In this document: piece after piece, positions 1 through 64,000 of the stretch
Position numbering within the stretch: position 1 is the first letter of the stretch
Layout of the letters: each line of letters starts with the position of its first letter
Source of the DNA: Haloactinospora alba
GTDB taxonomy: Bacteria; Actinomycetota; Actinomycetes; Streptosporangiales; Streptosporangiaceae
Direction: 5' to 3'
Length of the DNA: 64,000 nucleotides
Assembly: GCF_006717075.1 (NCBI RefSeq)
Contig: NZ_VFQC01000001.1
Coordinates: forward strand, 3,271,501 to 3,335,500
The notes under the pieces: model-generated
Seen by the model: the letters and a program-made list of their open reading frames with translations, nothing else
What the model was told of the DNA's origin: nothing
Database searches by the model: none
Made by a program: the position numbers and the translations under genes

Positions 1-942
1 GTCGAGGAGGTAGCCGGCGGCGCGGTCCATGCCGTAGCCCTGCAGCGGCCCCCAGTACCAGGAGGGGTCGAAGGTCCGGCGGTAGCGCAGTGTCCAGTCG
101 AGCTTCGTGCCGCCCGGCGCGGGCTCCCAGCTCGCTTCGGCGGAGCGCAGCTCCAGCCAGCGGGCCAGTGTCGTGTCCCCGACGACGGTGAAGACGACCC
201 GGCCGCTGTCGGCGCGGACGTCGCTCTCGGTGACCTCGAGCGTCATGGTGGTGCGTTCGTGTCCGGCGAACTCGACCGTGCGGCGGTCTCCCACCTCCAG
301 TCCGGAGCCGCGGGCCTCGTCCGGGCGCGGGAACGGCACCACCCGCAGGAACGCGGAGCGCGGGGAGGCGTAGTCGGGTGGTTCGGCGAGCGCCGCGGCG
401 ACCCGCTCCGGGCCGGCGCCGACGACACGCTGTGCCGTTCCCTCCCCGCCGCGCGGGAGGTAGCTGACACCGGCCACCCCCTCCACGCACAGCAGCAGCA
501 CCGGGACCAGCACCAGGGCGTGGTTACGGCCGGGGTGCCGGGTGCCGCGGCGCGCCCGGGCGAGTCCGGCCCCCAGTACCGCCGCGGTTCCGTAGAACAG
601 CGGCGCGGCCATCAGCAGGCACACCACTCCCTCGTTCAGCAGCGGTCCGGCGAGTGCCAGCCCGATCGTGGTCACCGCCATGGCGACGCCGACCGGACTC
701 CGGGGGGCCGCCGTCGCCGCCACGGTCAGCGCGATGAGGGCGGGAAGGCCCACGTAGAACAGCGCGGTCTGCTCCAGGCCTCCCGCCTCCAGGATCTTGT
801 AGCCGAGCATCGCCGCGAACAGGGCGAGCAGGACTGCCGCCAGGAGGAGGCGCCCTCCCGCAGGGCTCCGGGCGCCGCTCGGCGGGGCGTCCGGGGGTTC
901 GGGGGTGTCGGCGGGGTCCTCGGGGTTCGGGGGGTGGTCCAT
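1..942 (-). CDS. Multi-pass membrane protein with SRPBCC-like C-terminal part (3' end cut by window)
   Basis: The reading frame runs without a stop from an ATG at 942 off the left edge, giving 314 visible residues. An N-terminal Pro/Asp/Glu-rich tail of about 30 residues is followed by about five hydrophobic segments between residues 31 and 175. A soluble segment follows whose pattern (a GDRRTVEF strand, TMTLEV, then WTLRYRR and a Tyr/Trp-rich end) resembles the polyketide cyclase/SRPBCC lipid-binding fold. It faces a TetR regulator across a palindromic operator, so repression by that regulator is likely. The SRPBCC assignment is from pattern only, and the ligand is unknown. Confidence 0.7.
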   Translation of the reverse strand, partial: MDHPPNPEDPADTPEPPDAPPSGARSPAGGRLLLAAVLLALFAAMLGYKILEAGGLEQTALFYVGLPALIALTVAATAAPRSPVGVAMAVTTIGLALAGPLLNEGVVCLLMAAPLFYGTAAVLGAGLARARRGTRHPGRNHALVLVPVLLLCVEGVAGVSYLPRGGEGTAQRVVGAGPERVAAALAEPPDYASPRSAFLRVVPFPRPDEARGSGLEVGDRRTVEFAGHERTTMTLEVTESDVRADSGRVVFTVVGDTTLARWLELRSAEASWEPAPGGTKLDWTLRYRRTFDPSWYWGPLQGYGMDRAAGYLLD

Positions 943-971
943 GGTCTCGCTCTCCGTTCGCTTTTGACCGA

Positions 972-997
972 TCGTTTTAATCAGTTGATTAAAACGA
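972..997. promoter_or_regulatory. Perfect palindromic operator between membrane gene and TetR gene
   Basis: Twelve-base arms (TCGTTTTAATCA / TGATTAAAACGA) are separated by GT and match perfectly. It is AT-rich in a GC-rich context and sits 30 bases upstream of the membrane-protein start and 70 upstream of the regulator start. TetR dimers bind such palindromes, so autoregulation plus control of the divergent gene is the likely role. Confidence 0.75.
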
Positions 998-1067
998 ATG
1001 ATCAAACCCTATGATGAGAACGGGACGATGGAAAGGGCCGCCCACGCGGCGACGACGGGAGAGACAC

Positions 1068-1715
1068 GTGGCCAGGGACACCGCACGCACCCAGCGCCCC
1101 AGCGAGGGGACCCGGGACCGGTTGATCGACGCGGCGGGCACGGTCCTTCGCGAGGAGGGGTACGCCGGCGCCTCGGCACGCGCCATCGCCACGTCCGCGG
1201 GGGCCAACCCGGCCCTGGTCTTCTACCACTTCGGCGGTGTGGACCAGCTGCTACTCGCGGCTCTGGACCGTTCCTCCGCGAGGCGTATGGAACTGCACCA
1301 GGCCACTGCGGCGCAGGCCACCACCCTGGAGGAGCTCGTCGAGGCCGCCACGACGATCTACCGCACCGACCTGGAGCACGGGTACCTCGCCCAGTTCTGC
1401 GAACTCGTGGCGGCGGCGGTCACCAAACCCGCGCTGCGGGCCGAGATCAGCAGCCGCTCCGAACCCTGGATCGCGTTCATCGAGCACCACTGGGAACGGG
1501 TCGTCGGCGGCTCCCCGCTGGGCCGGCTCCTACCCGCGCGCGAGGTCGCCTTCGCGGCGGTCACCTACTACCTGGGGGTGAACCTGTTCTCGGTGCTGGA
1601 CGAGGACAGCAGCCGCACCGACGCGGTCCTCGACCTGGCGCACCGCGTCGCCCCCCGCGCGAAGCTCCTCACCATGCGTTTTCCCGGGAGCGGTCCTTCC
1701 CCCGAGGGGCGGTAG
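1068..1715 (+). CDS. TetR/AcrR family transcriptional regulator
   Basis: This 215-residue protein has the size and layout of a TetR repressor. The N-terminal helix-turn-helix spans about residues 15-60 (RDRLIDAAGTVLREEGYAGA, then SARAIATSAGANPALVFYHF, typical of the family's recognition helix region). A helical C-terminal ligand domain follows. I chose the GTG at 1068 because a GGGAGAG ribosome site lies five bases upstream; an ATG at 1011 in the same frame has no such site and an Arg-rich, non-conserved lead. The nearby palindrome is its probable operator and the divergent membrane gene its probable target. The inducer is unknown. Confidence 0.85.
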   Translation: MARDTARTQRPSEGTRDRLIDAAGTVLREEGYAGASARAIATSAGANPALVFYHFGGVDQLLLAALDRSSARRMELHQATAAQATTLEELVEAATTIYRTDLEHGYLAQFCELVAAAVTKPALRAEISSRSEPWIAFIEHHWERVVGGSPLGRLLPAREVAFAAVTYYLGVNLFSVLDEDSSRTDAVLDLAHRVAPRAKLLTMRFPGSGPSPEGR

Positions 1716-1752
1716 GCTCGCCCCCGGCGCCGCAGGACAACCAGGAGGGGCT

Positions 1753-2244
1753 ATGGCCGAAGTAGAGGTCGCCGACGGCATCTCGTTCCCGGACACCAAC
1801 GACGGCAACCGGTGGGTCGTGGGCGGCGTCATCACCGACGGCACCGGGCGGGCCTTCGCCCAGCGGCGCTCGCCGAACCGCGCGCTGTTCCCGCACTGCT
1901 GGGACATCGTCGGCGGCCACGTCGAACCGGGCGAGAGCATGCTCGACGCCCTCGGCCGCGAGATCACCGAGGAGACCGGGTGGCGGCTCACCGCCGTACT
2001 GGCCGACCTGTACCGCCTGGTGTGGACACCGGGGGACGGCGTCGACCGCTACGAGATCGACTACCTGGTGCGCGTGGACGGGGACCTGAGTGCCCCGGAG
2101 CTGGAACGGGAGAAACACACCGAGTTCATGTGGGTGGACGAGAACGAGACCCACCTGCTGCGCGACCACCGCGACCCCGGCGACTACTTCGTCGCCGACA
2201 TCGTCGCCCTGGGGTTGGGGCGCGCGAAGGAACTCGGCTGCTGA
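1753..2244 (+). CDS. NUDIX hydrolase
   Basis: A 163-residue protein with a full NUDIX box at about residues 56-78: a GGHVEPGES start, then the REITEETGW helix that carries the metal-binding glutamates. NUDIX enzymes hydrolyse nucleoside diphosphates linked to another group, often as housecleaning. The segment FAQRRSPNRALFPHCWDIVG before the box resembles the isopentenyl-diphosphate isomerase/8-oxo-dGTPase-like branch, but the substrate cannot be read from sequence. It starts 37 bases after the TetR stop with an AGGAGG ribosome site, so the two may be co-transcribed. Confidence 0.88.
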   Translation: MAEVEVADGISFPDTNDGNRWVVGGVITDGTGRAFAQRRSPNRALFPHCWDIVGGHVEPGESMLDALGREITEETGWRLTAVLADLYRLVWTPGDGVDRYEIDYLVRVDGDLSAPELEREKHTEFMWVDENETHLLRDHRDPGDYFVADIVALGLGRAKELGC

Positions 2245-2307
2245 GGTGCCCACCGCGGGGCGGCGGGCACCCGCCCGGCCGGCCGGCGCACGCGTGTCCC
2301 ACCGCTC

Positions 2308-3318
2308 CTACCGCGCGGCGCGCTCCTCGGCGTCGGCAGCCGCCTCCAGCACCCATTCCGGAACACTGGCGGCGTGCGCGGCGGTGTCCCGCAACCCCGC
2401 CAGCCGCGCGGAGAAGTCCCGGACCTCCGCGGCGGTGCGGGCACGTTCGCGCTCCGCCGCGAGCGCGCGGGCCACACCCGCCGCGCCGCGCATCCGGCCG
2501 TCGCCTCCCAGCTGGTTGGCGTGGGTGACCGCCCCGGAACGCGACAGCACGTACAACGCGTCCACGTGTCCCCCCGTCTCCAGGTCGTGGGCCACGTCGG
2601 ACAGGCCGGCGTACGACTCGTCGTGCTGCTCCGTACGCACCCAGCGCCCGAACCCCTGCTGGTCCCGGCTGCGCTGGTACCGGTCGGCCGCGCCGAGCAG
2701 GCTCGCCGCCGAGGGCACCGCCAGCAGCGCCGCGGTGACGTGGCACCCCGCCGCGCGGAACCCGTCCACCCAGGCCCTGGCCCACTCCACACGGCCCAGC
2801 GGGTGGCTGGCCGCCAGCGAGAACCCGTGGGCGCGGACGTGTTCCATACAGGCGGTGTGGACGGGGAGCGTCTCCGCGATGATGCCGTGCCCGGTGACGT
2901 CGTCGGCGCGCATCACCGCGGCGTAGTCGGGGTGGAGGGTGGCGGTGTCGTCGCCGTCGTAGAACACGCTCCCCCGCGGCATCGCCGCGAAGACCTGCTT
3001 CTGCACGCTCGTCTTGCCCGAGCCCTGCTGGCCCCCGACGATGACGATCCGGGGGCGCGATTCTCCGGAGGGGTCGGCCCCGGGTGTCACGTCGGCGATC
3101 CGCTGCGCGCGTATCCGGGCCAGCGCCGCGGGGTCCAGTTCCCGCGGCAGGGAGCGCCTTGCGATCCCGGCGGGGAGCTCCCGCAGGTGGTCCCGCGCCT
3201 CGGCGGTGAGTTCGCGCAGGTGGTCCCGCGCCTCGGCGGTGAGTTCGCGCAGCCGGGACGGCTCCAACAGGGGGTGCTGGCGCATGGCCCGCTGGTAGTA
3301 CGCTCCCCCTCCTCCCAT
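2308..3318 (-). CDS. Zeta-toxin-like P-loop kinase
   Basis: The frame gives 336 residues from an ATG at 3318. A Walker A motif (GGQQGSGKTS, about residues 95-104) followed by SVFYDGDD and HPDYAAVMR matches the zeta toxin family, kinases that phosphorylate UDP-N-acetylglucosamine or related substrates. No epsilon-type antitoxin gene is visible next to it, so it may be one of the many chromosomal, non-plasmid zeta homologues. The start codon lies just after a G5 run, and the frame upstream of it in another phase continues the protein convincingly (see 3319-3473), so the true product may be longer. An 11-residue repeat RELTAEARDHL occurs twice near the start. Confidence 0.75.
   Translation of the reverse strand: MGGGGAYYQRAMRQHPLLEPSRLRELTAEARDHLRELTAEARDHLRELPAGIARRSLPRELDPAALARIRAQRIADVTPGADPSGESRPRIVIVGGQQGSGKTSVQKQVFAAMPRGSVFYDGDDTATLHPDYAAVMRADDVTGHGIIAETLPVHTACMEHVRAHGFSLAASHPLGRVEWARAWVDGFRAAGCHVTAALLAVPSAASLLGAADRYQRSRDQQGFGRWVRTEQHDESYAGLSDVAHDLETGGHVDALYVLSRSGAVTHANQLGGDGRMRGAAGVARALAAERERARTAAEVRDFSARLAGLRDTAAHAASVPEWVLEAAADAEERAAR
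3182..3247 (-). repeat. 33-bp tandem duplication inside the zeta-like gene
   Basis: Two identical adjacent 33-bp units (3182-3214 and 3215-3247) encode the 11-residue helix RELTAEARDHL twice, in frame. Perfect identity at the base level shows the duplication is recent or kept homogeneous. Confidence 0.9.
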
Positions 3319-3473
3319 CCCGCGTCCGGCTGGTCGTGCAGCAGCCGGGAGTACTCCGCCAGCACGGCGTTGAGCGTGTTGTAGGTGGTCTCGCGCTGGT
3401 CGCGCAGCTCAGCGCCGGGCGCGGGGAACCATGCTCCCGGCCCCAGCTCGTCCAGGGGGTGGCTGTGGTCCAA
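3319..3473 (-). pseudogene. Out-of-frame N-terminal segment of the zeta-like gene (probable frameshift)
   Basis: From a TTG at 3473 with GGAG just upstream, the minus strand encodes a coding-like stretch ending TYNTLNAVLAEYSRLLHDQ and PDAGWEEG. At the G5 run (3305-3309) the phase changes: adding one G would join GWEEG directly to AYYQRAMRQHPLLEP of the zeta-like frame. Past that point the original phase becomes Pro/Arg/Cys-rich shadow. I read this as the true N-terminus of the kinase separated by a one-base indel, either natural or a sequencing error. Alternatively it is a small overlapping upstream gene. Confidence 0.5.
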
Positions 3474-3506
3474 TGTGGCTCCAGTGGTGTAGGGGGGATG
3501 GAGTGG

Positions 3507-3567
3507 CCAGGGCCTGTTCGACGGATGCGCCGCGCAGCAGGACAAGCGCCCACCGGACAGGCCCTAG
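3507..3567 (-). mobile_element. Short inverted-repeat element, copy A (MITE-like), supplies nnr stop codon
   Basis: The ends GGCCTGTTCGACGG and, read on the minus strand, GGCCTGTCCGGTGG are imperfect inverted repeats about 53 bases apart. The inner arm GCTTGTCCTGCTGCGCG is shared with copies at 49.5 and 56.2 kb. The right edge is CTAG, whose TAG is the stop codon of nnr. Confidence 0.6.
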
Positions 3568-5057
3568 ACGGCGACGTCCCGGAACGCCCGCGGCAACGCC
3601 TCGACCAGGTCCGTCGCCGACACCGGCGCGCCGTCCCGGGCGATCCGGGCCGCCAGACCGTGCAGGAAAGCACCCGACATGGCGGCCGTACGCGGCGCGA
3701 GCCCCGAGGAGAGCAGCGCCCCGGCGAACCCGGACAGGACGTCGCCGGTTCCCGCGGTAGCCAGCAGCGGCGTACCGGTCGGGTTGGCCACCGCCGGGCG
3801 CCCCGGTTCGGCGACAACGGTGGTGGAGCCCTTCAGGAGCACGGCGCAGCCGTACTCCTCCGCCGCCCGCGTCGCGTGCTCCAGCCGGCGCGCCTCGACG
3901 CTCTCGCGCCGCGTCTCGGGAAGCAACCTGGCCAGCTCGCCGGCGTGCGGGGTGAGGAGGGTGGGAGCCTCCCGTTCCCGCACCAGGCGCGGCCTGCGCC
4001 CCAGCAGGGTGAGCGCGTCGGCGTCCACCAGGACCGGAGCATCCGAGGCCAGCAGGGTTTCCAGTTCGCGTTCCGCGTCGGCGTCCACCCCGCGTCCGGG
4101 GCCCACCACCCACGCGTCGACCCGGTCGGGCAGCCCGGCGAGGGGCCGCTGCGGGTCGAGCACCGAGACGACCGTCTCCGGCCAGCGGTCCAGGACGGCA
4201 CCGGCGACGCTCTCCCGGCCGGCGTAGCGCACCATCCCCGCGCCGCCGCGGAACGCGCCACCCGCCGCCAGCACGGCCGCTCCCCGGTAGCGGTCGGACC
4301 CCACGGCCAGGGCCAGCACCCCGCGCCGGTACTTGTCGGACTCCGCGCCCGGTCGCGGCAGCGAAGCGGCGACGTCGGCGGCCCGCGGGCATTCCAGGCA
4401 GGCGGTGGGAAGCTCCGGCTCCAGCCCGATGTCGACCAGTTCCACCACGCCGGCCCGGCCAGCACCCGGGTCGACGAACAGGCCGGGTTTGTACGTCCCG
4501 AACGTGACCGTGACGTCGGCACGCACCGCCGGCCCGCGCACGGCCCCCGTGTCGGCGTCGACACCGCTGGGCAGGTCCACCGCCACCACGGGCGCACCGG
4601 AACCGCTGGCCCACGCGGCGACGGTGGCGTGCGGCTCCCGCAACCCGCCGGAGCCGCCGATACCGACGAGCCCGTCCACGACGAGGTCGGCGCTGTCCAG
4701 CTCGGCCGCGGCCTCGGAGTCCGTGTCCACGGCGGAACCACCGGGGAGTTCGACCGGGCGGCCGCCCGCGGCCCGCAGCGCCCGCAGCCCGGCCTCGTGG
4801 ACGCGCGAACCGGCCAGGACGGCCCGCACGGCGGCGCCGCGCCGGGCCAGTTCCGCCCCGGCGTACAGCGCGTCCCCGCCGTTGTCGCCGCTACCGACGA
4901 GCAGCACCACCCGCGCCCCGTACACCCGGGGCAACATCCGCGCGCACACCACCGCCAGTCCGGCCGCGGCGCGCCGCATCAGCTCCCCGTCGGGCAGGCG
5001 CGCCATGAGCGCGTCCTCGGCGGCGCGCACGGTCTCCACCGTGTGGGCGTAGCGCAT
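3564..5057 (-). CDS. nnr: Bifunctional NAD(P)HX epimerase/dehydratase
   Basis: A 497-residue fusion repairs hydrated NAD(P)H. The N-terminal YjeF-N domain (about residues 1-210) epimerises NAD(P)HX and shows the LLVGSGDNGGDALYAGAELA nucleotide loop. The C-terminal ribokinase-like YjeF-C domain (about 220-495) dehydrates it using ADP or ATP; it shows VVGPGRG, LLTPHAGEL, VLLKGSTT and the catalytic loop ATAGTGDVLSGF. The ATG at 5057 has AGGAGG upstream and matches the usual N-terminus; longer in-frame starts add non-conserved residues. In Streptomyces-type genomes this gene usually sits near glmS-glmM, as here. Its stop codon lies in an inverted-repeat element. Confidence 0.93.
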   Translation of the reverse strand: MRYAHTVETVRAAEDALMARLPDGELMRRAAAGLAVVCARMLPRVYGARVVLLVGSGDNGGDALYAGAELARRGAAVRAVLAGSRVHEAGLRALRAAGGRPVELPGGSAVDTDSEAAAELDSADLVVDGLVGIGGSGGLREPHATVAAWASGSGAPVVAVDLPSGVDADTGAVRGPAVRADVTVTFGTYKPGLFVDPGAGRAGVVELVDIGLEPELPTACLECPRAADVAASLPRPGAESDKYRRGVLALAVGSDRYRGAAVLAAGGAFRGGAGMVRYAGRESVAGAVLDRWPETVVSVLDPQRPLAGLPDRVDAWVVGPGRGVDADAERELETLLASDAPVLVDADALTLLGRRPRLVREREAPTLLTPHAGELARLLPETRRESVEARRLEHATRAAEEYGCAVLLKGSTTVVAEPGRPAVANPTGTPLLATAGTGDVLSGFAGALLSSGLAPRTAAMSGAFLHGLAARIARDGAPVSATDLVEALPRAFRDVAV

Positions 5058-5167
5058 GCTGAGCCTCCTGAGACCATCCCGATCCGTTCCGTCCGTACCG
5101 AGTCTCGCACCACCCGCCACGGGGAATCGGCCAGGCGGCTCGCAGGCGCGCCGTTGGAGAACGCGCG

Positions 5168-5824
5168 TCACATCCGGTCGATCCCGGTGAGGTCGACCTC
5201 AACCTCGAACGGGGCCTCGAGCTTCAGGCTGTGGCGGTGGATCCCGGTCAGCGCGTACGAACGGGTTGCGGGGTCGCGCTCGTACACGTAGACCACCGGC
5301 GCGCCGTCGTCCTCCTCCACCCGCCAGAAGTGCGGGATGCCGGCCGCAGCGTACAGCTCCGGCTTGCGGTAGCGGTCGCGTTCCTCGGAGTCCGGCGAGA
5401 CCACCTCGACGGCGAGGAGCACCGCGTCGGGCGAGTAATACGTCTGCTCCATGCTCACGACAGCGTCATCCCGAACAACCAGAACATCCGGTTCGGGACG
5501 CTGCCGGGCCCCCAACCGCACGCTCATCTCCCGCCGCACCCGCGCGTAGGACGGGGAACACGCACGCACCCCCGTTTCGAGCAGGGAGAGCACGAGGCTG
5601 TGGAAGTTCTTCTGCGGGCTCACGAAGACCAGGCTCCCGTCGATGAGCTCGGTGTGCGGAGGTAGATCCGGGAGTCGGTCAAGGTCCTCAGCCGTGAATC
5701 CCCCGGGGGGCGGAACCGGCCAGGTCACGTCGCGCTGCTGGCCCTCCGGCCGCTCCGTAGCGGGTACTGCTCCCATACCGTCGCCTCCGGTCCTCGGATC
5801 GCTACCGCCGTCCAGCGTAGACAT
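5168..5824 (-). CDS. Uma2 family (DUF820) PD-(D/E)XK-like protein
   Basis: A 218-residue protein with the Uma2 pattern: a lead FTAEDLDRLPDL, HTELIDGSLVFVSP, then PDVLVVRDD, VEVVSPDSEERDRYRKPELY and AAGIPHFWRV. The Asp of PDVLV and the Glu of VEVVSP are the expected nuclease-core acids. Family members are abundant in cyanobacteria and actinomycetes and are thought to be restriction-like nucleases, but their biological role is not settled. I chose the ATG at 5824 because GGGAGG lies upstream; the longer frame to 5920 reads into the preceding remnant. It overlaps the upstream fragment by ATGA. Confidence 0.8.
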   Translation of the reverse strand: MSTLDGGSDPRTGGDGMGAVPATERPEGQQRDVTWPVPPPGGFTAEDLDRLPDLPPHTELIDGSLVFVSPQKNFHSLVLSLLETGVRACSPSYARVRREMSVRLGARQRPEPDVLVVRDDAVVSMEQTYYSPDAVLLAVEVVSPDSEERDRYRKPELYAAAGIPHFWRVEEDDGAPVVYVYERDPATRSYALTGIHRHSLKLEAPFEVEVDLTGIDRM

Positions 5825-6114
5825 CACGGCCCTCCCATCGCGGGGTTTTCCGGACTCTTTCCCACTACTTCCCTCTCGCACCGGTGGGGCGGCCGGATAT
5901 CCCACCACATGGCCCGCCAACCGTGGGGCGGACTCGGAACGCCCCGGGATGCTCCCCGCCCCGGCCCGGATACGGAAACGTGTGGGCAGTGGCCGCGGCC
6001 CTCCAGCTCCCGGACGAGCGGATCCCAGCCGCGGCGGGTCTGGACGGTTCCGTGCAACAGGACGTACTCCACCGGAACGAGCCTTCCCTGAGGTCGGGGT
6101 GCCGTCGCGGTCAC
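5824..6114 (-). pseudogene. Alpha/beta-hydrolase N-terminal remnant
   Basis: From a GTG at 6114 the frame encodes VEYVLLHGTVQTRRGWDPLV and RELEGRGH, the typical first strand and oxyanion-loop region (LLHG) of an alpha/beta hydrolase. After about 55 residues the similarity ends and the frame closes at 5824 without a catalytic Ser motif or the remaining about 180 residues. I infer a decayed gene truncated by a deletion joining it to the Uma2 gene. A real small protein cannot be excluded. Confidence 0.45.
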
Positions 6115-6291
6115 GCTAACCGTCCCCGCCCCGAGGGGCCAGGCGCGACCGGCGGGGTCGGCTGCCGGCGGACATGTCGCGTACGGTCGAGAGGGTCCGG
6201 CACCGCGCTCCGGCGTGTCGGCGTGGGAAGCGCCCGCTTCCGTCGAACAACCAGAATCCAGGCACGGCCAGTAGCACGGGATCTCTCAGGC

Positions 6292-6840
6292 ATGACCTCC
6301 ACTGACGACCGCCTCGCGGGCGAGGACGACCTGTCCAAACGTGTCGCGCACCTGCAGAACGCCATGCACAAGCTCGGTGCGGACGTCATCCGGCTCCAGA
6401 CCCAGCTCACCGACCTCGCGGCCAGCGAACCGCAGCCGGCGCAGGAGCCGGAGGGCGAGGAGGAGGGCGAACAGGCGACGCCCTTCATCTTCAACATGTC
6501 GCGCGAGGCCTACAAGAACGAGCTCGCCGCGCTGGTCACCTGGGTGAACACGTTCCTCGTCCCGGTCTATGTGGGGGACGACCCGGCCTGGTGCCCGGTG
6601 TGGTGGGAGCACCACGAAGCCGTCGGCCGGTTGCACGCCCTGCGGCTGGCGTACCAGGAGCTGTCGGACACCGCGGCCTCCGGCACGACGGGACCGGCCG
6701 TCTGGCACCGGGACCACCTCGACCCGGTGCTGGCGCGGCTGCGGTCGCAGACGGGCCCGTTCGCGGCGTGCACCACCGGGGAGGGGCATGTGGAACGGGC
6801 CAGGTCCCAGGCGGCGAGCCAGCAATCCCAGACGGCGTGA
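6292..6840 (+). CDS. DUF4913 domain-containing protein
   Basis: A 182-residue soluble protein. Residues 1-70 form a charged, Glu-rich coiled-coil-like lead (LSKRVAHLQNAMHKLGADVI). The rest matches the DUF4913 pattern: a VTWVNTFLVPVY segment, WCPVWWEHHEAVGRLHALRL, and WHRDHLDPVLARLRSQTGPF ending in AAC. DUF4913 genes are common on actinomycete conjugative elements and plasmids; the function is unknown. It stands alone here, convergent with coaA, next to a Uma2 gene and a hydrolase remnant, which suggests leftover mobile DNA. The ATG at 6292 is chosen because upstream residues are Arg/Gly-rich and unlike the family. Confidence 0.72.
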   Translation: MTSTDDRLAGEDDLSKRVAHLQNAMHKLGADVIRLQTQLTDLAASEPQPAQEPEGEEEGEQATPFIFNMSREAYKNELAALVTWVNTFLVPVYVGDDPAWCPVWWEHHEAVGRLHALRLAYQELSDTAASGTTGPAVWHRDHLDPVLARLRSQTGPFAACTTGEGHVERARSQAASQQSQTA

Positions 6841-6856
6841 CCGGCCGCACGCGGGC

Positions 6857-6873
6857 GGCGGCCACCGGCCGCC
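6857..6873. terminator. Hairpin between convergent DUF4913 gene and coaA
   Basis: GGCGGCC ACC GGCCGCC forms a perfect seven-base stem in the convergent gap 6841-6986. There is no T-tract on either side, so termination efficiency is uncertain. Confidence 0.45.
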
Positions 6874-6986
6874 ATCCGGCCGTGACCAGCGTGATGGGAC
6901 ACCGCATCGGGTCCCGTCCGGTGGAGGCCGTTCGTCACGAACGGCGCCGGGGCGCCGCGCGGTAGGGCGAGCACCCCGGACCGGAC

Positions 6987-7931
6987 CTACGTCTTTCGCA
7001 GCCGGACGCGGCGCACCCCGTGGTCCTCGCCCTTGTACAGCACGAGGGTGGCCCGGCCCCGCGTCGGCCGGATGTTCTCCACCAGGTTCACCTCGTTGAT
7101 GCTGCGCCAGGTGTTGCGGGCGAACTCGAGTGCCCGGCTCTCGTCCAGGGTGGTGGCCATCGAGTGGAAGTAGGAGCGCGGGTCCGAGAAGGCGGTGCGG
7201 CGCAGCTCCAGGAACCGTTCCAGGTACCAGGAGCGGATGTGTTCCACCTTGGCGTCCACGTAGATGGAGAAGTCGAAGAAGTCCGCGACGGCGAGCCGCC
7301 CCGCCTGAGGCGGTTGGAGGACGTTGATCCCCTCGACGATCAGGATGTCCGGCCGGTGGACCGTCTGCACGCTGTCGTCGAGGATGTCGTAGGCCAGGTG
7401 CGAGTAGACCGGGATGTCCATCCGGGAGGCGCCCGCCTTCATCGCGGACACGAACCGCACCAGGCTGCGGCGGTCGAAGCTCTCCGGGAACCCCTTGCGG
7501 TTCATGAGGCCGCGTTCCTGCAGGACCGCGTTGGGGTAGAGGAAGTTGTCGGTGCTGACCAGTTCCACGTGGGGATGGTCCGGCCACTGGGCGAGCAGGG
7601 TGCGCAGCAGCCGGGCCGTGGTGGACTTCCCGACCGCCACGCTGCCGGCCACGCCGATGATGAAGGGAACGGGCTGGTCCCCCTCCCCCAGGAAGTCGCG
7701 TACCGCGGCGTGCCGCTGCCGGGTCGCCTTCACGTACAGGTTGAGCAGCCGCGACAGCGGCAGGTAGATGTCCTCGACTTCCTCCATCGAGGTGGGGTCG
7801 GTGGTACCGCGCAGGACTTCGAGCTCCGACTCGGTCAGCGCGAGCGGAGTGGAGCTGCGCAGTGCGGCCCACGCCGTCCGGTCGAGTTCCACATACGGCG
7901 ACGTGATGCCGTTCTTCGTCGCGTGAGACAC
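6987..7931 (-). CDS. coaA: Type I pantothenate kinase
   Basis: A 314-residue enzyme that phosphorylates pantothenate, the first and regulated step of coenzyme A synthesis. The P-loop [12 protein letters not shown] lies at residues 93-104, followed by [22 protein letters not shown] and [12 protein letters not shown], all diagnostic of bacterial type I PanK. Length equals the family norm. In actinomycetes coaA commonly neighbours glmS, as it does here in divergent orientation, with 324 bases of shared upstream DNA. Confidence 0.96.
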
Positions 7932-8143
7932 GTTTGCCCACTGTAGACCAGGGTGGTCCTCCTGCCGCCCACCGGGAGGGCACTACCGGTCCTGTCCCGT
8001 GACCCGACGCTGGTGGGAGGGGCCCTCACGGGCCCTCCGGCGGGTACGGCCAGCCACGTTGGGGTAAATTTTCCGGTTTTCCCGCCCCGGAACGGCACCG
8101 TGCCACGCGCCCGGCGCGGGAGGGTCGCACCTCGCTGACGTGC

Positions 8144-8181
8144 GTGGTCTATCCCCGCCCTTTCTAGTGGTCTATACCGAT
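8144..8181 (+). promoter_or_regulatory. Candidate DasR (dre-like) operator pair upstream of glmS
   Basis: AGTGGTCTATACCGAT at 8166-8181 closely resembles the DasR-responsive element consensus built on TGGTCTAGACCA. A half copy GTGGTCTAT occurs at 8144-8152, 23 bases (about two helix turns) away. DasR is the GntR-type N-acetylglucosamine regulator of actinomycetes, so control of glucosamine-6-phosphate synthesis fits. The site lies 75 bases before the glmS ATG. The rest of the 324-base gap shows no other clear feature. Confidence 0.5.
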
Positions 8182-8255
8182 ACCAGGGAAAATATCCAGT
8201 GGTATGGCGCGCTGGATGGTTCGTTTCCCCGGGAGCGTTGGTTACGCTGACACCC

Positions 8256-10109
8256 ATGTGCGGAATCGTTGGCTACGTCGGGCCGCAACCGGCGCTCGAG
8301 GTCGTCGTTGACGGCCTGTCACGGCTGGAATACCGGGGTTACGACTCCGCGGGCGTCGCCGTTCTCGCGGACGGCAAACTGGACACGGAGAAACGCTCCG
8401 GCAAGCTCGCCAACCTCATGACGGCGCTGGAGGAGACGCCCCGATCCAGCGACGGCATCGGTATCGGCCACACCCGCTGGGCCACACACGGCCCGCCCAC
8501 CGACACCAACGCCCATCCGCACACGGACGGGGACCGCCGGGTGGCGGTCATCCACAACGGCATCATCGAGAACTTCGCCACGCTGCGCATGGAGCTCGAG
8601 GAGCGCGGGTGCGTGTTCGCCTCGCAGACCGACACCGAGGTCACCGCCCACCTCCTCAGTGAGGAGATGAAGAACCGCGGCGACGACGACCTCGCCGGCG
8701 CGATGCGCACCGTGTGCCAGCGGCTCAAGGGCGCGTTCACCCTCGTCGTCATGGACACCGCCAACCCCGAGCTGATCGTCGGCGCGCGCCGCAACTCCCC
8801 CCTCGTCGTCGGTCGGGGAGAGGGCGAGAACTTCCTCGCCAGCGACGTCGCCGCGTTCATCGCCCACACGCGCAACGCCGTCGAGCTGGGCCAGGACCAG
8901 GTGGTGGAACTGCGCCGGGACTCGGTCACCATCACCGACTACGACGGCAACCCCGCCGACGTGCGGGAGTACTACGTGGACTGGGACGCCTCGGCCGCCG
9001 AGAAGGGCGGCTACGACTACTTCATGCTCAAGGAGATCGTGGAGCAGCCCCAGGCGCTCTCGGACACGCTCCTGGGCCGGGTCACGACCGACGGCACGCT
9101 CACCCTCGACGAGATGCGGATCTCCCCCGCCGAGCTGCGCGAGCTCGAGAAGATCGTGGTCATCGCCTCCGGCACCTCGTACCACGCCGGCATGATCGCC
9201 AAGTACGCGATCGAGCACTGGTGCCGCATCCCCTGCGAGGTGGAGGTCGCCAGTGAGTTCCGCTACCGCGACCCGATCCTGAACCGGCAGACGATGGTGA
9301 TCGCGATCTCCCAGTCGGGAGAGAGCATGGACACACTGATGGCGGTGCGCCACGCCCGGGAACAGCGCGCCCGCGTCCTGGCCATCTGCAACGTCAACGG
9401 GTCGACGATCCCGCGCGAGTCCGACGGGGTGCTCTACACCCACGCCGGGCCCGAGGTGGGTGTGGCCGCCACGAAGACCTTCCTCACCCAGCTCGCCGCG
9501 TGCTACCTGGTGGGCCTCTACCTGGCCCAGGCGCGCGACCTCAAGTACGGCGACGAGATCCGGGCGGTCGTGGAACAGCTGGCGAGCATGCCCGAGTACG
9601 TGGAGCGGGTCATCGGCACCGTGGACCGTGTGCGGGACCTGGCCCGGTCTCTGGCCGAGGCGAGCACGGTGCTGTTCCTCGGTCGGCACGTGGGTTACCC
9701 GGTCGCGCTGGAAGGCGCCCTGAAGCTCAAGGAACTCGCCTACATCCACGCCGAGGCGTTCACCGCGGGGGAGCTGAAACACGGGCCGATCGCGCTCATC
9801 GAGGACGGACTGCCGGTGGTGGTCGTGGCCCCCTCCCGCGAGGGTCGCGGGGTGCTGCACGACAAGATCGTCAGCAACATCCAGGAGATCCGGGCGCGCG
9901 GGGCACGCACCATCGTGGTCGCGGAGGAGGGCGACGAGGTGATCCGCCCGTTCGCGGACGAGATCGTCGAGGTTCCCTCCGTCCCGACCCTGCTGCAACC
10001 GGTGGTGGCCACCGTCCCGCTGCAGGTGTTCGCCTGCGAGCTCGCCCTCGCCAAGGGCAACAACGTCGACAAGCCGCGCAACCTCGCCAAGAGCGTGACC
10101 GTGGAGTAG
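8256..10109 (+). CDS. glmS: Glutamine-fructose-6-phosphate aminotransferase (isomerizing)
   Basis: A 617-residue enzyme making glucosamine-6-phosphate from fructose-6-phosphate and glutamine, the entry to peptidoglycan amino sugars. The start MCGIVGYVG exposes the catalytic Cys2 of the class II glutaminase domain (about 1-230). Two SIS domains follow, with SGTSYHAG and ISQSGESMDTLMA, then GRHVGYPVALEGALKLKELA, and the C-terminal KPRNLAKSVTVE that caps the active site. I chose the ATG at 8256 because Cys must follow it. It converges with glmM, the next enzyme in the pathway. Confidence 0.97.
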   Translation: MCGIVGYVGPQPALEVVVDGLSRLEYRGYDSAGVAVLADGKLDTEKRSGKLANLMTALEETPRSSDGIGIGHTRWATHGPPTDTNAHPHTDGDRRVAVIHNGIIENFATLRMELEERGCVFASQTDTEVTAHLLSEEMKNRGDDDLAGAMRTVCQRLKGAFTLVVMDTANPELIVGARRNSPLVVGRGEGENFLASDVAAFIAHTRNAVELGQDQVVELRRDSVTITDYDGNPADVREYYVDWDASAAEKGGYDYFMLKEIVEQPQALSDTLLGRVTTDGTLTLDEMRISPAELRELEKIVVIASGTSYHAGMIAKYAIEHWCRIPCEVEVASEFRYRDPILNRQTMVIAISQSGESMDTLMAVRHAREQRARVLAICNVNGSTIPRESDGVLYTHAGPEVGVAATKTFLTQLAACYLVGLYLAQARDLKYGDEIRAVVEQLASMPEYVERVIGTVDRVRDLARSLAEASTVLFLGRHVGYPVALEGALKLKELAYIHAEAFTAGELKHGPIALIEDGLPVVVVAPSREGRGVLHDKIVSNIQEIRARGARTIVVAEEGDEVIRPFADEIVEVPSVPTLLQPVVATVPLQVFACELALAKGNNVDKPRNLAKSVTVE

Positions 10110-10146
10110 GCCAGAGCGGGAGGGAGTGAACCCTCCCGCGGGAGCG

Positions 10147-10172
10147 GGTTCCTCCGCCGCGGCGGAGGAACC
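10147..10172. terminator. Bidirectional terminator hairpin between glmS and glmM
   Basis: GGTTCCTCCGCCG and CGGCGGAGGAACC form a perfect 26-base palindrome in the convergent gap 10110-10226. A smaller hairpin (GGGAGGG...CCCTCCC) precedes it. It can serve both genes. Confidence 0.7.
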
Positions 10173-10226
10173 ACAGCGCGGCTCCGCCGCCGGACGACGC
10201 GCGGGCAGGCGGTGCCAGCCGGGGCC

Positions 10227-11567
10227 CTACCCCAGGTCGGAGCGGACCACTCCGGCGAGGCGTTCGGCCACCTGGTATGCGTGGGACTCGGCCGCCGCCT
10301 CGACCATGACGCGCACCATCGGTTCGGTACCACTCGGCCGGATCAGCACACGCCCCGAGTCACCCAACTCCGTCTCCGCCAGCGTCACCGCTTCCGTCAC
10401 CGCTGCGGAGGTCTCCAGGCGGTCCTTGTCCACACCGCGCACGTTCACCAGTGCCTGCGGCAGCCGGGTCATGACGGTCGCCAGCTCACTCAGCGCCACA
10501 CCGTTCGCCGCCACCGCGCTGAGCAGCTGCAGCCCGGTGAGCAGACCGTCGCCCGTGGTGGCGTGGTCCGACATGATGATGTGGCCCGACTGCTCCCCGC
10601 CCAGCACGTACTCGCCCGCGCGCATCGCCTCCAGGACGTGGCGGTCGCCGACCGGGGTGTCCACGGTGGTGATCCCGCTCTCCCGCATCGCCAGCCGCAG
10701 GCCGAGGTTCGACATCACGGTGAGGACGAGCGTGTTACGGGCGAGGCGTCCCGCCTTGTACAGCTCGTGGGCGAGGATGCCCAGGATCTGGTCGCCGTCC
10801 ACCGTCGAACCGTCGGCGGCGACAGCGAGGCACCTGTCCGCGTCCCCGTCGTGGGCGATACCGGCGTCCGCCCCGTGCTCCAGCACGGCCCGACGCAGGG
10901 CGTCCAGGTGTGTGGAACCGCACTCCTCGTTGATGTTCAGCCCGTCCGGCCGGTCGTGGACGGCCACCACCTCGGCACCCGCGCGCTCCAGCGCGGCGGG
11001 GGCGATCCCGGTGGCGGCGCCGTGCGCGCAGTCCACCACGACCCGCAGCCCGTCCAGGGAGTGCGGCAGGGTCGCCACGAGGTGACCGACGTAGCGTTCC
11101 ACGGCCTCGTCCGAGTCGGTGACCCTTCCCACCTGGCCGCCCGAGACGGTTGGTGCGGAGGCGCCGAGGTTGGCCTCGATCTCGTCCTCCGCCTCCTCGG
11201 AGAGCTTGTCCCCGCCGCGGCCGAAGAACTTGATGCCGTTGTCCGGCGCCGGATTGTGGCTCGCCGAGATCATCACACCGAAGTCGGCCGCGAGATCCGA
11301 GGTGAGGAACGCCACGGCCGGTGTGGGCACCACTCCGAGACGGACCACGTCCACGCCGGAACCGGCCAGGCCGGCGGCGACAGCGGACTCCAGGAACTCC
11401 CCGGACACCCGGGGGTCGCGGCCGATCACCGCGAGGGGGCGCTCCCGCGTACCGTCCGGGGTGCCCAGCACCCGTGCGGCGGCGGTCGCAAGGTCCAGCG
11501 CGAAGGCCGCGGTGAGGTCCTCGCCGGCGACGCCGCGCACCCCGTCAGTACCGAACAGCCGAGCCAC
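10227..11567 (-). CDS. glmM: Phosphoglucosamine mutase
   Basis: A 446-residue enzyme converting glucosamine-6-phosphate to glucosamine-1-phosphate for UDP-GlcNAc synthesis. [18 protein letters not shown] holds the phosphoserine (Ser103, in ASH). The magnesium loop is [11 protein letters not shown], the sugar-binding loop GGEQSGHII, and the phosphate-binding loop [14 protein letters not shown] near the C-terminus. Length is standard. It is 208 bases downstream of rpsI, with a terminator between, an arrangement common in actinomycetes. Confidence 0.96.
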
Positions 11568-11718
11568 GGATCACTCGTCCCTTCCCAAACACGAGACGGT
11601 CACCGCTCGGGGCGGTGACACGAGATACACGTAAGGCCCGCGGATCCCAGCGAGGGACCGGCGGGCCAACAGTACACACCCACACGGGCGGCGGCACGGA
11701 ACGCTCCGGGCGTTTTCC

Positions 11719-11745
11719 GGGAACCGGCCGTCGTGGCCGGTTCCC
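11719..11745 (-). terminator. Terminator downstream of rpsI
   Basis: GGGAACCGGCC GTCGT GGCCGGTTCCC is a perfect 11-base stem with a five-base loop, 30 bases after the rpsI stop on the minus strand. It separates the rplM-rpsI operon from glmM. Confidence 0.7.
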
Positions 11746-11775
11746 GACGCGTCCGGAGGCACAGCTCCGGACCGC

Positions 11776-12291
11776 TTAACGCTTGGAGTACTGCGGAGCC
11801 TTGCGGGCCTTCTTCAGGCCGGCCTTCTTACGCTCCACCTTGCGGTCGTCCCGGGTGAGGTAACCGGCCTTCTTCAGCACCGGACGGTTGTTCTCCGAGT
11901 CCAACCCGGCAAGCGCGCGGGCGAGCCCGTGCCGCAGCGCACCGGCCTGCCCACTCGGGCCGCCGCCGTTCAGACGCGCGAAGATGTCGTAGGCCCCGTC
12001 GAACCCGAGGGCGACCAACGGCTCCTTGATGATCTGCTGGTGGACCTTGTCCGGGAAGTAGTCCTCCAGGGACTTGCCGTTGACCGTCCACTCGCCGGAG
12101 CCGGGCGTGATCCGGACACGGGCGACCGCCTTCTTGCGCCGCCCGGTACCGCCACTCGGTCCGGAAGCGGTGGGAACGTACTCCGCGACGGGCGCCTCGG
12201 GCGACTCGCTGGTGTACTCCGCCGGGAACTCGTCGGGGGTGTCTTCGACGTCCTGGGGGACGGCGTCTTCGATGCCGGTGGGCTCGACCAC
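11776..12291 (-). CDS. rpsI: 30S ribosomal protein S9
   Basis: A 171-residue protein. The conserved S9 core begins near residue 48 ([20 protein letters not shown]) and ends with the invariant [12 protein letters not shown] tail that reaches the P-site tRNA. The first about 45 residues are an acidic, Pro/Glu-rich extension, seen in other actinobacterial S9 proteins. It follows rplM by 36 bases in the usual L13-S9 operon. RRKKAV and [20 protein letters not shown] are rRNA-binding segments. Confidence 0.97.
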
Positions 12292-12327
12292 GGTTCTCCT
12301 CGTACTTCCTCTAAGTCTCGCGAACGC

Positions 12328-12777
12328 CTACGCGGGCTGATCGATCTTGGTGAGTTCGAACGGCACCGGCTTCTGCGCCTGGTGCGGATGCTCAGGTCCG
12401 GCGTACACCTTGAGCTTCTTGCCCATGCGGCGGCCGAGAGGACCCTTCGGCAGCATTCCTTTGACAGCCTTCTCAATGGCGCGCTCAGGCTGCTTGGCGA
12501 GCAAGTCACCGTAGGCGATGGAACGGAGACCGCCGGGGTAGCCGGAATGCCGGTAGGCGCGCTTCTGCACCAGCTTGTTGCCGGTCAACTTCACCTTTTC
12601 GGCATTCACGACGATCACGAAGTCACCGGTGTCCATATGCGGTGCGTAGTACGGCTTGTGTTTGCCGCGAAGCAGCGTGGCGACGTGGCTGGCCAGCCGC
12701 CCAAGCACGACATCGCGGGCGTCGATGACGTGCCACTGACGCTGGACATCGCTGGGCTTAGGGCTGTATGTGCGCAC
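12328..12777 (-). CDS. rplM: 50S ribosomal protein L13
   Basis: This 149-residue early-assembly 23S rRNA-binding protein has the hallmark [20 protein letters not shown] and the segment [18 protein letters not shown], followed by [12 protein letters not shown] and [20 protein letters not shown]. The start [11 protein letters not shown] is typical of actinobacteria. It heads a two-gene operon with rpsI; a strong promoter is visible at 12970-12999, leaving a leader of about 185 bases. Confidence 0.97.
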
Positions 12778-12969
12778 GATCGTAAGCCTTCGTCTCGGTC
12801 GGCGGTATCCATCCCCGCGAGCGGAGATGCAGAACTCGTATTACTGGTCCGGGATGCCCCAGGTAACTCTCGGGGTCTTCCGGTGGGAGTGCGCGGACGA
12901 TGATGCGTGATCGGCGCCCCAACACGAGGTTATGGCAGCCCACGGCAACTCAACGCACAACGACGGAGC

Positions 12970-12999
12970 ATTCTACTGTTCGTTAGTACCACAGGTCAA
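12970..12999 (-). promoter_or_regulatory. Promoter of rplM-rpsI
   Basis: On the minus strand TTGACC, 18 bases, TAGAAT is close to the housekeeping sigma consensus. It is the only strong match in the 300 bases upstream of rplM. Confidence 0.7.
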
Positions 13000-13189
13000 A
13001 ATGCCCCGCGAGCGCACCTAGGTCTACACTGGCACCATAGTTGGTGCGTGCTCCACATCCAATTATGCCTGCCCCGGGAGAGTGCTTTGGCCGCCCGCCG
13101 CTCCTCTCCCGCCCGAGAACCGGCGGGCGATCGTCCGTGTTCCCGGGAGTAGCGGGATTCCAGCCGCCACGTTTCCGGTCTGGATTCGT

Positions 13190-14911
13190 GTGGTTTGGGG
13201 AGATTACTCTCATCCGCGACGGCGCTTATACTCGACTGCCGTCGGTGAGCACAGCGACGCTCTGGCCTGGAGCTCTCGCGATCGGCCACCGTACACCGTA
13301 CTCCCGCAGGAAGCCGCGGTCTCCCCCGACAGTGCCGTTCGCGCACTCGACCCAGTTCAGCAGCCCACAGACAGTCTTGGGAGCCCTGCCATCGCACCGC
13401 ATCCGAACGATTCCAACGACGGTCCTCCCACCCCCCAGGGAGGGTCCCAACAACCGCAGAACATCCCCCCGGACCGGTACTCGGCGGACGAGGACCCGCA
13501 ACACGAGCAGTGGAACGCGCCCCAGGCCGATCCCGCGTCCCACCACCCCCAACCGGGTCCTCCTCCCGGAGCTCCAGGACAGCCACCGAACGGCTCCACG
13601 TCTGGCCAGCCACCGCAGGCTCCGCCGCCCCCGCATCCCCCGCAGGGACAGCCGCCCCAGGGACAGCCGCCGCAGGGCCCGCCCGCGTCCGGGCCACAGT
13701 CCCCCCAGGGACAGCCGCCACAAGGCCAGCCCCCGCAGGGACCACCACCAGCGGGCCAGCCCCCGCAAGGCCAACCACCCCAGGGACAGCCGCCCCAACG
13801 GCCGCCCGCGTCCGGACCGCAACACCCCCACGGACAACCGCCACAAGGCCAGCCCCCGCAGGGACCACCACCAGCGGGCCAGCCCCCGCAAGGCCAACTC
13901 CCGCAGGGACAGCCACCCCAGGGGCCGCCCGCGTCCGGACCACAGCAACCACCCACCGGACCGCCTCCCCCCGGGCAGCCCCCGCCCCCGCAACAGCCGC
14001 TGCAGGGACGTGTCGTACAGCCGGAGAACCAACCCCACGACGCGGTCCAGGCCGAACCCGTCGAGAGCGCCCCTCCCGACGGAGCCGCCTCCGGTCCCCC
14101 TTCCAGCGGCTCGGCCCCGCAGGCGGAGGGTCTCGGGGGGCGCCCCATGTTCCGGGACGAGTCCCCGGCGGCAGGCTCCCCGGCGCCCGGAGGAGACGTC
14201 CCGCAGAGCGGCACCACCGCCGAGATCGACGTCTCCGCCATGGGCGAGGAGAAGCCGTCCCGTCGGATGACCCCCCGGACCACCATGCTGCTGAGCGCGG
14301 GGTTCGTGGTCCTGCTGCTGCTCAGCGGCGGCGGTGCGTTACTCCTCGCCACCAGCGGCTCGGGCGCCTCCGAGGCCGAGCTCACCGGCGAAGGCGTCGC
14401 TGACGAGTCGAACGACTCCGAGCCGCTGCGGTCCGGGAACCTCTTCCCGGAGACCGTCGACGCCGGCGGGGAGGAGTACTCGCTCGTCATCGACGACGAC
14501 ACCGACGACTGCGCCACCGCCGCCCAGGGAGGTTACGGCGAGCAGCTCGAGGAGAACGAGTGCCGCCAGATCGTACGCGCCTCCTACACCAGCGAGGAAA
14601 CGAACCGGGCGGTCACCGTCGGCGTCGCCGCCATGTCCACGGCCGACAACGCCCAAGCGGCGCAGGAGGCCCAGGACCTCGGCTCCTCCTGGTTCGCCGG
14701 GCTCAACGGGGAACAGGGCAGCGGCACGGAACGCATGCGCTACGCGTCCGGCCAGGGGTCCGGAGCCCAGTGGGGGCGGTACCTCATATTCGCCCTCGCC
14801 GCCAACAACGACGGACGCGCCGCCCCGAGGGACGCCGAGAAACTCACCACTCTCAGCGACGACTTCGTGGAGGTCCCCTTCGACTCGCTGAGCGAACGCG
14901 CCCAGGAGTGA
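13190..14911 (+). CDS. Pro/Gln-rich repeat protein with one transmembrane helix and extracytoplasmic domain
   Basis: The product has about 260 residues of Pro/Gln-rich disorder, built from PPQGQ motifs, then an acidic linker. A single membrane helix follows (TMLLSAGFVVLLLLSGGGA), then an outside domain of about 160 residues with two cysteines (DDCATAAQGG and NECRQIV) that could form a disulfide. No family is recognised. The start is uncertain: in-frame GTG codons at 13082 and 13190 lie upstream of or inside a good promoter (13204-13232), and no ATG/GTG/TTG follows before clearly coding sequence. The GTG at 13190 is provisional. In mycobacteria the truA-rplM interval holds the ESX-4 locus; here it holds only this gene. 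Confidence 0.65.
   Translation: MVWGDYSHPRRRLYSTAVGEHSDALAWSSRDRPPYTVLPQEAAVSPDSAVRALDPVQQPTDSLGSPAIAPHPNDSNDGPPTPQGGSQQPQNIPPDRYSADEDPQHEQWNAPQADPASHHPQPGPPPGAPGQPPNGSTSGQPPQAPPPPHPPQGQPPQGQPPQGPPASGPQSPQGQPPQGQPPQGPPPAGQPPQGQPPQGQPPQRPPASGPQHPHGQPPQGQPPQGPPPAGQPPQGQLPQGQPPQGPPASGPQQPPTGPPPPGQPPPPQQPLQGRVVQPENQPHDAVQAEPVESAPPDGAASGPPSSGSAPQAEGLGGRPMFRDESPAAGSPAPGGDVPQSGTTAEIDVSAMGEEKPSRRMTPRTTMLLSAGFVVLLLLSGGGALLLATSGSGASEAELTGEGVADESNDSEPLRSGNLFPETVDAGGEEYSLVIDDDTDDCATAAQGGYGEQLEENECRQIVRASYTSEETNRAVTVGVAAMSTADNAQAAQEAQDLGSSWFAGLNGEQGSGTERMRYASGQGSGAQWGRYLIFALAANNDGRAAPRDAEKLTTLSDDFVEVPFDSLSERAQE
13204..13232 (+). promoter_or_regulatory. Candidate promoter before the Pro/Gln-repeat gene
   Basis: TTACTC, 17 bases, TATACT. 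The -10 is a near-perfect match and the local DNA is AT-rich. It implies transcription from about 13239, downstream of the in-frame GTG codons. Confidence 0.45.
13632..13960 (+). repeat. 123-bp tandem repeat encoding a 41-residue PPQGQ unit
   Basis: The block starting CCACAAGGCCAGCC recurs at 13718 and 13841, a period of 123 bases (41 codons). Each period holds smaller PPQGQ units and ends in PPASGPQ. A shorter partial copy precedes them. Near identity at the base level points to recent expansion. Confidence 0.85.
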
Positions 14912-14922
14912 GCCGGGCCCGA

Positions 14923-14971
14923 GGGGCCGGTGGCGACGGGCCCACTCCCGCTGGTCTCCGCCACCGGCCCC
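14923..14971. terminator. Bidirectional terminator between repeat-protein gene and truA
   Basis: GGGGCCGGTGGCG (14923-14935) pairs perfectly over 13 bases with CGCCACCGGCCCC (14959-14971) in the 73-base convergent gap. Confidence 0.75.
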
Positions 14972-14984
14972 TTCCGCGTGAGCG

Positions 14985-15827
14985 TCAGCACCCGCCCGAG
15001 GAGAGACTGCGGATCCTGCGGGTGGCGGTCGCCCGCTCGGCGAGCTCACTGTCCGGCGGGTAGCGCACCTCCTCCAGGGTGAGCCCGTGCGGCGGAACCA
15101 CGTGCACCGCGGAGTCGCGCACCCCGGCGTCCAGCACCCGGCGCGGCCAGCCCGGGTCCCGTCGGCCGTCCCCCACCGCCAACAGGGCTCCCACCAGCGC
15201 GCGGACCATGTTGTGGCAGAACGCGTCGGCCTGCACCGTGGCCGCGTACACGTGTTCGGCCTCCATGGACCACCGCAGACGCAGCAGCTCCCGGATCGTG
15301 GTCGCGCCCTCCCGCTTGCGGCAGTAGGCGGCGAAGTCGTGCTCACCGGTCAGTTCGGCAGCGGCCTCGTTCATCAGTTCCAGGTCCAGGGAGCGCTTGT
15401 GCCACAGGACATCCTTGCGGCGCAGCGGATCCACCCCGCCCGGGGCGTCACTGACCCGGTAGACGTAGGTGCGCAACAACGCCGAGAAGCGGGCGTCGAA
15501 CCCCTCCGGAGCCGCGGTGGCGGCGCCGACGCGCACATCCTGCGGGAGGACACCGGTCAGGCGGTGCACCAGCCGCTGCCCCTCGGCCTCCCACACCGCC
15601 CGCGGCAGGTCGACGTGGGCGACCTGATCCCGGGCGTGCACCCCGGCGTCGGTACGGCCGGCCACCGTCAGCTGGACGTCCTCCTCTCCCAGCCGCAGCA
15701 CCCGCGCCAGCGCCGCCTGCAGCTCGCCCTGGACGGTTCTCCGGTCGGGCTGCCGCGCCCAACCGGAGAAGTCGGCACCGTCGTAGTCGATGTCCAGTCT
15801 CACCCGGACACGCGCGGACTCGTCCAT
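14985..15827 (-). CDS. truA: tRNA pseudouridine(38-40) synthase
   Basis: A 280-residue enzyme that modifies the anticodon arm. [18 protein letters not shown] opens the protein, the catalytic Asp is in [16 protein letters not shown], and [14 protein letters not shown]-type and [16 protein letters not shown] segments follow as expected. I chose the ATG at 15827, which has a GGGGGAG site upstream; the longer frame to 16001 is Arg/Pro-rich shadow. It is the last gene after rplQ, with a hairpin between them that may reduce read-through. Confidence 0.94.
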
Positions 15828-15852
15828 GTTCGCTCCCCCGGCGACGTACAAC

Positions 15853-15883
15853 GTGCCCGGCCCCGCGGAAGGGGACCGGGCAC
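15853..15883 (-). terminator. Hairpin between rplQ and truA
   Basis: GTGCCCGG-CCCC and GGGGA-CCGGGCAC form a 12-base stem with one bulge 27 bases after the rplQ stop. With no T-tract it is probably a partial attenuator rather than a full stop. Confidence 0.45.
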
Positions 15884-15909
15884 GGCAGGACGGAACGTGA
15901 GCGGGAGTC

Positions 15910-16383
15910 TTACCGCTCCTCGGCCGTCTCCTCGGCGCTCTCGGCGCTCTCGGCACTGTCGGTGCTCTCCTCGGCCGCCGCCTGTTCGGCTGCGGAAGCA
16001 CCGCGGGCGCGGCCGGCGCCCGCCGGCAGAGCCTCCACCAGCTCGATCACGGCCATCGGAGCACCGTCACCCTTGCGCGGCCCGACCCGGGTGATGCGGG
16101 TGTAGCCGCCCTCCCGGTTCTCGTAGCGCGGGCCGATCACGGTGAACAGCTCGTGCACCACCGACTTGTCGGTGATCTTCGTCAGAACCTGACGGCGCGC
16201 GTGCAGGTCGCCCCGCTTGCCGAGGGTGATGAGCTTCTCCGCGTACGGACGCAGACGCTTGGCCTTGGCCTCGGTCGTCTTGATCCGGCCGTGCTCGAAC
16301 AGCGCGGTCGCCAGGTTGGCCAACAGGTGTTTCTCGTGGGTCGGGCCGGCGCCCAGCCGCGGCCCCTTGGTTGGCGTGGGCAT
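15910..16383 (-). CDS. rplQ: 50S ribosomal protein L17
   Basis: A 157-residue protein. The core [40 protein letters not shown] and the [20 protein letters not shown] loop match L17 at the exit-tunnel surface. After residue 120 there is an acidic, Ala/Glu/Ser-rich tail with AESAESAEE repeats, a common actinobacterial extension. The ATG at 16383 is chosen over one at 16440 because MPTPTKG is the conserved start. It directly follows rpoA, as in most bacteria. Confidence 0.96.
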
Positions 16384-16452
16384 GGTGTCGTTCTCCTCGT
16401 GGTGCGGTCCCCGGTAGGGCTGTACCCGACCAGGGACCATGGGCGGCGTCTC

Positions 16453-17475
16453 TTAGTACTGTTCGGTCTCGACGAACGACTCGTCGTCCTCGTCGTCCGA
16501 CTCGTAGGAGTCCGCCGCGGTGCTCGGGTCGAATCCAGGCGGGGAGTCCTTCAGGGAAAGCCCCATGTCGATCAGTTTCTGCTTGACTTCCTCGATCGAC
16601 TTCGCGCCGAAGTTCCGGATGTCCAGCAGGTCCTGCTCGGAACGGGCCACCAGCTCGCCGACGCTGTGGATGCCCTCACGCTTGAGGCAGTTGTACGAGC
16701 GAACCGTGAGGTTGAGGTCCTCGATCGGCAGCGCGAGGTCAGCGGCCAGCGCGGCATCCGTCGGCGACGGGCCCATGTCGATCCCCTCGGCATCGACGTT
16801 GAGCTCGCGCGCCAGCCCGAACAGCTCGACCAGCGTCTTTCCGGCGCTGGCGATCGCGTCCCGCGGCCGGATGCACGGCTTGGTCTCGACGTCCACCGAC
16901 AGCCGGTCGAAGTCGGTGCGCTGTTCCACACGGGTCGCTTCGACCTTGTAACTGACACGCAGCACCGGCGAGTAGATCGAGTCGATCGGGATGCGACCGA
17001 TCTCCTGACCCGGCTGCTTGTTCTGCGTCGCGGAAACGTAACCACGGCCGCGTTCGACCGTCAGCTCCATCTCCAACTTGCCCTTGCTGTTCAGCGTGGC
17101 GAGGTGCAGGTCGGGATTGTGCACCTCGACGCCGGCGGGCGGGGCGATGTCCGCGGCGGTGACAACGCCGGGCCCCTGCTTGCGCAGGTACATCAGCACC
17201 GGCTCGTCGTGCTCCGAGCTGACCACCAGACCCTTGAGGTTCAGGATGATCTCGGTGACATCCTCCTTGACCCCGGGAACGGTGGTGAACTCGTGCTCGA
17301 CCCCCTCGATCCGGATGCTGGTGACAGCCGCACCCGGAATGGAGGACAGCAGGGTCCGCCTGAGCGAGTTACCGATGGTGTAGCCGAAGCCCGGCTCCAA
17401 CGGTTCGAGTACGAACTTGGAGCGGAACTCCGAGAGTGACTCCTCGGAGAGCGCTGGACGCTGAGCGATCAACAT
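16453..17475 (-). CDS. rpoA: DNA-directed RNA polymerase subunit alpha
   Basis: A 340-residue alpha subunit. The N-terminal dimerisation and assembly domain (about 1-230) contains [20 protein letters not shown] and [12 protein letters not shown] linker leads to the C-terminal domain, where [20 protein letters not shown] and [17 protein letters not shown] contact UP elements and activators. The start [12 protein letters not shown] at 17475 is the actinobacterial norm. It lies 141 bases after rpsK without an rpsD gene between. Confidence 0.97.
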
Positions 17476-17616
17476 GGTCCGTGATTCCTTTCCCACGGCC
17501 GCCCGCTATTTGACGGCCACTGGTCGGCTCCGCGCGGCGGAGCCTGTTACTAACCCGTTCTTCCCGGGATCTCGCGGATCACGCGGATCCGCGAGGGCAA
17601 CGCGGCGCCGAGGTCC

Positions 17617-18027
17617 TCAGACCCTCCGCCGCTTCGGCGGACGGCAGCCGTTGTGCGGGACCGGTGTGACGTCCTGGATGGAACCCACCTCGAGCCCGGT
17701 GGCCTGCAGCGACCGGATCGCGGTCTCGCGGCCGGAGCCGGGCCCCTTCACGAAGACGTCCACCTTGCGCATCCCGTGCTCCTGCGCGCGGCGCGCGGCG
17801 GCCTCGGCCGCCATCTGCGCGGCGAACGGGGTGGACTTGCGCGAGCCCTTGAAGCCCACCTGCCCCGAGCTGGCCCAAGAGATCACCGAACCTCCGGGGT
17901 CGGTGATGCTCACAACCGTGTTGTTGAACGTGCTCTTGATGTGAGCATGTCCATGGGCTATATTCTTCTTTTCCTTGCGGCGCACCTTACGCTGGGTGGC
18001 CTGCTGCTGGCGGCCCTTAGGCGGCAT
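17617..18027 (-). CDS. rpsK: 30S ribosomal protein S11
   Basis: A 136-residue platform protein. [40 protein letters not shown] and the end [17 protein letters not shown] are diagnostic; the PHNGCRPPK loop contacts the mRNA exit region. It follows rpsM by 66 bases in the alpha operon. The CPH motif and Arg-rich tail are intact and the length is normal. Confidence 0.97.
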
Positions 18028-18093
18028 GGTTGAAAACTCCCAAGATCATCGGTCCGTTGGCGTTCGGGCACACGACCGTGCGTCCGGAGTGGA

Positions 18094-18474
18094 CTACTTC
18101 TTTCCGGACTTCCGCTTTCCGGCCACGGTCTTCTTCTTGCCCTTGCGGGTGCGCGCGTTCGTCTGGGTGCGCTGCCCGTGCACGGGAAGGCCGCGGCGGT
18201 GTCGAATGCCCTGGTAGCAGGCGATCTCCATCTTGCGGCGGATGTCGGCCTGCACCTCACGCCGGAGGTCGCCCTCGACCTGGTAGTTGGCGTCGATCCA
18301 GTCGCGCAGCTTGATCAGCTCGTCCTCGGAGAGCTCGTGCACCCGGGTGCTCGCCGGGACCCCGGTGTTCTCCAGGGTCTCGTTGGCGCGAGTACGGCCG
18401 ATCCCGTAAACGTAGGTGAGTGCGATCTCCACCCGCTTCTCGCGGGGGAGGTCGACGCCGGCAATACGTGCCAT
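18094..18474 (-). CDS. rpsM: 30S ribosomal protein S13
   Basis: A 126-residue head protein. [38 protein letters not shown] and the C-terminal [19 protein letters not shown] are invariant features; the basic tail reaches the P-site tRNA. The ATG at 18474 is chosen because MARIAG is the universal start; an ATG six codons upstream adds non-conserved residues. It belongs to the operon led by infA. Confidence 0.97.
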
Positions 18475-18664
18475 ATGGGCGAACTCCTTCATGCGTATGC
18501 GGAGGTCTGACGCGCTCCCTCCCCGTCGCCCATCCGACGGGGCCCCAGCCTCCGACCGGGGGTTGTCCCCTCGCCTCCTGCGGGAGAGGACCGGAACGCG
18601 TTTCCGTCGATTACGCCGCGAGACCCAGCGCCGCGCGGCGGTGTCGCGTCGGGTGAGCGGGACG

Positions 18665-18778
18665 CTAGCCCTGACGCTGCTTGTGCCGCGGATCCGAGCA
18701 GATCACCATGATCACGCCCTTACGGCGGATCACCCGGCACTTTGAACAGATTCTCTTGACGCTCGGCTTGACCTTCAT
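18665..18778 (-). CDS. rpmJ: 50S ribosomal protein L36 (zinc-binding form)
   Basis: A 37-residue protein, easily missed because of its length: [14 protein letters not shown], then [13 protein letters not shown] and [10 protein letters not shown]. Cys11, Cys14, Cys27 and His32 form the zinc ribbon of the C+ type. It sits between infA and rpsM, its standard position. Actinomycetes often keep a second, zinc-free L36 elsewhere that replaces this one under zinc limitation. Confidence 0.95.
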
Positions 18779-18841
18779 GGTGGCTCCGGACTCATACCAA
18801 CACCGGCGAGCGCAGCCCGAAAGCCGGCCGCGGATGGTGGA

Positions 18842-19063
18842 TTACTTGTAGCGGTACACGATGCGCCCGCGCGTAAGATCGTACGGGCTCAGTTCGACGA
18901 CGACCCGGTCGTCGGGAAGGATGCGGATGTAGTGCATCCGCATCTTGCCGCTGATGTGGGCAAGGACCTGGTGCCCGTTGTCGAGCTCCACTCGGAACAT
19001 AGCGTTAGGTAGGGACTCGATAACGGAGCCCTCGATCTCGATGGCGCCGTCTTTCTTTGCCAT
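18842..19063 (-). CDS. infA: Translation initiation factor IF-1
   Basis: A 73-residue single S1/OB-fold protein: [60 protein letters not shown] and [13 protein letters not shown]. It blocks the A site during initiation. MAKKDG at 19063 is the conserved start. It is the first gene of the infA-rpmJ-rpsM-rpsK-rpoA-rplQ-truA series, with a promoter visible at 19283-19312. Confidence 0.97.
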
Positions 19064-19282
19064 GTCCTCCACGCTTCGTTCATCGGTTGTTCACTGGACT
19101 AACCCGACGCGCTTCCAGGAGGCGCCCCAGAACAGGGAGCACCTGCGGAACTCGCCTCGAGAAGGAAGCCCCGCGAGAAATGCGCTCTGGAAGATCAGGT
19201 CAACTGCGTTAGCATACGCCAGCACAATGAACGAATGCGAATGAAGGCAGACTGACCCAACAGCCCGCGTATGGGCACTATC

Positions 19283-19312
19283 AGTTTAGCGCCTTGATAC
19301 GGGTGCTCCCAA
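19283..19312 (-). promoter_or_regulatory. Promoter of the infA/alpha operon
   Basis: On the minus strand TTGGGA, 18 bases, TAAACT. A second -10-like TATGCT lies nearer the gene at about 19212-19217 without a good -35. The leader would be about 210 bases. No gene is seen in 19064-19341. Confidence 0.55.
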
Positions 19313-19341
19313 CGCAGCCTGGGTACGGCCCGACAGCGGTG

Positions 19342-19794
19342 TCACCCGCGCCTGCCCCGCAGGAGGCCGATCGCCCCTACGCCGAGTGTGACAAAAAGCA
19401 TAACCGCCCCCCAGGGAACCAGCACCCAGAGGAACCAGGGGTATCCGCTTCCGCCCGCGAGGAGGGCGGTGAGCCAGACCGCCAGGCACACGGCGTTCAC
19501 ACCGCCCCACAGGACCCACGGGAGCACCAGGGCCGGATGACCCAGCAATGCCAGTCCGCCCCGCCTCTCTCGGTCCACGGCCCGCTCTTCCACGAACTCG
19601 GCGAGGTCCCGTTCCGGGAGGTCCGCGGTGAGGGAGAACAGCTGCCCGCGGGTACGGGCGCCCTCGGCCTCCGCCAGCCGGTCGCTGAGTTCGCCGTCCG
19701 CCAGCCGCCCCCGGTCGGCGTGCTCACGCAACAACTGCGCCACCCGATCGCGCTCAGCGTCGGAGGCCCTCATCTGGGCTGTGGAATCGGCCAC
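19342..19794 (-). CDS. DUF1707 (SHOCT-like) domain membrane protein
   Basis: A 150-residue protein. The first about 55 residues (MRASDAERDRVAQLLREHAD, RGRLADGELSDRLAEAEGAR) match DUF1707, a short helical domain with the DxEREx...L..H...GRL pattern, common in actinobacterial membrane proteins and thought to mediate oligomerisation. Two hydrophobic helices follow (about residues 85-110 and 118-142), then a basic RGRRG end. The role is unknown. It sits between map and the infA promoter on the same strand as both and probably has its own promoter. Confidence 0.8.
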   Translation of the reverse strand: MADSTAQMRASDAERDRVAQLLREHADRGRLADGELSDRLAEAEGARTRGQLFSLTADLPERDLAEFVEERAVDRERRGGLALLGHPALVLPWVLWGGVNAVCLAVWLTALLAGGSGYPWFLWVLVPWGAVMLFVTLGVGAIGLLRGRRG

Positions 19795-19970
19795 ACGACA
19801 CCATCCTCACCGGCAGACCGCCGTGTCCGGACACCGTCGCGCCCGCTGGGGAGGTTCCGGCGGGGCGGAGACGGTTGCTGTCGGATGGAACACACGCCGC
19901 CCGCGCGGCATTCCGCGCCATCGCGGACACACGCCGCGTTGGCACGGCCGCCGCGGGCGACGGGAACGGC

Positions 19971-20792
19971 TCAGAACCCGGGGTCGGGGAAACCGAGTTC
20001 GGCGAGTTTCTTCTGGTTCTCCGGACGGGCCGTCAGAACCAGCGGCCCGTCCTCGGTGATGGCCACGGAATGCTCGAAATGCGCTGCCCGCTTACCGTCC
20101 CGAGTGACCACGGTCCACCCGTCGTCCAGCTCGACCACGTGCCGGTTCCCCTGGGTGGCCATCGGTTCGATCGCCAGACACATCCCCGTCGTCAGTTTCA
20201 TCCCCTTACCGCGTTTCCCGTGGTTGGGGACGTGGGGCTCCATGTGCATCTGGGTGCCGATGCCGTGCCCGCCGTACTCCAGGACGTTGCCGAACCGGCT
20301 CGCCCGGAGGTAGCTGTCGATCGCGTTCCCGATGTCCTCGAGGCGCCTGCCGCTCCACAGCTGCGCGATCCCGGCCCACATGGACTCCTCGCAGGCCTCC
20401 ATCATCCGGCTGTCCTCCCGGTTCGGAGTACCCACCGGGAACGTGATCGCGGAGTCCCCGTGCCATCCGTCCAGGATCGCACCGCAGTCGACCGAGACGA
20501 TATCGCCGTCCGCCAGCACCGTGGACGCGGACGGGATACCGTGCACGACCCTCTCGTTCACCGAGGTGCAGATCGAACCGGGGAACCCGTAGTAGCCCTT
20601 GAACGACGGAACCGCTCCGGCGTCCCGGATCATCCGCTCGGCTATCTCGTCGAGATCCAGAGTGGACATCCCGGGACGCGCGGACGAACGCAGCTCGCCC
20701 AACGTGCGCGCGACGATCCGGCCCGCGGCGCGCATCCGGGCGATCTGGTCCGCGCTCTTGATCTGAACCTCGGGTTCGGCCTTTCGGAACAT
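19971..20792 (-). CDS. map: Type I methionine aminopeptidase
   Basis: A 273-residue enzyme removing the initiator methionine. Metal ligands are in VSVDCGAILDGWHGDSAITF (two Asp), GGHGIGTQMHMEPHVPN (His), CLAIEPMATQG (Glu) and HFEHSVAITEDG (Glu). The leading His is in VNERVVHGIPS. It overlaps adk by one base (ATGA-type), giving the secY-adk-map operon usual for actinomycetes. The length is close to standard, with a short N-terminus MFRKAEPEVQIKS. Confidence 0.96.
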   Translation of the reverse strand: MFRKAEPEVQIKSADQIARMRAAGRIVARTLGELRSSARPGMSTLDLDEIAERMIRDAGAVPSFKGYYGFPGSICTSVNERVVHGIPSASTVLADGDIVSVDCGAILDGWHGDSAITFPVGTPNREDSRMMEACEESMWAGIAQLWSGRRLEDIGNAIDSYLRASRFGNVLEYGGHGIGTQMHMEPHVPNHGKRGKGMKLTTGMCLAIEPMATQGNRHVVELDDGWTVVTRDGKRAAHFEHSVAITEDGPLVLTARPENQKKLAELGFPDPGF

Positions 20793-21442
20793 CAGGAGGA
20801 ACGTCCCATCGCCGCCAGCGCCCGAGCCGTGACCTCCTCGACCGTTCCGGTCGCGGTGATCGTGACGAGCAGCCCCTCGTCGGCGTAGAACGACACCAGC
20901 GGCGCCGTCTGCTCCCGGTACACCTCCATGCGGTGCCGGATCGTCTCCTCCTTGTCGTCCTCCCGCTGGAAGAGCTCACCCGAGCACTGGTCACACACCC
21001 CAGCGACCGTCGGGGGGTCGTAGAGGGTGTGGTGGGCGTAGCCGCAGCTCCGGCAGGAACGACGGCCGGAGAGGCGGGTGACCACCTCCTCCTCGTCGAC
21101 CTTCAGCTCGACGACGGCATCCAGCTCCTCGTCCAGCTCCACCAGGATCTTGTTCAGCACCTGAGCCTGGCTGACGTTGCGCGGGAACCCGTCCAGGAGG
21201 AAGCCTTGCAGCGCGTCCTCCTGGACCAACCGGTCCCGGACCATCGCGTTGGTGATCTCGTCGGGAACCAGGTCACCCCGGTCCATGTACTCCTTGGCCT
21301 GCAAGCCAAGCTCTGTGCCACCACTCACGTTGGCACGGAAGATATCCCCGGTGGACACCTTCGGGATCGACAACTCTGACGCCAAAATCTGGGCCTGGGT
21401 ACCCTTACCGGCACCTGGGGGCCCTAGCAGTACGGCACGCAC
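20792..21442 (-). CDS. adk: Adenylate kinase (long, zinc-LID form)
   Basis: A 216-residue enzyme interconverting ATP+AMP and 2 ADP. The P-loop is GPPGAGKGTQ (residues 7-16), DGFPRNVSQAQ marks the AMP site, and the LID carries CRSCGYAHHTLYD and CDQCSGELFQREDD. Four cysteines predict a structural zinc. The start is a GTG at 21442 sharing one base with the secY TAG stop (TAGTG), so translation is probably coupled. Many actinobacterial adenylate kinases have the short zinc-free LID or this form. Confidence 0.96.
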   Translation of the reverse strand: MRAVLLGPPGAGKGTQAQILASELSIPKVSTGDIFRANVSGGTELGLQAKEYMDRGDLVPDEITNAMVRDRLVQEDALQGFLLDGFPRNVSQAQVLNKILVELDEELDAVVELKVDEEEVVTRLSGRRSCRSCGYAHHTLYDPPTVAGVCDQCSGELFQREDDKEETIRHRMEVYREQTAPLVSFYADEGLLVTITATGTVEEVTARALAAMGRSS

Positions 21443-22758
21443 TATCGCAGAAAACCTTCGTAGTTCCTCTGCTGGAGGTGACTCTCGATCTGCTTCACCG
21501 TATCCAGCCCGACACCGACCATGATCAGGATGCTCGTACCACCGAACGGGAAGTTCTGGCTCGCGCCGGACGCGCCCATCGCCACCATCGGCAGCAGAGC
21601 TATCACACCCAGGTACAGCGAACCGGGAGTCGTCAGCCGCGTCAGCACATAGTCGAGGTACTCCGCGGTCGGACGCCCCGGCCGGATACCCGGGATGAAC
21701 CCACCATACTTCTTCATGTTGTCGGCGACTTCAGCGGGGTTGAACGTGATCGCCACGTAGAAGAACGCGAACCCGACGATCAGCAAGAAGAACGTCGCCA
21801 TGTAGACGGGATGGGTGCCGCTGACGAAGTACGTGGAGAGGAAGTCCACGACGACGTTGTCCGAGTCCTGGCCCATCAGCCCGATCGCCAGCTGCGGCAG
21901 GTACAGCAGCGAGGAAGCGAAGATCACCGGGATGATGCCGGCCTGGTTCACCTTCAGCGGGATGTAGGTGGAGCTGCCCCCGTACATCCGCCGACCGACC
22001 ATCCGCTTCGCGTACTGCACCGGGATGCGCCGCTGTGCCTGCTCGATGAAGACGACTCCCGCGATCAGCACCAGGCCGGCAGCGCAGATGAGCCCGAACA
22101 CCCACTCCGGCTGCTCCTGCCAGATGGTCTGGATCGCCGAGGGGAACGTGGCGATGACCTGGGTGAAGATCATCAACGACATACCGTTGCCGACGCCGCG
22201 CTCGGTGATCAGCTCACCGAACCACATGATGATGGCGGTACCGGCGGTCATCACGAAGACCATCGTCACCAGGGTGACGAGGTCCTGGCGGGGCATGTAC
22301 TGGGCGGCCTGGATCCCGGTCTGCTGGAAGAGCTGGCCGGTGCGCGCCATCGCGATGATGCTGGTGGACTGCAGGACCGCGAGCGCGAGGGTCAAGTACC
22401 GCGTGTACTGCGTGATCTTGGTCTGCCCCGCCTGGCCTTCCTTCTTCAGCGTCTCCAGCCGGGGGATGACCACGGTCAGCAGGTTGATGATGATACTGGC
22501 GGTGATGTAGGGCATGATGCCCAACGCGAAGACCGCGAGCTGCAGCAGGGCACCGCCGCTGAAGAGGTTGACCAGCGCGTAGACGCCGGACTCGTCGGCG
22601 TTCTGGGCCGACTCCACTTGCTCCCGAATCGCCGACGGGTCGATTCCGGGGGCGGGTATGACCGACCCGAGCCGGAAAATGGTCAGAATGAAAATCGTAA
22701 AGAGCAGTTTGTTCCGCAGGTCAGGCGTGCGGAACGCACGGACGAACGCACCTAGCAC
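21442..22758 (-). CDS. secY: Protein translocase subunit SecY
   Basis: A 438-residue ten-helix membrane protein forming the Sec channel with SecE (at 53.1 kb). MLGAFVRAFRTPDLRNKLLF opens it. GIMPYITASIIINLLTVVIP (helix 2), QYTRYLTLALAVLQSTSIIA, RGVGNGMSLMIFTQVIATFP and the tip loop KYGGFIPGIRPGRPTAEYLD are as expected, and it ends GTSILIMVGVGLDTVKQIES. It is separated from rplO by a strong hairpin and 286 bases, so secY-adk-map is probably a transcription unit of its own. Confidence 0.97.
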   Translation of the reverse strand: MLGAFVRAFRTPDLRNKLLFTIFILTIFRLGSVIPAPGIDPSAIREQVESAQNADESGVYALVNLFSGGALLQLAVFALGIMPYITASIIINLLTVVIPRLETLKKEGQAGQTKITQYTRYLTLALAVLQSTSIIAMARTGQLFQQTGIQAAQYMPRQDLVTLVTMVFVMTAGTAIIMWFGELITERGVGNGMSLMIFTQVIATFPSAIQTIWQEQPEWVFGLICAAGLVLIAGVVFIEQAQRRIPVQYAKRMVGRRMYGGSSTYIPLKVNQAGIIPVIFASSLLYLPQLAIGLMGQDSDNVVVDFLSTYFVSGTHPVYMATFFLLIVGFAFFYVAITFNPAEVADNMKKYGGFIPGIRPGRPTAEYLDYVLTRLTTPGSLYLGVIALLPMVAMGASGASQNFPFGGTSILIMVGVGLDTVKQIESHLQQRNYEGFLR

Positions 22759-22970
22759 GTCTCCTCCTGCGCGGCTTCGGCGGCGGAACCGAGTCGAGAC
22801 ATCGCGGCCGATCCTGAATCGTCGTAGAGCGTCAGCGCCGGGGGTGGCCCGGAGCTCGGAAACATCGCATCAAGCAAAGGGCACTTTAACACTCATCCGC
22901 AGTGACAGCAGGTTACTGGTGCCGACAGTGGGTATAACGACAGCTCAGCATACCCACCTGAGATACGCGC

Positions 22971-23015
22971 AGGGGCGCCCGCCCGAACCTGACGGTTCGT
23001 ACCGCGGGCGCCCCT
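22971..23015 (-). terminator. Strong terminator after rplO (end of spc ribosomal genes)
   Basis: AGGGGCGCCCGC (22971-22982) pairs perfectly over 12 bases with GCGGGCGCCCCT (23004-23015), with an inner CGAACC/GGTTCG stem. It lies 29 bases after the rplO stop. The rest of 22759-23044 shows no gene. Confidence 0.8.
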
Positions 23016-23044
23016 GAACTGGCTGTGCCGGTGGTAGGCCATCG

Positions 23045-23503
23045 CTACAACTCGGTGGCACTGCCACCGGCTGCCACGATCTTCTCCTTCGCCGATGCCG
23101 AGAACGCGTGCGCACTCACTCGCACGGCGGAGGTGATCTCACCCGTCCCGAGCACCTTCACCAGCTCGTTCTTGCGCACGGCCCCCTTGGCGACCAGGTC
23201 CTCGACCGTGACCTCACCGCCCTGGGGGTAGAGCTCGTTCAGCTCATCCAGGTTGACGACCTGGTAGGTCTTCTTGAACCTGGCGTTGCTGAAGCCCCGG
23301 CGCTTGGGCAGCCGCTTGATCAGCGGCATCTGGCCGCCCTCGAAGCCGGTGGGCACGGTCGAACGGGCCTTGGTGCCCTTGTGGCCACGGCCCGACGTCT
23401 TGCCCTTGGAGCCCTCGCCCCGGCCCTTGCGGATCTTGTTCTTGTTCGACCCGGGTGCCGGTTTGAGGTGGTGCAACTTCAACGGTTCGTCGTTGTCGCT
23501 CAT
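23045..23503 (-). CDS. rplO: 50S ribosomal protein L15
   Basis: A 152-residue protein. The glycine-rich N-terminal [20 protein letters not shown] winds through 23S rRNA, and [20 protein letters not shown] is the family signature. The ordinary fold ends with [20 protein letters not shown]. It overlaps rpmD by four bases (ATGA), so the two are translationally coupled. It is the last gene before the terminator at 22971. Confidence 0.97.
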
Positions 23504-23685
23504 TTGCTGACCTCCTCGACGTTCACGAGGTGCGCAACGACGTTGATCTGCCCGCGAACCTCGGGACGGTCCTCGTGGACGGCCGTCTTGCCGATCCGCC
23601 CCAGGCCGAGCGAACGCAGGCTCTCACGCTGTTTGTGGTTCCCGCCGATCTTGGACCGGACCTGCGTGATCTTCACGTTAGCCAT
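23500..23685 (-). CDS. rpmD: 50S ribosomal protein L30
   Basis: A 61-residue protein with the L30 pattern: [20 protein letters not shown], then [20 protein letters not shown] and [13 protein letters not shown]. The RSxIGxxxxxR segment binds 23S rRNA. It lies two bases after the rpsE stop and overlaps rplO by four bases. Confidence 0.96.
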
Positions 23686-23687
23686 GG

Positions 23688-24293
23688 TTACGCACCCGCC
23701 TTCGTGTCTTCCTGCCGGGCGCGCAGCATCGCTGGCGGGGCGACGTCCTCGATCGGCATACCGCGCCGTGCCGCGATCTGCTCCGGCCAGCTCAACTGCT
23801 TGAGCGCGGTCTCGGTCGCGCGCACGATGTTCAGCGGGTTGGCCGAACCGAGGGACTTGGTCAGCACGTCGTGGACGCCGGCGCAGTCCAGCACCGCACG
23901 CACCGGGCCACCGGCGATAACACCGGTACCGGGCGCCGCCGGGCGCAGCAGGACGACACCCGCCGCGTCCTCACCCTGCACCTGGTGCGTGATCGTGCCC
24001 TGGACCCGGGGCACACGGAAGAAGTTCTTCTTCGCCTCTTCCACACCCTTGGCGATGGCCGAGGGAACTTCCTTGGCCTTGCCGTAACCGACGCCGACCA
24101 TGCCGTTGCCGTCGCCGACAACCACCAGGGCGGTGAAGCTGAAGCGACGCCCGCCCTTCACAACCTTGGCGACCCGGTTGATGGTCACGACTTTCTCGGT
24201 GTAGGAGACACCCTTGTCTGCGGCGCCGCCGCGGCGATCGTCGCGGCGGTCGCGCCGCTCGCCACCGGCGCCGCGCCGCGGAGCTGCAGCCAT
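23688..24293 (-). CDS. rpsE: 30S ribosomal protein S5
   Basis: A 201-residue protein. After an Arg/Asp-rich lead (residues 1-30) come [20 protein letters not shown] and [20 protein letters not shown], the double-stranded RNA-binding fold where ram mutations arise. The second half holds [19 protein letters not shown] and the [18 protein letters not shown] helix. MAAAPRRG at 24293 is chosen because GGAAGAGG lies upstream; the frame runs on but is not coding-like beyond. It sits between rplR and rpmD. Confidence 0.97.
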
Positions 24294-24345
24294 CAGTGGT
24301 TCCTCTTCCCGTCGATAAGATTGCTCTTGACCGAGTTCGTCATTG

Positions 24346-24735
24346 TTAGAACTCCAGTCCGCCGGAACGCGCGCTGTCGGCCATGGCCGCGATCCGGCCA
24401 TGGTAGCGGTACCCTCCCCGGTCGAAGACGACCGCGCTGATACCGGCGTCCGCTGCCCGCTGCGCCAGCAGCTCGCCGACCTTGTGCGACTTCTCGGTCT
24501 TCGTTCCCCCGACCGCGCGGATGGTCGGGTCCATGCTGGAGGCCGACGCCAGGGTGTGGCCCTGGGTGTCGTCCACGATCTGGGCGACCATGTGCTTGGA
24601 GGAACGAGTGACGACCAGACGCGGACGCTGAGGAGTCCCCGAGATCTTCTTGCGAACCCGCAGATGCCGCCGCGCACGGGAAGCCGCGCGCGTGGCCGTT
24701 CCCTTGCTGCGGGCCAGCGTCGTGCTCTTCGCCAT
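24346..24735 (-). CDS. rplR: 50S ribosomal protein L18
   Basis: A 129-residue 5S rRNA-binding protein. [20 protein letters not shown] is the basic N-terminal arm. [20 protein letters not shown], and [20 protein letters not shown] at the end, are diagnostic. It starts two bases after the rplF stop. Confidence 0.97.
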
Positions 24736-24737
24736 GC

Positions 24738-25274
24738 TTACTTACCAGCCTTTCCGGCCTTGCGGCGGATCTGCTCGCCCTTGTACCGCACGCCCTTGGC
24801 CTTGTACGGATCGGGCCTGCGCAAGTTTCGGATGTTGGCGGCGACCTGACCCACGAGCTGCTTGTCGATTCCCTCGACGACCAGCTGCGTCGGTTTCTCC
24901 ACCCGGAAGGTGATGCCCTCCGGGGGCTCTATGGTGATGGGGTGGCTGTAGCCCAGCGAGAACTCGAGGTTCTCCCCCCGGGCCTGCACCCGGTAACCGA
25001 CACCGGTGATCTCCAGGGTCTTGCTGAACCCGTTGGAGACGCCCTCGACGAGGTTGGAGAGCAGTGCCCGGGTCAGCCCGTGCAACGACCGGGTGTCCGG
25101 CTTGTCGTCCGGGCGGTCCACCGTGATGGTGCCCTCGGAGTGCTCGGCGGTGATCGGCGAAGCGATAGTGTGGCTCAGTTCGCCCTTCGGCCCCTTGACT
25201 TTGACGTCCTGACCGTCAATCGTGACTTCGACGCCCTTGGGGACCGAGATCGGCAGTCGACCAATACGCGACAT
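24738..25274 (-). CDS. rplF: 50S ribosomal protein L6
   Basis: A 178-residue protein of two tandem repeats of the same fold near the sarcin-ricin loop. [20 protein letters not shown] starts it, [20 protein letters not shown] lies mid-protein, and the signature [20 protein letters not shown] is near the end. The spacing to rpsH (15 bases) and rplR (2 bases) is typical of the spc cluster. Confidence 0.97.
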
Positions 25275-25289
25275 GCTGATTTCTCTCCC

Positions 25290-25688
25290 TTACCAGACGT
25301 AGGCGAGGACTTCGCCACCCACGCCATGCTTTTTGGCCTGCTTGTCGGTCATCAGGCCACCGGACGTCGAGATGATGGCCACGCCGAGGCCACCCAGGAC
25401 ACGCGGAAGGTTGTCCTTCTTCGCATAAACCCGCAGCCCCGGCTTGGAGACTCGACGGATGCCGGCGATGGAACGTTCCCGGGTCGGCCCGTACTTCAGC
25501 TCCACCACGAGGCTCTTGCCCACTGTGGCCTCTTCGGAACGCCAGCCCTGGACGTATCCCTCCTGCTGGAGGATCTCGGCGATGTGCGCCTTGATCTTGG
25601 AATACGGCATCACCACGACGTCGTGGTGCGCCGAACTCGCGTTACGCAGACGCGTTAGCATGTCTGCGATCGGATCGGTCATCGTCAT
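25290..25688 (-). CDS. rpsH: 30S ribosomal protein S8
   Basis: A 132-residue protein binding the central domain of 16S r[23 protein letters not shown] and the C-terminal [20 protein letters not shown] are the signatures. The start could equally be the second Met (two codons later). In enterobacteria S8 represses the spc operon; whether it does so here is not visible. Confidence 0.97.
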
Positions 25689-25914
25689 GGCCGATAGGCC
25701 CTTCCTCGCTGCGGTTTCCCCAAGGACAGGACGTGTTCCCGCACGCCCTGTTCTCCCGTACTGGTGACGCGGCCCCTCTGGGACCTACAGCGTGGTCATG
25801 GGCACTGGCCACAGGCACAGTGCCCGGTTGGTTCATTTGTCCTCTGCGACGGTGCCCTACCGCCCCGCGAGACGCCGACCTGACTCAACGAGGTCGCTCT
25901 CGCCCGGCCGGTGG

Positions 25915-26100
25915 TTACCAGCTCGACTTGGTAATCCCCGGAAGCTCGCCGCGGTGCGCCATGTCGCGGAAGCAGATCCTGCACAGACCGAACTTCCGGA
26001 ACACGGCACGCGAACGCCCGCACCGCGAGCACCGAGTATACGCGCGAACGGAGAACTTCTGTTTCCGGTTCGCCTTGGCGATCAGTGCTTTCTTAGCCAT
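25915..26100 (-). CDS. rpsN: 30S ribosomal protein S14, zinc-binding type Z
   Basis: A 61-residue short form with two CxxC pairs: [20 protein letters not shown] and [35 protein letters not shown] at 26100 is the conserved start; the upstream in-frame ATG would add 22 Arg/Gly-rich residues. Actinomycetes often carry a zinc-free S14 elsewhere under Zur control. There are 226 bases before rpsH, long for this cluster, with no gene visible in them. Confidence 0.97.
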
Positions 26101-26113
26101 CCCTCGTCGTCCC

Positions 26114-26695
26114 TCAAGCTTCCTTGAACGGGAAACCGAGCCGCCTGAGCAGACTCCGGCCCTCATCGTCAGTGGCCGCCGTGGTCACGACCGTGATGTC
26201 CATCCCACGCTGCCGGTCGATGTTGTCCGGATTGATCTCGTGGAACATCACCTGCTCGGTCAACCCGAAGGTGTAATTGCCGTTCCCGTCGAACTGCTTG
26301 GGCGACAGTCCGCGGAAGTCACGAATCCGCGGCAGCGCCAGGGAAAGCAGGCGGTCCAGGAACTCCCACATCCGGTCCCCGCGCAGCGTGGCACTCACAC
26401 CGATCGGCATGCCCTCGCGCACCTTGAACTGGGCGACGGACTTCTTCGCCCGGTTCACCTTGGGCTTCTGCCCGGTGATGGCGGCGAGGTCGGCGGAGGC
26501 TCCCTGGACCAGTTTCGCGTCCCGGGCGGCCTCACCGATCCCCATGTTGACCACGATCTTCGTCAGACCGGGCACCTGCATGATATTGCCGATCTCGAAC
26601 TCCTCGCGGAGCCCGGGGACAATCTCGGAACGGTACTTCTCTTTCAGGCGCGGCATTGCCGGCGCTTCGGTCCCAGTGTCAGCAGTAACCGTCAT
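26114..26695 (-). CDS. rplE: 50S ribosomal protein L5
   Basis: A 193-residue 5S rRNA-binding protein. [60 protein letters not shown] and [20 protein letters not shown] are all standard. It shares one base with the rplX stop and is followed 13 bases later by rpsN. The first about 18 residues ([18 protein letters not shown]) include an extension before the usual MPRLK start. Confidence 0.97.
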
Positions 26696-27000
26696 CAGAT
26701 GTCCTTACCGGTGTGGCGGGAGATCCGAACCTTGGTTCCGTCCTCCTCGAAGCGGTAACCGACACGAACCGGCTTGCCGCCCTCCATCAGGGCGACGTTG
26801 CTGACGTGGATCGGCGCCTCCTTCGTGATGACCTCACCCTGCTGGCCGCCCGCCGGATTCGCCTTCTTGTGCTTCTTGATGAGGTTGACGCCCTCGACGA
26901 CGACACGCTGCTCCTTAGGAAGGGCCCGCAGAACCTTCCCGGTAGCACCCTTGTCCTTGCCGGCGATGACGACGACCTCGTCCTCCTTTTTGACCTTCAT
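26695..27000 (-). CDS. rplX: 50S ribosomal protein L24
   Basis: A 101-residue early-assembly protein with a KOW motif, [20 protein letters not shown], then [20 protein letters not shown] and the [12 protein letters not shown] segment. It starts three bases after the rplN stop. Confidence 0.97.
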
Positions 27001-27003
27001 CGC

Positions 27004-27372
27004 CTACAGCACCTCCGGCGCTAGCGAGATAATGCGCATGTACCTCTTGTCCCGCAGCTCGCGGCCGACCGGGCCGAAGATGCGAGTGCCCCGCGGGTCC
27101 CCACCGTCCTTGATGAGTACGGCGGCGTTCTCATCGAAGCGGATGTAGGAGCCGTCGGGCCGGCGGCGCTCCTTTTTGGTGCGCACGACAACGGCCTTGA
27201 CGACATCGCCCCTCTTCACGCCGGCAGCGGGAAGGGCGTCCTTCACCGTCGCCACGATCCTGTCGCCGATGCCCGCGTAGCGCCGACCCGAACCGCCGAG
27301 GACACGAACGGCCAGGATCTCCTTGGCCCCCGTGTTGTCGGCGACCTTGAGTCGCGACTCCTGCTGAATCAC
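27004..27372 (-). CDS. rplN: 50S ribosomal protein L14
   Basis: A 122-residue interface protein. [60 protein letters not shown] and [20 protein letters not shown] match L14 throughout with the standard length. A gap of 102 bases separates it from rpsQ. It is also the docking site of the silencing factor RsfS in other bacteria. Confidence 0.97.
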
Positions 27373-27474
27373 GTCTGCTCCTGATGTGTGTGCGCGAGAT
27401 CCCTCCCGCGCTGCTAGGTGGTCACACCCCCACGGGCGGCCGATCGATACCGCGACCGACCGCCGACCAGGGGT

Positions 27475-27753
27475 CTACTTAGCCTTCTCCAGGATCTCCA
27501 CGACGCGCCAGCGCTTGGTCGCCGACATCGGGCGGGTCTCCATCAGGCGAACCCGGTCGCCGATGTTGCAGACCTCCGCCTCGTCGTGGGCCTTGTACTT
27601 CGTGGTGCGGCGAATGACCTTGCCATACAGCGGGTGCTTGGCGCGGTCCTCCACCTCGACAACGACAGTCTTCTGCATCTTGTCGCTGACAACTATGCCC
27701 TCGCGCACCTTGCGGTAGTTACGCGTGGCACTCTGCACGTTGGTCTCGCTCAT
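27475..27753 (-). CDS. rpsQ: 30S ribosomal protein S17
   Basis: A 92-residue OB-fold protein. [40 protein letters not shown] and [23 protein letters not shown] are diagnostic. It overlaps rpmC by four bases, so it is coupled to it. Confidence 0.97.
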
Positions 27754-28004
27754 TCAGCCGCTTCCTTCGTCTTCTCAGCCGACTCACCGGTCAGCGGCAT
27801 GATGCCGAGCTCGTGCTCCCGCATAACCGTGTAGATCCGTGCGATCTCACGCTTAACGGTGCGCAGCCGACTGTGATTGTCCAACTGCCCGGTAGCGGCC
27901 TGGAAGCGGAGGTTGAACAGCTCTTCCTTCGCCTCTTTGAGCTTGGAGATCAGGTCCTCTTGGGACTGTGCCCGAAGCTCACTGGCGGTCAGGGACTTCG
28001 CCAT
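27750..28004 (-). CDS. rpmC: 50S ribosomal protein L29
   Basis: An 84-residue helical protein at the tunnel exit: [60 protein letters not shown]. The ATG at 28004 overlaps the rplP stop (ATGA). A C-terminal acidic tail of about 20 residues ([14 protein letters not shown]) is longer than in many bacteria. Confidence 0.96.
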
Positions 28005-28420
28005 CACGCCTCCACTTCGCGCTTCACGAACTTGCACTTCATCGGGAGCTTGTGCATCGCAAGCCGCATGGCCTCCTTGGCCACCGGTTCCTGTACACCC
28101 GACAGCTCGAACATCACGCGTCCAGGCTTGACCGGGGCGACCCACCACTCCGGGGAGCCCTTACCGGAGCCCATACGGGTCTCGGCGGGCTTCTTGGTCA
28201 TGGGGCGGTCCGGGAAGATGTTGATCCAGACCTTGCCGCCACGGCGGATGTGCCGCGTCATAGCGATACGCGCGGACTCGATCTGCCGGTTGGTGACATA
28301 TCCGGCTTCCAGCGCCTGGATGCCGAACTCACCGAAGTTAACCTTCGTACCGCCTTTGGCGCGACCACTGATATCCGGGTGGTGCTGCTTACGGTACTTC
28401 ACCTTACGGGGAATCAGCAT
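28004..28420 (-). CDS. rplP: 50S ribosomal protein L16
   Basis: A 138-residue protein near the A-site tRNA elbow: [60 protein letters not shown] and [20 protein letters not shown] are invariant. It lies three bases after the rpsC stop. Confidence 0.97.
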
Positions 28421-28423
28421 TGG

Positions 28424-29272
28424 TCAGCTCCCCTCGTTCCCGGACTTCTCAGTGTCGTTCGACGCCTCTGCCGAGGCGCCGGACTTGGTTCCGGCCTGCT
28501 GGTTCTGGCCGCCCTGCTGGCCGCCGCCACCACCGCCGCCGCGACGCCGACGCTGGCCCCGCTCCCGACGCTGCTGCTGGCCACCGCCGTTACCGGAGCC
28601 GCCCGGAGCGCGCTGCGCGGCCTGCTGGGCCTCACGCTCCTCCCGGGTCGCCGGGGCGTCGCCCTTGTAGACCCAGACCTTCACACCGATACGGCCGAAC
28701 GTCGTACGGGCCTCGAAGAAGCCGTAGTCGATGTCGGCGCGCAGGGTGTGCAGCGGCACACGGCCTTCGCGGTAGAACTCGGAGCGCGACATCTCGGCGC
28801 CGCCGAGGCGTCCGCTGCACTGGATGCGGACTCCCTTGGCGCCGCTCTTCGACGCACTCTGCATTGCCTTACGCATCGCCCGGCGGAACGCGACCCGGCT
28901 CGCAAGCTGTTCCGCGACCCCCTGAGCGACGAGCTGAGCGTCGGTCTCCGGGTTCTTGACCTCGAGGATGTTGAGCTGCACCTGCTTCTGGGTCAGCTTC
29001 TCCAGGTCACCACGGATGCGGTCGGCCTCAGAGCCGCGACGACCGATGACGATGCCCGGCCGGGCGGTGTGGATGTCGACCCGAACGCGCTCACGGGTGC
29101 GCTCGATCTCCACCTTGGAGATACCGGCGCGCTCCATGCCGCGGTTCAGCATCCGGCGGATGGCGACGTCTTCCTTGACGTAATCCTTGTACAGCTTGTC
29201 GGCGTACCAACGGCTCTTGAAGTCCGTGGTGACACCGAGCCGGAACCCGTGCGGGTTGATCTTCTGCCCCAC
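28424..29272 (-). CDS. rpsC: 30S ribosomal protein S3 with long low-complexity tail
   Basis: A 282-residue protein. The GTG at 29272 begins the conserved [20 protein letters not shown] and shares one base with the rplV TAG stop. The KH domain has [20 protein letters not shown], and the C-terminal S3 domain ends at [19 protein letters not shown]. About 65 further residues form a Gly/Gln/Arg-rich tail ([20 protein letters not shown]), an extension typical of high-GC actinomycetes. S3 and S4 form the mRNA helicase of the entry pore. Confidence 0.96.
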
Positions 29273-29649
29273 TATCGGGTCCTTTCCTTCGTCTTGGCTG
29301 ACGAGGCGCCCGCGGCCGCGCGCGGCTCGACGACCACCGTGATGTGGCTCGTCCGCTTGGTGACCCGGAAAGCGCGGCCGAAGCCCCGCGGCCGGATCCG
29401 CTTCAGAGTGGGCCCCTCGTCCACCCAAGCGCGGCCGACCACCAGCGTCTCGCGGTCCAACTTGTCGTTGTGCTCGGCATTGGCGATGGCGCTCGCGAGC
29501 ACCTTGCCCACCGGCTCGCTCGCTGCCTGGGGCGCGAACCGGAGCACCGCCTGTGCCTCGTCAGCGGGCAACCCGCGAATAAGGTCCACCACCCGGCGGG
29601 CCTTTCGGGGCGTAACACGGATGAACCGTGCCTGTGCCCTCGTTCCCAT
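29272..29649 (-). CDS. rplV: 50S ribosomal protein L22
   Basis: A 125-residue tunnel protein. [20 protein letters not shown] opens the fold. The long beta-hairpin that lines the exit tunnel is in [20 protein letters not shown], followed by HITVVVEPR. The start MGTRAQAR at 29649 is preferred to an ATG twelve codons upstream. Macrolide-affecting hairpin residues look normal. Confidence 0.97.
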
Positions 29650-29720
29650 CGCTTTTCCCTCGCTCACGGAAATCACCCCCACCACCGTGGGGAGAACGGT
29701 TCTTTACTGCGGTGCAACCG

Positions 29721-29999
29721 CTAACGGCGGCTACGGCGGTCTTCCTTGACGTGGCTCCGGAAGGTGCGCGGCGGCGCGAACTCCCCGAGCTTGTGGCCGA
29801 CCATCGCCTCGGAGATGAAGACCGGGATGTGCTTACGGCCGTCGTGGACGGCGATCGTGTGCCCGATCATCTCCGGAGTCACCATGGAACGCCGCGACCA
29901 CGTCTTGATGACGTTCTTGGTGCCCTTCTCGTTCTGTGCCTCCACCTTCTTCACCAGGTGGTGGTCCACGAACGGGCCCTTCTTCAGGCTACGTGGCAT
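29721..29999 (-). CDS. rpsS: 30S ribosomal protein S19
   Basis: A 92-residue head protein: [60 protein letters not shown] and [19 protein letters not shown]. It stands between rplB (12-base gap) and rplV. All signature residues are present. Confidence 0.97.
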
Positions 30000-30011
30000 C
30001 GGACGTGCTCC

Positions 30012-30845
30012 TTACCGCTTCTTCTTGCCGCGCCGACGCACGATGAGCCGGTCACTGTCCTTGTTCGGCTTGCGGGTGCGCCCCTCGGGCTTACCCCAGG
30101 GACTGACCGGATGCCGGCCACCGGAGCTGCGGCCCTCACCACCACCGAGCGGGTGGTCGATCGGGTTCATGGCCACACCGCGCACCTCGGGACGCTTGCC
30201 CTTCCAGCGCTTACGGCCGGCCTTGCCCCAGGAGATGTTGGACTGCTCGGCGTTGCCGACCTGCCCAACGGTCGCCCGGCAGGTGACCTCGACCTGACGC
30301 ATCTCCCCGGAGGGCATGCGCAGCGTGGCGTAGGCGCCTTCCTTGGCCAGCAGCTGGATCTGGGAACCGGCGGACCGGCCCAGCTTCGCTCCGCCGCCCG
30401 GCTTGAGCTCCACGGCGTGGACGAACGTACCCGTGGGGATGTTCCGCAGCGGCAGGCAGTTGCCCGCCTTGATGTCCGAGCCGGGACCGTTCTCCACGTG
30501 GTTGCCCTGCTTCAGGCCGGCCGGGGCGAGGATGTAGCGCTTCTCCCCGTCCACGTAGTGCAGCAGCGCGATCCGGGCCGTACGGTTCGGGTCGTACTCG
30601 ATGTGGGCGACCTTGGCCGGAATCCCGTCCTTGTCGTGCCGGCGGAAGTCGATCACGCGGTAGGCGCGCTTGTGACCGCCGCCCTGGTGGCGGGTCGTGA
30701 TCCGGCCGTGGCCGTTACGCCCGCCCTTCTTCTTCAGCGGACGCACCAGGGACTTTTCCGGCTGCGAGCGGGTGATCTCAGCGAAGTCGCTCCCGCTGGA
30801 GCCGCGACGACCCGGTGTCGTCGGCTTGTGTCTACGAATGCCCAT
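30012..30845 (-). CDS. rplB: 50S ribosomal protein L2
   Basis: A 277-residue protein close to the peptidyl transferase centre. [20 protein letters not shown] starts it; [20 protein letters not shown] is the RNA-binding segment. The loop [20 protein letters not shown] carries the conserved histidine next to the catalytic rRNA. Standard length. It follows rplW by 56 bases. Confidence 0.98.
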
Positions 30846-30901
30846 CTTCTTCGCGCATTCCTTTACGTGTCGCTTGCGTTGCAGCGGTCAGCGGAACCCG
30901 A

Positions 30902-31192
30902 TCAGAAACCGAAGATGTCGATCTGGTCCCCGTCACGCACACTCACGATCGCCCGCTTGGTGTCGGGACGCTTCCCGTAACCGGAGCGGGTGCGCTTGCG
31001 CTTGCCCTGACGGTTGATCGTGTTCACACGATCGACCTTCACGTCGAAAATCTTCTCGATCGCGATCTTGATCTGCGTCTTGTTGACATGCGGCCGGACC
31101 AGGAACGTGTACTCGTTCCGGTCCATCAGCCCATAGCTCTTCTCGGAAATCACCGGTTCGATGATGATGTCCCGAGGGTCGGGGATCTTCAC
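30902..31192 (-). CDS. rplW: 50S ribosomal protein L23
   Basis: A 96-residue protein at the tunnel exit where SRP and trigger factor dock. [40 protein letters not shown] and [20 protein letters not shown] are standard. It overlaps rplD by four bases. Confidence 0.97.
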
Positions 31193-31860
31193 TGGTCCTC
31201 CTCCTGAGACGTCGCACTCCGGGAGGCGCCGGCCACGTTGGCCAGGAACTCCTCGTAGCCGCGCTCGGTGAAGACCACGTCGTCGGAGTACAGGACGTCG
31301 TAGGTGTTCACCTGTCCCCCGGTGATGATGTGGACCTCGGGCAGGTTGCGCAGTGCGAGGCGGTTGTGCCCGTCCGCCTGGCCGAGGACGACCAGCACCT
31401 TGTTCGACTCCGTGACGCTCCGCAGGGTCCGCTGCGCGGTCTGGGTGCGCTTGCTCGCCGTGTCCTCGGGGAGGAACTCGCTCAGGACGTGCACCCGTCC
31501 CTTGCGGGCCCGGTCCGAGAGGGCACCGCGCAGCGCGGCGGCCTTCATCTTCTTCGGAGTCCGCTGGCTGTAGTCACGCGGCTGCGGCCCGTGCACCGTG
31601 CCGCCGCCGACGAACTGCGGGGCCCGGGTGGAGCCCTGCCGCGCGCGCCCCGTCCCCTTCTGGCGGTAGGGCTTCTTCCCACCGCCGCGGACGTCGCCGC
31701 GGGTCTTGGTCGCGTGCGTTCCCTGCCGGGACGCGGCCTGCTGCGCGGTGACGACCTGGTGCATCAGCGGGATGTTCACCTGCTGATCGAAGACCGCCTC
31801 CGGAAGCTCAACGTTGCGTCCCGTGCTCCCGTCGGGATTCTTGACCTCGATCGTGGCCAT
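31189..31860 (-). CDS. rplD: 50S ribosomal protein L4
   Basis: A 223-residue protein whose loop lines the exit tunnel: [20 protein letters not shown] and [20 protein letters not shown]. The globular part has [20 protein letters not shown]. Three bases separate it from rplC. In E. coli L4 represses its own operon; no equivalent leader is recognised here. Confidence 0.97.
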
Positions 31861-31863
31861 GGC

Positions 31864-32517
31864 TTACTTGCCCTCCCCCTTCACAGCGGTACGGACGAGC
31901 ACCAGCCCGCCGTTGGGGCCCGGCACCGCACCCTTGACCAGGACGAGGCCCTTGTCCGCATCCACGGACTGCACCGTCAGGTTCTGCACGGTCTTGCGTT
32001 TGTTGCCCATCCGGCCCGGCATCTTGCGGCCCTTGAACACGTGCCCGGGCGTGGCGGCGCCGCCGATGGCACCCGGCGTGCGGTGCGTGCGGTGCGTGCC
32101 GTGCGTGGCACCCATGCCGCCGAAACCGTGCCGCTTCATCCCACCGGCGAAGCCCTTGCCCTTGGTCTTGCCGCTGACGTCCACCTTCTCGCCGGCCTCA
32201 AAGGCGGCGGCGGTGAGTTCGTCACCGAGCTGGTACTCAGTGGCGTCGGAGGTACGTACCTCGACGTAGTTCCGACGCGGGGTGAGCCCGTGCTTGCGCA
32301 GGTAGTCACCCAGCGGTTTGTTCACCTTGCGCGGGTTGATGTTCCCGTAGCCGAGTTGGACGGCGGAGTAGCCGTCGGTCTCCGGAGTCCGGACGCGAGT
32401 TACGACGCACGGACCGGCCTTCAGGACGGTAACGGGCACGATCCTGCCCGACTCGTCGAAGACCTGGGTCATGCCGAGCTTCTCGCCCAGTACTCCCGTG
32501 ATCTGTTTGGTGGCCAT
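31864..32517 (-). CDS. rplC: 50S ribosomal protein L3
   Basis: A 217-residue protein. [20 protein letters not shown] opens it. The core loop [20 protein letters not shown] reaches the peptidyl transferase centre and holds the Gln/His region modified in some bacteria. [20 protein letters not shown] follows. It is 13 bases after rpsJ. A GCGTGCGGT repeat at about 32080-32105 encodes [11 protein letters not shown]. Confidence 0.97.
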
Positions 32518-32530
32518 GTCTGTGCGTCCC

Positions 32531-32839
32531 TTAAAGCTTGATCTCGATGTCGACGCCGGCCGGAAGATCGAGCCGCATAAGCGAATCGACGGTCTTCGGC
32601 GTCGGGTCGATGATGTCGATCAGCCGCTTGTGCGTGCGCATCTCGAAGTGCTCCCGCGAGTCCTTGTCCTTGTGCGGGGAGCGGATTACGCAGTAAACGT
32701 TCTTCTCCGTCGGCAACGGCACCGGGCCAGCGATCTGTGCGCCGGTCCGCGTCACGGTCTCGACGATCTTTCGAGCCGAGCTGTCGATGACCTCGTGGTC
32801 ATAGGCCTTGAGCCGAATGCGGATCTTTTGTCCCGCCAT
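32531..32839 (-). CDS. rpsJ: 30S ribosomal protein S10
   Basis: A 102-residue protein and NusE transcription factor: [40 protein letters not shown] and the loop [20 protein letters not shown]. It is the first gene of the S10 cluster that runs to rplO. The ATG at 32839 is the conserved start. The 250-base gap to tuf holds two GC hairpins (about 32926-32938 and 32956-32972) but no promoter I would defend. Confidence 0.97.
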
Positions 32840-33039
32840 GGTGGCCTTTTCGTCCTTCGCTTCAGTGTCCGTAGAGGCGCGGTACCAGTTGACCGGCCCT
32901 GCTGCCCCGCAGGGGCGCCCTCGTCGTTCTGCGGCTCTATTCACCTGAGAAATTGCTGCAGGGGGCGTCCCCTGAAGTGCATCACCGCTACAGAGCCCGA
33001 TGACGTCGTTCATGGTGCGGCGGCCGAGCCGACCAGTGG

Positions 33040-33070
33040 CCCGGCCGCCGCATACGAGGGGCGGCCCGGT
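33040..33070 (-). terminator. Hairpin downstream of tuf
   Basis: GGCCGCC (33043-33049) pairs with GGCGGCC (33060-33066), extended by flanking CC/GG with one bulge, 20 bases after the tuf stop. It may separate the str and S10 transcription units. Confidence 0.55.
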
Positions 33071-33089
33071 ACACGCACCGCCCCGACTG

Positions 33090-34283
<1,194 letters not shown>

Positions 34284-34334
34284 TGGATTACTCCTAGACG
34301 TACGAGTTGCTAGCTGGTTGGTTACGTGTCGCGG

Positions 34335-36443
<2,109 letters not shown>

Positions 36444-36489
36444 GTGGCTCGTCTTCTCTCGGTCTCTCGTATCGATTCGGCCGCGGGGG

Positions 36490-36960
36490 TTACCAGCGGT
36501 AGTGGGCGAACGCCCGGTTCGACTCCGCCATCTTGTGCGTGTCCTCACGGCGCTTCACGCTGGCGCCGAGGCCGTTGCTGGCGTCGACCAGCTCGTTCAT
36601 GAGGCGCTCGGTCATCGACTTCTCCCGGCGCTTCCGGGAGTAGGTGACCAGCCACCGCAGAGCCAGCGTGGTACTGCGCGAGGAGCGGACCTCGACCGGC
36701 ACCTGGTACGTGGCACCGCCCACGCGCCGGCTACGCACCTCGAGGGAGGGCTTCACGTTGTCCAGGCCGCGCTTGAGCACCACGAGCGGCTCCTGGCCGG
36801 TCTTCTCCCGGGCGCCCTCGAGCGCACCGTAGACGATGCTCTGTGCCTTGGAACGCTTCCCGTCCAACAGCACCTTGTTGATCAGCGCGGTAACGAGCGG
36901 CGATCCGTAGACCGGATCGGTGATGAGCTGGCGCTTCGGCGCCGGACCCTTGCGCGGCAT
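36490..36960 (-). CDS. rpsG: 30S ribosomal protein S7
   Basis: A 156-residue head-assembly protein: [60 protein letters not shown] and the end [12 protein letters not shown]. Two bases after the rpsL stop. In enterobacteria S7 regulates this operon; not assessable here. Confidence 0.97.
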
Positions 36961-36962
36961 GG

Positions 36963-37337
<375 letters not shown>

Positions 37338-37590
37338 CGCGTCTCCGTCTTCCTCGTGACCTACGCCGGTTCTGTTCGCCTGTCGCTATTGACCTGCTGG
37401 CTTTCCCTCCCCGACCCGCCCCCGAACCCGGGCGTGTCGCGGCCTACCTCACGCTTGGTGCGTTCGTGGACGCCGCGACATGGCGGCTAATTGTCATGGG
37501 AGGAAGCACCACGCGCTGCTCTGTGATCCGCCGCCAGCGGTCCGTCTTCGAGCGCGCGTGCGACCCGTCGACTCACGGGCACGAAGTTCG

Positions 37591-37619
37591 AGCGTACCGA
37601 ACGGACAACACGCCGTCAA
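37591..37619 (-). promoter_or_regulatory. Promoter of the str operon (rpsL)
   Basis: On the minus strand TTGACG, 17 bases, TACGCT: near-consensus elements at optimal spacing. The predicted start is about 37584. It is the best promoter match in the 482-base gap 37338-37819. Confidence 0.7.
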
Positions 37620-37673
37620 AACGGCGGTCATCGTTCCCGTCCGCCGGCTTCGTAGCCTCGTACTGCCGTAGGT

Positions 37674-37702
37674 CATTCCCAGTATATGACCTACTGGGAA
37701 TG
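37674..37702. repeat. Perfect 11-bp inverted repeat upstream of the str promoter
   Basis: CATTCCCAGTA (37674-37684), TATGACC, TACTGGGAATG (37692-37702). A second, nested pair GGTCAT (37671-37676) and ATGACC (37686-37691) overlaps it. It lies 55 bases upstream of the -35 of the rpsL promoter and 118 bases after the stop of the disordered-protein gene. It could be an operator or a terminator-like hairpin; there is no T-tract. Confidence 0.7.
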
Positions 37703-37819
37703 CTCGCGCCGTTTCCGGTACAGAGTTCGGGCCGGGGTGCGACGGGCGCCCCGTTCGCTCCCCGGCCCGGTGGTAGTGGGACCCGCGCGGCGGGTCGGCG
37801 ACGGCGTCCGGCCGGTAGG

Positions 37820-40093
37820 TCACCCCGTGAGGAGCACACCGAGCACGGCGACGACCTCCACCACGAACAGGGCGATCCCCGCCCACGCCATGGCGACCCC
37901 CGCCGTGACCAGCTTCACTCCCTCGAGCTCACCGCCGGACTCGGCGATACTGGTCCGGGCCTTCGGGGCGGTGAGCAACAGCACCACCGCCGCGGACGCC
38001 ACCCCGATGACCGGGACGAGGGAAAGCACACCGAGCCACACCGTACTCAGCGCTCCCGGATCCGTCTCCGGCCAGTAGTCGATGTTGTCGTAGCCGGGAT
38101 AGGGGTCCACGTCGGCGGCGGCGTCGGCCGACCTCTCGTCGAAGTCCGGGAACTCCCCCTCCGGGATCGGCGCGGAACGGCTCGGCTCGACCGACGGCTC
38201 CTGTTCGCCGGCACCGGCTTCCCCCTCCGGCGGAGGGGTCTCCCGGAAGGCACCGCCGTTCCACTCCTCCTCCGGAGGACCGGAGCGGGCACCAGCCGGG
38301 CCGTAGGCAACGTCCTCGGGGTACGGCCGCGGCCACGCCCCGGAGCGGGCGTCCTCGGGAGGCCCCCCTCCGGCGAGCGGGTCCGTGCCCTCGTCCTGGG
38401 GCACCGCCGGCATCGCCTGGGTTCCCGTACCCGAATCGGAGGCCGTACCGCTGTCCGGCTCGGGCTCCGGGGGCTGGCCGGTACCCGCGCCGTACCACGT
38501 GTCCGTCCCGGCTCCGGCGCTGGCCCCTATGTCGTACCACCCGCCGGAGCCGAGCGGATCCGCGTCGTAGGAGGGAGCCTGGGGACCGCCGGCCCGGCCG
38601 TGGCCGTCAGCGAGCGGGTCCGCGCCCCCGTCCTGCGGCACCGCTCCTTCCGCCGGGGCCGTCCCGGCGGCGAACCCGGAGTCGAATCCGGTCGTGCCGC
38701 CCTCCGCCGACCAGCCGCCGGTCTCGTGGCCCGCCGGCGCGTCCGGCGCGGCACCGCGCCGCTCCTCGGCGCGGATACCCGCCTGTCGGACGCTGTCGGG
38801 AAGCTGCGGGTCCTCCCGGCTGAAGGCCCAGGTGTTTCCGCTGCCCGTTCCGAGCTGTCCACCCGGGTCGACGCCGCTGGTGCCGGCGCCCGTGTGCGGT
38901 CCGGCGGCGCTCTCCTCACCCGCCGCGGAACCGCTCCACTGCTCCCAACGCGCCGCGGCCTGGTCGTCCTCGGCGAAGGCTCCCGGGTACGACGGGCGGG
39001 AGAGCTCGTCGTCGTAGCCGTCGGCGGAACGCGCCGCGTCGTTGACGGGGCCCGCCCAACCGGAGCTCGTGTTCTCCCCGGTGGGGAACCCCTGGGATGA
39101 GGCGGTTGAACGGTGGTCACCGTGGGACGTGGCCCACGGTTGGGCAGGAGCGGCGCCCCAGCCGTACCCGGCGTCGTACCCGGAACCCCCGCCGTGGGAG
39201 AGGTCCTCCGGTGGCCCGGCCGCCGACGTGTCGTACCACTGCCCGGTCGGATACGTCCGAGGGGCTTGGGTGGGGGGAACGGTGTACTCCCCGCCCCAAC
39301 CGCCGCCTGGGGGATCGCCTTCCGGGCTCCTCTCCCCACCGGTGTGGTCGCTCGGCCCCGGGTGGGAGCTCGGGTCCCCGGCGGCCCTCCCCTCACTGAC
39401 CGGCGACAGCGGGTCGCTGTACCACTCGCCGCTCCGGGCGGATCCGCCGAAGGGAGCCGACTGCTGCGGCTCGGGCTCCGGGACGCGGTAGACGCTCTCG
39501 GCGCCCCCGCTCTCCGCTGGCGGTGTGGCGTCGCCGCCGAGAGGGGGCGCCGTCTCGTAACCGGCTCCGGGGCCGGAAGCGGAGGGGTCCTCCTGTCCGC
39601 CAGGGGCCGCCCCGACGTCGTGGGAAACCGTGGGGATCTCTCCCGTGGCCGGATCCGCCGGCGGTGTGTAGGGACGGCTCACCGCAGGGGACGGGAATCC
39701 CGCGTACGGTGCCGACGGGGACGCGCCGGGCTGCTCCCCCCCAGAGTCCGCCCCCGCGCCGGGACCGGAGGGTGCGGTTCCCAGGCCGTCCAGAGCCGAG
39801 GGGTAGGGTTCGGCCATGCCCGGCCGCGTACCGCTCATCCCCGGGTACCCCCCCGTGTCCGGGAAGCCGGCATGGAAACCTCCTGTCGCCCCCGTCTCGT
39901 AGGGCTCGTCCCCCGCAGCGGGAGTCGCTTCTGTCGCAGGCGCCCCATCCACCCCGGCCTCGTAGGAGTCCTGGTACTGCGACTGCGAGCGGTGCCGATC
40001 GCCGCTCGGTGTGAACCATGAACCCTGCTCCTGCTGGCTGGGTTCGTACTCATCGTGCGGCGACACGTGCCGCTCTCCCCCGTTGTCTGTCAC
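37820..40093 (-). CDS. Large disordered acidic protein with two C-terminal membrane helices
   Basis: The product has 757 residues. About the first 650 are low-complexity, rich in Gly, Pro, Ser, Glu, Asp, Tyr and Trp (segments such as GYDAGYGWGAAPAQPWATSH), with almost no Lys and no recognisable domain. The last about 95 residues form two hydrophobic helices (STVWLGVLSLVPVIGVASAA and VTAGVAMAWAGIALFVVEVV) like the DUF4190-type membrane hairpin. It would place a long cytoplasmic tail on the membrane. It sits between rpoC and rpsL on the same strand, where most actinomycetes have no such large gene. I cannot name a function. Regular aromatic residues in a disordered acidic chain are compatible with condensate-type behaviour, but that is speculation. 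Confidence 0.75.
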   Translation of the reverse strand: MTDNGGERHVSPHDEYEPSQQEQGSWFTPSGDRHRSQSQYQDSYEAGVDGAPATEATPAAGDEPYETGATGGFHAGFPDTGGYPGMSGTRPGMAEPYPSALDGLGTAPSGPGAGADSGGEQPGASPSAPYAGFPSPAVSRPYTPPADPATGEIPTVSHDVGAAPGGQEDPSASGPGAGYETAPPLGGDATPPAESGGAESVYRVPEPEPQQSAPFGGSARSGEWYSDPLSPVSEGRAAGDPSSHPGPSDHTGGERSPEGDPPGGGWGGEYTVPPTQAPRTYPTGQWYDTSAAGPPEDLSHGGGSGYDAGYGWGAAPAQPWATSHGDHRSTASSQGFPTGENTSSGWAGPVNDAARSADGYDDELSRPSYPGAFAEDDQAAARWEQWSGSAAGEESAAGPHTGAGTSGVDPGGQLGTGSGNTWAFSREDPQLPDSVRQAGIRAEERRGAAPDAPAGHETGGWSAEGGTTGFDSGFAAGTAPAEGAVPQDGGADPLADGHGRAGGPQAPSYDADPLGSGGWYDIGASAGAGTDTWYGAGTGQPPEPEPDSGTASDSGTGTQAMPAVPQDEGTDPLAGGGPPEDARSGAWPRPYPEDVAYGPAGARSGPPEEEWNGGAFRETPPPEGEAGAGEQEPSVEPSRSAPIPEGEFPDFDERSADAAADVDPYPGYDNIDYWPETDPGALSTVWLGVLSLVPVIGVASAAVVLLLTAPKARTSIAESGGELEGVKLVTAGVAMAWAGIALFVVEVVAVLGVLLTG

Positions 40094-40170
40094 TGCCTTA
40101 CATCTCCCGACCGCGTGTGGGCGCTAACGTCCCCATTCGAATCCCAGTATGCCGAGTGGCAACGACGAAC

Positions 40171-40210
40171 GGCGGCAGCCCCGCCCCGGAACCGGGGTGG
40201 AGCTGCCGCC
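40171..40210 (-). terminator. Terminator downstream of rpoC
   Basis: GGCGGCAG...CCCCGG and CCGGGG...CTGCCGCC form a stem of about 19 pairs with two wobbles, centred 60 bases after the rpoC stop. It is the strongest hairpin in the gap 40094-40251. Confidence 0.75.
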
Positions 40211-40251
40211 GCCGCCAACTAATCGGCCGGTTCCACCGGTTGACTCTCAGC

Positions 40252-44127
<3,876 letters not shown>

Positions 44128-44161
44128 TTAATTCGTCCCCTGCTCTTGAAGATCGCGGAAG

Positions 44162-47629
<3,468 letters not shown>

Positions 47630-47827
47630 CAGGGGTCCTTCCGAAGGCTTGTGGCGGTTAATGCGCGCGCACGCCGGACGATCCCGTGAATCTATAAAAG
47701 AGACCTACCGGCAACGTGGAATTTCAACTGGAGTACTGGGGCACGTGCGGTGACCACCAGCCTCTGCGAGCTAGGCACAACGCACGGCAACCGGTACAAG
47801 GATCGTCAAAGGGCAGCGCAAAAGGGC

Positions 47828-47857
47828 AGTGTAGCCGAATACTACACCGCTGTCCAA
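47828..47857 (-). promoter_or_regulatory. Promoter of rpoBC
   Basis: On the minus strand TTGGAC, 18 bases, TACACT, followed by CTGCCCTTTTGCGCTGCCCT, an arrangement seen at actinomycete rpoB promoters. The leader to the rpoB start is about 190 bases. The rest of 47630-48124 shows no gene. Confidence 0.7.
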
Positions 47858-48124
47858 CACGCATTCCCACAGCCCGTCACAACACCCTGCAGCATCGCCC
47901 CCACACGCGAATCCGTCAAGCCCAGGTCCCATCGATCGCGCCCCCGGGCAACCGTGAGAGGAAACACAGCACACCGGGAGTGTGAGGCCCTGTTACCCCG
48001 GGAAGAACAACCCATTCCGCTCCGATGCCAGTCGACTCCCAGCCGGGCCGGGTGTGTGACGAACGCCCTACGCACCGCCGTTCGGGCACCGCCCTCACGC
48101 GCGGGCGCGTCCACGTGAAACACG

Positions 48125-48158
48125 ACCGGGCGGCCGCTCCGCGGGGCGGCCGCCCGGT
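48125..48158 (-). terminator. Terminator downstream of rplL
   Basis: ACCGGGCGGCC (48125-48135) and GGCCGCCCGGT (48148-48158) form a perfect 11-base stem with a 12-base loop, 19 bases after the rplL stop, followed on the minus strand by CGTGTTT. Confidence 0.8.
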
Positions 48159-48176
48159 AGAGAACCCCCGACGGAG

Positions 48177-48566
48177 CTACTTGAGCTCGACGGTGGCGCC
48201 AGCGCCCTCGAGCGTGGTCTTCGCCTTCTCGGCGTTCTCCTTGGAGGCGCCCTCGAGCAGCGGCTTCGGAGCGTTGTCCACCAGCTCCTTGGCCTCCTTC
48301 AGGCCGAGGTCCGCGATGCCCCGGACCTCCTTGATGACCTGGATCTTCTTGTCGCCGGCGGAGGAGAGGATGACGTCGAACTCGTCCTTCTCCTCCTCTT
48401 CCTCGGCGGCACCGCCGCCAGCGGCGGGCGCGGCGGCCATCACCGGCGCCGGGGCGGAGGCCTCGACGTCGAACTTCTCCTCGAACAGCTTCACGAACTC
48501 GGACAGCTCAAGGAGGGTCATCTCCTCGAACGCGCTGAGCAGCTCTTCGTTGCTGAGCTTCGCCAT
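48177..48566 (-). CDS. rplL: 50S ribosomal protein L7/L12
   Basis: A 129-residue stalk protein. The N-terminal dimerisation domain is [20 protein letters not shown], followed by an Ala/Gly/Glu hinge (about residues 38-60). The factor-binding domain contains [20 protein letters not shown] and [20 protein letters not shown]. The ATG at 48566 is the conserved start. It follows rplJ by 96 bases; the two are controlled together by the L10 leader. Confidence 0.97.
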
Positions 48567-48662
48567 GGTTGCGGTCTCTCCTTCTGTCACAGCACGCGCG
48601 TGCGGCCACGCCGTGCCGAGCGGGATACCGGCGCAGGCGCGCCGGCGAGGGTCGTCGGTGTC

Positions 48663-49193
48663 TTAGGCGGCTTCCGCCTCCGACCGCTTGTCCTGCAGCG
48701 CCTGAGCGAGACGTGCGGTCTTGGTCGGTAGCGCCTGGAACAGCCGGGCGGTCTCGCCTTGTTTGGCCTTGAACGCGCCGGCCAGCTTCCCCAGTAGAAC
48801 TTCGCGGGACTCGAGATCGGCCATCTTGGTGACGTCCTCGGGCGACATCGCCTTACCGTCGATGACACCGCCCTTGATCACCAGCCGCGGGTTTGCCTTC
48901 GAGAAGTCACGCAGGCCCTTGGCGGCCTCGACAACGTCCCCACGGACGAAGGCGATGGCGCAGGGGCCTTCGAAGAGGTCAAGGACTTGCTCACCAAGAC
49001 CGGCCTCTTTGACGGCGATCCTGCTCAGCGTGTTCTTGACGATACGAAAACGCGCGGTCTGGCCGAGGCTGCGACGCAGTTCAGCCAACTGCGACACAGA
49101 GAGCCCCCGGTATTCGGTCAGCACGGCGCCCTGCGAGCCCAGGAATTCGTCCTTGAGCTCCGCGACGGCGGCTGCCTTATCCGGCCTCGCCAT
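48663..49193 (-). CDS. rplJ: 50S ribosomal protein L10
   Basis: A 176-residue stalk base protein. MARPDKAAAVAELKDEFLGS, AVLTEYRGLSVSQLAELRRS and VKNTLSRIAVKEAGLG bind 23S rRNA near L11. FEGPCAIAFVRGDVVEAAKG follows; the C-terminal helices that hold L12 dimers are LAGAFKAKQGETARLFQALP and onward. The ATG at 49193 is preferred to an upstream GTG. L10 is expected to bind the leader upstream and repress itself. Confidence 0.97.
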   Translation of the reverse strand: MARPDKAAAVAELKDEFLGSQGAVLTEYRGLSVSQLAELRRSLGQTARFRIVKNTLSRIAVKEAGLGEQVLDLFEGPCAIAFVRGDVVEAAKGLRDFSKANPRLVIKGGVIDGKAMSPEDVTKMADLESREVLLGKLAGAFKAKQGETARLFQALPTKTARLAQALQDKRSEAEAA

Positions 49194-49259
49194 GGGACTC
49201 CTTCCAACAGTGAACGCCGGCGGATCCCAAGGGGCCACGCGAACGAGCCCGGCAGGCAG

Positions 49260-49403
49260 AAAAAAAGCCCCGGCGCAGGCGCGCGGGGCGGGCGCGACCC
49301 GTTGGGAGCGGGGTCAGCGCACATCACATCGCACCTACGCAGGCCGCCCATTCGCATGGGACCTTGGGTCACCCGTCGGGTGACGACCGGCGGTCTTCGG
49401 TAG
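49260..49403 (-). ncRNA. L10 leader (autoregulatory mRNA leader with attenuator)
   Basis: Just after a -10-like TAGGAT (49409-49414, minus strand) the RNA reads CCGAAGACCGCCGGTCGTC and then GGCCTGCGTAGGTGCGATG, the conserved kink-turn region seen in actinobacterial L10 leaders. It ends in a rho-independent hairpin: GCCCC (49285-49289) pairs with GGGGC (49267-49271), followed by seven T. L10(L12) binding should shift this structure to control rplJL. The leader is followed by 66 bases to the rplJ start. Confidence 0.8.
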
Positions 49404-49491
49404 TAACCATCCTACCCGGGGCAACGGGGTGCTCGAGACGCCGCGGGCGCTCGGCCACCCCGTCGGCACCGGTGCGGGGTCCGGACCCCTG

Positions 49492-49655
49492 GGTCCTGTT
49501 TTCGGACGCTGTTCGTCGCGAGCGGCGTCTCCGGTGCCGCCCGGCAAGGCCGGTCAGGGAGGCGGAGCGGATCCTCCGCCGACCGACGGGAACGCCGCCG
49601 GGCGGTGTCCTGGGGCGGCGCGCAGCAGGACAAGCGTCCGAAAAACAGGACCTAG
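49492..49655. mobile_element. Short inverted-repeat element, copy B (about 165 bp, MITE-like)
   Basis: The left end GGTCCTGTTTTCGGACGCT (49492) and the right end, read on the minus strand, GGTCCTGTTTTTCGGACGCT match over 19 of 20 bases as terminal inverted repeats. The right end continues TGTCCTGCTGCGCG as in the other copies. CTAG at the right edge supplies the stop of the lipoprotein gene. No transposase is encoded inside. Confidence 0.7.
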
Positions 49656-50425
49656 TAGCTCGGAGTCTCCAGGCCCCCCATCATGTCCTCCATCGAGCCG
49701 ATCTCGTCCTCGCTGGGGTAGTCGATCTCGACGCCCTGGTTGAACTCGTCGAACGTCATGCTCGTGTCGAAGCTCGAGCCGTCCGTGCTGTTCACCTTGC
49801 GGGGGAAGCCGTCGTCATCGATCCACACCTCGAAGTCGATGCTGTCGATGTTGTTCTCCTCGTAGTACTGCTTGCTGGCGTCCTTGAGGTCCCCCTCCTC
49901 GAGCTCGGCGAGGGCCTCCTCGACGGTGTAGCTGCCGGAGTACTTCGTGGTCTCCGTCCCCTCGACGGTCTCGGAGCCCTCCTCGGTGACGTCCTCGGCC
50001 GCGAGCATCATCTCCACCTCGGCGGCCGGGTTCTGCGCCTCCAGGTCCATCTCCGAGCCCAGTCCGTCGCTCTCTCCGACACGCAGCCACTCCGGACCGG
50101 AGGAGGGGGCCATCTCCCCCATACCCGAGCCGGCCTCCATGAGCATCTCGTCGCCGCGCATCAGCATGGTCGACTCGGTCCCCTGGTACTCCGTCAGCAT
50201 CTTGATCGTCGGCTCGGGCTCGGCGGTGTACTCCATCTCCATGTCCCCGACGCCGCCCTCGGAGAACGACATGGTGGCGGTGTAGCTGTCGACCTCCGCC
50301 GTCTGCTCGGCCATGTTGCTCACGATCTCGACCGGAGTCTGTCCCAGGCCCGGGACGAGCCCGCAGCCGGAAGCGAACACGGCGATTCCGGCACCCGCAG
50401 CGATACCGGTGGTCCTTCTCAACAT
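49652..50425 (-). CDS. Secreted lipoprotein, LppX/LprAFG-like
   Basis: A 257-residue protein with a lipoprotein signal: MLRRTTGIAAGAGIAVFASG then Cys21 in the lipobox ASGC. The mature part is very acidic (many Glu, Asp, Met) and shows an alternating beta pattern (SYTATMSFSEGGVGDMEMEY; KYSGSYTVEEALAELEEGDL; EVWIDDDGFPRKVNSTDGSS) like the LolA/LppX fold that carries lipids or lipid-like cargo. The match is by pattern, not by a defining motif. It lies between rplA and rplJ, where few genomes have an inserted gene. Its TAG stop is part of the inverted-repeat element. Confidence 0.75.
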   Translation of the reverse strand: MLRRTTGIAAGAGIAVFASGCGLVPGLGQTPVEIVSNMAEQTAEVDSYTATMSFSEGGVGDMEMEYTAEPEPTIKMLTEYQGTESTMLMRGDEMLMEAGSGMGEMAPSSGPEWLRVGESDGLGSEMDLEAQNPAAEVEMMLAAEDVTEEGSETVEGTETTKYSGSYTVEEALAELEEGDLKDASKQYYEENNIDSIDFEVWIDDDGFPRKVNSTDGSSFDTSMTFDEFNQGVEIDYPSEDEIGSMEDMMGGLETPSY

Positions 50426-50625
50426 AGGTAAACAACTCCCCACTTCGTCGCCAGCCGCACCCGGCCGGAACGGGTTATCCGGGGCATACGACGCAGGGTC
50501 CGGCGCCGCGGTTCCCGCCGCCGGACGTCCGAACCGGAGAACGGGCGTGTGCCCCGAGCGCGGGGACCAGCCGCGCCCGGACTGTCCGCCCCCGGAGAGC
50601 GCGCACGGCAGCACCGCGCATGACA

Positions 50626-50659
50626 GCGCCCCGGCCCGGAGGGAACCGGACCGGGGCGC
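50626..50659 (-). terminator. Terminator downstream of rplA
   Basis: GCGCCCCGG (50626-50634) pairs with CCGGGGCGC (50651-50659), with CCGG pairs inside, 22 bases after the rplA stop. The remaining 50426-50625 shows no gene. Confidence 0.7.
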
Positions 50660-50680
50660 GCTGCCGCGTACCCGTCGCCG

Positions 50681-51388
50681 TCAGGCAGCGGCGACGCTGG
50701 GACGCGTGATGCTCGGGTCGACCGGGATACCCGGGCCCATGGTGGTGGTCATCGAGGCCCGCTTGAGGTAACGGCCCTTCGAGGCGGAGGGCTTGATCCG
50801 CAGCACCTCGTCCAGGGCGGCGCCGTAGTTCTCGACCAGCATCTGGTCGTCGAACGACAGCTTCCCGATGACGAAGTGCAGGTTCGAGTTCCGGTCCACA
50901 CGGAACTCGATCTTTCCGCCCTTGATGTCGTTCACGGCCTTGGTGACGTCCGCGGTGACGGTCCCGGTCTTCGGGTTCGGCATCATGCCGCGCGGGCCCA
51001 GGATCCGGCCGAGGCGCCCGACCTTGCCCATGAGGTCCGGAGTGGCGACAACCGCGTCGAAGTCCAGGAACCCGGCCTGGACCTGCTCGACGAGCTCGTC
51101 GTCGCCGACGTAGTCAGCGCCGGCGGCACGCGCCTGCTCGGCACGGTCCCCGGTGGCGAAGACCAGGACCCGGGCGGTCTTGCCGGTGCCGTGCGGGAGG
51201 TTGACGGTGCCGCGCACCATCTGGTCGGCCTTGCGCGGGTCGACGCCCAGACGCAGGGCGACCTCGATGGTCGCGTCGAACTTGGCGGGGCTGGTGCGCT
51301 TGGCCAGCTGTACCGCTTCCGCCGGGCTGTACAGCCGGCTGCGGTCGACGAGCTGACTCGCGTTGCGGTGATTCTTGCTGCGCTTCAC
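50681..51388 (-). CDS. rplA: 50S ribosomal protein L1
   Basis: A 235-residue L1-stalk protein. [60 protein letters not shown] and [20 protein letters not shown] are signatures. It follows rplK by 78 bases. L1 commonly represses rplK-rplA by binding their mRNA. Confidence 0.97.
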
Positions 51389-51466
51389 GTGAATCTCCTG
51401 TGAGACGTGTGGTGTGTCGGGCCAGCGCCTGGCCCTGCCACGGCTACCGGTTGCTGCGCCGGCTGG

Positions 51467-51895
51467 TTACGTGACCTTGATCCCCATGGAACGGGCGGTT
51501 CCCCGGACGATCTTCTCGGCGGTCTCGATGTCGTCCGTGTTGAGGTCGGGCAGCTTCGTCTGCGCGATCTCCCGGACCTGGTCGCTGGAGACCGAACCGG
51601 CGTCGGCACGCCTCGGGGTGGTCGAGCCCTTGTCCAGGCCGGCCGCCTTCAGGATCAGCTTCGGCGCCGGCGGCGTCTTGGTGACGAACGTGAAGGACCG
51701 GTCTTCGTAGATGGTGATCTCGACCGGGATCACACTGCCGCGCTGGGCTTCCGTCGCTTCGTTGTACTGCTTGCAGAAGTCCATGATGTTGACGCCGTGC
51801 GGACCGAGGGCCGTACCCACGGGCGGGGCCGGCGTCGCCTGTCCGGCGGGCAACTGGACTTTTACCAGCGCAGCAATCTTCTTCTTCGGAGGCAT
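51467..51895 (-). CDS. rplK: 50S ribosomal protein L11
   Basis: A 142-residue protein of the GTPase-associated centre: [40 protein letters not shown] and [20 protein letters not shown]. The thiostrepton-contact prolines (PAPP) are present. The next turn reads GTALGPHG where most bacteria have GPALGQHG, a two-residue departure in a highly conserved loop. The ATG at 51895 is the conserved start; the frame upstream is Arg-rich. It lies 329 bases after nusG and probably has its own promoter. Confidence 0.96.
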
Positions 51896-52135
51896 GTCGG
51901 GTCCTTTGCCTGATCTGCTGGATATTGCGGGTCCCGTCGCGCGGCGACAGCCGCGCCACACTCCACGAGGGCGCGTCAGTCGGCCCGCCCGGCAACGCGC
52001 GAGAGTGCCCTCTCACACGCACCGCCCCGTTCCTGGCGTCACTCCACCACGCTTCCGCCGGGACCCGGGCGGAAGGCACGGGCGCGTCCCACGGCATCGG
52101 GACACGGTGGGGTCACTGTACGGGCCGACCCACCA

Positions 52136-52141
52136 ATTCTA
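52136..52141 (-). promoter_or_regulatory. Candidate -10 element for rplK-rplA
   Basis: TAGAAT on the minus strand, about 240 bases upstream of rplK, in the otherwise featureless 51896-52224 gap. The -35 is weak, so this is tentative. Confidence 0.3.
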
Positions 52142-52224
52142 CGCACCCCTCGCGGGGAACACGTCCGCCGGCACCCGTACGGCACCCACCGGCCGACGGG
52201 CGTCCGGCGTCACGCGACGGCGGA

Positions 52225-53010
52225 TCAAATCTTGGAGACCTGGTTGAAACCGAGCTCCACCGGGGTCTCGCGCCCGAAGATCGAGACGAGCACCTTCAGC
52301 TTCTGGGTGTCGGAGTTGATCTCGCTCACGGTCGCCGGCAGCGTCGCGAACGGACCCTCCATCACAGTGACGGACTCGCCCACCTGGTAGGCGACGTCGC
52401 TGCGGGCCTCGCTCTTCTCCTGGACCGGCTGTTCGGCCTCCTCCTCCCCCTCGGGGGCGAGGAGGTTGGCGACCTCCTGGACGCTCAACGGAGCCGGGTT
52501 GTTGGACAGTCCGACGAAACCGGTCACACCCGGCGTGTTGCGGATGGCGGCCCAGGACTCGTCGGTGAGTTCCATACGCACCAGGACGTAGCCCGGCAGC
52601 ACCTTCTCCGTGACCTGCTGACGCTTACCGCTCTTGACCTCGGTGACCTCGTGCATGGGCACCTCGACCTGGAAGATGTACTCCTCCATGTTGAGCGACT
52701 GGGTGCGACTCTCGACGTTCGTCTTCACCCGGTTCTCGTAGCCGGAGTAGGTGTGCACCACGTACCAGTCGCCGGGAAGCAGCCGGAGCTCCATCTTGAA
52801 CTCCTCGGCGGGGCTCAGGCCGGGAGACTGGCTCGCACCGGACTCCTGCTCCTCAGTGTCACCGGCCCCCGCATCCTCGGCGCCGGACGTCTCGGCCCCG
52901 GCCGTATCGGCAGCGTCCGCCTGCTCGGCTCGCTGACCGGTCTCGTCCTCCGGCGACTGCTCCCGCTCCTCGCCGGGGAAATCGCCAGAGTTCAATGGGG
53001 ACTCGGACAC
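52225..53010 (-). CDS. nusG: Transcription termination/antitermination factor NusG
   Basis: A 261-residue protein. The first about 75 residues are an acidic disordered extension, common in actinobacteria. The NGN domain follows ([60 protein letters not shown]), and the KOW domain is [20 protein letters not shown]. It binds the beta' clamp and links RNA polymerase to Rho or the ribosome. An insert of about 20 acidic residues ([20 protein letters not shown]) lies between the domains. It follows secE by 134 bases. Confidence 0.97.
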
Positions 53011-53144
53011 GGCTGCTCTTTCTTTCGTCGGTTACGCGCTCACGAGCCGGTGCCGTGCTCGCCAGCACTGGTACCGGTCCCTGCCAGCTTACGTTCTCAC
53101 AGAAGGCGGTGGGACCATGTCGGGCGCGAAACCGCGGCGTGCCG

Positions 53145-53426
53145 CTACTGCGGTAGCCCCTGCATTCCCGGCGCGTTCTCGCCTCCGCCGTCGAACTGTC
53201 CGTACAGCCATGTGACACCCTCCCCGAAACCGAAGTCGAGCAGGTACACATAGCCGACCATGATGACGACGAACACGATGACGACGATCGTGTAGGTGAC
53301 GAGCTCGCGCCGCGTCGGCCAGCGAACCTTCCGCAGCTCTCCGACGACCTGCTTACTGAACGTCACCGGACCAGTGCGACGCTGGGGACCCTTCTCCGGC
53401 GTCGCGTCGGCGTCGGTCTGTGTCAC
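53145..53426 (-). CDS. secE: Preprotein translocase subunit SecE
   Basis: A 93-residue protein. An acidic lead is followed by the amphipathic helix VVGELRKVRWPTRRELVTYT, the family signature, and one membrane helix (IVVIVFVVIMVGYVYLLDFG). It clamps the SecY halves. It is encoded beside nusG, as in nearly all bacteria, and 112 bases from tRNA-Trp. Confidence 0.96.
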   Translation of the reverse strand: MTQTDADATPEKGPQRRTGPVTFSKQVVGELRKVRWPTRRELVTYTIVVIVFVVIMVGYVYLLDFGFGEGVTWLYGQFDGGGENAPGMQGLPQ

Positions 53427-53538
53427 CTGAGGTCCTTAGGAGTCGACGGTTCGGCTGGCACTTGCCCGGCGGGTCCCCTGGGGGACGTGATCCCCGCCGC
53501 TTCTTCGCGATGGCCCACCGCTAAGCCGGAGTCCGTTG

Positions 53539-53611
53539 CAGGGCAGGAGGGACTCGAACCCCCAACCGCCGGTTTTGGAGACCGGTGCTCTGCCAATTGA
53601 GCCACTGCCCT
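53539..53611 (-). tRNA. tRNA-Trp (anticodon CCA)
   Basis: A 73-base cloverleaf: acceptor AGGGCAG/CTGCCCT, D-arm GGCTCAATTGGCAGAGC, anticodon stem-loop CCGGTCTCCAAAACCGG with CCA, T-arm GGGGGTTCGAGTCCC, discriminator G. The full CCA end is not encoded. It lies just upstream of secE, the usual actinomycete position. Confidence 0.96.
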
Positions 53612-53804
53612 TCGGGTGTCTTCCGACACCGATACTACCCGGAACACTCTAGAGGGTGTACACCGCAGTGCGAAACCGCTCCGCGTTCCGAAGCCTCGGT
53701 TAGGGGATTCTAGAGGGTTACGCCGCCGAGCACCAACCCGGGACGGGCGCCCGGCGGCCGAAAAGAGCTGAACACCACTTGTGGCCGCGTGTAAGTATGG
53801 GTAC

Positions 53805-55013
53805 ATGACTGACCGACCTCGAATCTCGGAACGCATCGGCAACATCGCCGAGTCGGCGACGCTGGCCGTGGACGCCAAGGCCAAGGCGATGAAGGCCCAG
53901 GGCCGTCCCGTCATCGGTTTCGGCGCGGGAGAGCCCGACTTCCCCACGCCCGACTACATCGTGGACGCCGCTGCCCAGGCGTGCCGCGATCCCCGTTTCC
54001 ACCGCTACAGTCCCGCCAGCGGGCTTCCCGAGCTCAAAGAGGCCATCGCCGCCAAAACGCTGCGCGACTCCGGCTACAGCGTCGACCCCAGCCAGGTCCT
54101 GGTGACCAACGGCGGCAAGCAGGCCATCTACGAGGCGTTCGCCACCCTGCTCAACCCGGGTGACGAGGTCATCGTCATCGCCCCCTACTGGACCACGTAC
54201 CCGGAGGCCATCAAACTGGCCGGCGGTGTTCCCTCCTACGTGGTCACCGACGAGTCCACCGGCTACCGGGCCAGCGTCGAACAGTTGGAGGCCGCGCGCA
54301 CCGACCGCACCACGGTGCTGCTGTTCGTCTCCCCCTCCAACCCGACAGGGTCCGTCTACCCGCCCGAACAGGTCCGCGCCATCGGCGAGTGGGCCCGGGA
54401 CGCGGGACTGTGGGTCCTCACCGACGAGATCTACGAGCACCTGGTCTACGGCGACGCCCGTGCCGCCTCCATACCGGTCGAGGTTCCCGAGCTGGCCGAC
54501 AGCACCGTCGTCGTCAACGGGGTGGCCAAGACGTACGCGATGACGGGCTGGCGCGTGGGGTGGGCCATCGGCCCCAGCGACGTCATCAAGGCCGCGGGGA
54601 ACCTGCAGTCCCACGCCACCTCCAACGTCGCCAACGTGTCCCAGGCCGCGGCGCTCGCGGCGGTGTCCGGCGACCTCAGCGCCGTCGCCGAGATGCGTTC
54701 CGCCTTCGACCGCCGGCGCCGGACCATCGTGCGGATGCTCAACGAGATTCCCGGGGTCGTGTGCCCCGAGCCGCAGGGGGCCTTCTACGCCTACCCCTCG
54801 GTGCGGGAGCTGCTCGGTACGGAGATCGGCGGCAGGCGCCCCGGGACCACGGCCGAACTCGCCGAGGTGATCCTGGAGCAGGCCGAGGTCGCGGTCGTTC
54901 CCGGGGAGGCGTTCGGGACGCCGGGGTACCTGCGGTTGTCCTACGCCCTCGGCGACGCCGACCTCGCCGAAGGGGTGGAGCGCCTCCAGAAACTGCTGAG
55001 CGGGGCTCGCTGA
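53805..55013 (+). CDS. aspC: Pyridoxal-phosphate aminotransferase, aspartate aminotransferase type (class I)
   Basis: A 402-residue enzyme. The conserved lysine that binds PLP is in [40 protein letters not shown] (cofactor phosphate region), [31 protein letters not shown] (PLP-ring Asn) and [12 protein letters not shown] match subgroup I-gamma aspartate aminotransferases. The ATG at 53805 is preceded by TAAGTAT at -13 to -7 and no ribosome site, so the mRNA may be leaderless. The exact substrate (Asp, or broader) cannot be fixed. Confidence 0.9.
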
Positions 55014-55029
55014 GGCTCACCACGGTCGC

Positions 55030-55060
55030 GGGCCGCCCCCCGTCGCCGGCCAGGCGGCCC
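55030..55060 (+). terminator. Terminator after the aminotransferase gene
   Basis: GGGCCGCC (55030-55037) and GGCGGCCC (55053-55060) form an eight-base stem with a 15-base loop, followed by GATTT. Confidence 0.55.
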
Positions 55061-55181
55061 GATTTCGCCGAACCCGGACCACAGCTCCGCCGTGGACGGC
55101 ATACTGGGGCGGAAACGACGCTGTCGCCCGTGAGCACCCCCGGGTCGCAGGGGCACAGGCCCGTTTCCGCATAGGAGGCCG

Positions 55182-56207
55182 ATGGGACGCCCGATCCCCT
55201 TGCTACCGAAGGCACACCTGCACCTGCACTTCACCGGTTCCATGCGGCACGCCACGCTGGTGGAACTGGCCGAGCAGCGCGGTATACACCTGCCCCAGGC
55301 GCTGGTCCGCGAGTGGCCCCCCACGCTGCGGGCCACGGACGAACGCGGCTGGTTCCGGTTCCAGCGGCTGTACGACACCGCCCGTTCCGTGCTGCAGCAG
55401 CCGGAGGACATGTACCGGGTGCTGCGCGAGACCGCGGAGGACGAGCGGGAGGCGGGCTCCGGCTGGTTGGAGATCCAGGTGGACCCGAGCGGCTACGCGT
55501 CCCGGTTCGGTGGCCTCACCTCGACCCTGGAGCTCATCCTGCAGGCGGCCCGTGCGGCCGAGCAGGAGACGGGTGTGGGGATCGGCATCATGGTGGCCGC
55601 GAACCGGACCAAACACTCCCTGGAGGCCAAGACGCTGGCCCGTCTGGCGTCCCAGTACGCGCGGCACGGGGTGACCGCCTTCGGTCTCAGCAACGACGAA
55701 CGCCGCGGCCGGGCGCTGGACTTCGAGGGGGCGTTCCGGATCGCCCAGCGCGCCGGACTGCTGTCGGCTCCGCACGGCGGGGAGCTCCAGGGACCGCGCA
55801 GCGTGCGCGAGTGTCTGGACGAGCTCGCCGCCGACCGGATCGGCCACGGCATCCGCGCCGTCGAGGACCCCCACCTGCTGGAGCGGATCGCCACCCAGCG
55901 GGTCACGCTGGAGGTGTGCCCGAGCTCCAACGTGAGTCTGGGGGTGGTTCCCGACGTGGAGCAGGTACCGCTGCGCCGGTTGTTCGACGCGGGCGTGCCG
56001 GTGGCGCTCGGCACGGACGATCCGCTGCTGTTCGGCCCCCGCCTGGGTGAGCAGTACGAGAACGCCCGCTGGGTTTTCGGGTTCTCCGACGCGGAGCTCG
56101 CCGAGTTGGCGCGGATGTCCATCCGCGGCTCCACCGCTCCCGAGGCTGTGCGCAAGGAGCTCCTGTCCGGCGTGGAGGACTGGTTGGCGCTTCCGGCCGA
56201 GGGCTAG
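55182..56207 (+). CDS. Adenosine deaminase family protein
   Basis: A 341-residue amidohydrolase. Zinc ligands: HLHLHFTG near residue 12 (the HxH pair), His in SAPHGGELQG, and the Asp in ALGTDDPLLFG. The catalytic helper RIGHGIR is present. The classical HVHLEGT and HAGE motifs of adenosine deaminase are here HLHFTGS and HGGE, and NTDDP is GTDDP. The known alternatives in this branch include adenosine, adenine and 6-amino-6-deoxyfutalosine deamination (menaquinone synthesis), so a precise gene name is withheld. It has an AGGAGG site at 55173. Its TAG stop is in element copy C. Confidence 0.83.
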   Translation: MGRPIPLLPKAHLHLHFTGSMRHATLVELAEQRGIHLPQALVREWPPTLRATDERGWFRFQRLYDTARSVLQQPEDMYRVLRETAEDEREAGSGWLEIQVDPSGYASRFGGLTSTLELILQAARAAEQETGVGIGIMVAANRTKHSLEAKTLARLASQYARHGVTAFGLSNDERRGRALDFEGAFRIAQRAGLLSAPHGGELQGPRSVRECLDELAADRIGHGIRAVEDPHLLERIATQRVTLEVCPSSNVSLGVVPDVEQVPLRRLFDAGVPVALGTDDPLLFGPRLGEQYENARWVFGFSDAELAELARMSIRGSTAPEAVRKELLSGVEDWLALPAEG

Positions 56208-56268
56208 GTCCTGTTCTTCGGACGCTCGTCCTGCTGCGCGGCGTCCCGGCGCCGTCGGTGACAGGCCG
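56204..56268 (+). mobile_element. Short inverted-repeat element, copy C (MITE-like)
   Basis: CTAGGTCCTGTTCTTCGGAC then GCTCGTCCTGCTGCGCGGCG matches copies A and B on the opposite strand. The far end is less clear; ACAGGCC at about 56262 may be its degenerate partner. The TAG at 56205-56207 ends the deaminase gene. Confidence 0.6.
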
Positions 56269-56297
56269 CTCGCACGGCCGCGCCACCACGGCGGCCG

Positions 56298-56888
56298 TCA
56301 GGCGGCGAGCTGGGCCACTCCCCGGAACACCATCACGCCTCCCGCGAGGAGGAACAGTCCCGCGGCGCAGTTCTGGATGGCACGCTGCGGCAGTTTCTTG
56401 CCCAGCAGCGCGCCCAACCCGATGGCGATCGCGTCGGCGAGTACCATCCCGACCGTCGAACCGATCCAGACGGGAAGCCAGCCGTACTGGGCACCCACGG
56501 TGACGGTCGCCAGCATCGTCTTGTCCCCCAGCTCGGCGACGAAGAACACGACGGCGACGGTGAGCAGGCCGGAACGGATGCGGCGGGAGGCGGCGCGCTC
56601 CTCGTCCCGCTCGGTCAGCTCGTCGCCGTAGAAGGTCCACACCCCGAAGCCCAGGAACGCGAGGCCGCAGAGGAGGGTCACCCAGTCGGTCGGGATCGCC
56701 AGGTTGAGCACCTCGGCGATGAGGACGCTGAAACCGTGCACCGCCACGGTCGCGGCCGTGATGCCGAGCAGCACCGTGGCCACCCGGTAACGGGTCGCCA
56801 GGGACATGGCCACGAGCTGGGTCTTGTCCCCCATTTCCGCGGCGAAAATGGCACCGGTACTGACTCCCAGCGCTGTGAGGATTCCCAA
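56298..56888 (-). CDS. GDT1/UPF0016 family manganese exporter
   Basis: A 196-residue membrane protein with about six helices in two homologous halves. Each half carries the family signature E-x-G-D-K-T: AIFAAEMGDKTQLVAMSLAT (about residues 13-32) and VVFFVAELGDKTMLATVTVG (about 113-132). These acids bind the transported cation. Bacterial relatives (MneA, Mnx) export manganese. Control by a manganese riboswitch upstream (56976-57072) independently supports this role. The start is the TTG at 56888 and is uncertain; AGGA lies 12 bases upstream. Confidence 0.88.
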   Translation of the reverse strand: MGILTALGVSTGAIFAAEMGDKTQLVAMSLATRYRVATVLLGITAATVAVHGFSVLIAEVLNLAIPTDWVTLLCGLAFLGFGVWTFYGDELTERDEERAASRRIRSGLLTVAVVFFVAELGDKTMLATVTVGAQYGWLPVWIGSTVGMVLADAIAIGLGALLGKKLPQRAIQNCAAGLFLLAGGVMVFRGVAQLAA

Positions 56889-56975
56889 GGGCCCGCCATT
56901 CCTTTCGGATCGGGCCGGGCAAAAGCACGGTCGGCGGACATCAGAGGCTTTCGACCCGGCGCGTTGCTACCGGAC

Positions 56976-57072
56976 CGAAGGTCTCGTCCGCCGGAATCCT
57001 CGCCGGCTCGTGCGACCGGGCCGCTCAGCGGGCCAGTGTGTCGACCGCACGCATCGGGACTACTCCCCTTCG
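56976..57072 (-). ncRNA. yybP-ykoY manganese riboswitch
   Basis: Read on the minus strand, the RNA opens CGAAGG|GGAGTAG and closes GACGAGA|CCTTCG: the two conserved loops of the Mn2+ riboswitch, with CGAAGG and CCTTCG pairing perfectly as the basal stem. Between them are GC-rich hairpins. The following 88 bases to the start of the exporter gene contain the expression platform. In this class high Mn2+ switches the exporter on. I recognise it from the two loop motifs and stem alone. Confidence 0.8.
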
Positions 57073-57081
57073 ACGGGAATA

Positions 57082-57120
57082 AGCGTAACAAAAAATCCCA
57101 TTATGGCAATTAATTGTCCA
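57082..57120 (-). promoter_or_regulatory. Promoter of the Mn exporter with overlapping palindrome
   Basis: On the minus strand TTGCCA (57104-57109), 16 bases, TACGCT (57082-57087). The -35 lies inside TGGCAATTAATTGTCCA (57104-57120), whose centre CAATTAATTG is a perfect palindrome. Such a site could bind a metal regulator. Transcription would begin at about 57075, immediately before the riboswitch. The 100 bases to murB are unusually AT-rich with no gene. Confidence 0.45.
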
Positions 57121-57216
57121 GACAAAAACAACAGAACGGCACAGGGAATAAAAAAGTTCGGCGCGCCTGAAAAAACAATTCAGCTTCCCTGTCCACGCGC
57201 GGTGGCCGGGTGGCGG

Positions 57217-58326
57217 CTACAGCTCGACCCCCACCAGGATCGGCTCGTTCACCAACCACACCCCGAACGCGTCGAACACGCCCGCGCGCACCTCCCGCGC
57301 CAGCTCGATGAGGTCGGCGGTCGCGCCGTCGGCGGGACTGGTCAGTGCCAGGGAGTGCTTGGTGGAGATCCGCGCGGCGTCGCTGCCGTAGCCCTTGGCG
57401 AAACCGGCCCGGTCGATCAACCACGCCGCCGAGAGTTTCGTCCCCCCGTTCCCGTCCGGGTGGGCCGGAAGCTCCACGTCCGGTCCCAGCAGTTCGGCGG
57501 CGCGTGCCGCGACACGCTCGGCCTGCTCCGGCGCGAGCACGGGGTTGGTGAAGAAGGAGCCGGCACTGCGTGTGTCGGGGTCGGCGGCGTCCAGCACCAT
57601 GCCCTTGCCCCTGCGCAGCTCCAGCACGCTCGCGCGGGCGTCGGACAGGGGCACGCGCCCGCCCGCCTCGGTCCCGAGCGCGCGGGCGACCTCCCCGTAG
57701 CGCACCGGGCTGCTGCGGGCCGAGCGGGTGAGTTCGAACACGACCTCGCAGACGGCGTAGCGGTCGCTGCCCTTGAACACGCTGTTGCGGTACGTGAACC
57801 CGCACTCCGCGTTGGTCATGGTGCGGCGCTCGCCGAGACGGCGGTCGTAGACCACCACCTCGGCCACGGTCTGGCTGACCTCCTGCCCGTAGGCGCCCAC
57901 GTTCTGGATGGGGGTCGACCCCACCCGGCCGGGAATGCCGGACAGGAACTCGAGCCCGCTCAGCCCCTCGGCGACGCTCCACGCGACGAACGGGTCCCAC
58001 TCCACACCGGCGCTGGCACGCACCCGGACCCGGCCGGATCCCGCGTCCTCGACGGTGGTGCTGCCGGAGTTGACGTAGATCACGGTTCCGGGCACGCCCG
58101 CGTCGGCCACCACCAGGTTGCTTCCGCCGCCGAGCATCAGCAGCGGCTCACCGGCCGCGTCCGCGGCCGCCACGGCGGAGACCAGATCCCGGGTGTCCCC
58201 GACGGTGACGAACCTCTCGGGCGGCCCGCCGAGCCGCAGCGTGGTGTAGTCGGCGAGGGGCGGGGGCGCCCCGTCGCCGCGGGGGTCGCTGTCACGGGTG
58301 TGCGGGGACGGATGTGCTGCGGACAC
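57217..58326 (-). CDS. murB: UDP-N-acetylenolpyruvoylglucosamine reductase
   Basis: A 369-residue FAD enzyme of peptidoglycan precursor synthesis. DYTTLRLGGPPERFVTVGDT opens the FAD domain, MLGGGSNLVVADAGVPGTVI contacts the dinucleotide, and EFLSGIPGRVGSTPIQNVGA YGQEV and TYRNSVFKGSDRY are active-site segments. Ser in GSFFTNPVLAP is the conserved proton donor. It is a type I MurB by length. In actinomycetes murB usually neighbours the two MaoC-type genes, as here (gap 64 bases). Confidence 0.96.
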   Translation of the reverse strand: MSAAHPSPHTRDSDPRGDGAPPPLADYTTLRLGGPPERFVTVGDTRDLVSAVAAADAAGEPLLMLGGGSNLVVADAGVPGTVIYVNSGSTTVEDAGSGRVRVRASAGVEWDPFVAWSVAEGLSGLEFLSGIPGRVGSTPIQNVGAYGQEVSQTVAEVVVYDRRLGERRTMTNAECGFTYRNSVFKGSDRYAVCEVVFELTRSARSSPVRYGEVARALGTEAGGRVPLSDARASVLELRRGKGMVLDAADPDTRSAGSFFTNPVLAPEQAERVAARAAELLGPDVELPAHPDGNGGTKLSAAWLIDRAGFAKGYGSDAARISTKHSLALTSPADGATADLIELAREVRAGVFDAFGVWLVNEPILVGVEL

Positions 58327-58390
58327 AGCTGCCTCTACTGGACGGAGGAGTGGCCTCGCGGCCCGGGCGGGGGTTTCCCCGTCCGAAGCG

Positions 58391-58819
58391 TCAGGCCAAC
58401 CGGACGACGGCGGTGGAACGGGCGAGGACCTTCACCCCGTTGGAGCGGGCGGTGAGCGCTATCACGACCGTGTTGTCGTCGCGCTTCTCCTTGACGACAC
58501 CGCTCACTTCGACGCTGGCGCCGGTGTCGTCGTCGGGAACCACGACGGGTGCGGAGAACCGCACCGAGTACTCCACGAGCGCCCCGGGGTCGCCGACCCA
58601 GTCGGTGACGATCCGGCCCGCCTGGGCCATGGTGAGCATGCCGTGCGCGATCACGTCCGGAAGGCCCACGCTCTTGGCGACCCGCTCGTTCCAGTGGATC
58701 TCGTTGAAGTCACCGGACGCGCCGGCGTAGCGGACCAGGTCGAGACGCCGCACCGGGTACGTCTGCTCGGGCAGCTCGGTTCCGACCTCGACATCCGCGT
58801 AACGGACGGTGGCAGTCAT
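58391..58819 (-). CDS. MaoC-type dehydratase subunit (HadB-like)
   Basis: A 142-residue hot-dog protein. The hydratase motif is YAGASGDFNEIHWNERVAKS, with the Asp/His catalytic pair, then GLPDVIAHGMLTMAQAGRIV. Mycobacterial HadB, part of FAS-II (3-hydroxyacyl dehydration), is the closest described model, together with HadA or HadC. In non-mycolate actinomycetes the paired genes probably act on fatty acyl or polyketide thioesters; the substrate is not visible. It overlaps the next gene upstream by four bases (ATGA). Confidence 0.85.
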   Translation of the reverse strand: MTATVRYADVEVGTELPEQTYPVRRLDLVRYAGASGDFNEIHWNERVAKSVGLPDVIAHGMLTMAQAGRIVTDWVGDPGALVEYSVRFSAPVVVPDDDTGASVEVSGVVKEKRDDNTVVIALTARSNGVKVLARSTAVVRLA

Positions 58820-59292
58820 TCCCCGCCTCCCCGCTCCTCGTCGTTCTCGGCGCCGCCGCGCACCACGAGCTTGTTCACGGCGGTCACCACGTGCTCCCTG
58901 TCCGGGGTGGTGATCTCGGTCTCCAGCGTCAGCATCTCGTTCCCGGCCAGCGCCTTGATCTCGGAGATCCGGGTGAGCGAGGTGAGCACGTCGCCGGCGT
59001 GCAGCGGACGGCTGTAGGAGAAGCTCTGGTCGCTGTGGACCACCATGGAGAAGTCCAGCCGCAGCTCGGGGTCGACGATGGCCTGCCGCGCCCCCTCCAT
59101 GCCCAGGATGGTGGGGAACGTCGGCGGCGCGATGACATCGGGGTAGCCGGCGTCCCGTGCGGTGTCGGTGTCGGTGTACATCGGGTTGGGATCCTGGATC
59201 GCCTCGGCGAACTCCCGGATCTTGCCGCGGGTCACCTCGTAGGGTTCCGCGCTGGGGTACTCCCGACCGACGAAATCACGGTTCATCGCCAT
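58816..59292 (-). CDS. MaoC-type dehydratase partner subunit (HadA-like, UPF0336)
   Basis: A 158-residue hot-dog protein: NRDFVGREYPSAEPYEVTRG, KIREFAEAIQDPNPMYTDTD, ARDAGYPDVIAPPTFPTILG. It lacks the Asp/His catalytic motif of its partner and is thought to supply the acyl-chain channel of the heterodimer. The start could be the ATG at 59292 or the one at 59286. It is encoded before the HadB-like gene with a four-base overlap and follows rpmG on the same strand after a terminator. Confidence 0.85.
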   Translation of the reverse strand: MAMNRDFVGREYPSAEPYEVTRGKIREFAEAIQDPNPMYTDTDTARDAGYPDVIAPPTFPTILGMEGARQAIVDPELRLDFSMVVHSDQSFSYSRPLHAGDVLTSLTRISEIKALAGNEMLTLETEITTPDREHVVTAVNKLVVRGGAENDEERGGGE

Positions 59293-59354
59293 GCCGTCAC
59301 TCTCCCGCCGTACCCGTCCTGGCGGTTTCCGCCAGGAAATGTCACACACATCTG

Positions 59355-59382
59355 GCCCAGTGAGCTGTCCTGCTCACTGGGC
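59355..59382 (-). terminator. Terminator after rpmG
   Basis: GCCCAGTGAG (59355-59364) and CTCACTGGGC (59373-59382) form a perfect ten-base stem with an eight-base loop, 54 bases after the rpmG stop on the minus strand. Confidence 0.7.
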
Positions 59383-59435
59383 CCGATACGTTTGAACAGT
59401 CTCTCCGCCCCGCGGGCGGAGCGCCCACCGGAACG

Positions 59436-59600
59436 TCAGCGGGTCTCGCGGTGCTCGGTGTGCTGCCCGCACTTGGGGCAGTACTTCCTCAGCGAGAGAC
59501 GGTCGGGGTTGTTCCGACGGTTCTTACGCGTGATGTAGTTACGGTCCTTGCACTCCTGGCAAGCCAGGGTGATCTTCGGCCGCACATCTGTGACAGCCAC
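59436..59600 (-). CDS. rpmG: 50S ribosomal protein L33 (zinc-binding form)
   Basis: A 54-residue protein starting with GTG at 59600: [54 protein letters not shown]. Two CxxC pairs (CQEC and CPKC) make the zinc ribbon (C+ form). Position after tRNA-Met and before the MaoC pair is conserved in actinomycetes. A zinc-free paralogue elsewhere is likely but not in this window. Confidence 0.96.
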
Positions 59601-59686
59601 GTCGGAGTGCCTTTCTCGCTGGAAATCTATGGGCAAACACTAAAACGACCCGCGTGTCCCCGACGGTGTGTGGGGCGCGCAGGCAG

Positions 59687-59758
59687 TAGCGGAGGCCGGA
59701 TTCGAACCGACGACACAACGATTATGAGCCGTTTGCTCTGCCACTGAGCTACTCCGCC
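59687..59758 (-). tRNA. tRNA-Met (anticodon CAT)
   Basis: A 72-base cloverleaf: acceptor GGCGGAG/CTCCGCT, D-arm GCTCAGTGGCAGAGC, anticodon loop CTCATAA, T-arm GTCGGTTCGAATCCGGC, discriminator A. The G1:U72-type end and lack of three G:C pairs in the anticodon stem indicate an elongator rather than initiator. A tRNA-Ile with lysidine (also CAT) is less likely in this position but not excluded. Confidence 0.93.
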
Positions 59759-59868
59759 ACGGCTCGCAATCCGGACTACCGGAACAAGGTACCGGATTCC
59801 GACCAGACCGGCGACAGCTGTGTCTGCCGGTCACCACCTGAGTGGAACCAACCCTCACCAAGTGGTAG

Positions 59869-59940
59869 AGCCCCTTTACGGATTCGAACCGTAGGCCTTC
59901 TCCTTACCATGGAGATGCTCTGCCTCTGAGCTAAAGGGGC
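59869..59940 (-). tRNA. tRNA-Thr (anticodon GGT)
   Basis: A 72-base cloverleaf: acceptor GCCCCTT/AAGGGGC, D-arm GCTCAGAGGCAGAGC, anticodon stem-loop TCTCC-ATGGTAA-GGAGA with GGT, T-arm ACGGTTCGAATCCGT, discriminator T. It lies 110 bases upstream of tRNA-Met on the same strand. The segment beyond its 5' end, from 60051, holds accessory ATPase genes. Confidence 0.95.
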
Positions 59941-60050
59941 AACGTACGGTGTTTGGCCGCTGTTCCCGGCCCCTCCGTCCGCGTCGGTAACGACTATACA
60001 CGCCCCCATGGGGGGTCTGCCAACTCGGAGCCGGGACAGGCTCGGAGCGC

Positions 60051-62159
60051 TCACTCCGTCGCCAGCCAGACGTTGGACATCGCGTCCCGGTTGATCGTGC
60101 GGAGGGTCGCCGGAAGCCCCAACCGCCGCAGCGCGTCCGGCAGCCGCGTGTCATGGGTGAACACGACGAGCTGGCGGTGCTGCCCCACCTCGGCGAGCAC
60201 ACTCGCCAGCCCCTCGACGGTCTCCGTGTCCATGGCCTGGACCGGGTCGTCCAGCACGAGGAAACCGAACGGGTTCCCGTGCACGAGCGTGCGCGGCAGG
60301 CAGATGGACAGGGCCAGCGCCTGGAACTCGCCCTGGCTCAGCAGACCCGGCGCGTTGCCGCCCCCGTCCACACCGTCGACGTTGACGTCCACCGCGACCC
60401 GCCGCTGCGCGCCGCGACCGACCAGACGCAGCTCCTCGAGGTCGATGTGACGTTCCTGACGCAGCAGGTGCCAGACGTGTTCGGCCTGCGCCGCCAACGG
60501 GCGCAGCCGTTCGGACCGGACCTCCCTGGCCACCGCCGTGAGCCACTGCAGACCCCGCTCGGCCGGGGCCAGCATCTCGTTCACGCGCACGGCCGCGCGA
60601 GCGTCCGAGACCCACGCGGAGAGCCGTTCGGCGAGTTCCGCCCACCCGTCGGTGGGCTCCTCCAACTGCCGCGCCGCCGACTTCCGCGCGGCGAGGGCGG
60701 CGGAACGCAGCCGCCGCCCCACGTTCTCGATGTGGTCGGCGAGTTCCCGGAGGTCGGTGATCCCACCACCGGCCTCCCACTCCGCCCACACCTGGCCGAG
60801 CTCACTGTCGGCGGGCAGCCACGTCGGCATGGGGGCCATCAGGAAACGGGCCTGGTCCCGGGCCTTCTCGGCGCGCTCGTAGGCGGAGGAGGCGTTCGCC
60901 GCCACGGGCTCCAGCGCCTCGATCTCGGCTCTCGCGCGCGCCGCCCACTCCGCGCCGAGCGCGCCCTCCGCGCCGCAGGTGGGGCAGTCGCTGTCCGAGG
61001 GGTGGCGCCGGTGGTGCTCCAGCGCCTGTTCCAGCAGCTGGGTGACTCCCCGCGCCCGATCGCCCTTGGTCCCCTCGGCCATGGCGAGCTCCATCGCGGC
61101 ACCGCGCAGTTCGCTGACCACCTCGGTCATGAGCGCCCGTTCGGGAACGGACAACCGCCGCAACCGGCGCAGCACCGTCTGCTTGTTCGGGTCCGCCGGA
61201 CCATCGTCCGAGGCGAGCGCGGCCAGGCTGTCCAGGTCGGGCGGCCCCGACGACAGCAGCGTCACCGCCTGCTCGGCGCGGGGGTCCGCGCTCTCGCGGA
61301 GCTGTTCGACGAGGCGGTCGCGTTCCCGGCCGGGACGGTCGCGTTGCTTCGTGAGGTTGTGGCACGTCTTGGCCAGCCGCCGCTCGGCCTCGGCGAGGTC
61401 GCGCACCCCGAGCAGTTCCGTGATCGTGTCGTACAGTTCCGCCGCGCGTCCCGTGACGGCCCGGCCGAGTTCGTCGTAGGACAGGAACGGCCGGTACCGG
61501 GCGAGAGCCTGCTCCCACCCCAGGTCACGCAACGACCCGACCGCTCCGGAGGGGAAGCTCACCTCCCCGCGGGCGGACCGCACGCTTTCCCCGCTCCAGG
61601 TGCGGGTGACCCTGGTGGGCCGCGTCTCCCCCGACTGGTGCACCTCGACCGTGATCTCGGTGTGGTCGGCGAAGTGCAGGTTGCGCCACCCGTCCCGCCA
61701 CGCGGTCGGCATGGCGTCCCACCGCAGGTTCCGCCCGGTGAGAGCGGCCTCGGCCGCCTCGGCGAAACTGGACTTCCCCGAGCCGTTGCGTCCCACGATC
61801 ACGGTCAGGCCGGGCCCCGGGGGGAATTCCAGTGTCGCCGGGGGTCCGATGCCGCGGAAGCCCTGCACCCGTACCTGGCTGAGGTAGCTGTGCCCCTCGG
61901 GATGGACGGTGTCGGGGGAGAGCGTCCGGGCGTCACCGCCCGCGTCCAACCCGCTCGTGTCGGGGGTGCCGCCGCGCACCAGCGTGTCCAGGGAGCTGTC
62001 CCCGTCCAGGGCTGCACGCACCCACTGCCGGGCGAGGGGATCGAGCGGGGCCTCGGCCAGCCGCGCCAGGGCCTCTTGCAGCGCCCCGGCCCCACCGCTC
62101 TCCCCTTCCGGTTCCGTCTCGGAGGAGGCACCAGGGACCGTTGTCACCGTCGTCACCAC
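60051..62159 (-). CDS. SbcC/Rad50/RecF-like ATPase with CPTC zinc hook
   Basis: A 702-residue protein. After an acidic lead of about 90 residues come the core strand YLSQVRVQGFRGIGPPATLE, Walker A VGRNGSGKSS (about 122-131), and a coiled-coil middle with a hook motif DCPTCGAEG (about 391-399). The ABC signature is GLLSQGEFQALALS (about 605-618), Walker B FGFLVLDDPVQAMD (631-644) and the switch histidine VFTHDTR (666-672). This is the DNA-repair/defence SMC architecture, with short arms (about 200 residues). It lies 263 bases downstream of a JetC-like gene on the same strand, next to a tRNA. The start is the GTG at 62159. A nuclease partner is not seen. The exact system is unknown. Confidence 0.75.
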   Translation of the reverse strand: MVTTVTTVPGASSETEPEGESGGAGALQEALARLAEAPLDPLARQWVRAALDGDSSLDTLVRGGTPDTSGLDAGGDARTLSPDTVHPEGHSYLSQVRVQGFRGIGPPATLEFPPGPGLTVIVGRNGSGKSSFAEAAEAALTGRNLRWDAMPTAWRDGWRNLHFADHTEITVEVHQSGETRPTRVTRTWSGESVRSARGEVSFPSGAVGSLRDLGWEQALARYRPFLSYDELGRAVTGRAAELYDTITELLGVRDLAEAERRLAKTCHNLTKQRDRPGRERDRLVEQLRESADPRAEQAVTLLSSGPPDLDSLAALASDDGPADPNKQTVLRRLRRLSVPERALMTEVVSELRGAAMELAMAEGTKGDRARGVTQLLEQALEHHRRHPSDSDCPTCGAEGALGAEWAARARAEIEALEPVAANASSAYERAEKARDQARFLMAPMPTWLPADSELGQVWAEWEAGGGITDLRELADHIENVGRRLRSAALAARKSAARQLEEPTDGWAELAERLSAWVSDARAAVRVNEMLAPAERGLQWLTAVAREVRSERLRPLAAQAEHVWHLLRQERHIDLEELRLVGRGAQRRVAVDVNVDGVDGGGNAPGLLSQGEFQALALSICLPRTLVHGNPFGFLVLDDPVQAMDTETVEGLASVLAEVGQHRQLVVFTHDTRLPDALRRLGLPATLRTINRDAMSNVWLATE

Positions 62160-62422
62160 ACCACGTCTCGTTGTTGACGTTGCCTTGGCAGGCTAGCGTC
62201 CGTTCGATGGGCGCCCGTCCCACCACGCTGCGCCCCAGCACCGCCCGGCCGCGTTCCCGTCAGTCGGCAGGGGATCCGCTCCGCCCCCTCCCCGGCCGTG
62301 CCGGCGCAGCGCCGGACGCACCGCCCGTCGCGAACAGCGTCCACCGGACCGACCCTAGAACAGGACGCGCCAGCTCCGACATCCTCCCAGCCGCCACGGG
62401 GGCCGCTACCGGATGGGCTCCC

Positions 62423-64000
62423 CTACACCCCCACGAGGCGGCGCCTGCTGCCGTCCCAGGTGAAGTGCAACGTGGCGATGCCGGGTGTGGTGGGATCCCG
62501 CAGGCACTCGTATATGTGCAGGCTCGGAACGTTGGAGAAGCATCCCCAGACGCGTTCGGAGGTCAGCACGAAGTCCAGATCCAACTCCACGAGCAGCCCG
62601 AGCAGGCGCCCGTGGGTGGGCTCGTCGACCTTGGCGAACGCGTCGTCGAGCAGGATCAGACGCGGCGCTTCCGGCGCCTGGGCGGCGAGCGAGTCGAACT
62701 GCGCCGCCGCGGCGGCGAACAGCACCAGGTAGGCCACGACCCGCTGTTCTCCCTGGCTGAGCGCCGTCCGGTGGCTGAGCTTGCGTTCCCGCTCCGGACG
62801 GGCGGCGTCCGTGACGTAGACGGTGAAGGCGAACCACGACCGGTAGTCCAGGGCGGTACGCAGTTGGGCACCGGAGGTGGCCGCCGGGTCCATCCGGCGG
62901 ATCGCCTCGATACAACGCCGCAGCGCGTCGCGCAGCCGCGTCGTTTCCACTCTGGTGCGCTGCTCGGGAGACCGGGCCAGCAGGGGCACCACAGCCTGGA
63001 TGTCCTCGTCCGCGTCGGGAGCCAGACGCCAGTCCAGCCGCACCCCCAGCCCCTGGGAGGTGGTGACCTCGCCCAGGACCCGGTTCATCGTGGCGACGAG
63101 CTGCTTCGCCTCCTCGATCTGTTGGGACAGGTGCGCGGCGAGCTCCCCGAGGAGGTGGCGTTCGAACGCCTCCTCCTCCCGCAGGAGGGCGGTCTCGTCC
63201 GCGTGGGCTATGGCGCGGTCCACGTGGGCGGCGTAGGCGGTGACGTCGTGCGCGCCGTCGTCGTCGTGCACGATGACACGTTTGATCCCGTTGACCTCGG
63301 TGAGTTCGGTGCGCGCCCCGGCGGCCCCGTCCCCGGCGAGGGCGGTGTGCAGCTCCTCGCGGCGGCGCAGGAGCTCGCTGCTGTCCACACTGGCCTCGCC
63401 GGTCGTTGCGGTGCCCTCCTCCGGGTGCTCCTCCGCCCGGGGGGTGAGCTCGCTCTCCAGTGCCGACAGCACGGTGTCCACGGCCCGTACCCGACTGTCG
63501 AGGGTGGCGTCCTCGGCGTCGATGCCGGCCCCGTTCTCGGAAAGGGGCTCCTCGATCCCGGTGATACCGGCGGCCTCCAACAGGGCGGGGTCGGGGCTTC
63601 CGGAGGTGTCGTGCAGTGTCCGGACCAGCCGCTCCCCGACGGCGAGCGCGCGCCGGGCCTGTTCGGCGCGTTCGGACACGGCGGTGTCCAGCCGGGTTTC
63701 GGCGGCCACCCGGTCGTCCCGGGCCCGCTGCGCGTCGCGTTCCAGCTCGGGAAGGCGGTCGTCGGCCCCGCCCATCCGCCCGCGCACCTGCTCCACGGCG
63801 GTGGCGACCTGTTCCGGGGCGGCGTTGCGCGCGCGGTCGGTGAGCTCGGTCTCCCGACGCACACTGATCATGTCCCCGATCGCCGCTGTGCGGGCGTCCT
63901 CGGCGATGGCGCGTTCACCGCGCGCCCGTTCCCACTCCTCGCTGTGCTGCCGGTACTCCTCCAACAGTACGGCCAGCGACTCCAACGCGCGTTTCGCCGC
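62423..64000 (-). CDS. TIGR02680-type SMC ATPase, JetC-like (5' part beyond window)
   Basis: The frame is open off the right edge, giving 525 visible C-terminal residues of a protein probably about 1350 long. Coiled-coil stretches (AEQARRALAVGERLVRTLHD; EEEAFERHLLGELAAHLSQQ) precede the ATPase half-site: HRTALSQGEQRVVAYLVLFA (signature), PRLILLDDAFAKVDEPTHGR (Walker B) and LDLDFVLTSERVWGCFSNVP ending SLHIYECLRDP. This last segment is characteristic of the TIGR02680 family, the SMC component coded with DUF2397, DUF2398 and DUF2399 genes in Wadjet (JetABCD) plasmid-defence loci. The gene that usually follows jetC (jetD, topoisomerase-like) is not present downstream within this window. Confidence 0.7.
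   Translation of the reverse strand, partial: AAKRALESLAVLLEEYRQHSEEWERARGERAIAEDARTAAIGDMISVRRETELTDRARNAAPEQVATAVEQVRGRMGGADDRLPELERDAQRARDDRVAAETRLDTAVSERAEQARRALAVGERLVRTLHDTSGSPDPALLEAAGITGIEEPLSENGAGIDAEDATLDSRVRAVDTVLSALESELTPRAEEHPEEGTATTGEASVDSSELLRRREELHTALAGDGAAGARTELTEVNGIKRVIVHDDDGAHDVTAYAAHVDRAIAHADETALLREEEAFERHLLGELAAHLSQQIEEAKQLVATMNRVLGEVTTSQGLGVRLDWRLAPDADEDIQAVVPLLARSPEQRTRVETTRLRDALRRCIEAIRRMDPAATSGAQLRTALDYRSWFAFTVYVTDAARPERERKLSHRTALSQGEQRVVAYLVLFAAAAAQFDSLAAQAPEAPRLILLDDAFAKVDEPTHGRLLGLLVELDLDFVLTSERVWGCFSNVPSLHIYECLRDPTTPGIATLHFTWDGSRRRLVGV

What the first reader, a model, noticed from the sequence alone, without database searches (positions are those of the whole stretch)
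3507..3567. Three dispersed inverted-repeat elements supply the stop codons of three genes
Copies at 3507-3567, 49492-49655 and 56204-56268 share an end close to CTAGGTCCTGTTTTTCGGAC followed by GCTTGTCCTGCTGCGCG. In each, the CTAG gives the TAG stop of the neighbouring gene (nnr, the lipoprotein, the deaminase), always with C as the third base of the previous codon. Copy B has clear terminal inverted repeats about 165 bp apart, and no copy encodes a transposase. I infer a MITE-like family with CTAG as target, inserting where that rare tetramer survives in GC-rich genomes: at stop codons.
Basis: partly seen in the sequence, partly recalled or inferred. Interest (0 to 1): 0.8.

Follow-up and report, generated by a model that had tools for sequence, protein, structure and literature searches.

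The report
GC-rich MITE lodged in stop codons
A small non-coding mobile DNA element, present in dozens of copies in this actinobacterial genome, often sits exactly in the stop codons of genes, where its own first base rebuilds the TAG stop; this makes it a harmless passenger, a neat example of a known kind of element rather than a new system.

Summary
The three sequences belong to one GC-rich (73%) MITE family of about 161 bp (GGTCCTGT...ACAGGACC) with TA target duplications; I found 62 full-length copies and 27 fragments in the sequence read. Two more lie in the window: a full copy at 62196-62355, not at a stop, and a decayed one at the panK stop (6910-6987).

Of 51 aligned copies, 35 put an end exactly on a gene's stop codon. 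Rejoined flanks show the stop was already there at 32 of 36 gene ends. Host TA plus the element's first G remakes TAG, even from TAA. No copy lies inside a called gene.

IS5-family insertion sequences (about 1.03 kb) with similar tips, CTAG targets and TA duplications coexist; one is nested in a MITE's CTAG at a stop codon. They or an extinct relative probably moved the MITE.

CTAG overall is mostly intergenic (about 10% at stops). In GC-matched, well-annotated sequence the excess at stops falls to 2-3 fold and loses significance. No MITE copies were found in other genomes.

The parts
3510..3564 (-). MITE copy A, shortened to 55 bp; its minus-strand start G (3564) is the third base of the nnr stop TAG (3566-3564); TA kept at 3565-3566, decayed to CA at 3508-3509
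   Evidence: sequence; profile match 3522-3566, E 7e-5
3564..5057 (-). nnr, bifunctional NAD(P)H-hydrate epimerase/dehydratase, stop supplied by copy A
   Evidence: orthologues match to residue 494-496 of 497
49492..49652 (-). MITE copy B, 161 bp, terminal inverted repeats; TA kept at 49653-49654, decayed to TG at 49490-49491
49652..50380 (-). SCO4651-family lipoprotein gene (start uncertain; the ORF runs to 50614), stop supplied by copy B
55182..56207 (+). adenosine deaminase gene, stop TAG 56205-56207 supplied by copy C
   Evidence: orthologues end at the same C-terminus without an element
56207..56254 (+). MITE copy C, right-end remnant
   Evidence: E 3e-8
62196..62355 (+).
   Evidence: E 7e-23; CTAG at both edges
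6910..6987 (-).
   Evidence: (E 0.0085 for part of it)
6987..7892 (-). panK, type I pantothenate kinase, stop shared with copy E
   Evidence: profile matched to its last position, 310/310

Best explanation
This is a family of non-autonomous miniature elements (MITEs, full length about 161 bp, 73% GC). They were moved in trans by an IS5-family (IS427-like) transposase, either of the insertion sequences still present (IS-A, IS-B) or of an extinct relative. The transposase inserts the element at TA, preferably inside CTAG, and duplicates the TA. The element begins with G on both strands, so host TA plus element G always reads TAG. An insertion into a TAG or TAA stop therefore leaves the protein unchanged. 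In GC-rich actinobacterial DNA noncoding CTAG is rare and often a stop codon, insertions inside genes are lost, and those at stops are silent; so surviving copies pile up at stop codons. Shown here: family, ends, TA duplication, stop restoration, absence from called genes. Inferred: which transposase moved it, and that tolerance rather than targeting produces the pattern.
For: 51 aligned copies share ends and length, with no cores in the reversed control. TA on both sides in 20 copies. 35 of 51 at stops; 38 of 62 in the wider profile set, 0 inside called genes. 32 of 36 rejoined sites already carried a stop, TAG or TAA. IS-A and IS-B are IS5 family, insert in CTAG with TA duplication, and IS-B is nested in a MITE's CTAG. 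Relatives of IS-B in other genera also sit in CTAG. GC-matched CTAGs show that target availability accounts for most of the stop excess.
Against: MITE and insertion-sequence tips agree only over the first 10 or so bases, and no autonomous element with the full MITE ends was found. A 2-4 fold excess at stops remains in some matched comparisons. No sister genome with empty sites is held. Rows of the far-side TA are more decayed than expected from non-stop copies, unexplained.
Confidence: 0.8

Rival explanations
1. Active targeting: the transposition complex prefers gene ends (for example through terminator structure or transcription/translation termination), so stop codons are hit more often than other CTAGs.
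For: Stop share far above raw CTAG availability (35:16 against 34:213, OR 13.7). IS5 relatives in several genera are at stops in 7 of 23 cases against 26 of 241 noncoding CTAGs (p=0.009).
Against: With GC >=0.70 and gaps <=500 bp the excess is 28:9 against 16:12, p=0.18. No extended palindrome or other motif at target sites. The oldest full copies are rarely at stops (1 of 8).
Confidence: 0.12
2. The element has been recruited as a transcription terminator or mRNA 3'-end stabiliser, and selection for that keeps copies directly behind stop codons.
For: The transcript folds into one long hairpin, -97 kcal/mol, z -6.0; it sits directly behind stops, and 12 of 13 copies between convergent genes are at a stop.
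Against: A long hairpin is expected of any MITE with inverted repeats. Covariation is weak (13 compensated cells against 8.1 +/- 2.5 in shuffles). About one third of copies are not at stops and 10 lie between divergent genes.
Confidence: 0.05
3. Insertions created new stops by cutting genes at tyrosine codons (TAC to TA|G), so the genes are shortened.
For: Mechanically possible; 4 of 36 rejoined sites read TAC or CAC at the junction.
Against: 32 of 36 rejoined sites are already stops, and several proteins reach the ends of their families' profiles.
Confidence: 0.03

Closest known systems
Bacterial MITEs in general (RUP, Correia/NEMIS, ERIC, QMITE2, Chunjie; reviews PMC2229807, PMC10969869)
   Same: Short, no protein, terminal inverted repeats, TA at the edges, dozens of copies, strong hairpin; QMITE2 lies mainly in 3' untranslated regions
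   Different: 73% GC, whereas MITEs are described as typically AT-rich and in AT-rich DNA; most copies lie exactly in stop codons, which the reviews do not describe
IS5 family, IS427 group insertion sequences
   Same: IS5-type transposase, 2-bp duplication, two-frame transposase in IS-A
   Different: The MITE has no transposase and shares only about the first 10 bases with IS-A and IS-B; IS-A and IS-B are about 1.03 kb, the Paracoccus IS427-group elements 0.83-0.87 kb
IS870 (Fournier 1993, known here from its title in PMC6471742) and ISLxc2/ISLxx4 (PMC2516522)
   Same: CTAG target that forms a stop codon at the element's edge
   Different: There the host target supplies the stop of the element's own ORF; here the element restores the stop of the host gene

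Membership tests
MITE | short (<500 bp), terminal inverted repeats, no transposase | tested here: met
   about 161 bp, GGTCCTGT/ACAGGACC ends; no transposase within
MITE | many dispersed copies in one genome | tested here: met
   62 full-length copies and 27 fragments in sequence read; 40 near-full by DNA search
MITE | target site duplication | tested here: met
   TA on both sides in 20 of 51 copies, decayed on one side in 24 more
MITE | ends recognised by an autonomous element's transposase | tested here: inconclusive
   IS-A and IS-B share only the outer 10 or so bases; no element with full MITE ends found
IS5 family (for IS-A and IS-B) | IS5-type DDE transposase | tested here: met
   NF033580 transpos_IS5_3 above cut-off, DUF4096 and DDE_Tnp_1
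IS5 family, IS427 group (for IS-A and IS-B) | 2-bp target duplication and two-ORF frameshift layout | tested here: inconclusive
   2-bp TA met; two-frame layout in IS-A only; longer than the published Paracoccus members; no comparison with ISfinder possible
MITE mobilised by IS-A or IS-B | movement in trans by that transposase | not testable with these tools
   needs a transposition assay

The most novel reading that the evidence does not exclude
A transposition system that actively prefers stop codons (a 3'-end safe-harbour strategy), aided by a terminal G that rebuilds TAG after any TA insertion, so that even TAA stops are replaced without loss.
Probability: 0.12. Interest if true: 0.75.

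Novelty: new member of a known kind. Interest (0 to 1): 0.4.

Why it matters
It gives a clear, quantifiable case of how a mobile element spreads in a gene-dense, GC-rich genome without harm: the join between host TA and element G restores the stop codon, and housekeeping genes (nnr, panK, pyrD, adenosine deaminase, an EngA-type GTPase) end in mobile DNA. It also warns that stop-codon enrichment must be tested against GC-matched targets: most of a 15-fold odds ratio vanished when that was done.

Tried and rejected
(1) Counting CTAGGNCCTGT alone: 67 matches, but the backward pattern gave 64 because it contains the common GATC; the evidence is the aligned families, not the count. (2) Extended palindrome around the target: p=0.046 in 20 intact sites, 0.80 in 24 others, 0.32 in all; rejected. 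(3) An age gradient, with stop share rising as copies age (an idea in my notebook): identity does not differ (p=0.17) and the oldest 8 full copies have 1 at a stop; rejected. (4) Truncation at tyrosine codons; rejected. (5) RNA selection shown by covariation: weak. (6) Sister-species empty sites: no same-genus genome held; in 60 relatives only weak partial matches; the genome-contig scan gave only single, chance-like matches. (7) L096, the eleventh DUF4096 transposase, as the partner: no MITE-like ends seen around it by eye. (8) Rfam: only tRNAs in the window.

Full report
OBSERVATION. The three sequences exist as described. The shared tip is beyond chance, and CTAG is rare in the window (17 seen, 90 expected). 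Boundaries are GGNCCTGT...ACAGGNCC flanked by TA: copy A 3510-3564, copy B 49492-49652, copy C from 56207 as a remnant. A profile built from genome copies finds two more: copy D, 62196-62355, full length, CTAG on both sides, intergenic; and copy E, 6910-6987, decayed, at the panK stop.

FAMILY. The window lies in a 4.94-Mb genome of 4 contigs. DNA search gives at least 40 near-full copies at 84-100% identity; only 40 of 259 first-look candidates were scored. End cores give 46 and 75 matches with none in the reversed control. I aligned 51 copies; a wider profile search of the roughly 1.27 Mb read here gives 62 full-length copies and 27 fragments. Consensus GC is 73%. The two ends differ inside: GGTCCTGTTTTTCGGACGCTTGTCCTGCTGCGCG at one end (R), GGTCCTGTTTTTGGGCGCTGTTCGTCGCGAGCGGCG at the other (L). 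TA is duplicated: where both are intact the target is CTAG 11, CTAA 4, CTAC 3, GTAA 2.

STOP CODONS. Genes were called with a codon model trained on this genome. By the first caller 33 of 51 copies, by a more sensitive setting 35 of 51, have an end exactly on a stop; two copies serve two convergent genes. The two element ends are used equally, 18 R and 17 L. Joining the flanks shows that 32 of 36 gene ends had a stop there before insertion, some of them TAA. Family profiles confirm real genes, several matched to the profile's end: pyrD, an EngA-type GTPase, the C-terminal half of a dephospho-CoA kinase model, acyl-CoA dehydrogenase, DUF3516, a MoaD/SAMP1-like protein. Adenosine deaminase orthologues from other genera end at the same C-terminus; those read use TGA and have no element. 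No full copy lies inside a called gene.

INSERTION SEQUENCES. The genome has 11 DUF4096 transposases: IS-A x4, IS-B x6 (one of them only partly read), one other. IS-A and IS-B are IS5 family, 1031 and 1033 bp, with tips GGGCCTGTTT and GGTCCTGTTT and TA duplicated inside CTAG in eight of the nine copies located; the ninth reads TTA/TAG. At C1:541281-542313 IS-B has inserted into the CTAG of a MITE end that already served as a gene's stop; the stop is again TAG. Related elements in other genera of the family also sit in CTAG, 4 of 13 at stops. No insertion sequence with the MITE's full ends was found, so the mobilising enzyme is inferred.

IS IT MORE THAN TARGET AVAILABILITY? In 798 kb of other sequence, 273 non-element CTAGs are 215 intergenic, 32 coding and 26 stop, which at first contradicts 'CTAG survives at stops'; against this the MITE stop share is very high (OR about 15). 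But MITE sites are GC-rich (mean 0.72-0.73) while intergenic CTAGs average 0.59. Requiring gaps <=500 bp and local GC >=0.70 leaves 28:9 against 16:12, p=0.18; with GC >=0.65 it is 31:11 against 23:37, p=6e-4. My reading: availability in GC-rich DNA, loss of coding insertions and silence of stop insertions explain most of it; a remaining factor of 2-4 may be selection against upstream insertions or real preference. Limits: my own gene caller, not a curated annotation, underlies these counts; the background stretches were chosen by hand between known copies; several cut-offs were tried, and the answer depends on them, as shown.

MECHANISM. Insertion at TA with duplication gives NTA|G...C|TAN. 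Because the first base is G on either strand, any stop beginning TA becomes TAG. Shown: anatomy, duplication, restoration. Inferred: an IS5-type transposase acting in trans.

KNOWN. MITEs with TA ends are well known (PMC2229807, PMC10969869); IS427-group elements mostly duplicate 2 bp (PMC3281130); CTAG targets forming stops are known for the element's own ORF (IS870, cited in PMC6471742; ISLxc2 in PMC2516522). I found no description of a MITE family concentrated in host stop codons, but few searches were made and the library lacks most subscription papers. Verdict: new member of a known kind.

Noticed in passing
G000 C1:541281-542313 (L007, L091): IS-B is nested in the CTAG of a MITE end that already formed a gene's stop codon, so the same stop has been remade twice.
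   Followed up: yes
51 aligned copies: In copies at stops the far-side TA is kept in only 8 of 24, while ends of non-stop copies keep it in 21 of 28 (p=0.005); not explained.
   Followed up: partly
L027:1343-1511 and L044:3214-3379: One MITE copy supplies the stops of two convergent genes at once, one at each end.
   Followed up: yes
G000 C3:300545-303720 (L064, L175): Two MITE copies bracket genes that look like ectoine synthesis genes; one copy ends the last of them.
   Followed up: no
G000 C1:2606257-2607162 and C1:3563891-3564796: Two of the IS-B copies carry an in-frame TAG in the transposase, so not all copies are intact.
   Followed up: no
L176-L215: CTAG is under-used even at stops (32 CTAG against 63 GTAG, although CTGA 198 and GTGA 177), a general avoidance of CTAG in this genome.
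   Followed up: partly

Follow-up and report, generated by a model that had tools for sequence, protein, structure and literature searches.

The window analysed here, a 64 kb (64,000-nt) stretch of the Haloactinospora alba genome, carries a GDT1/UPF0016 gene with a leader that resembles a manganese riboswitch of the yybP-ykoY class. This raises the question whether the leader really contains such a riboswitch and, if so, how metal binding would be passed on to the gene. Our preferred answer, to which we assign a probability of roughly 0.87, is a compact Mn2+-sensing riboswitch of this class that lacks helix P2, lies in the leader of a GDT1-family antiporter gene and switches translation ON by a relay that starts with the locking of helix P1.

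The aptamer occupies positions 56973-57076 of the minus strand and is followed 84 nt downstream by the GDT1/UPF0016 transporter gene (56298..56888, minus strand), which begins with TTG and encodes 196 amino acids. The protein matches PF01169 in two stretches with 140.7 bits (cut-off 27, E 1.9e-41), which confirms the UPF0016 gene that an earlier note, made from the sequence, had placed behind the RNA. The two E-x-G-D-K-T motifs of the GDT1/UPF0016 family (PF01169; MneA, TMEM165) are also present, here as AEMGDKT and AELGDKT (searched as E-x-G-D-[KR]-[ST]), and from its sequence the protein is predicted to be a cation/proton antiporter. On one side the gene is neighbored by murB (57217-58326, minus strand), on the other by a convergent adenosine deaminase gene. 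A Shine-Dalgarno-like sequence, GAAAGGA, is found at 56900..56906 (minus strand).

The earlier note had based its proposal on the sequences GGAGTAG and GACGAGA and on a basal stem CGAAGG/CCTTCG. All three are indeed present on the minus strand, and the window contains a single instance of the pattern GGGGAGTAG-N50..80-GACGAGACC, compared to none in 100 shuffled versions. However, the two sequences do not form two separate diagnostic loops, as had been assumed, but are the opposite strands of a single loop, L1. The actual second loop is L3 (ACACACT, 57035-57041), which had been missed. Within the aptamer, all of it on the minus strand, the switch helix P1 is formed by UCGAAGG (57067..57073; 97.6% of cells paired in alignment A1) and CCUUCGG (56975..56981), the latter being also the beginning of the 5' arm of an anti-P1 hairpin. 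The strands of L1 are GGAGUAG (57060..57066) and CGAGA (56982..56986). In the alignments A4 (77 rows) and A2 (79 rows), both fitted to the structure of the covariance model R1 introduced below, the former is kept in 77/77 and 57/79 rows and the latter in 77/77 and 52/79 rows, respectively. The upper part of P1 (P1.2) consists of UCC (57057..57059) and GGA (56987..56989), with covariation from UA to CG. P3.1 (57042..57050 with 57010..57018) comprises nine base pairs, six of them changed on both sides among the relatives, and the P3.2 hairpin with its loop (57019..57034) and P4 (GCCGG, 57003..57007, with CCGGC, 56990..56994) show covariation as well. The P4 loop region GAGGATTCC (56993-57001) is fully complementary to GGAATCCTC within the first codons of GDT1 (56877-56885, both minus strand); this complementarity is not evidently common to the relatives and perhaps due to chance.

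The metal-selecting loop L3 is a 7-nt bulge, ACACACU, at 57035..57041 of the minus strand. By sequence comparison, its third base (57039) is the counterpart of the Mn-contacting A48 of Xanthomonas oryzae and A41 of Lactococcus lactis, and it is an adenosine in all 156 rows (79/79 of A2 and 77/77 of A4). Two forms of L3 prevail among the model matches, mostly ACANRCY and UCANNNC. They agree with the published loops of X. oryzae (ACA48UACU) and L. lactis (UCA41AUUC), in which the numbered adenosine contacts Mn2+ according to passages of PMC6754395.

Helix P2 is absent from the window copy, since only 6 nt lie between P1 and P3. The same stretch measures 4-9 nt in 75 of the 79 R1 matches and 6-7 nt in all 77 loci of a second, named collection. 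Longer stretches of 14-16 nt occur in the remaining four R1 matches, namely the three places that R1 shares with the Rfam model RF00080 and one further RF00080 place that R1 finds weakly; judged by eye, a P2 hairpin is possible in these stretches. Without P2 the helices meet in a three-way junction, which precludes the four-way junction seen in the solved structures. There is a precedent for such a loss, and P2 is not strictly defining, since the mgtA Mn riboswitch of Streptococcus pneumoniae, as referred to in a part of PMC9495176, is likewise a yybP-ykoY aptamer whose helices meet in a three-way junction. That riboswitch differs from the present one in belonging to another phylum and in controlling a P-type ATPase and not GDT1.

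The earlier note had proposed a covariance search with the yybP-ykoY model, and such searches gave a divided answer. RF00080 (gathering score 45 bits) found nothing at the window site, neither at the gathering score nor at E<=10 (361 bases), and had no match in the whole genome at E<=0.001. The sole Rfam match on the small stretch was to a microRNA model and is meaningless. In contrast, the purpose-built model R1 scores the site with 94 bits, the window being itself one of the 24 relatives' rows from which R1 was built. The miss by RF00080 cannot be taken as a refutation, because this model overlooks the P2-less subtype. At the homologous sites of relatives, RF00080 gives sub-threshold matches in 1 of 10 loci (L006, 18.4 bits) and in 4 of a further 20 (L107, 28.8; L102, 26.0; L162, 20.8; L172, 17.1 bits). 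A GDT1 gene is present in 48 of 60 related genomes, and the core motif precedes it in 27 of 30 loci (the window's own included); a 28th (L030) was found by the later model.

Applied to the named collection (Nocardiopsis, Micromonospora, Salinispora, Pseudonocardia, Actinoplanes, Rhodococcus and others), R1 matches 77 of 80 GDT1 loci, always on the gene strand and just upstream of the gene. These 77 rows are not independent, as many come from close relatives within Micromonospora and Nocardiopsis, and one record had been seen before (L094 and L009 are apparently the same contig). The three loci missed by R1 belong to Thermobifida fusca and to two metagenome records labelled Bifidobacterium and Deltaproteobacteria. 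The T. fusca leader (L100:900-1200) keeps GGGGAGTAG and a basal stem GAGGGG/CCCCTC, its L1 looks degraded (ACAAAC in place of CGAGAC) and it has no recognisable L3; it is possibly a decaying or altered riboswitch.

A search of 296 genomes from the phylum gave 57 places for R1, spread over 49 genomes, and 11 places for RF00080, spread over 10 genomes, with one place above the RF00080 cut-off. Three places in three genomes are common to both, which indicates that the two models describe homologous RNAs. Seven of the 11 RF00080 places are missed by R1 (L063, L064, L066, L067, L069, L070, L072), so both forms coexist in the phylum. The P2-less form appears to be more frequent in the sampled phylum than the P2-bearing one, to lie below the cut-off of the standard model and to be under-described.

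The helices P1, P3 and P4 are supported by covariation, and the leader is a conserved structured RNA. In A1, a sequence-only alignment of 24 loci (L005, L006 and L009 were left out because of long inserts), 90.9% of the cells of P1, P3 and P4 are paired and 18 of 30 pairs are changed on both sides. The covariation score is 0.293 compared to 0.141 (sd 0.011) after shuffling, a value reached by 0 of 500 shuffles, and slid versions of the structure are paired in at most 48.7% of the cells. For the 77 named loci (A4), whose alignment is fitted to the model, the score is 0.322 compared to 0.155, again reached by 0 of 500. One might ask whether the site is a mere chance resemblance in a GC-rich leader. 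RF00080 finds nothing and the fold energy is unremarkable, the minimum free energy of the aptamer alone being no better than that of shuffled sequences in single-sequence folding (z 0.62), which would both fit this assumption. However, it is refuted by the covariation, the conserved placement upstream of GDT1 (77 of 80 named loci) and the metal-related context of several genes, and we regard it as having practically no chance of being right.

The genes behind the relatives' riboswitches help to narrow down the ligand. We examined 52 of the 57 R1 places (four were not fetched, and L055 lies at a contig end). A GDT1 gene follows in 24 cases (13 assigned by the E-x-G-D-[KR]-[ST] motif alone, 11 by Pfam), TerC in 16, a P-type cation ATPase in five and a Na/Ca exchanger in three, so that 48 of the 52 places precede a cation-transport gene of these kinds. 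The remaining places are followed by peptidase M50 (two), peptidase M48 (one) and an ORF without Pfam match (one), and an MntP gene is found behind one further match that bears P2 (L068). Control of the GDT1 family by this class is already known, since, as given in the relevant part of PMC7380456, 328 of the 333 UPF0016-bearing strains screened have this gene under yybP-ykoY control.

Three actinobacterial genomes carry R1-type riboswitches directly before genes for membrane metalloproteases (L081:206-299, L089:209-302, L092:205-302), one of them M48/HtpX-like and two M50 with a CBS domain, which is an unexpected regulon for the class. The ORF without Pfam match lies behind a 44.1-bit R1 match (L088:209-309); counted from its first start it has 326 amino acids, with a proline-rich middle and an alanine/glycine-rich region near the C-terminus. 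Furthermore, a GDT1 subgroup whose first motif reads E-x-P-D-K-T instead of E-x-G-D-K-T is also found behind the riboswitch (L043, L046, L029, L054, L057, L061, L076, L078, L030, L040).

From class homology and these genes we infer Mn2+ as the probable ligand. A subtype that has lost P2 might instead sense another divalent ion, for instance Ca2+, Co2+ or Fe2+. The three Na_Ca_ex genes and the five P-type cation ATPase genes among the 52 places would be in line with such a change, as would a Ca2+-responsive three-way-junction relative in pneumococcus (mentioned in a passage of PMC9495176 citing Martin 2019). However, the Mn-selecting adenosine of L3 is invariant in all 156 rows, and TerC, GDT1 and, in the one P2-bearing relative, MntP are expected members of a Mn2+ regulon. 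Therefore, we consider another ion quite improbable. The proposal of the earlier note, a Mn2+ riboswitch on an exporter gene, is supported by the sequences, as aptamer core, gene and the relatives' gene families all fit.

The riboswitch probably stands at the very start of its message. The window promoter can be read as TTGCCA-N16-TACGCT, with a putative -35 box at 57104..57109 and a -10 box at 57082..57087 (minus strand). The earlier note was right in placing a promoter directly before the RNA, since TANNNT occurs at the -10 offset (span -32 to -18 searched) in 116 of 121 leaders, compared to 3, 5, 4 and 4 in control spans of equal width. By consensus, however, this promoter is weak, and a consensus scan for promoters and terminators at the window found neither it nor a terminator-like site. 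In most leaders, TANNNT starts 18-20 nt before L1. Because this offset is conserved, P1 should lie at the extreme 5' end of the message, with transcription predicted to start at about 57075, close to the first base of P1.

Downstream of the aptamer, the 3' strand of P1 can enter an alternative structure. In the window this anti-P1 hairpin consists of UUCGGUCCGGU (5' arm, 56969..56979, minus strand) and GCCGGGUCGAA, with 11 bp and -14.2 kcal/mol, and its arm shows covariation in the relatives. The 3' arm, segment X (56947..56960, minus strand), can alternatively pair with segment Y, GCUUUUGCCCGG (56915..56926, minus strand), when P1 is formed. Scored as at least 9 of the first 12 nt from the P1 3' strand being paired in a downstream hairpin, the anti-P1 hairpin is present in 43 of 47 leaders, compared to 12.3 expected from shuffled downstream sequence. 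These leaders are those of the 79 R1 matches with a GDT1 gene (L065 and L086 left out), and the best fold of the window row used another partner. The mean energy is -28.3 kcal/mol, the window row contributing the value of a larger enclosed fold. The 12-nt test was chosen after seeing folds and was then repeated on the 77 named loci, where 69 have the hairpin compared to 18.9 expected. A 7-nt duplex test of the P1 3' strand against the downstream sequence had shown no significant effect (median z -0.57), with 9 of 47 leaders among the best 5%. The pairs of the hairpin covary in A3, with a score of 0.291 compared to 0.200 (sd 0.011; 0 of 500 shuffles) and at most 50.6% pairing in slid versions. 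A3 holds 36 of the 47 leaders, as ten with hairpins longer than 50 nt and one without hairpin were omitted; the limits of the window hairpin were set manually.

The pairing of X with Y and the accessibility of the Shine-Dalgarno sequence (SD) were examined in those 107 of 124 leaders in which the anti-P1 hairpin is present and X is separated from the SD by 12 nt or more. The X:Y model was devised after inspecting leaders and is therefore partly post hoc. X:Y energies average -21.1 kcal/mol compared to -14.9 kcal/mol for shuffled sequences and fall into the best 5% in 79 of 107 leaders; the window value is -22.3 kcal/mol against a shuffled mean of -13.5. The paired fraction of the SD is 0.65 with Y free and 0.39 with Y occupied by X, 80 leaders changing in the predicted direction and 15 against it (p 3e-12, on related sequences). 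Pairing of Y with the SD also exceeds that of shuffled Y (0.54 vs 0.40); a first Y:SD measure had given a weak result (0.05 or less in 11 of 107 leaders) owing to too short a target region, and was replaced by this later one. In a simpler two-state fold of the 124 leaders, SD accessibility did not differ significantly (0.278 vs 0.294, p 0.084).

When the full leader of the window is folded with the aptamer forced, X:Y forms, and when it is left free, the anti-P1 hairpin forms, as the switch requires. By secondary-structure energies, calculated without Mn2+ or tertiary contacts, anti-P1 is some 15 kcal/mol more favorable than the aptamer. SD pairing in the window copy hardly changes (0.49 vs 0.47). 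Its SD is held in one and the same hairpin of three base pairs whichever state is adopted, and the folding therefore does not predict a translational output for the window copy.

Taken together, we propose the following course of events. Transcription would begin at about the first base of P1, and Mn2+ bound between L1 and L3 would lock P1. Locked P1 would keep its 3' strand out of the anti-P1 hairpin, so that arm X is freed for pairing with Y, directly before the ribosome-binding site. Otherwise Y would pair with the ribosome-binding site in most relatives, and Mn2+ would thus turn translation of the exporter ON. For the family, the folding models lead us to infer the ON direction and a translational output; for the window copy this is the weakest step.

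It is conceivable that the same Mn2+ aptamer acts on transcription. In that case, either the anti-P1 hairpin or exposed RNA behind it would stop the polymerase when Mn2+ is lacking, intrinsically or with the help of Rho, P1 held by Mn2+ would prevent the stop, and X:Y would be a by-product of sequence mimicry. For riboswitches of the L. lactis type, antitermination controlled by P1.1 has been studied as the mechanism, as described in parts of PMC6754395 and PMC11087558, and the anti-P1 hairpin is long and stable. However, the pairing of Y with the SD and Y itself are conserved beyond shuffled sequences. Moreover, no U-tract follows the hairpin: the mean is 2.25 T in 10 nt compared to a background of 1.91, at least six T occur in 1 of 107 leaders and TTTT in 3 of 107. 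The earlier note, which had seen no obvious T-tract in the platform and considered translational control, is thus upheld on the former point, and the scan had found no terminator-like site at the window either. This argues against an intrinsic terminator and is compatible with Rho. Translational control is favored for the family by the conserved X:Y helix, an anti-anti-SD, and the missing U-tract, with a weaker case for the window copy. All in all, we regard transcriptional control as unlikely, though as the most serious competitor of the translational relay.

The RNA shares with the RF00080 class P1 with L1 (GGAGUAG/CGAGA), P3 with a 7-nt L3 bearing the Mn-contacting A, P4 and the position before GDT1, TerC, MntP and cation ATPases; it differs in the missing P2 and in a score below the gathering cut-off. 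The terC leader of Corynebacterium glutamicum is also an actinobacterial yybP-ykoY element with an observed transcript, according to the section concerned of PMC3890552. In contrast to the present leader, it was picked up with 49 bits by the Rfam model then in use, and its gene is TerC. In the open-access literature searched we found no description of an actinobacterial P2-less form, and we do not claim that it is unpublished. Hence, the class and its GDT1 targets are known, and what appears to be under-described is the P2-less form with a conserved relay platform before GDT1.

A more far-reaching joint reading would be a distinct P2-less subclass in Actinomycetota, largely overlooked by Rfam, with a five-strand relay in GDT1 leaders and a regulon that reaches metalloproteases (M48, M50). 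The relay would consist of mutually mimicking segments (P1 5', P1 3', X, Y and the ribosome-binding site), by which the locking of P1 would reach ribosome access about 50-160 nt downstream without a terminator. We consider the chances of this reading as a whole to be about even. If it is true, the annotation of Mn2+ control is badly incomplete in a large antibiotic-producing phylum (49 of 296 genomes with R1, one with RF00080), and an improved covariance model would mend it. The existence of the compact aptamer suggests that the class can do without P2 and the four-way junction across wide evolutionary distances, and the relay platform would link metal binding to translation by a route open to testing.
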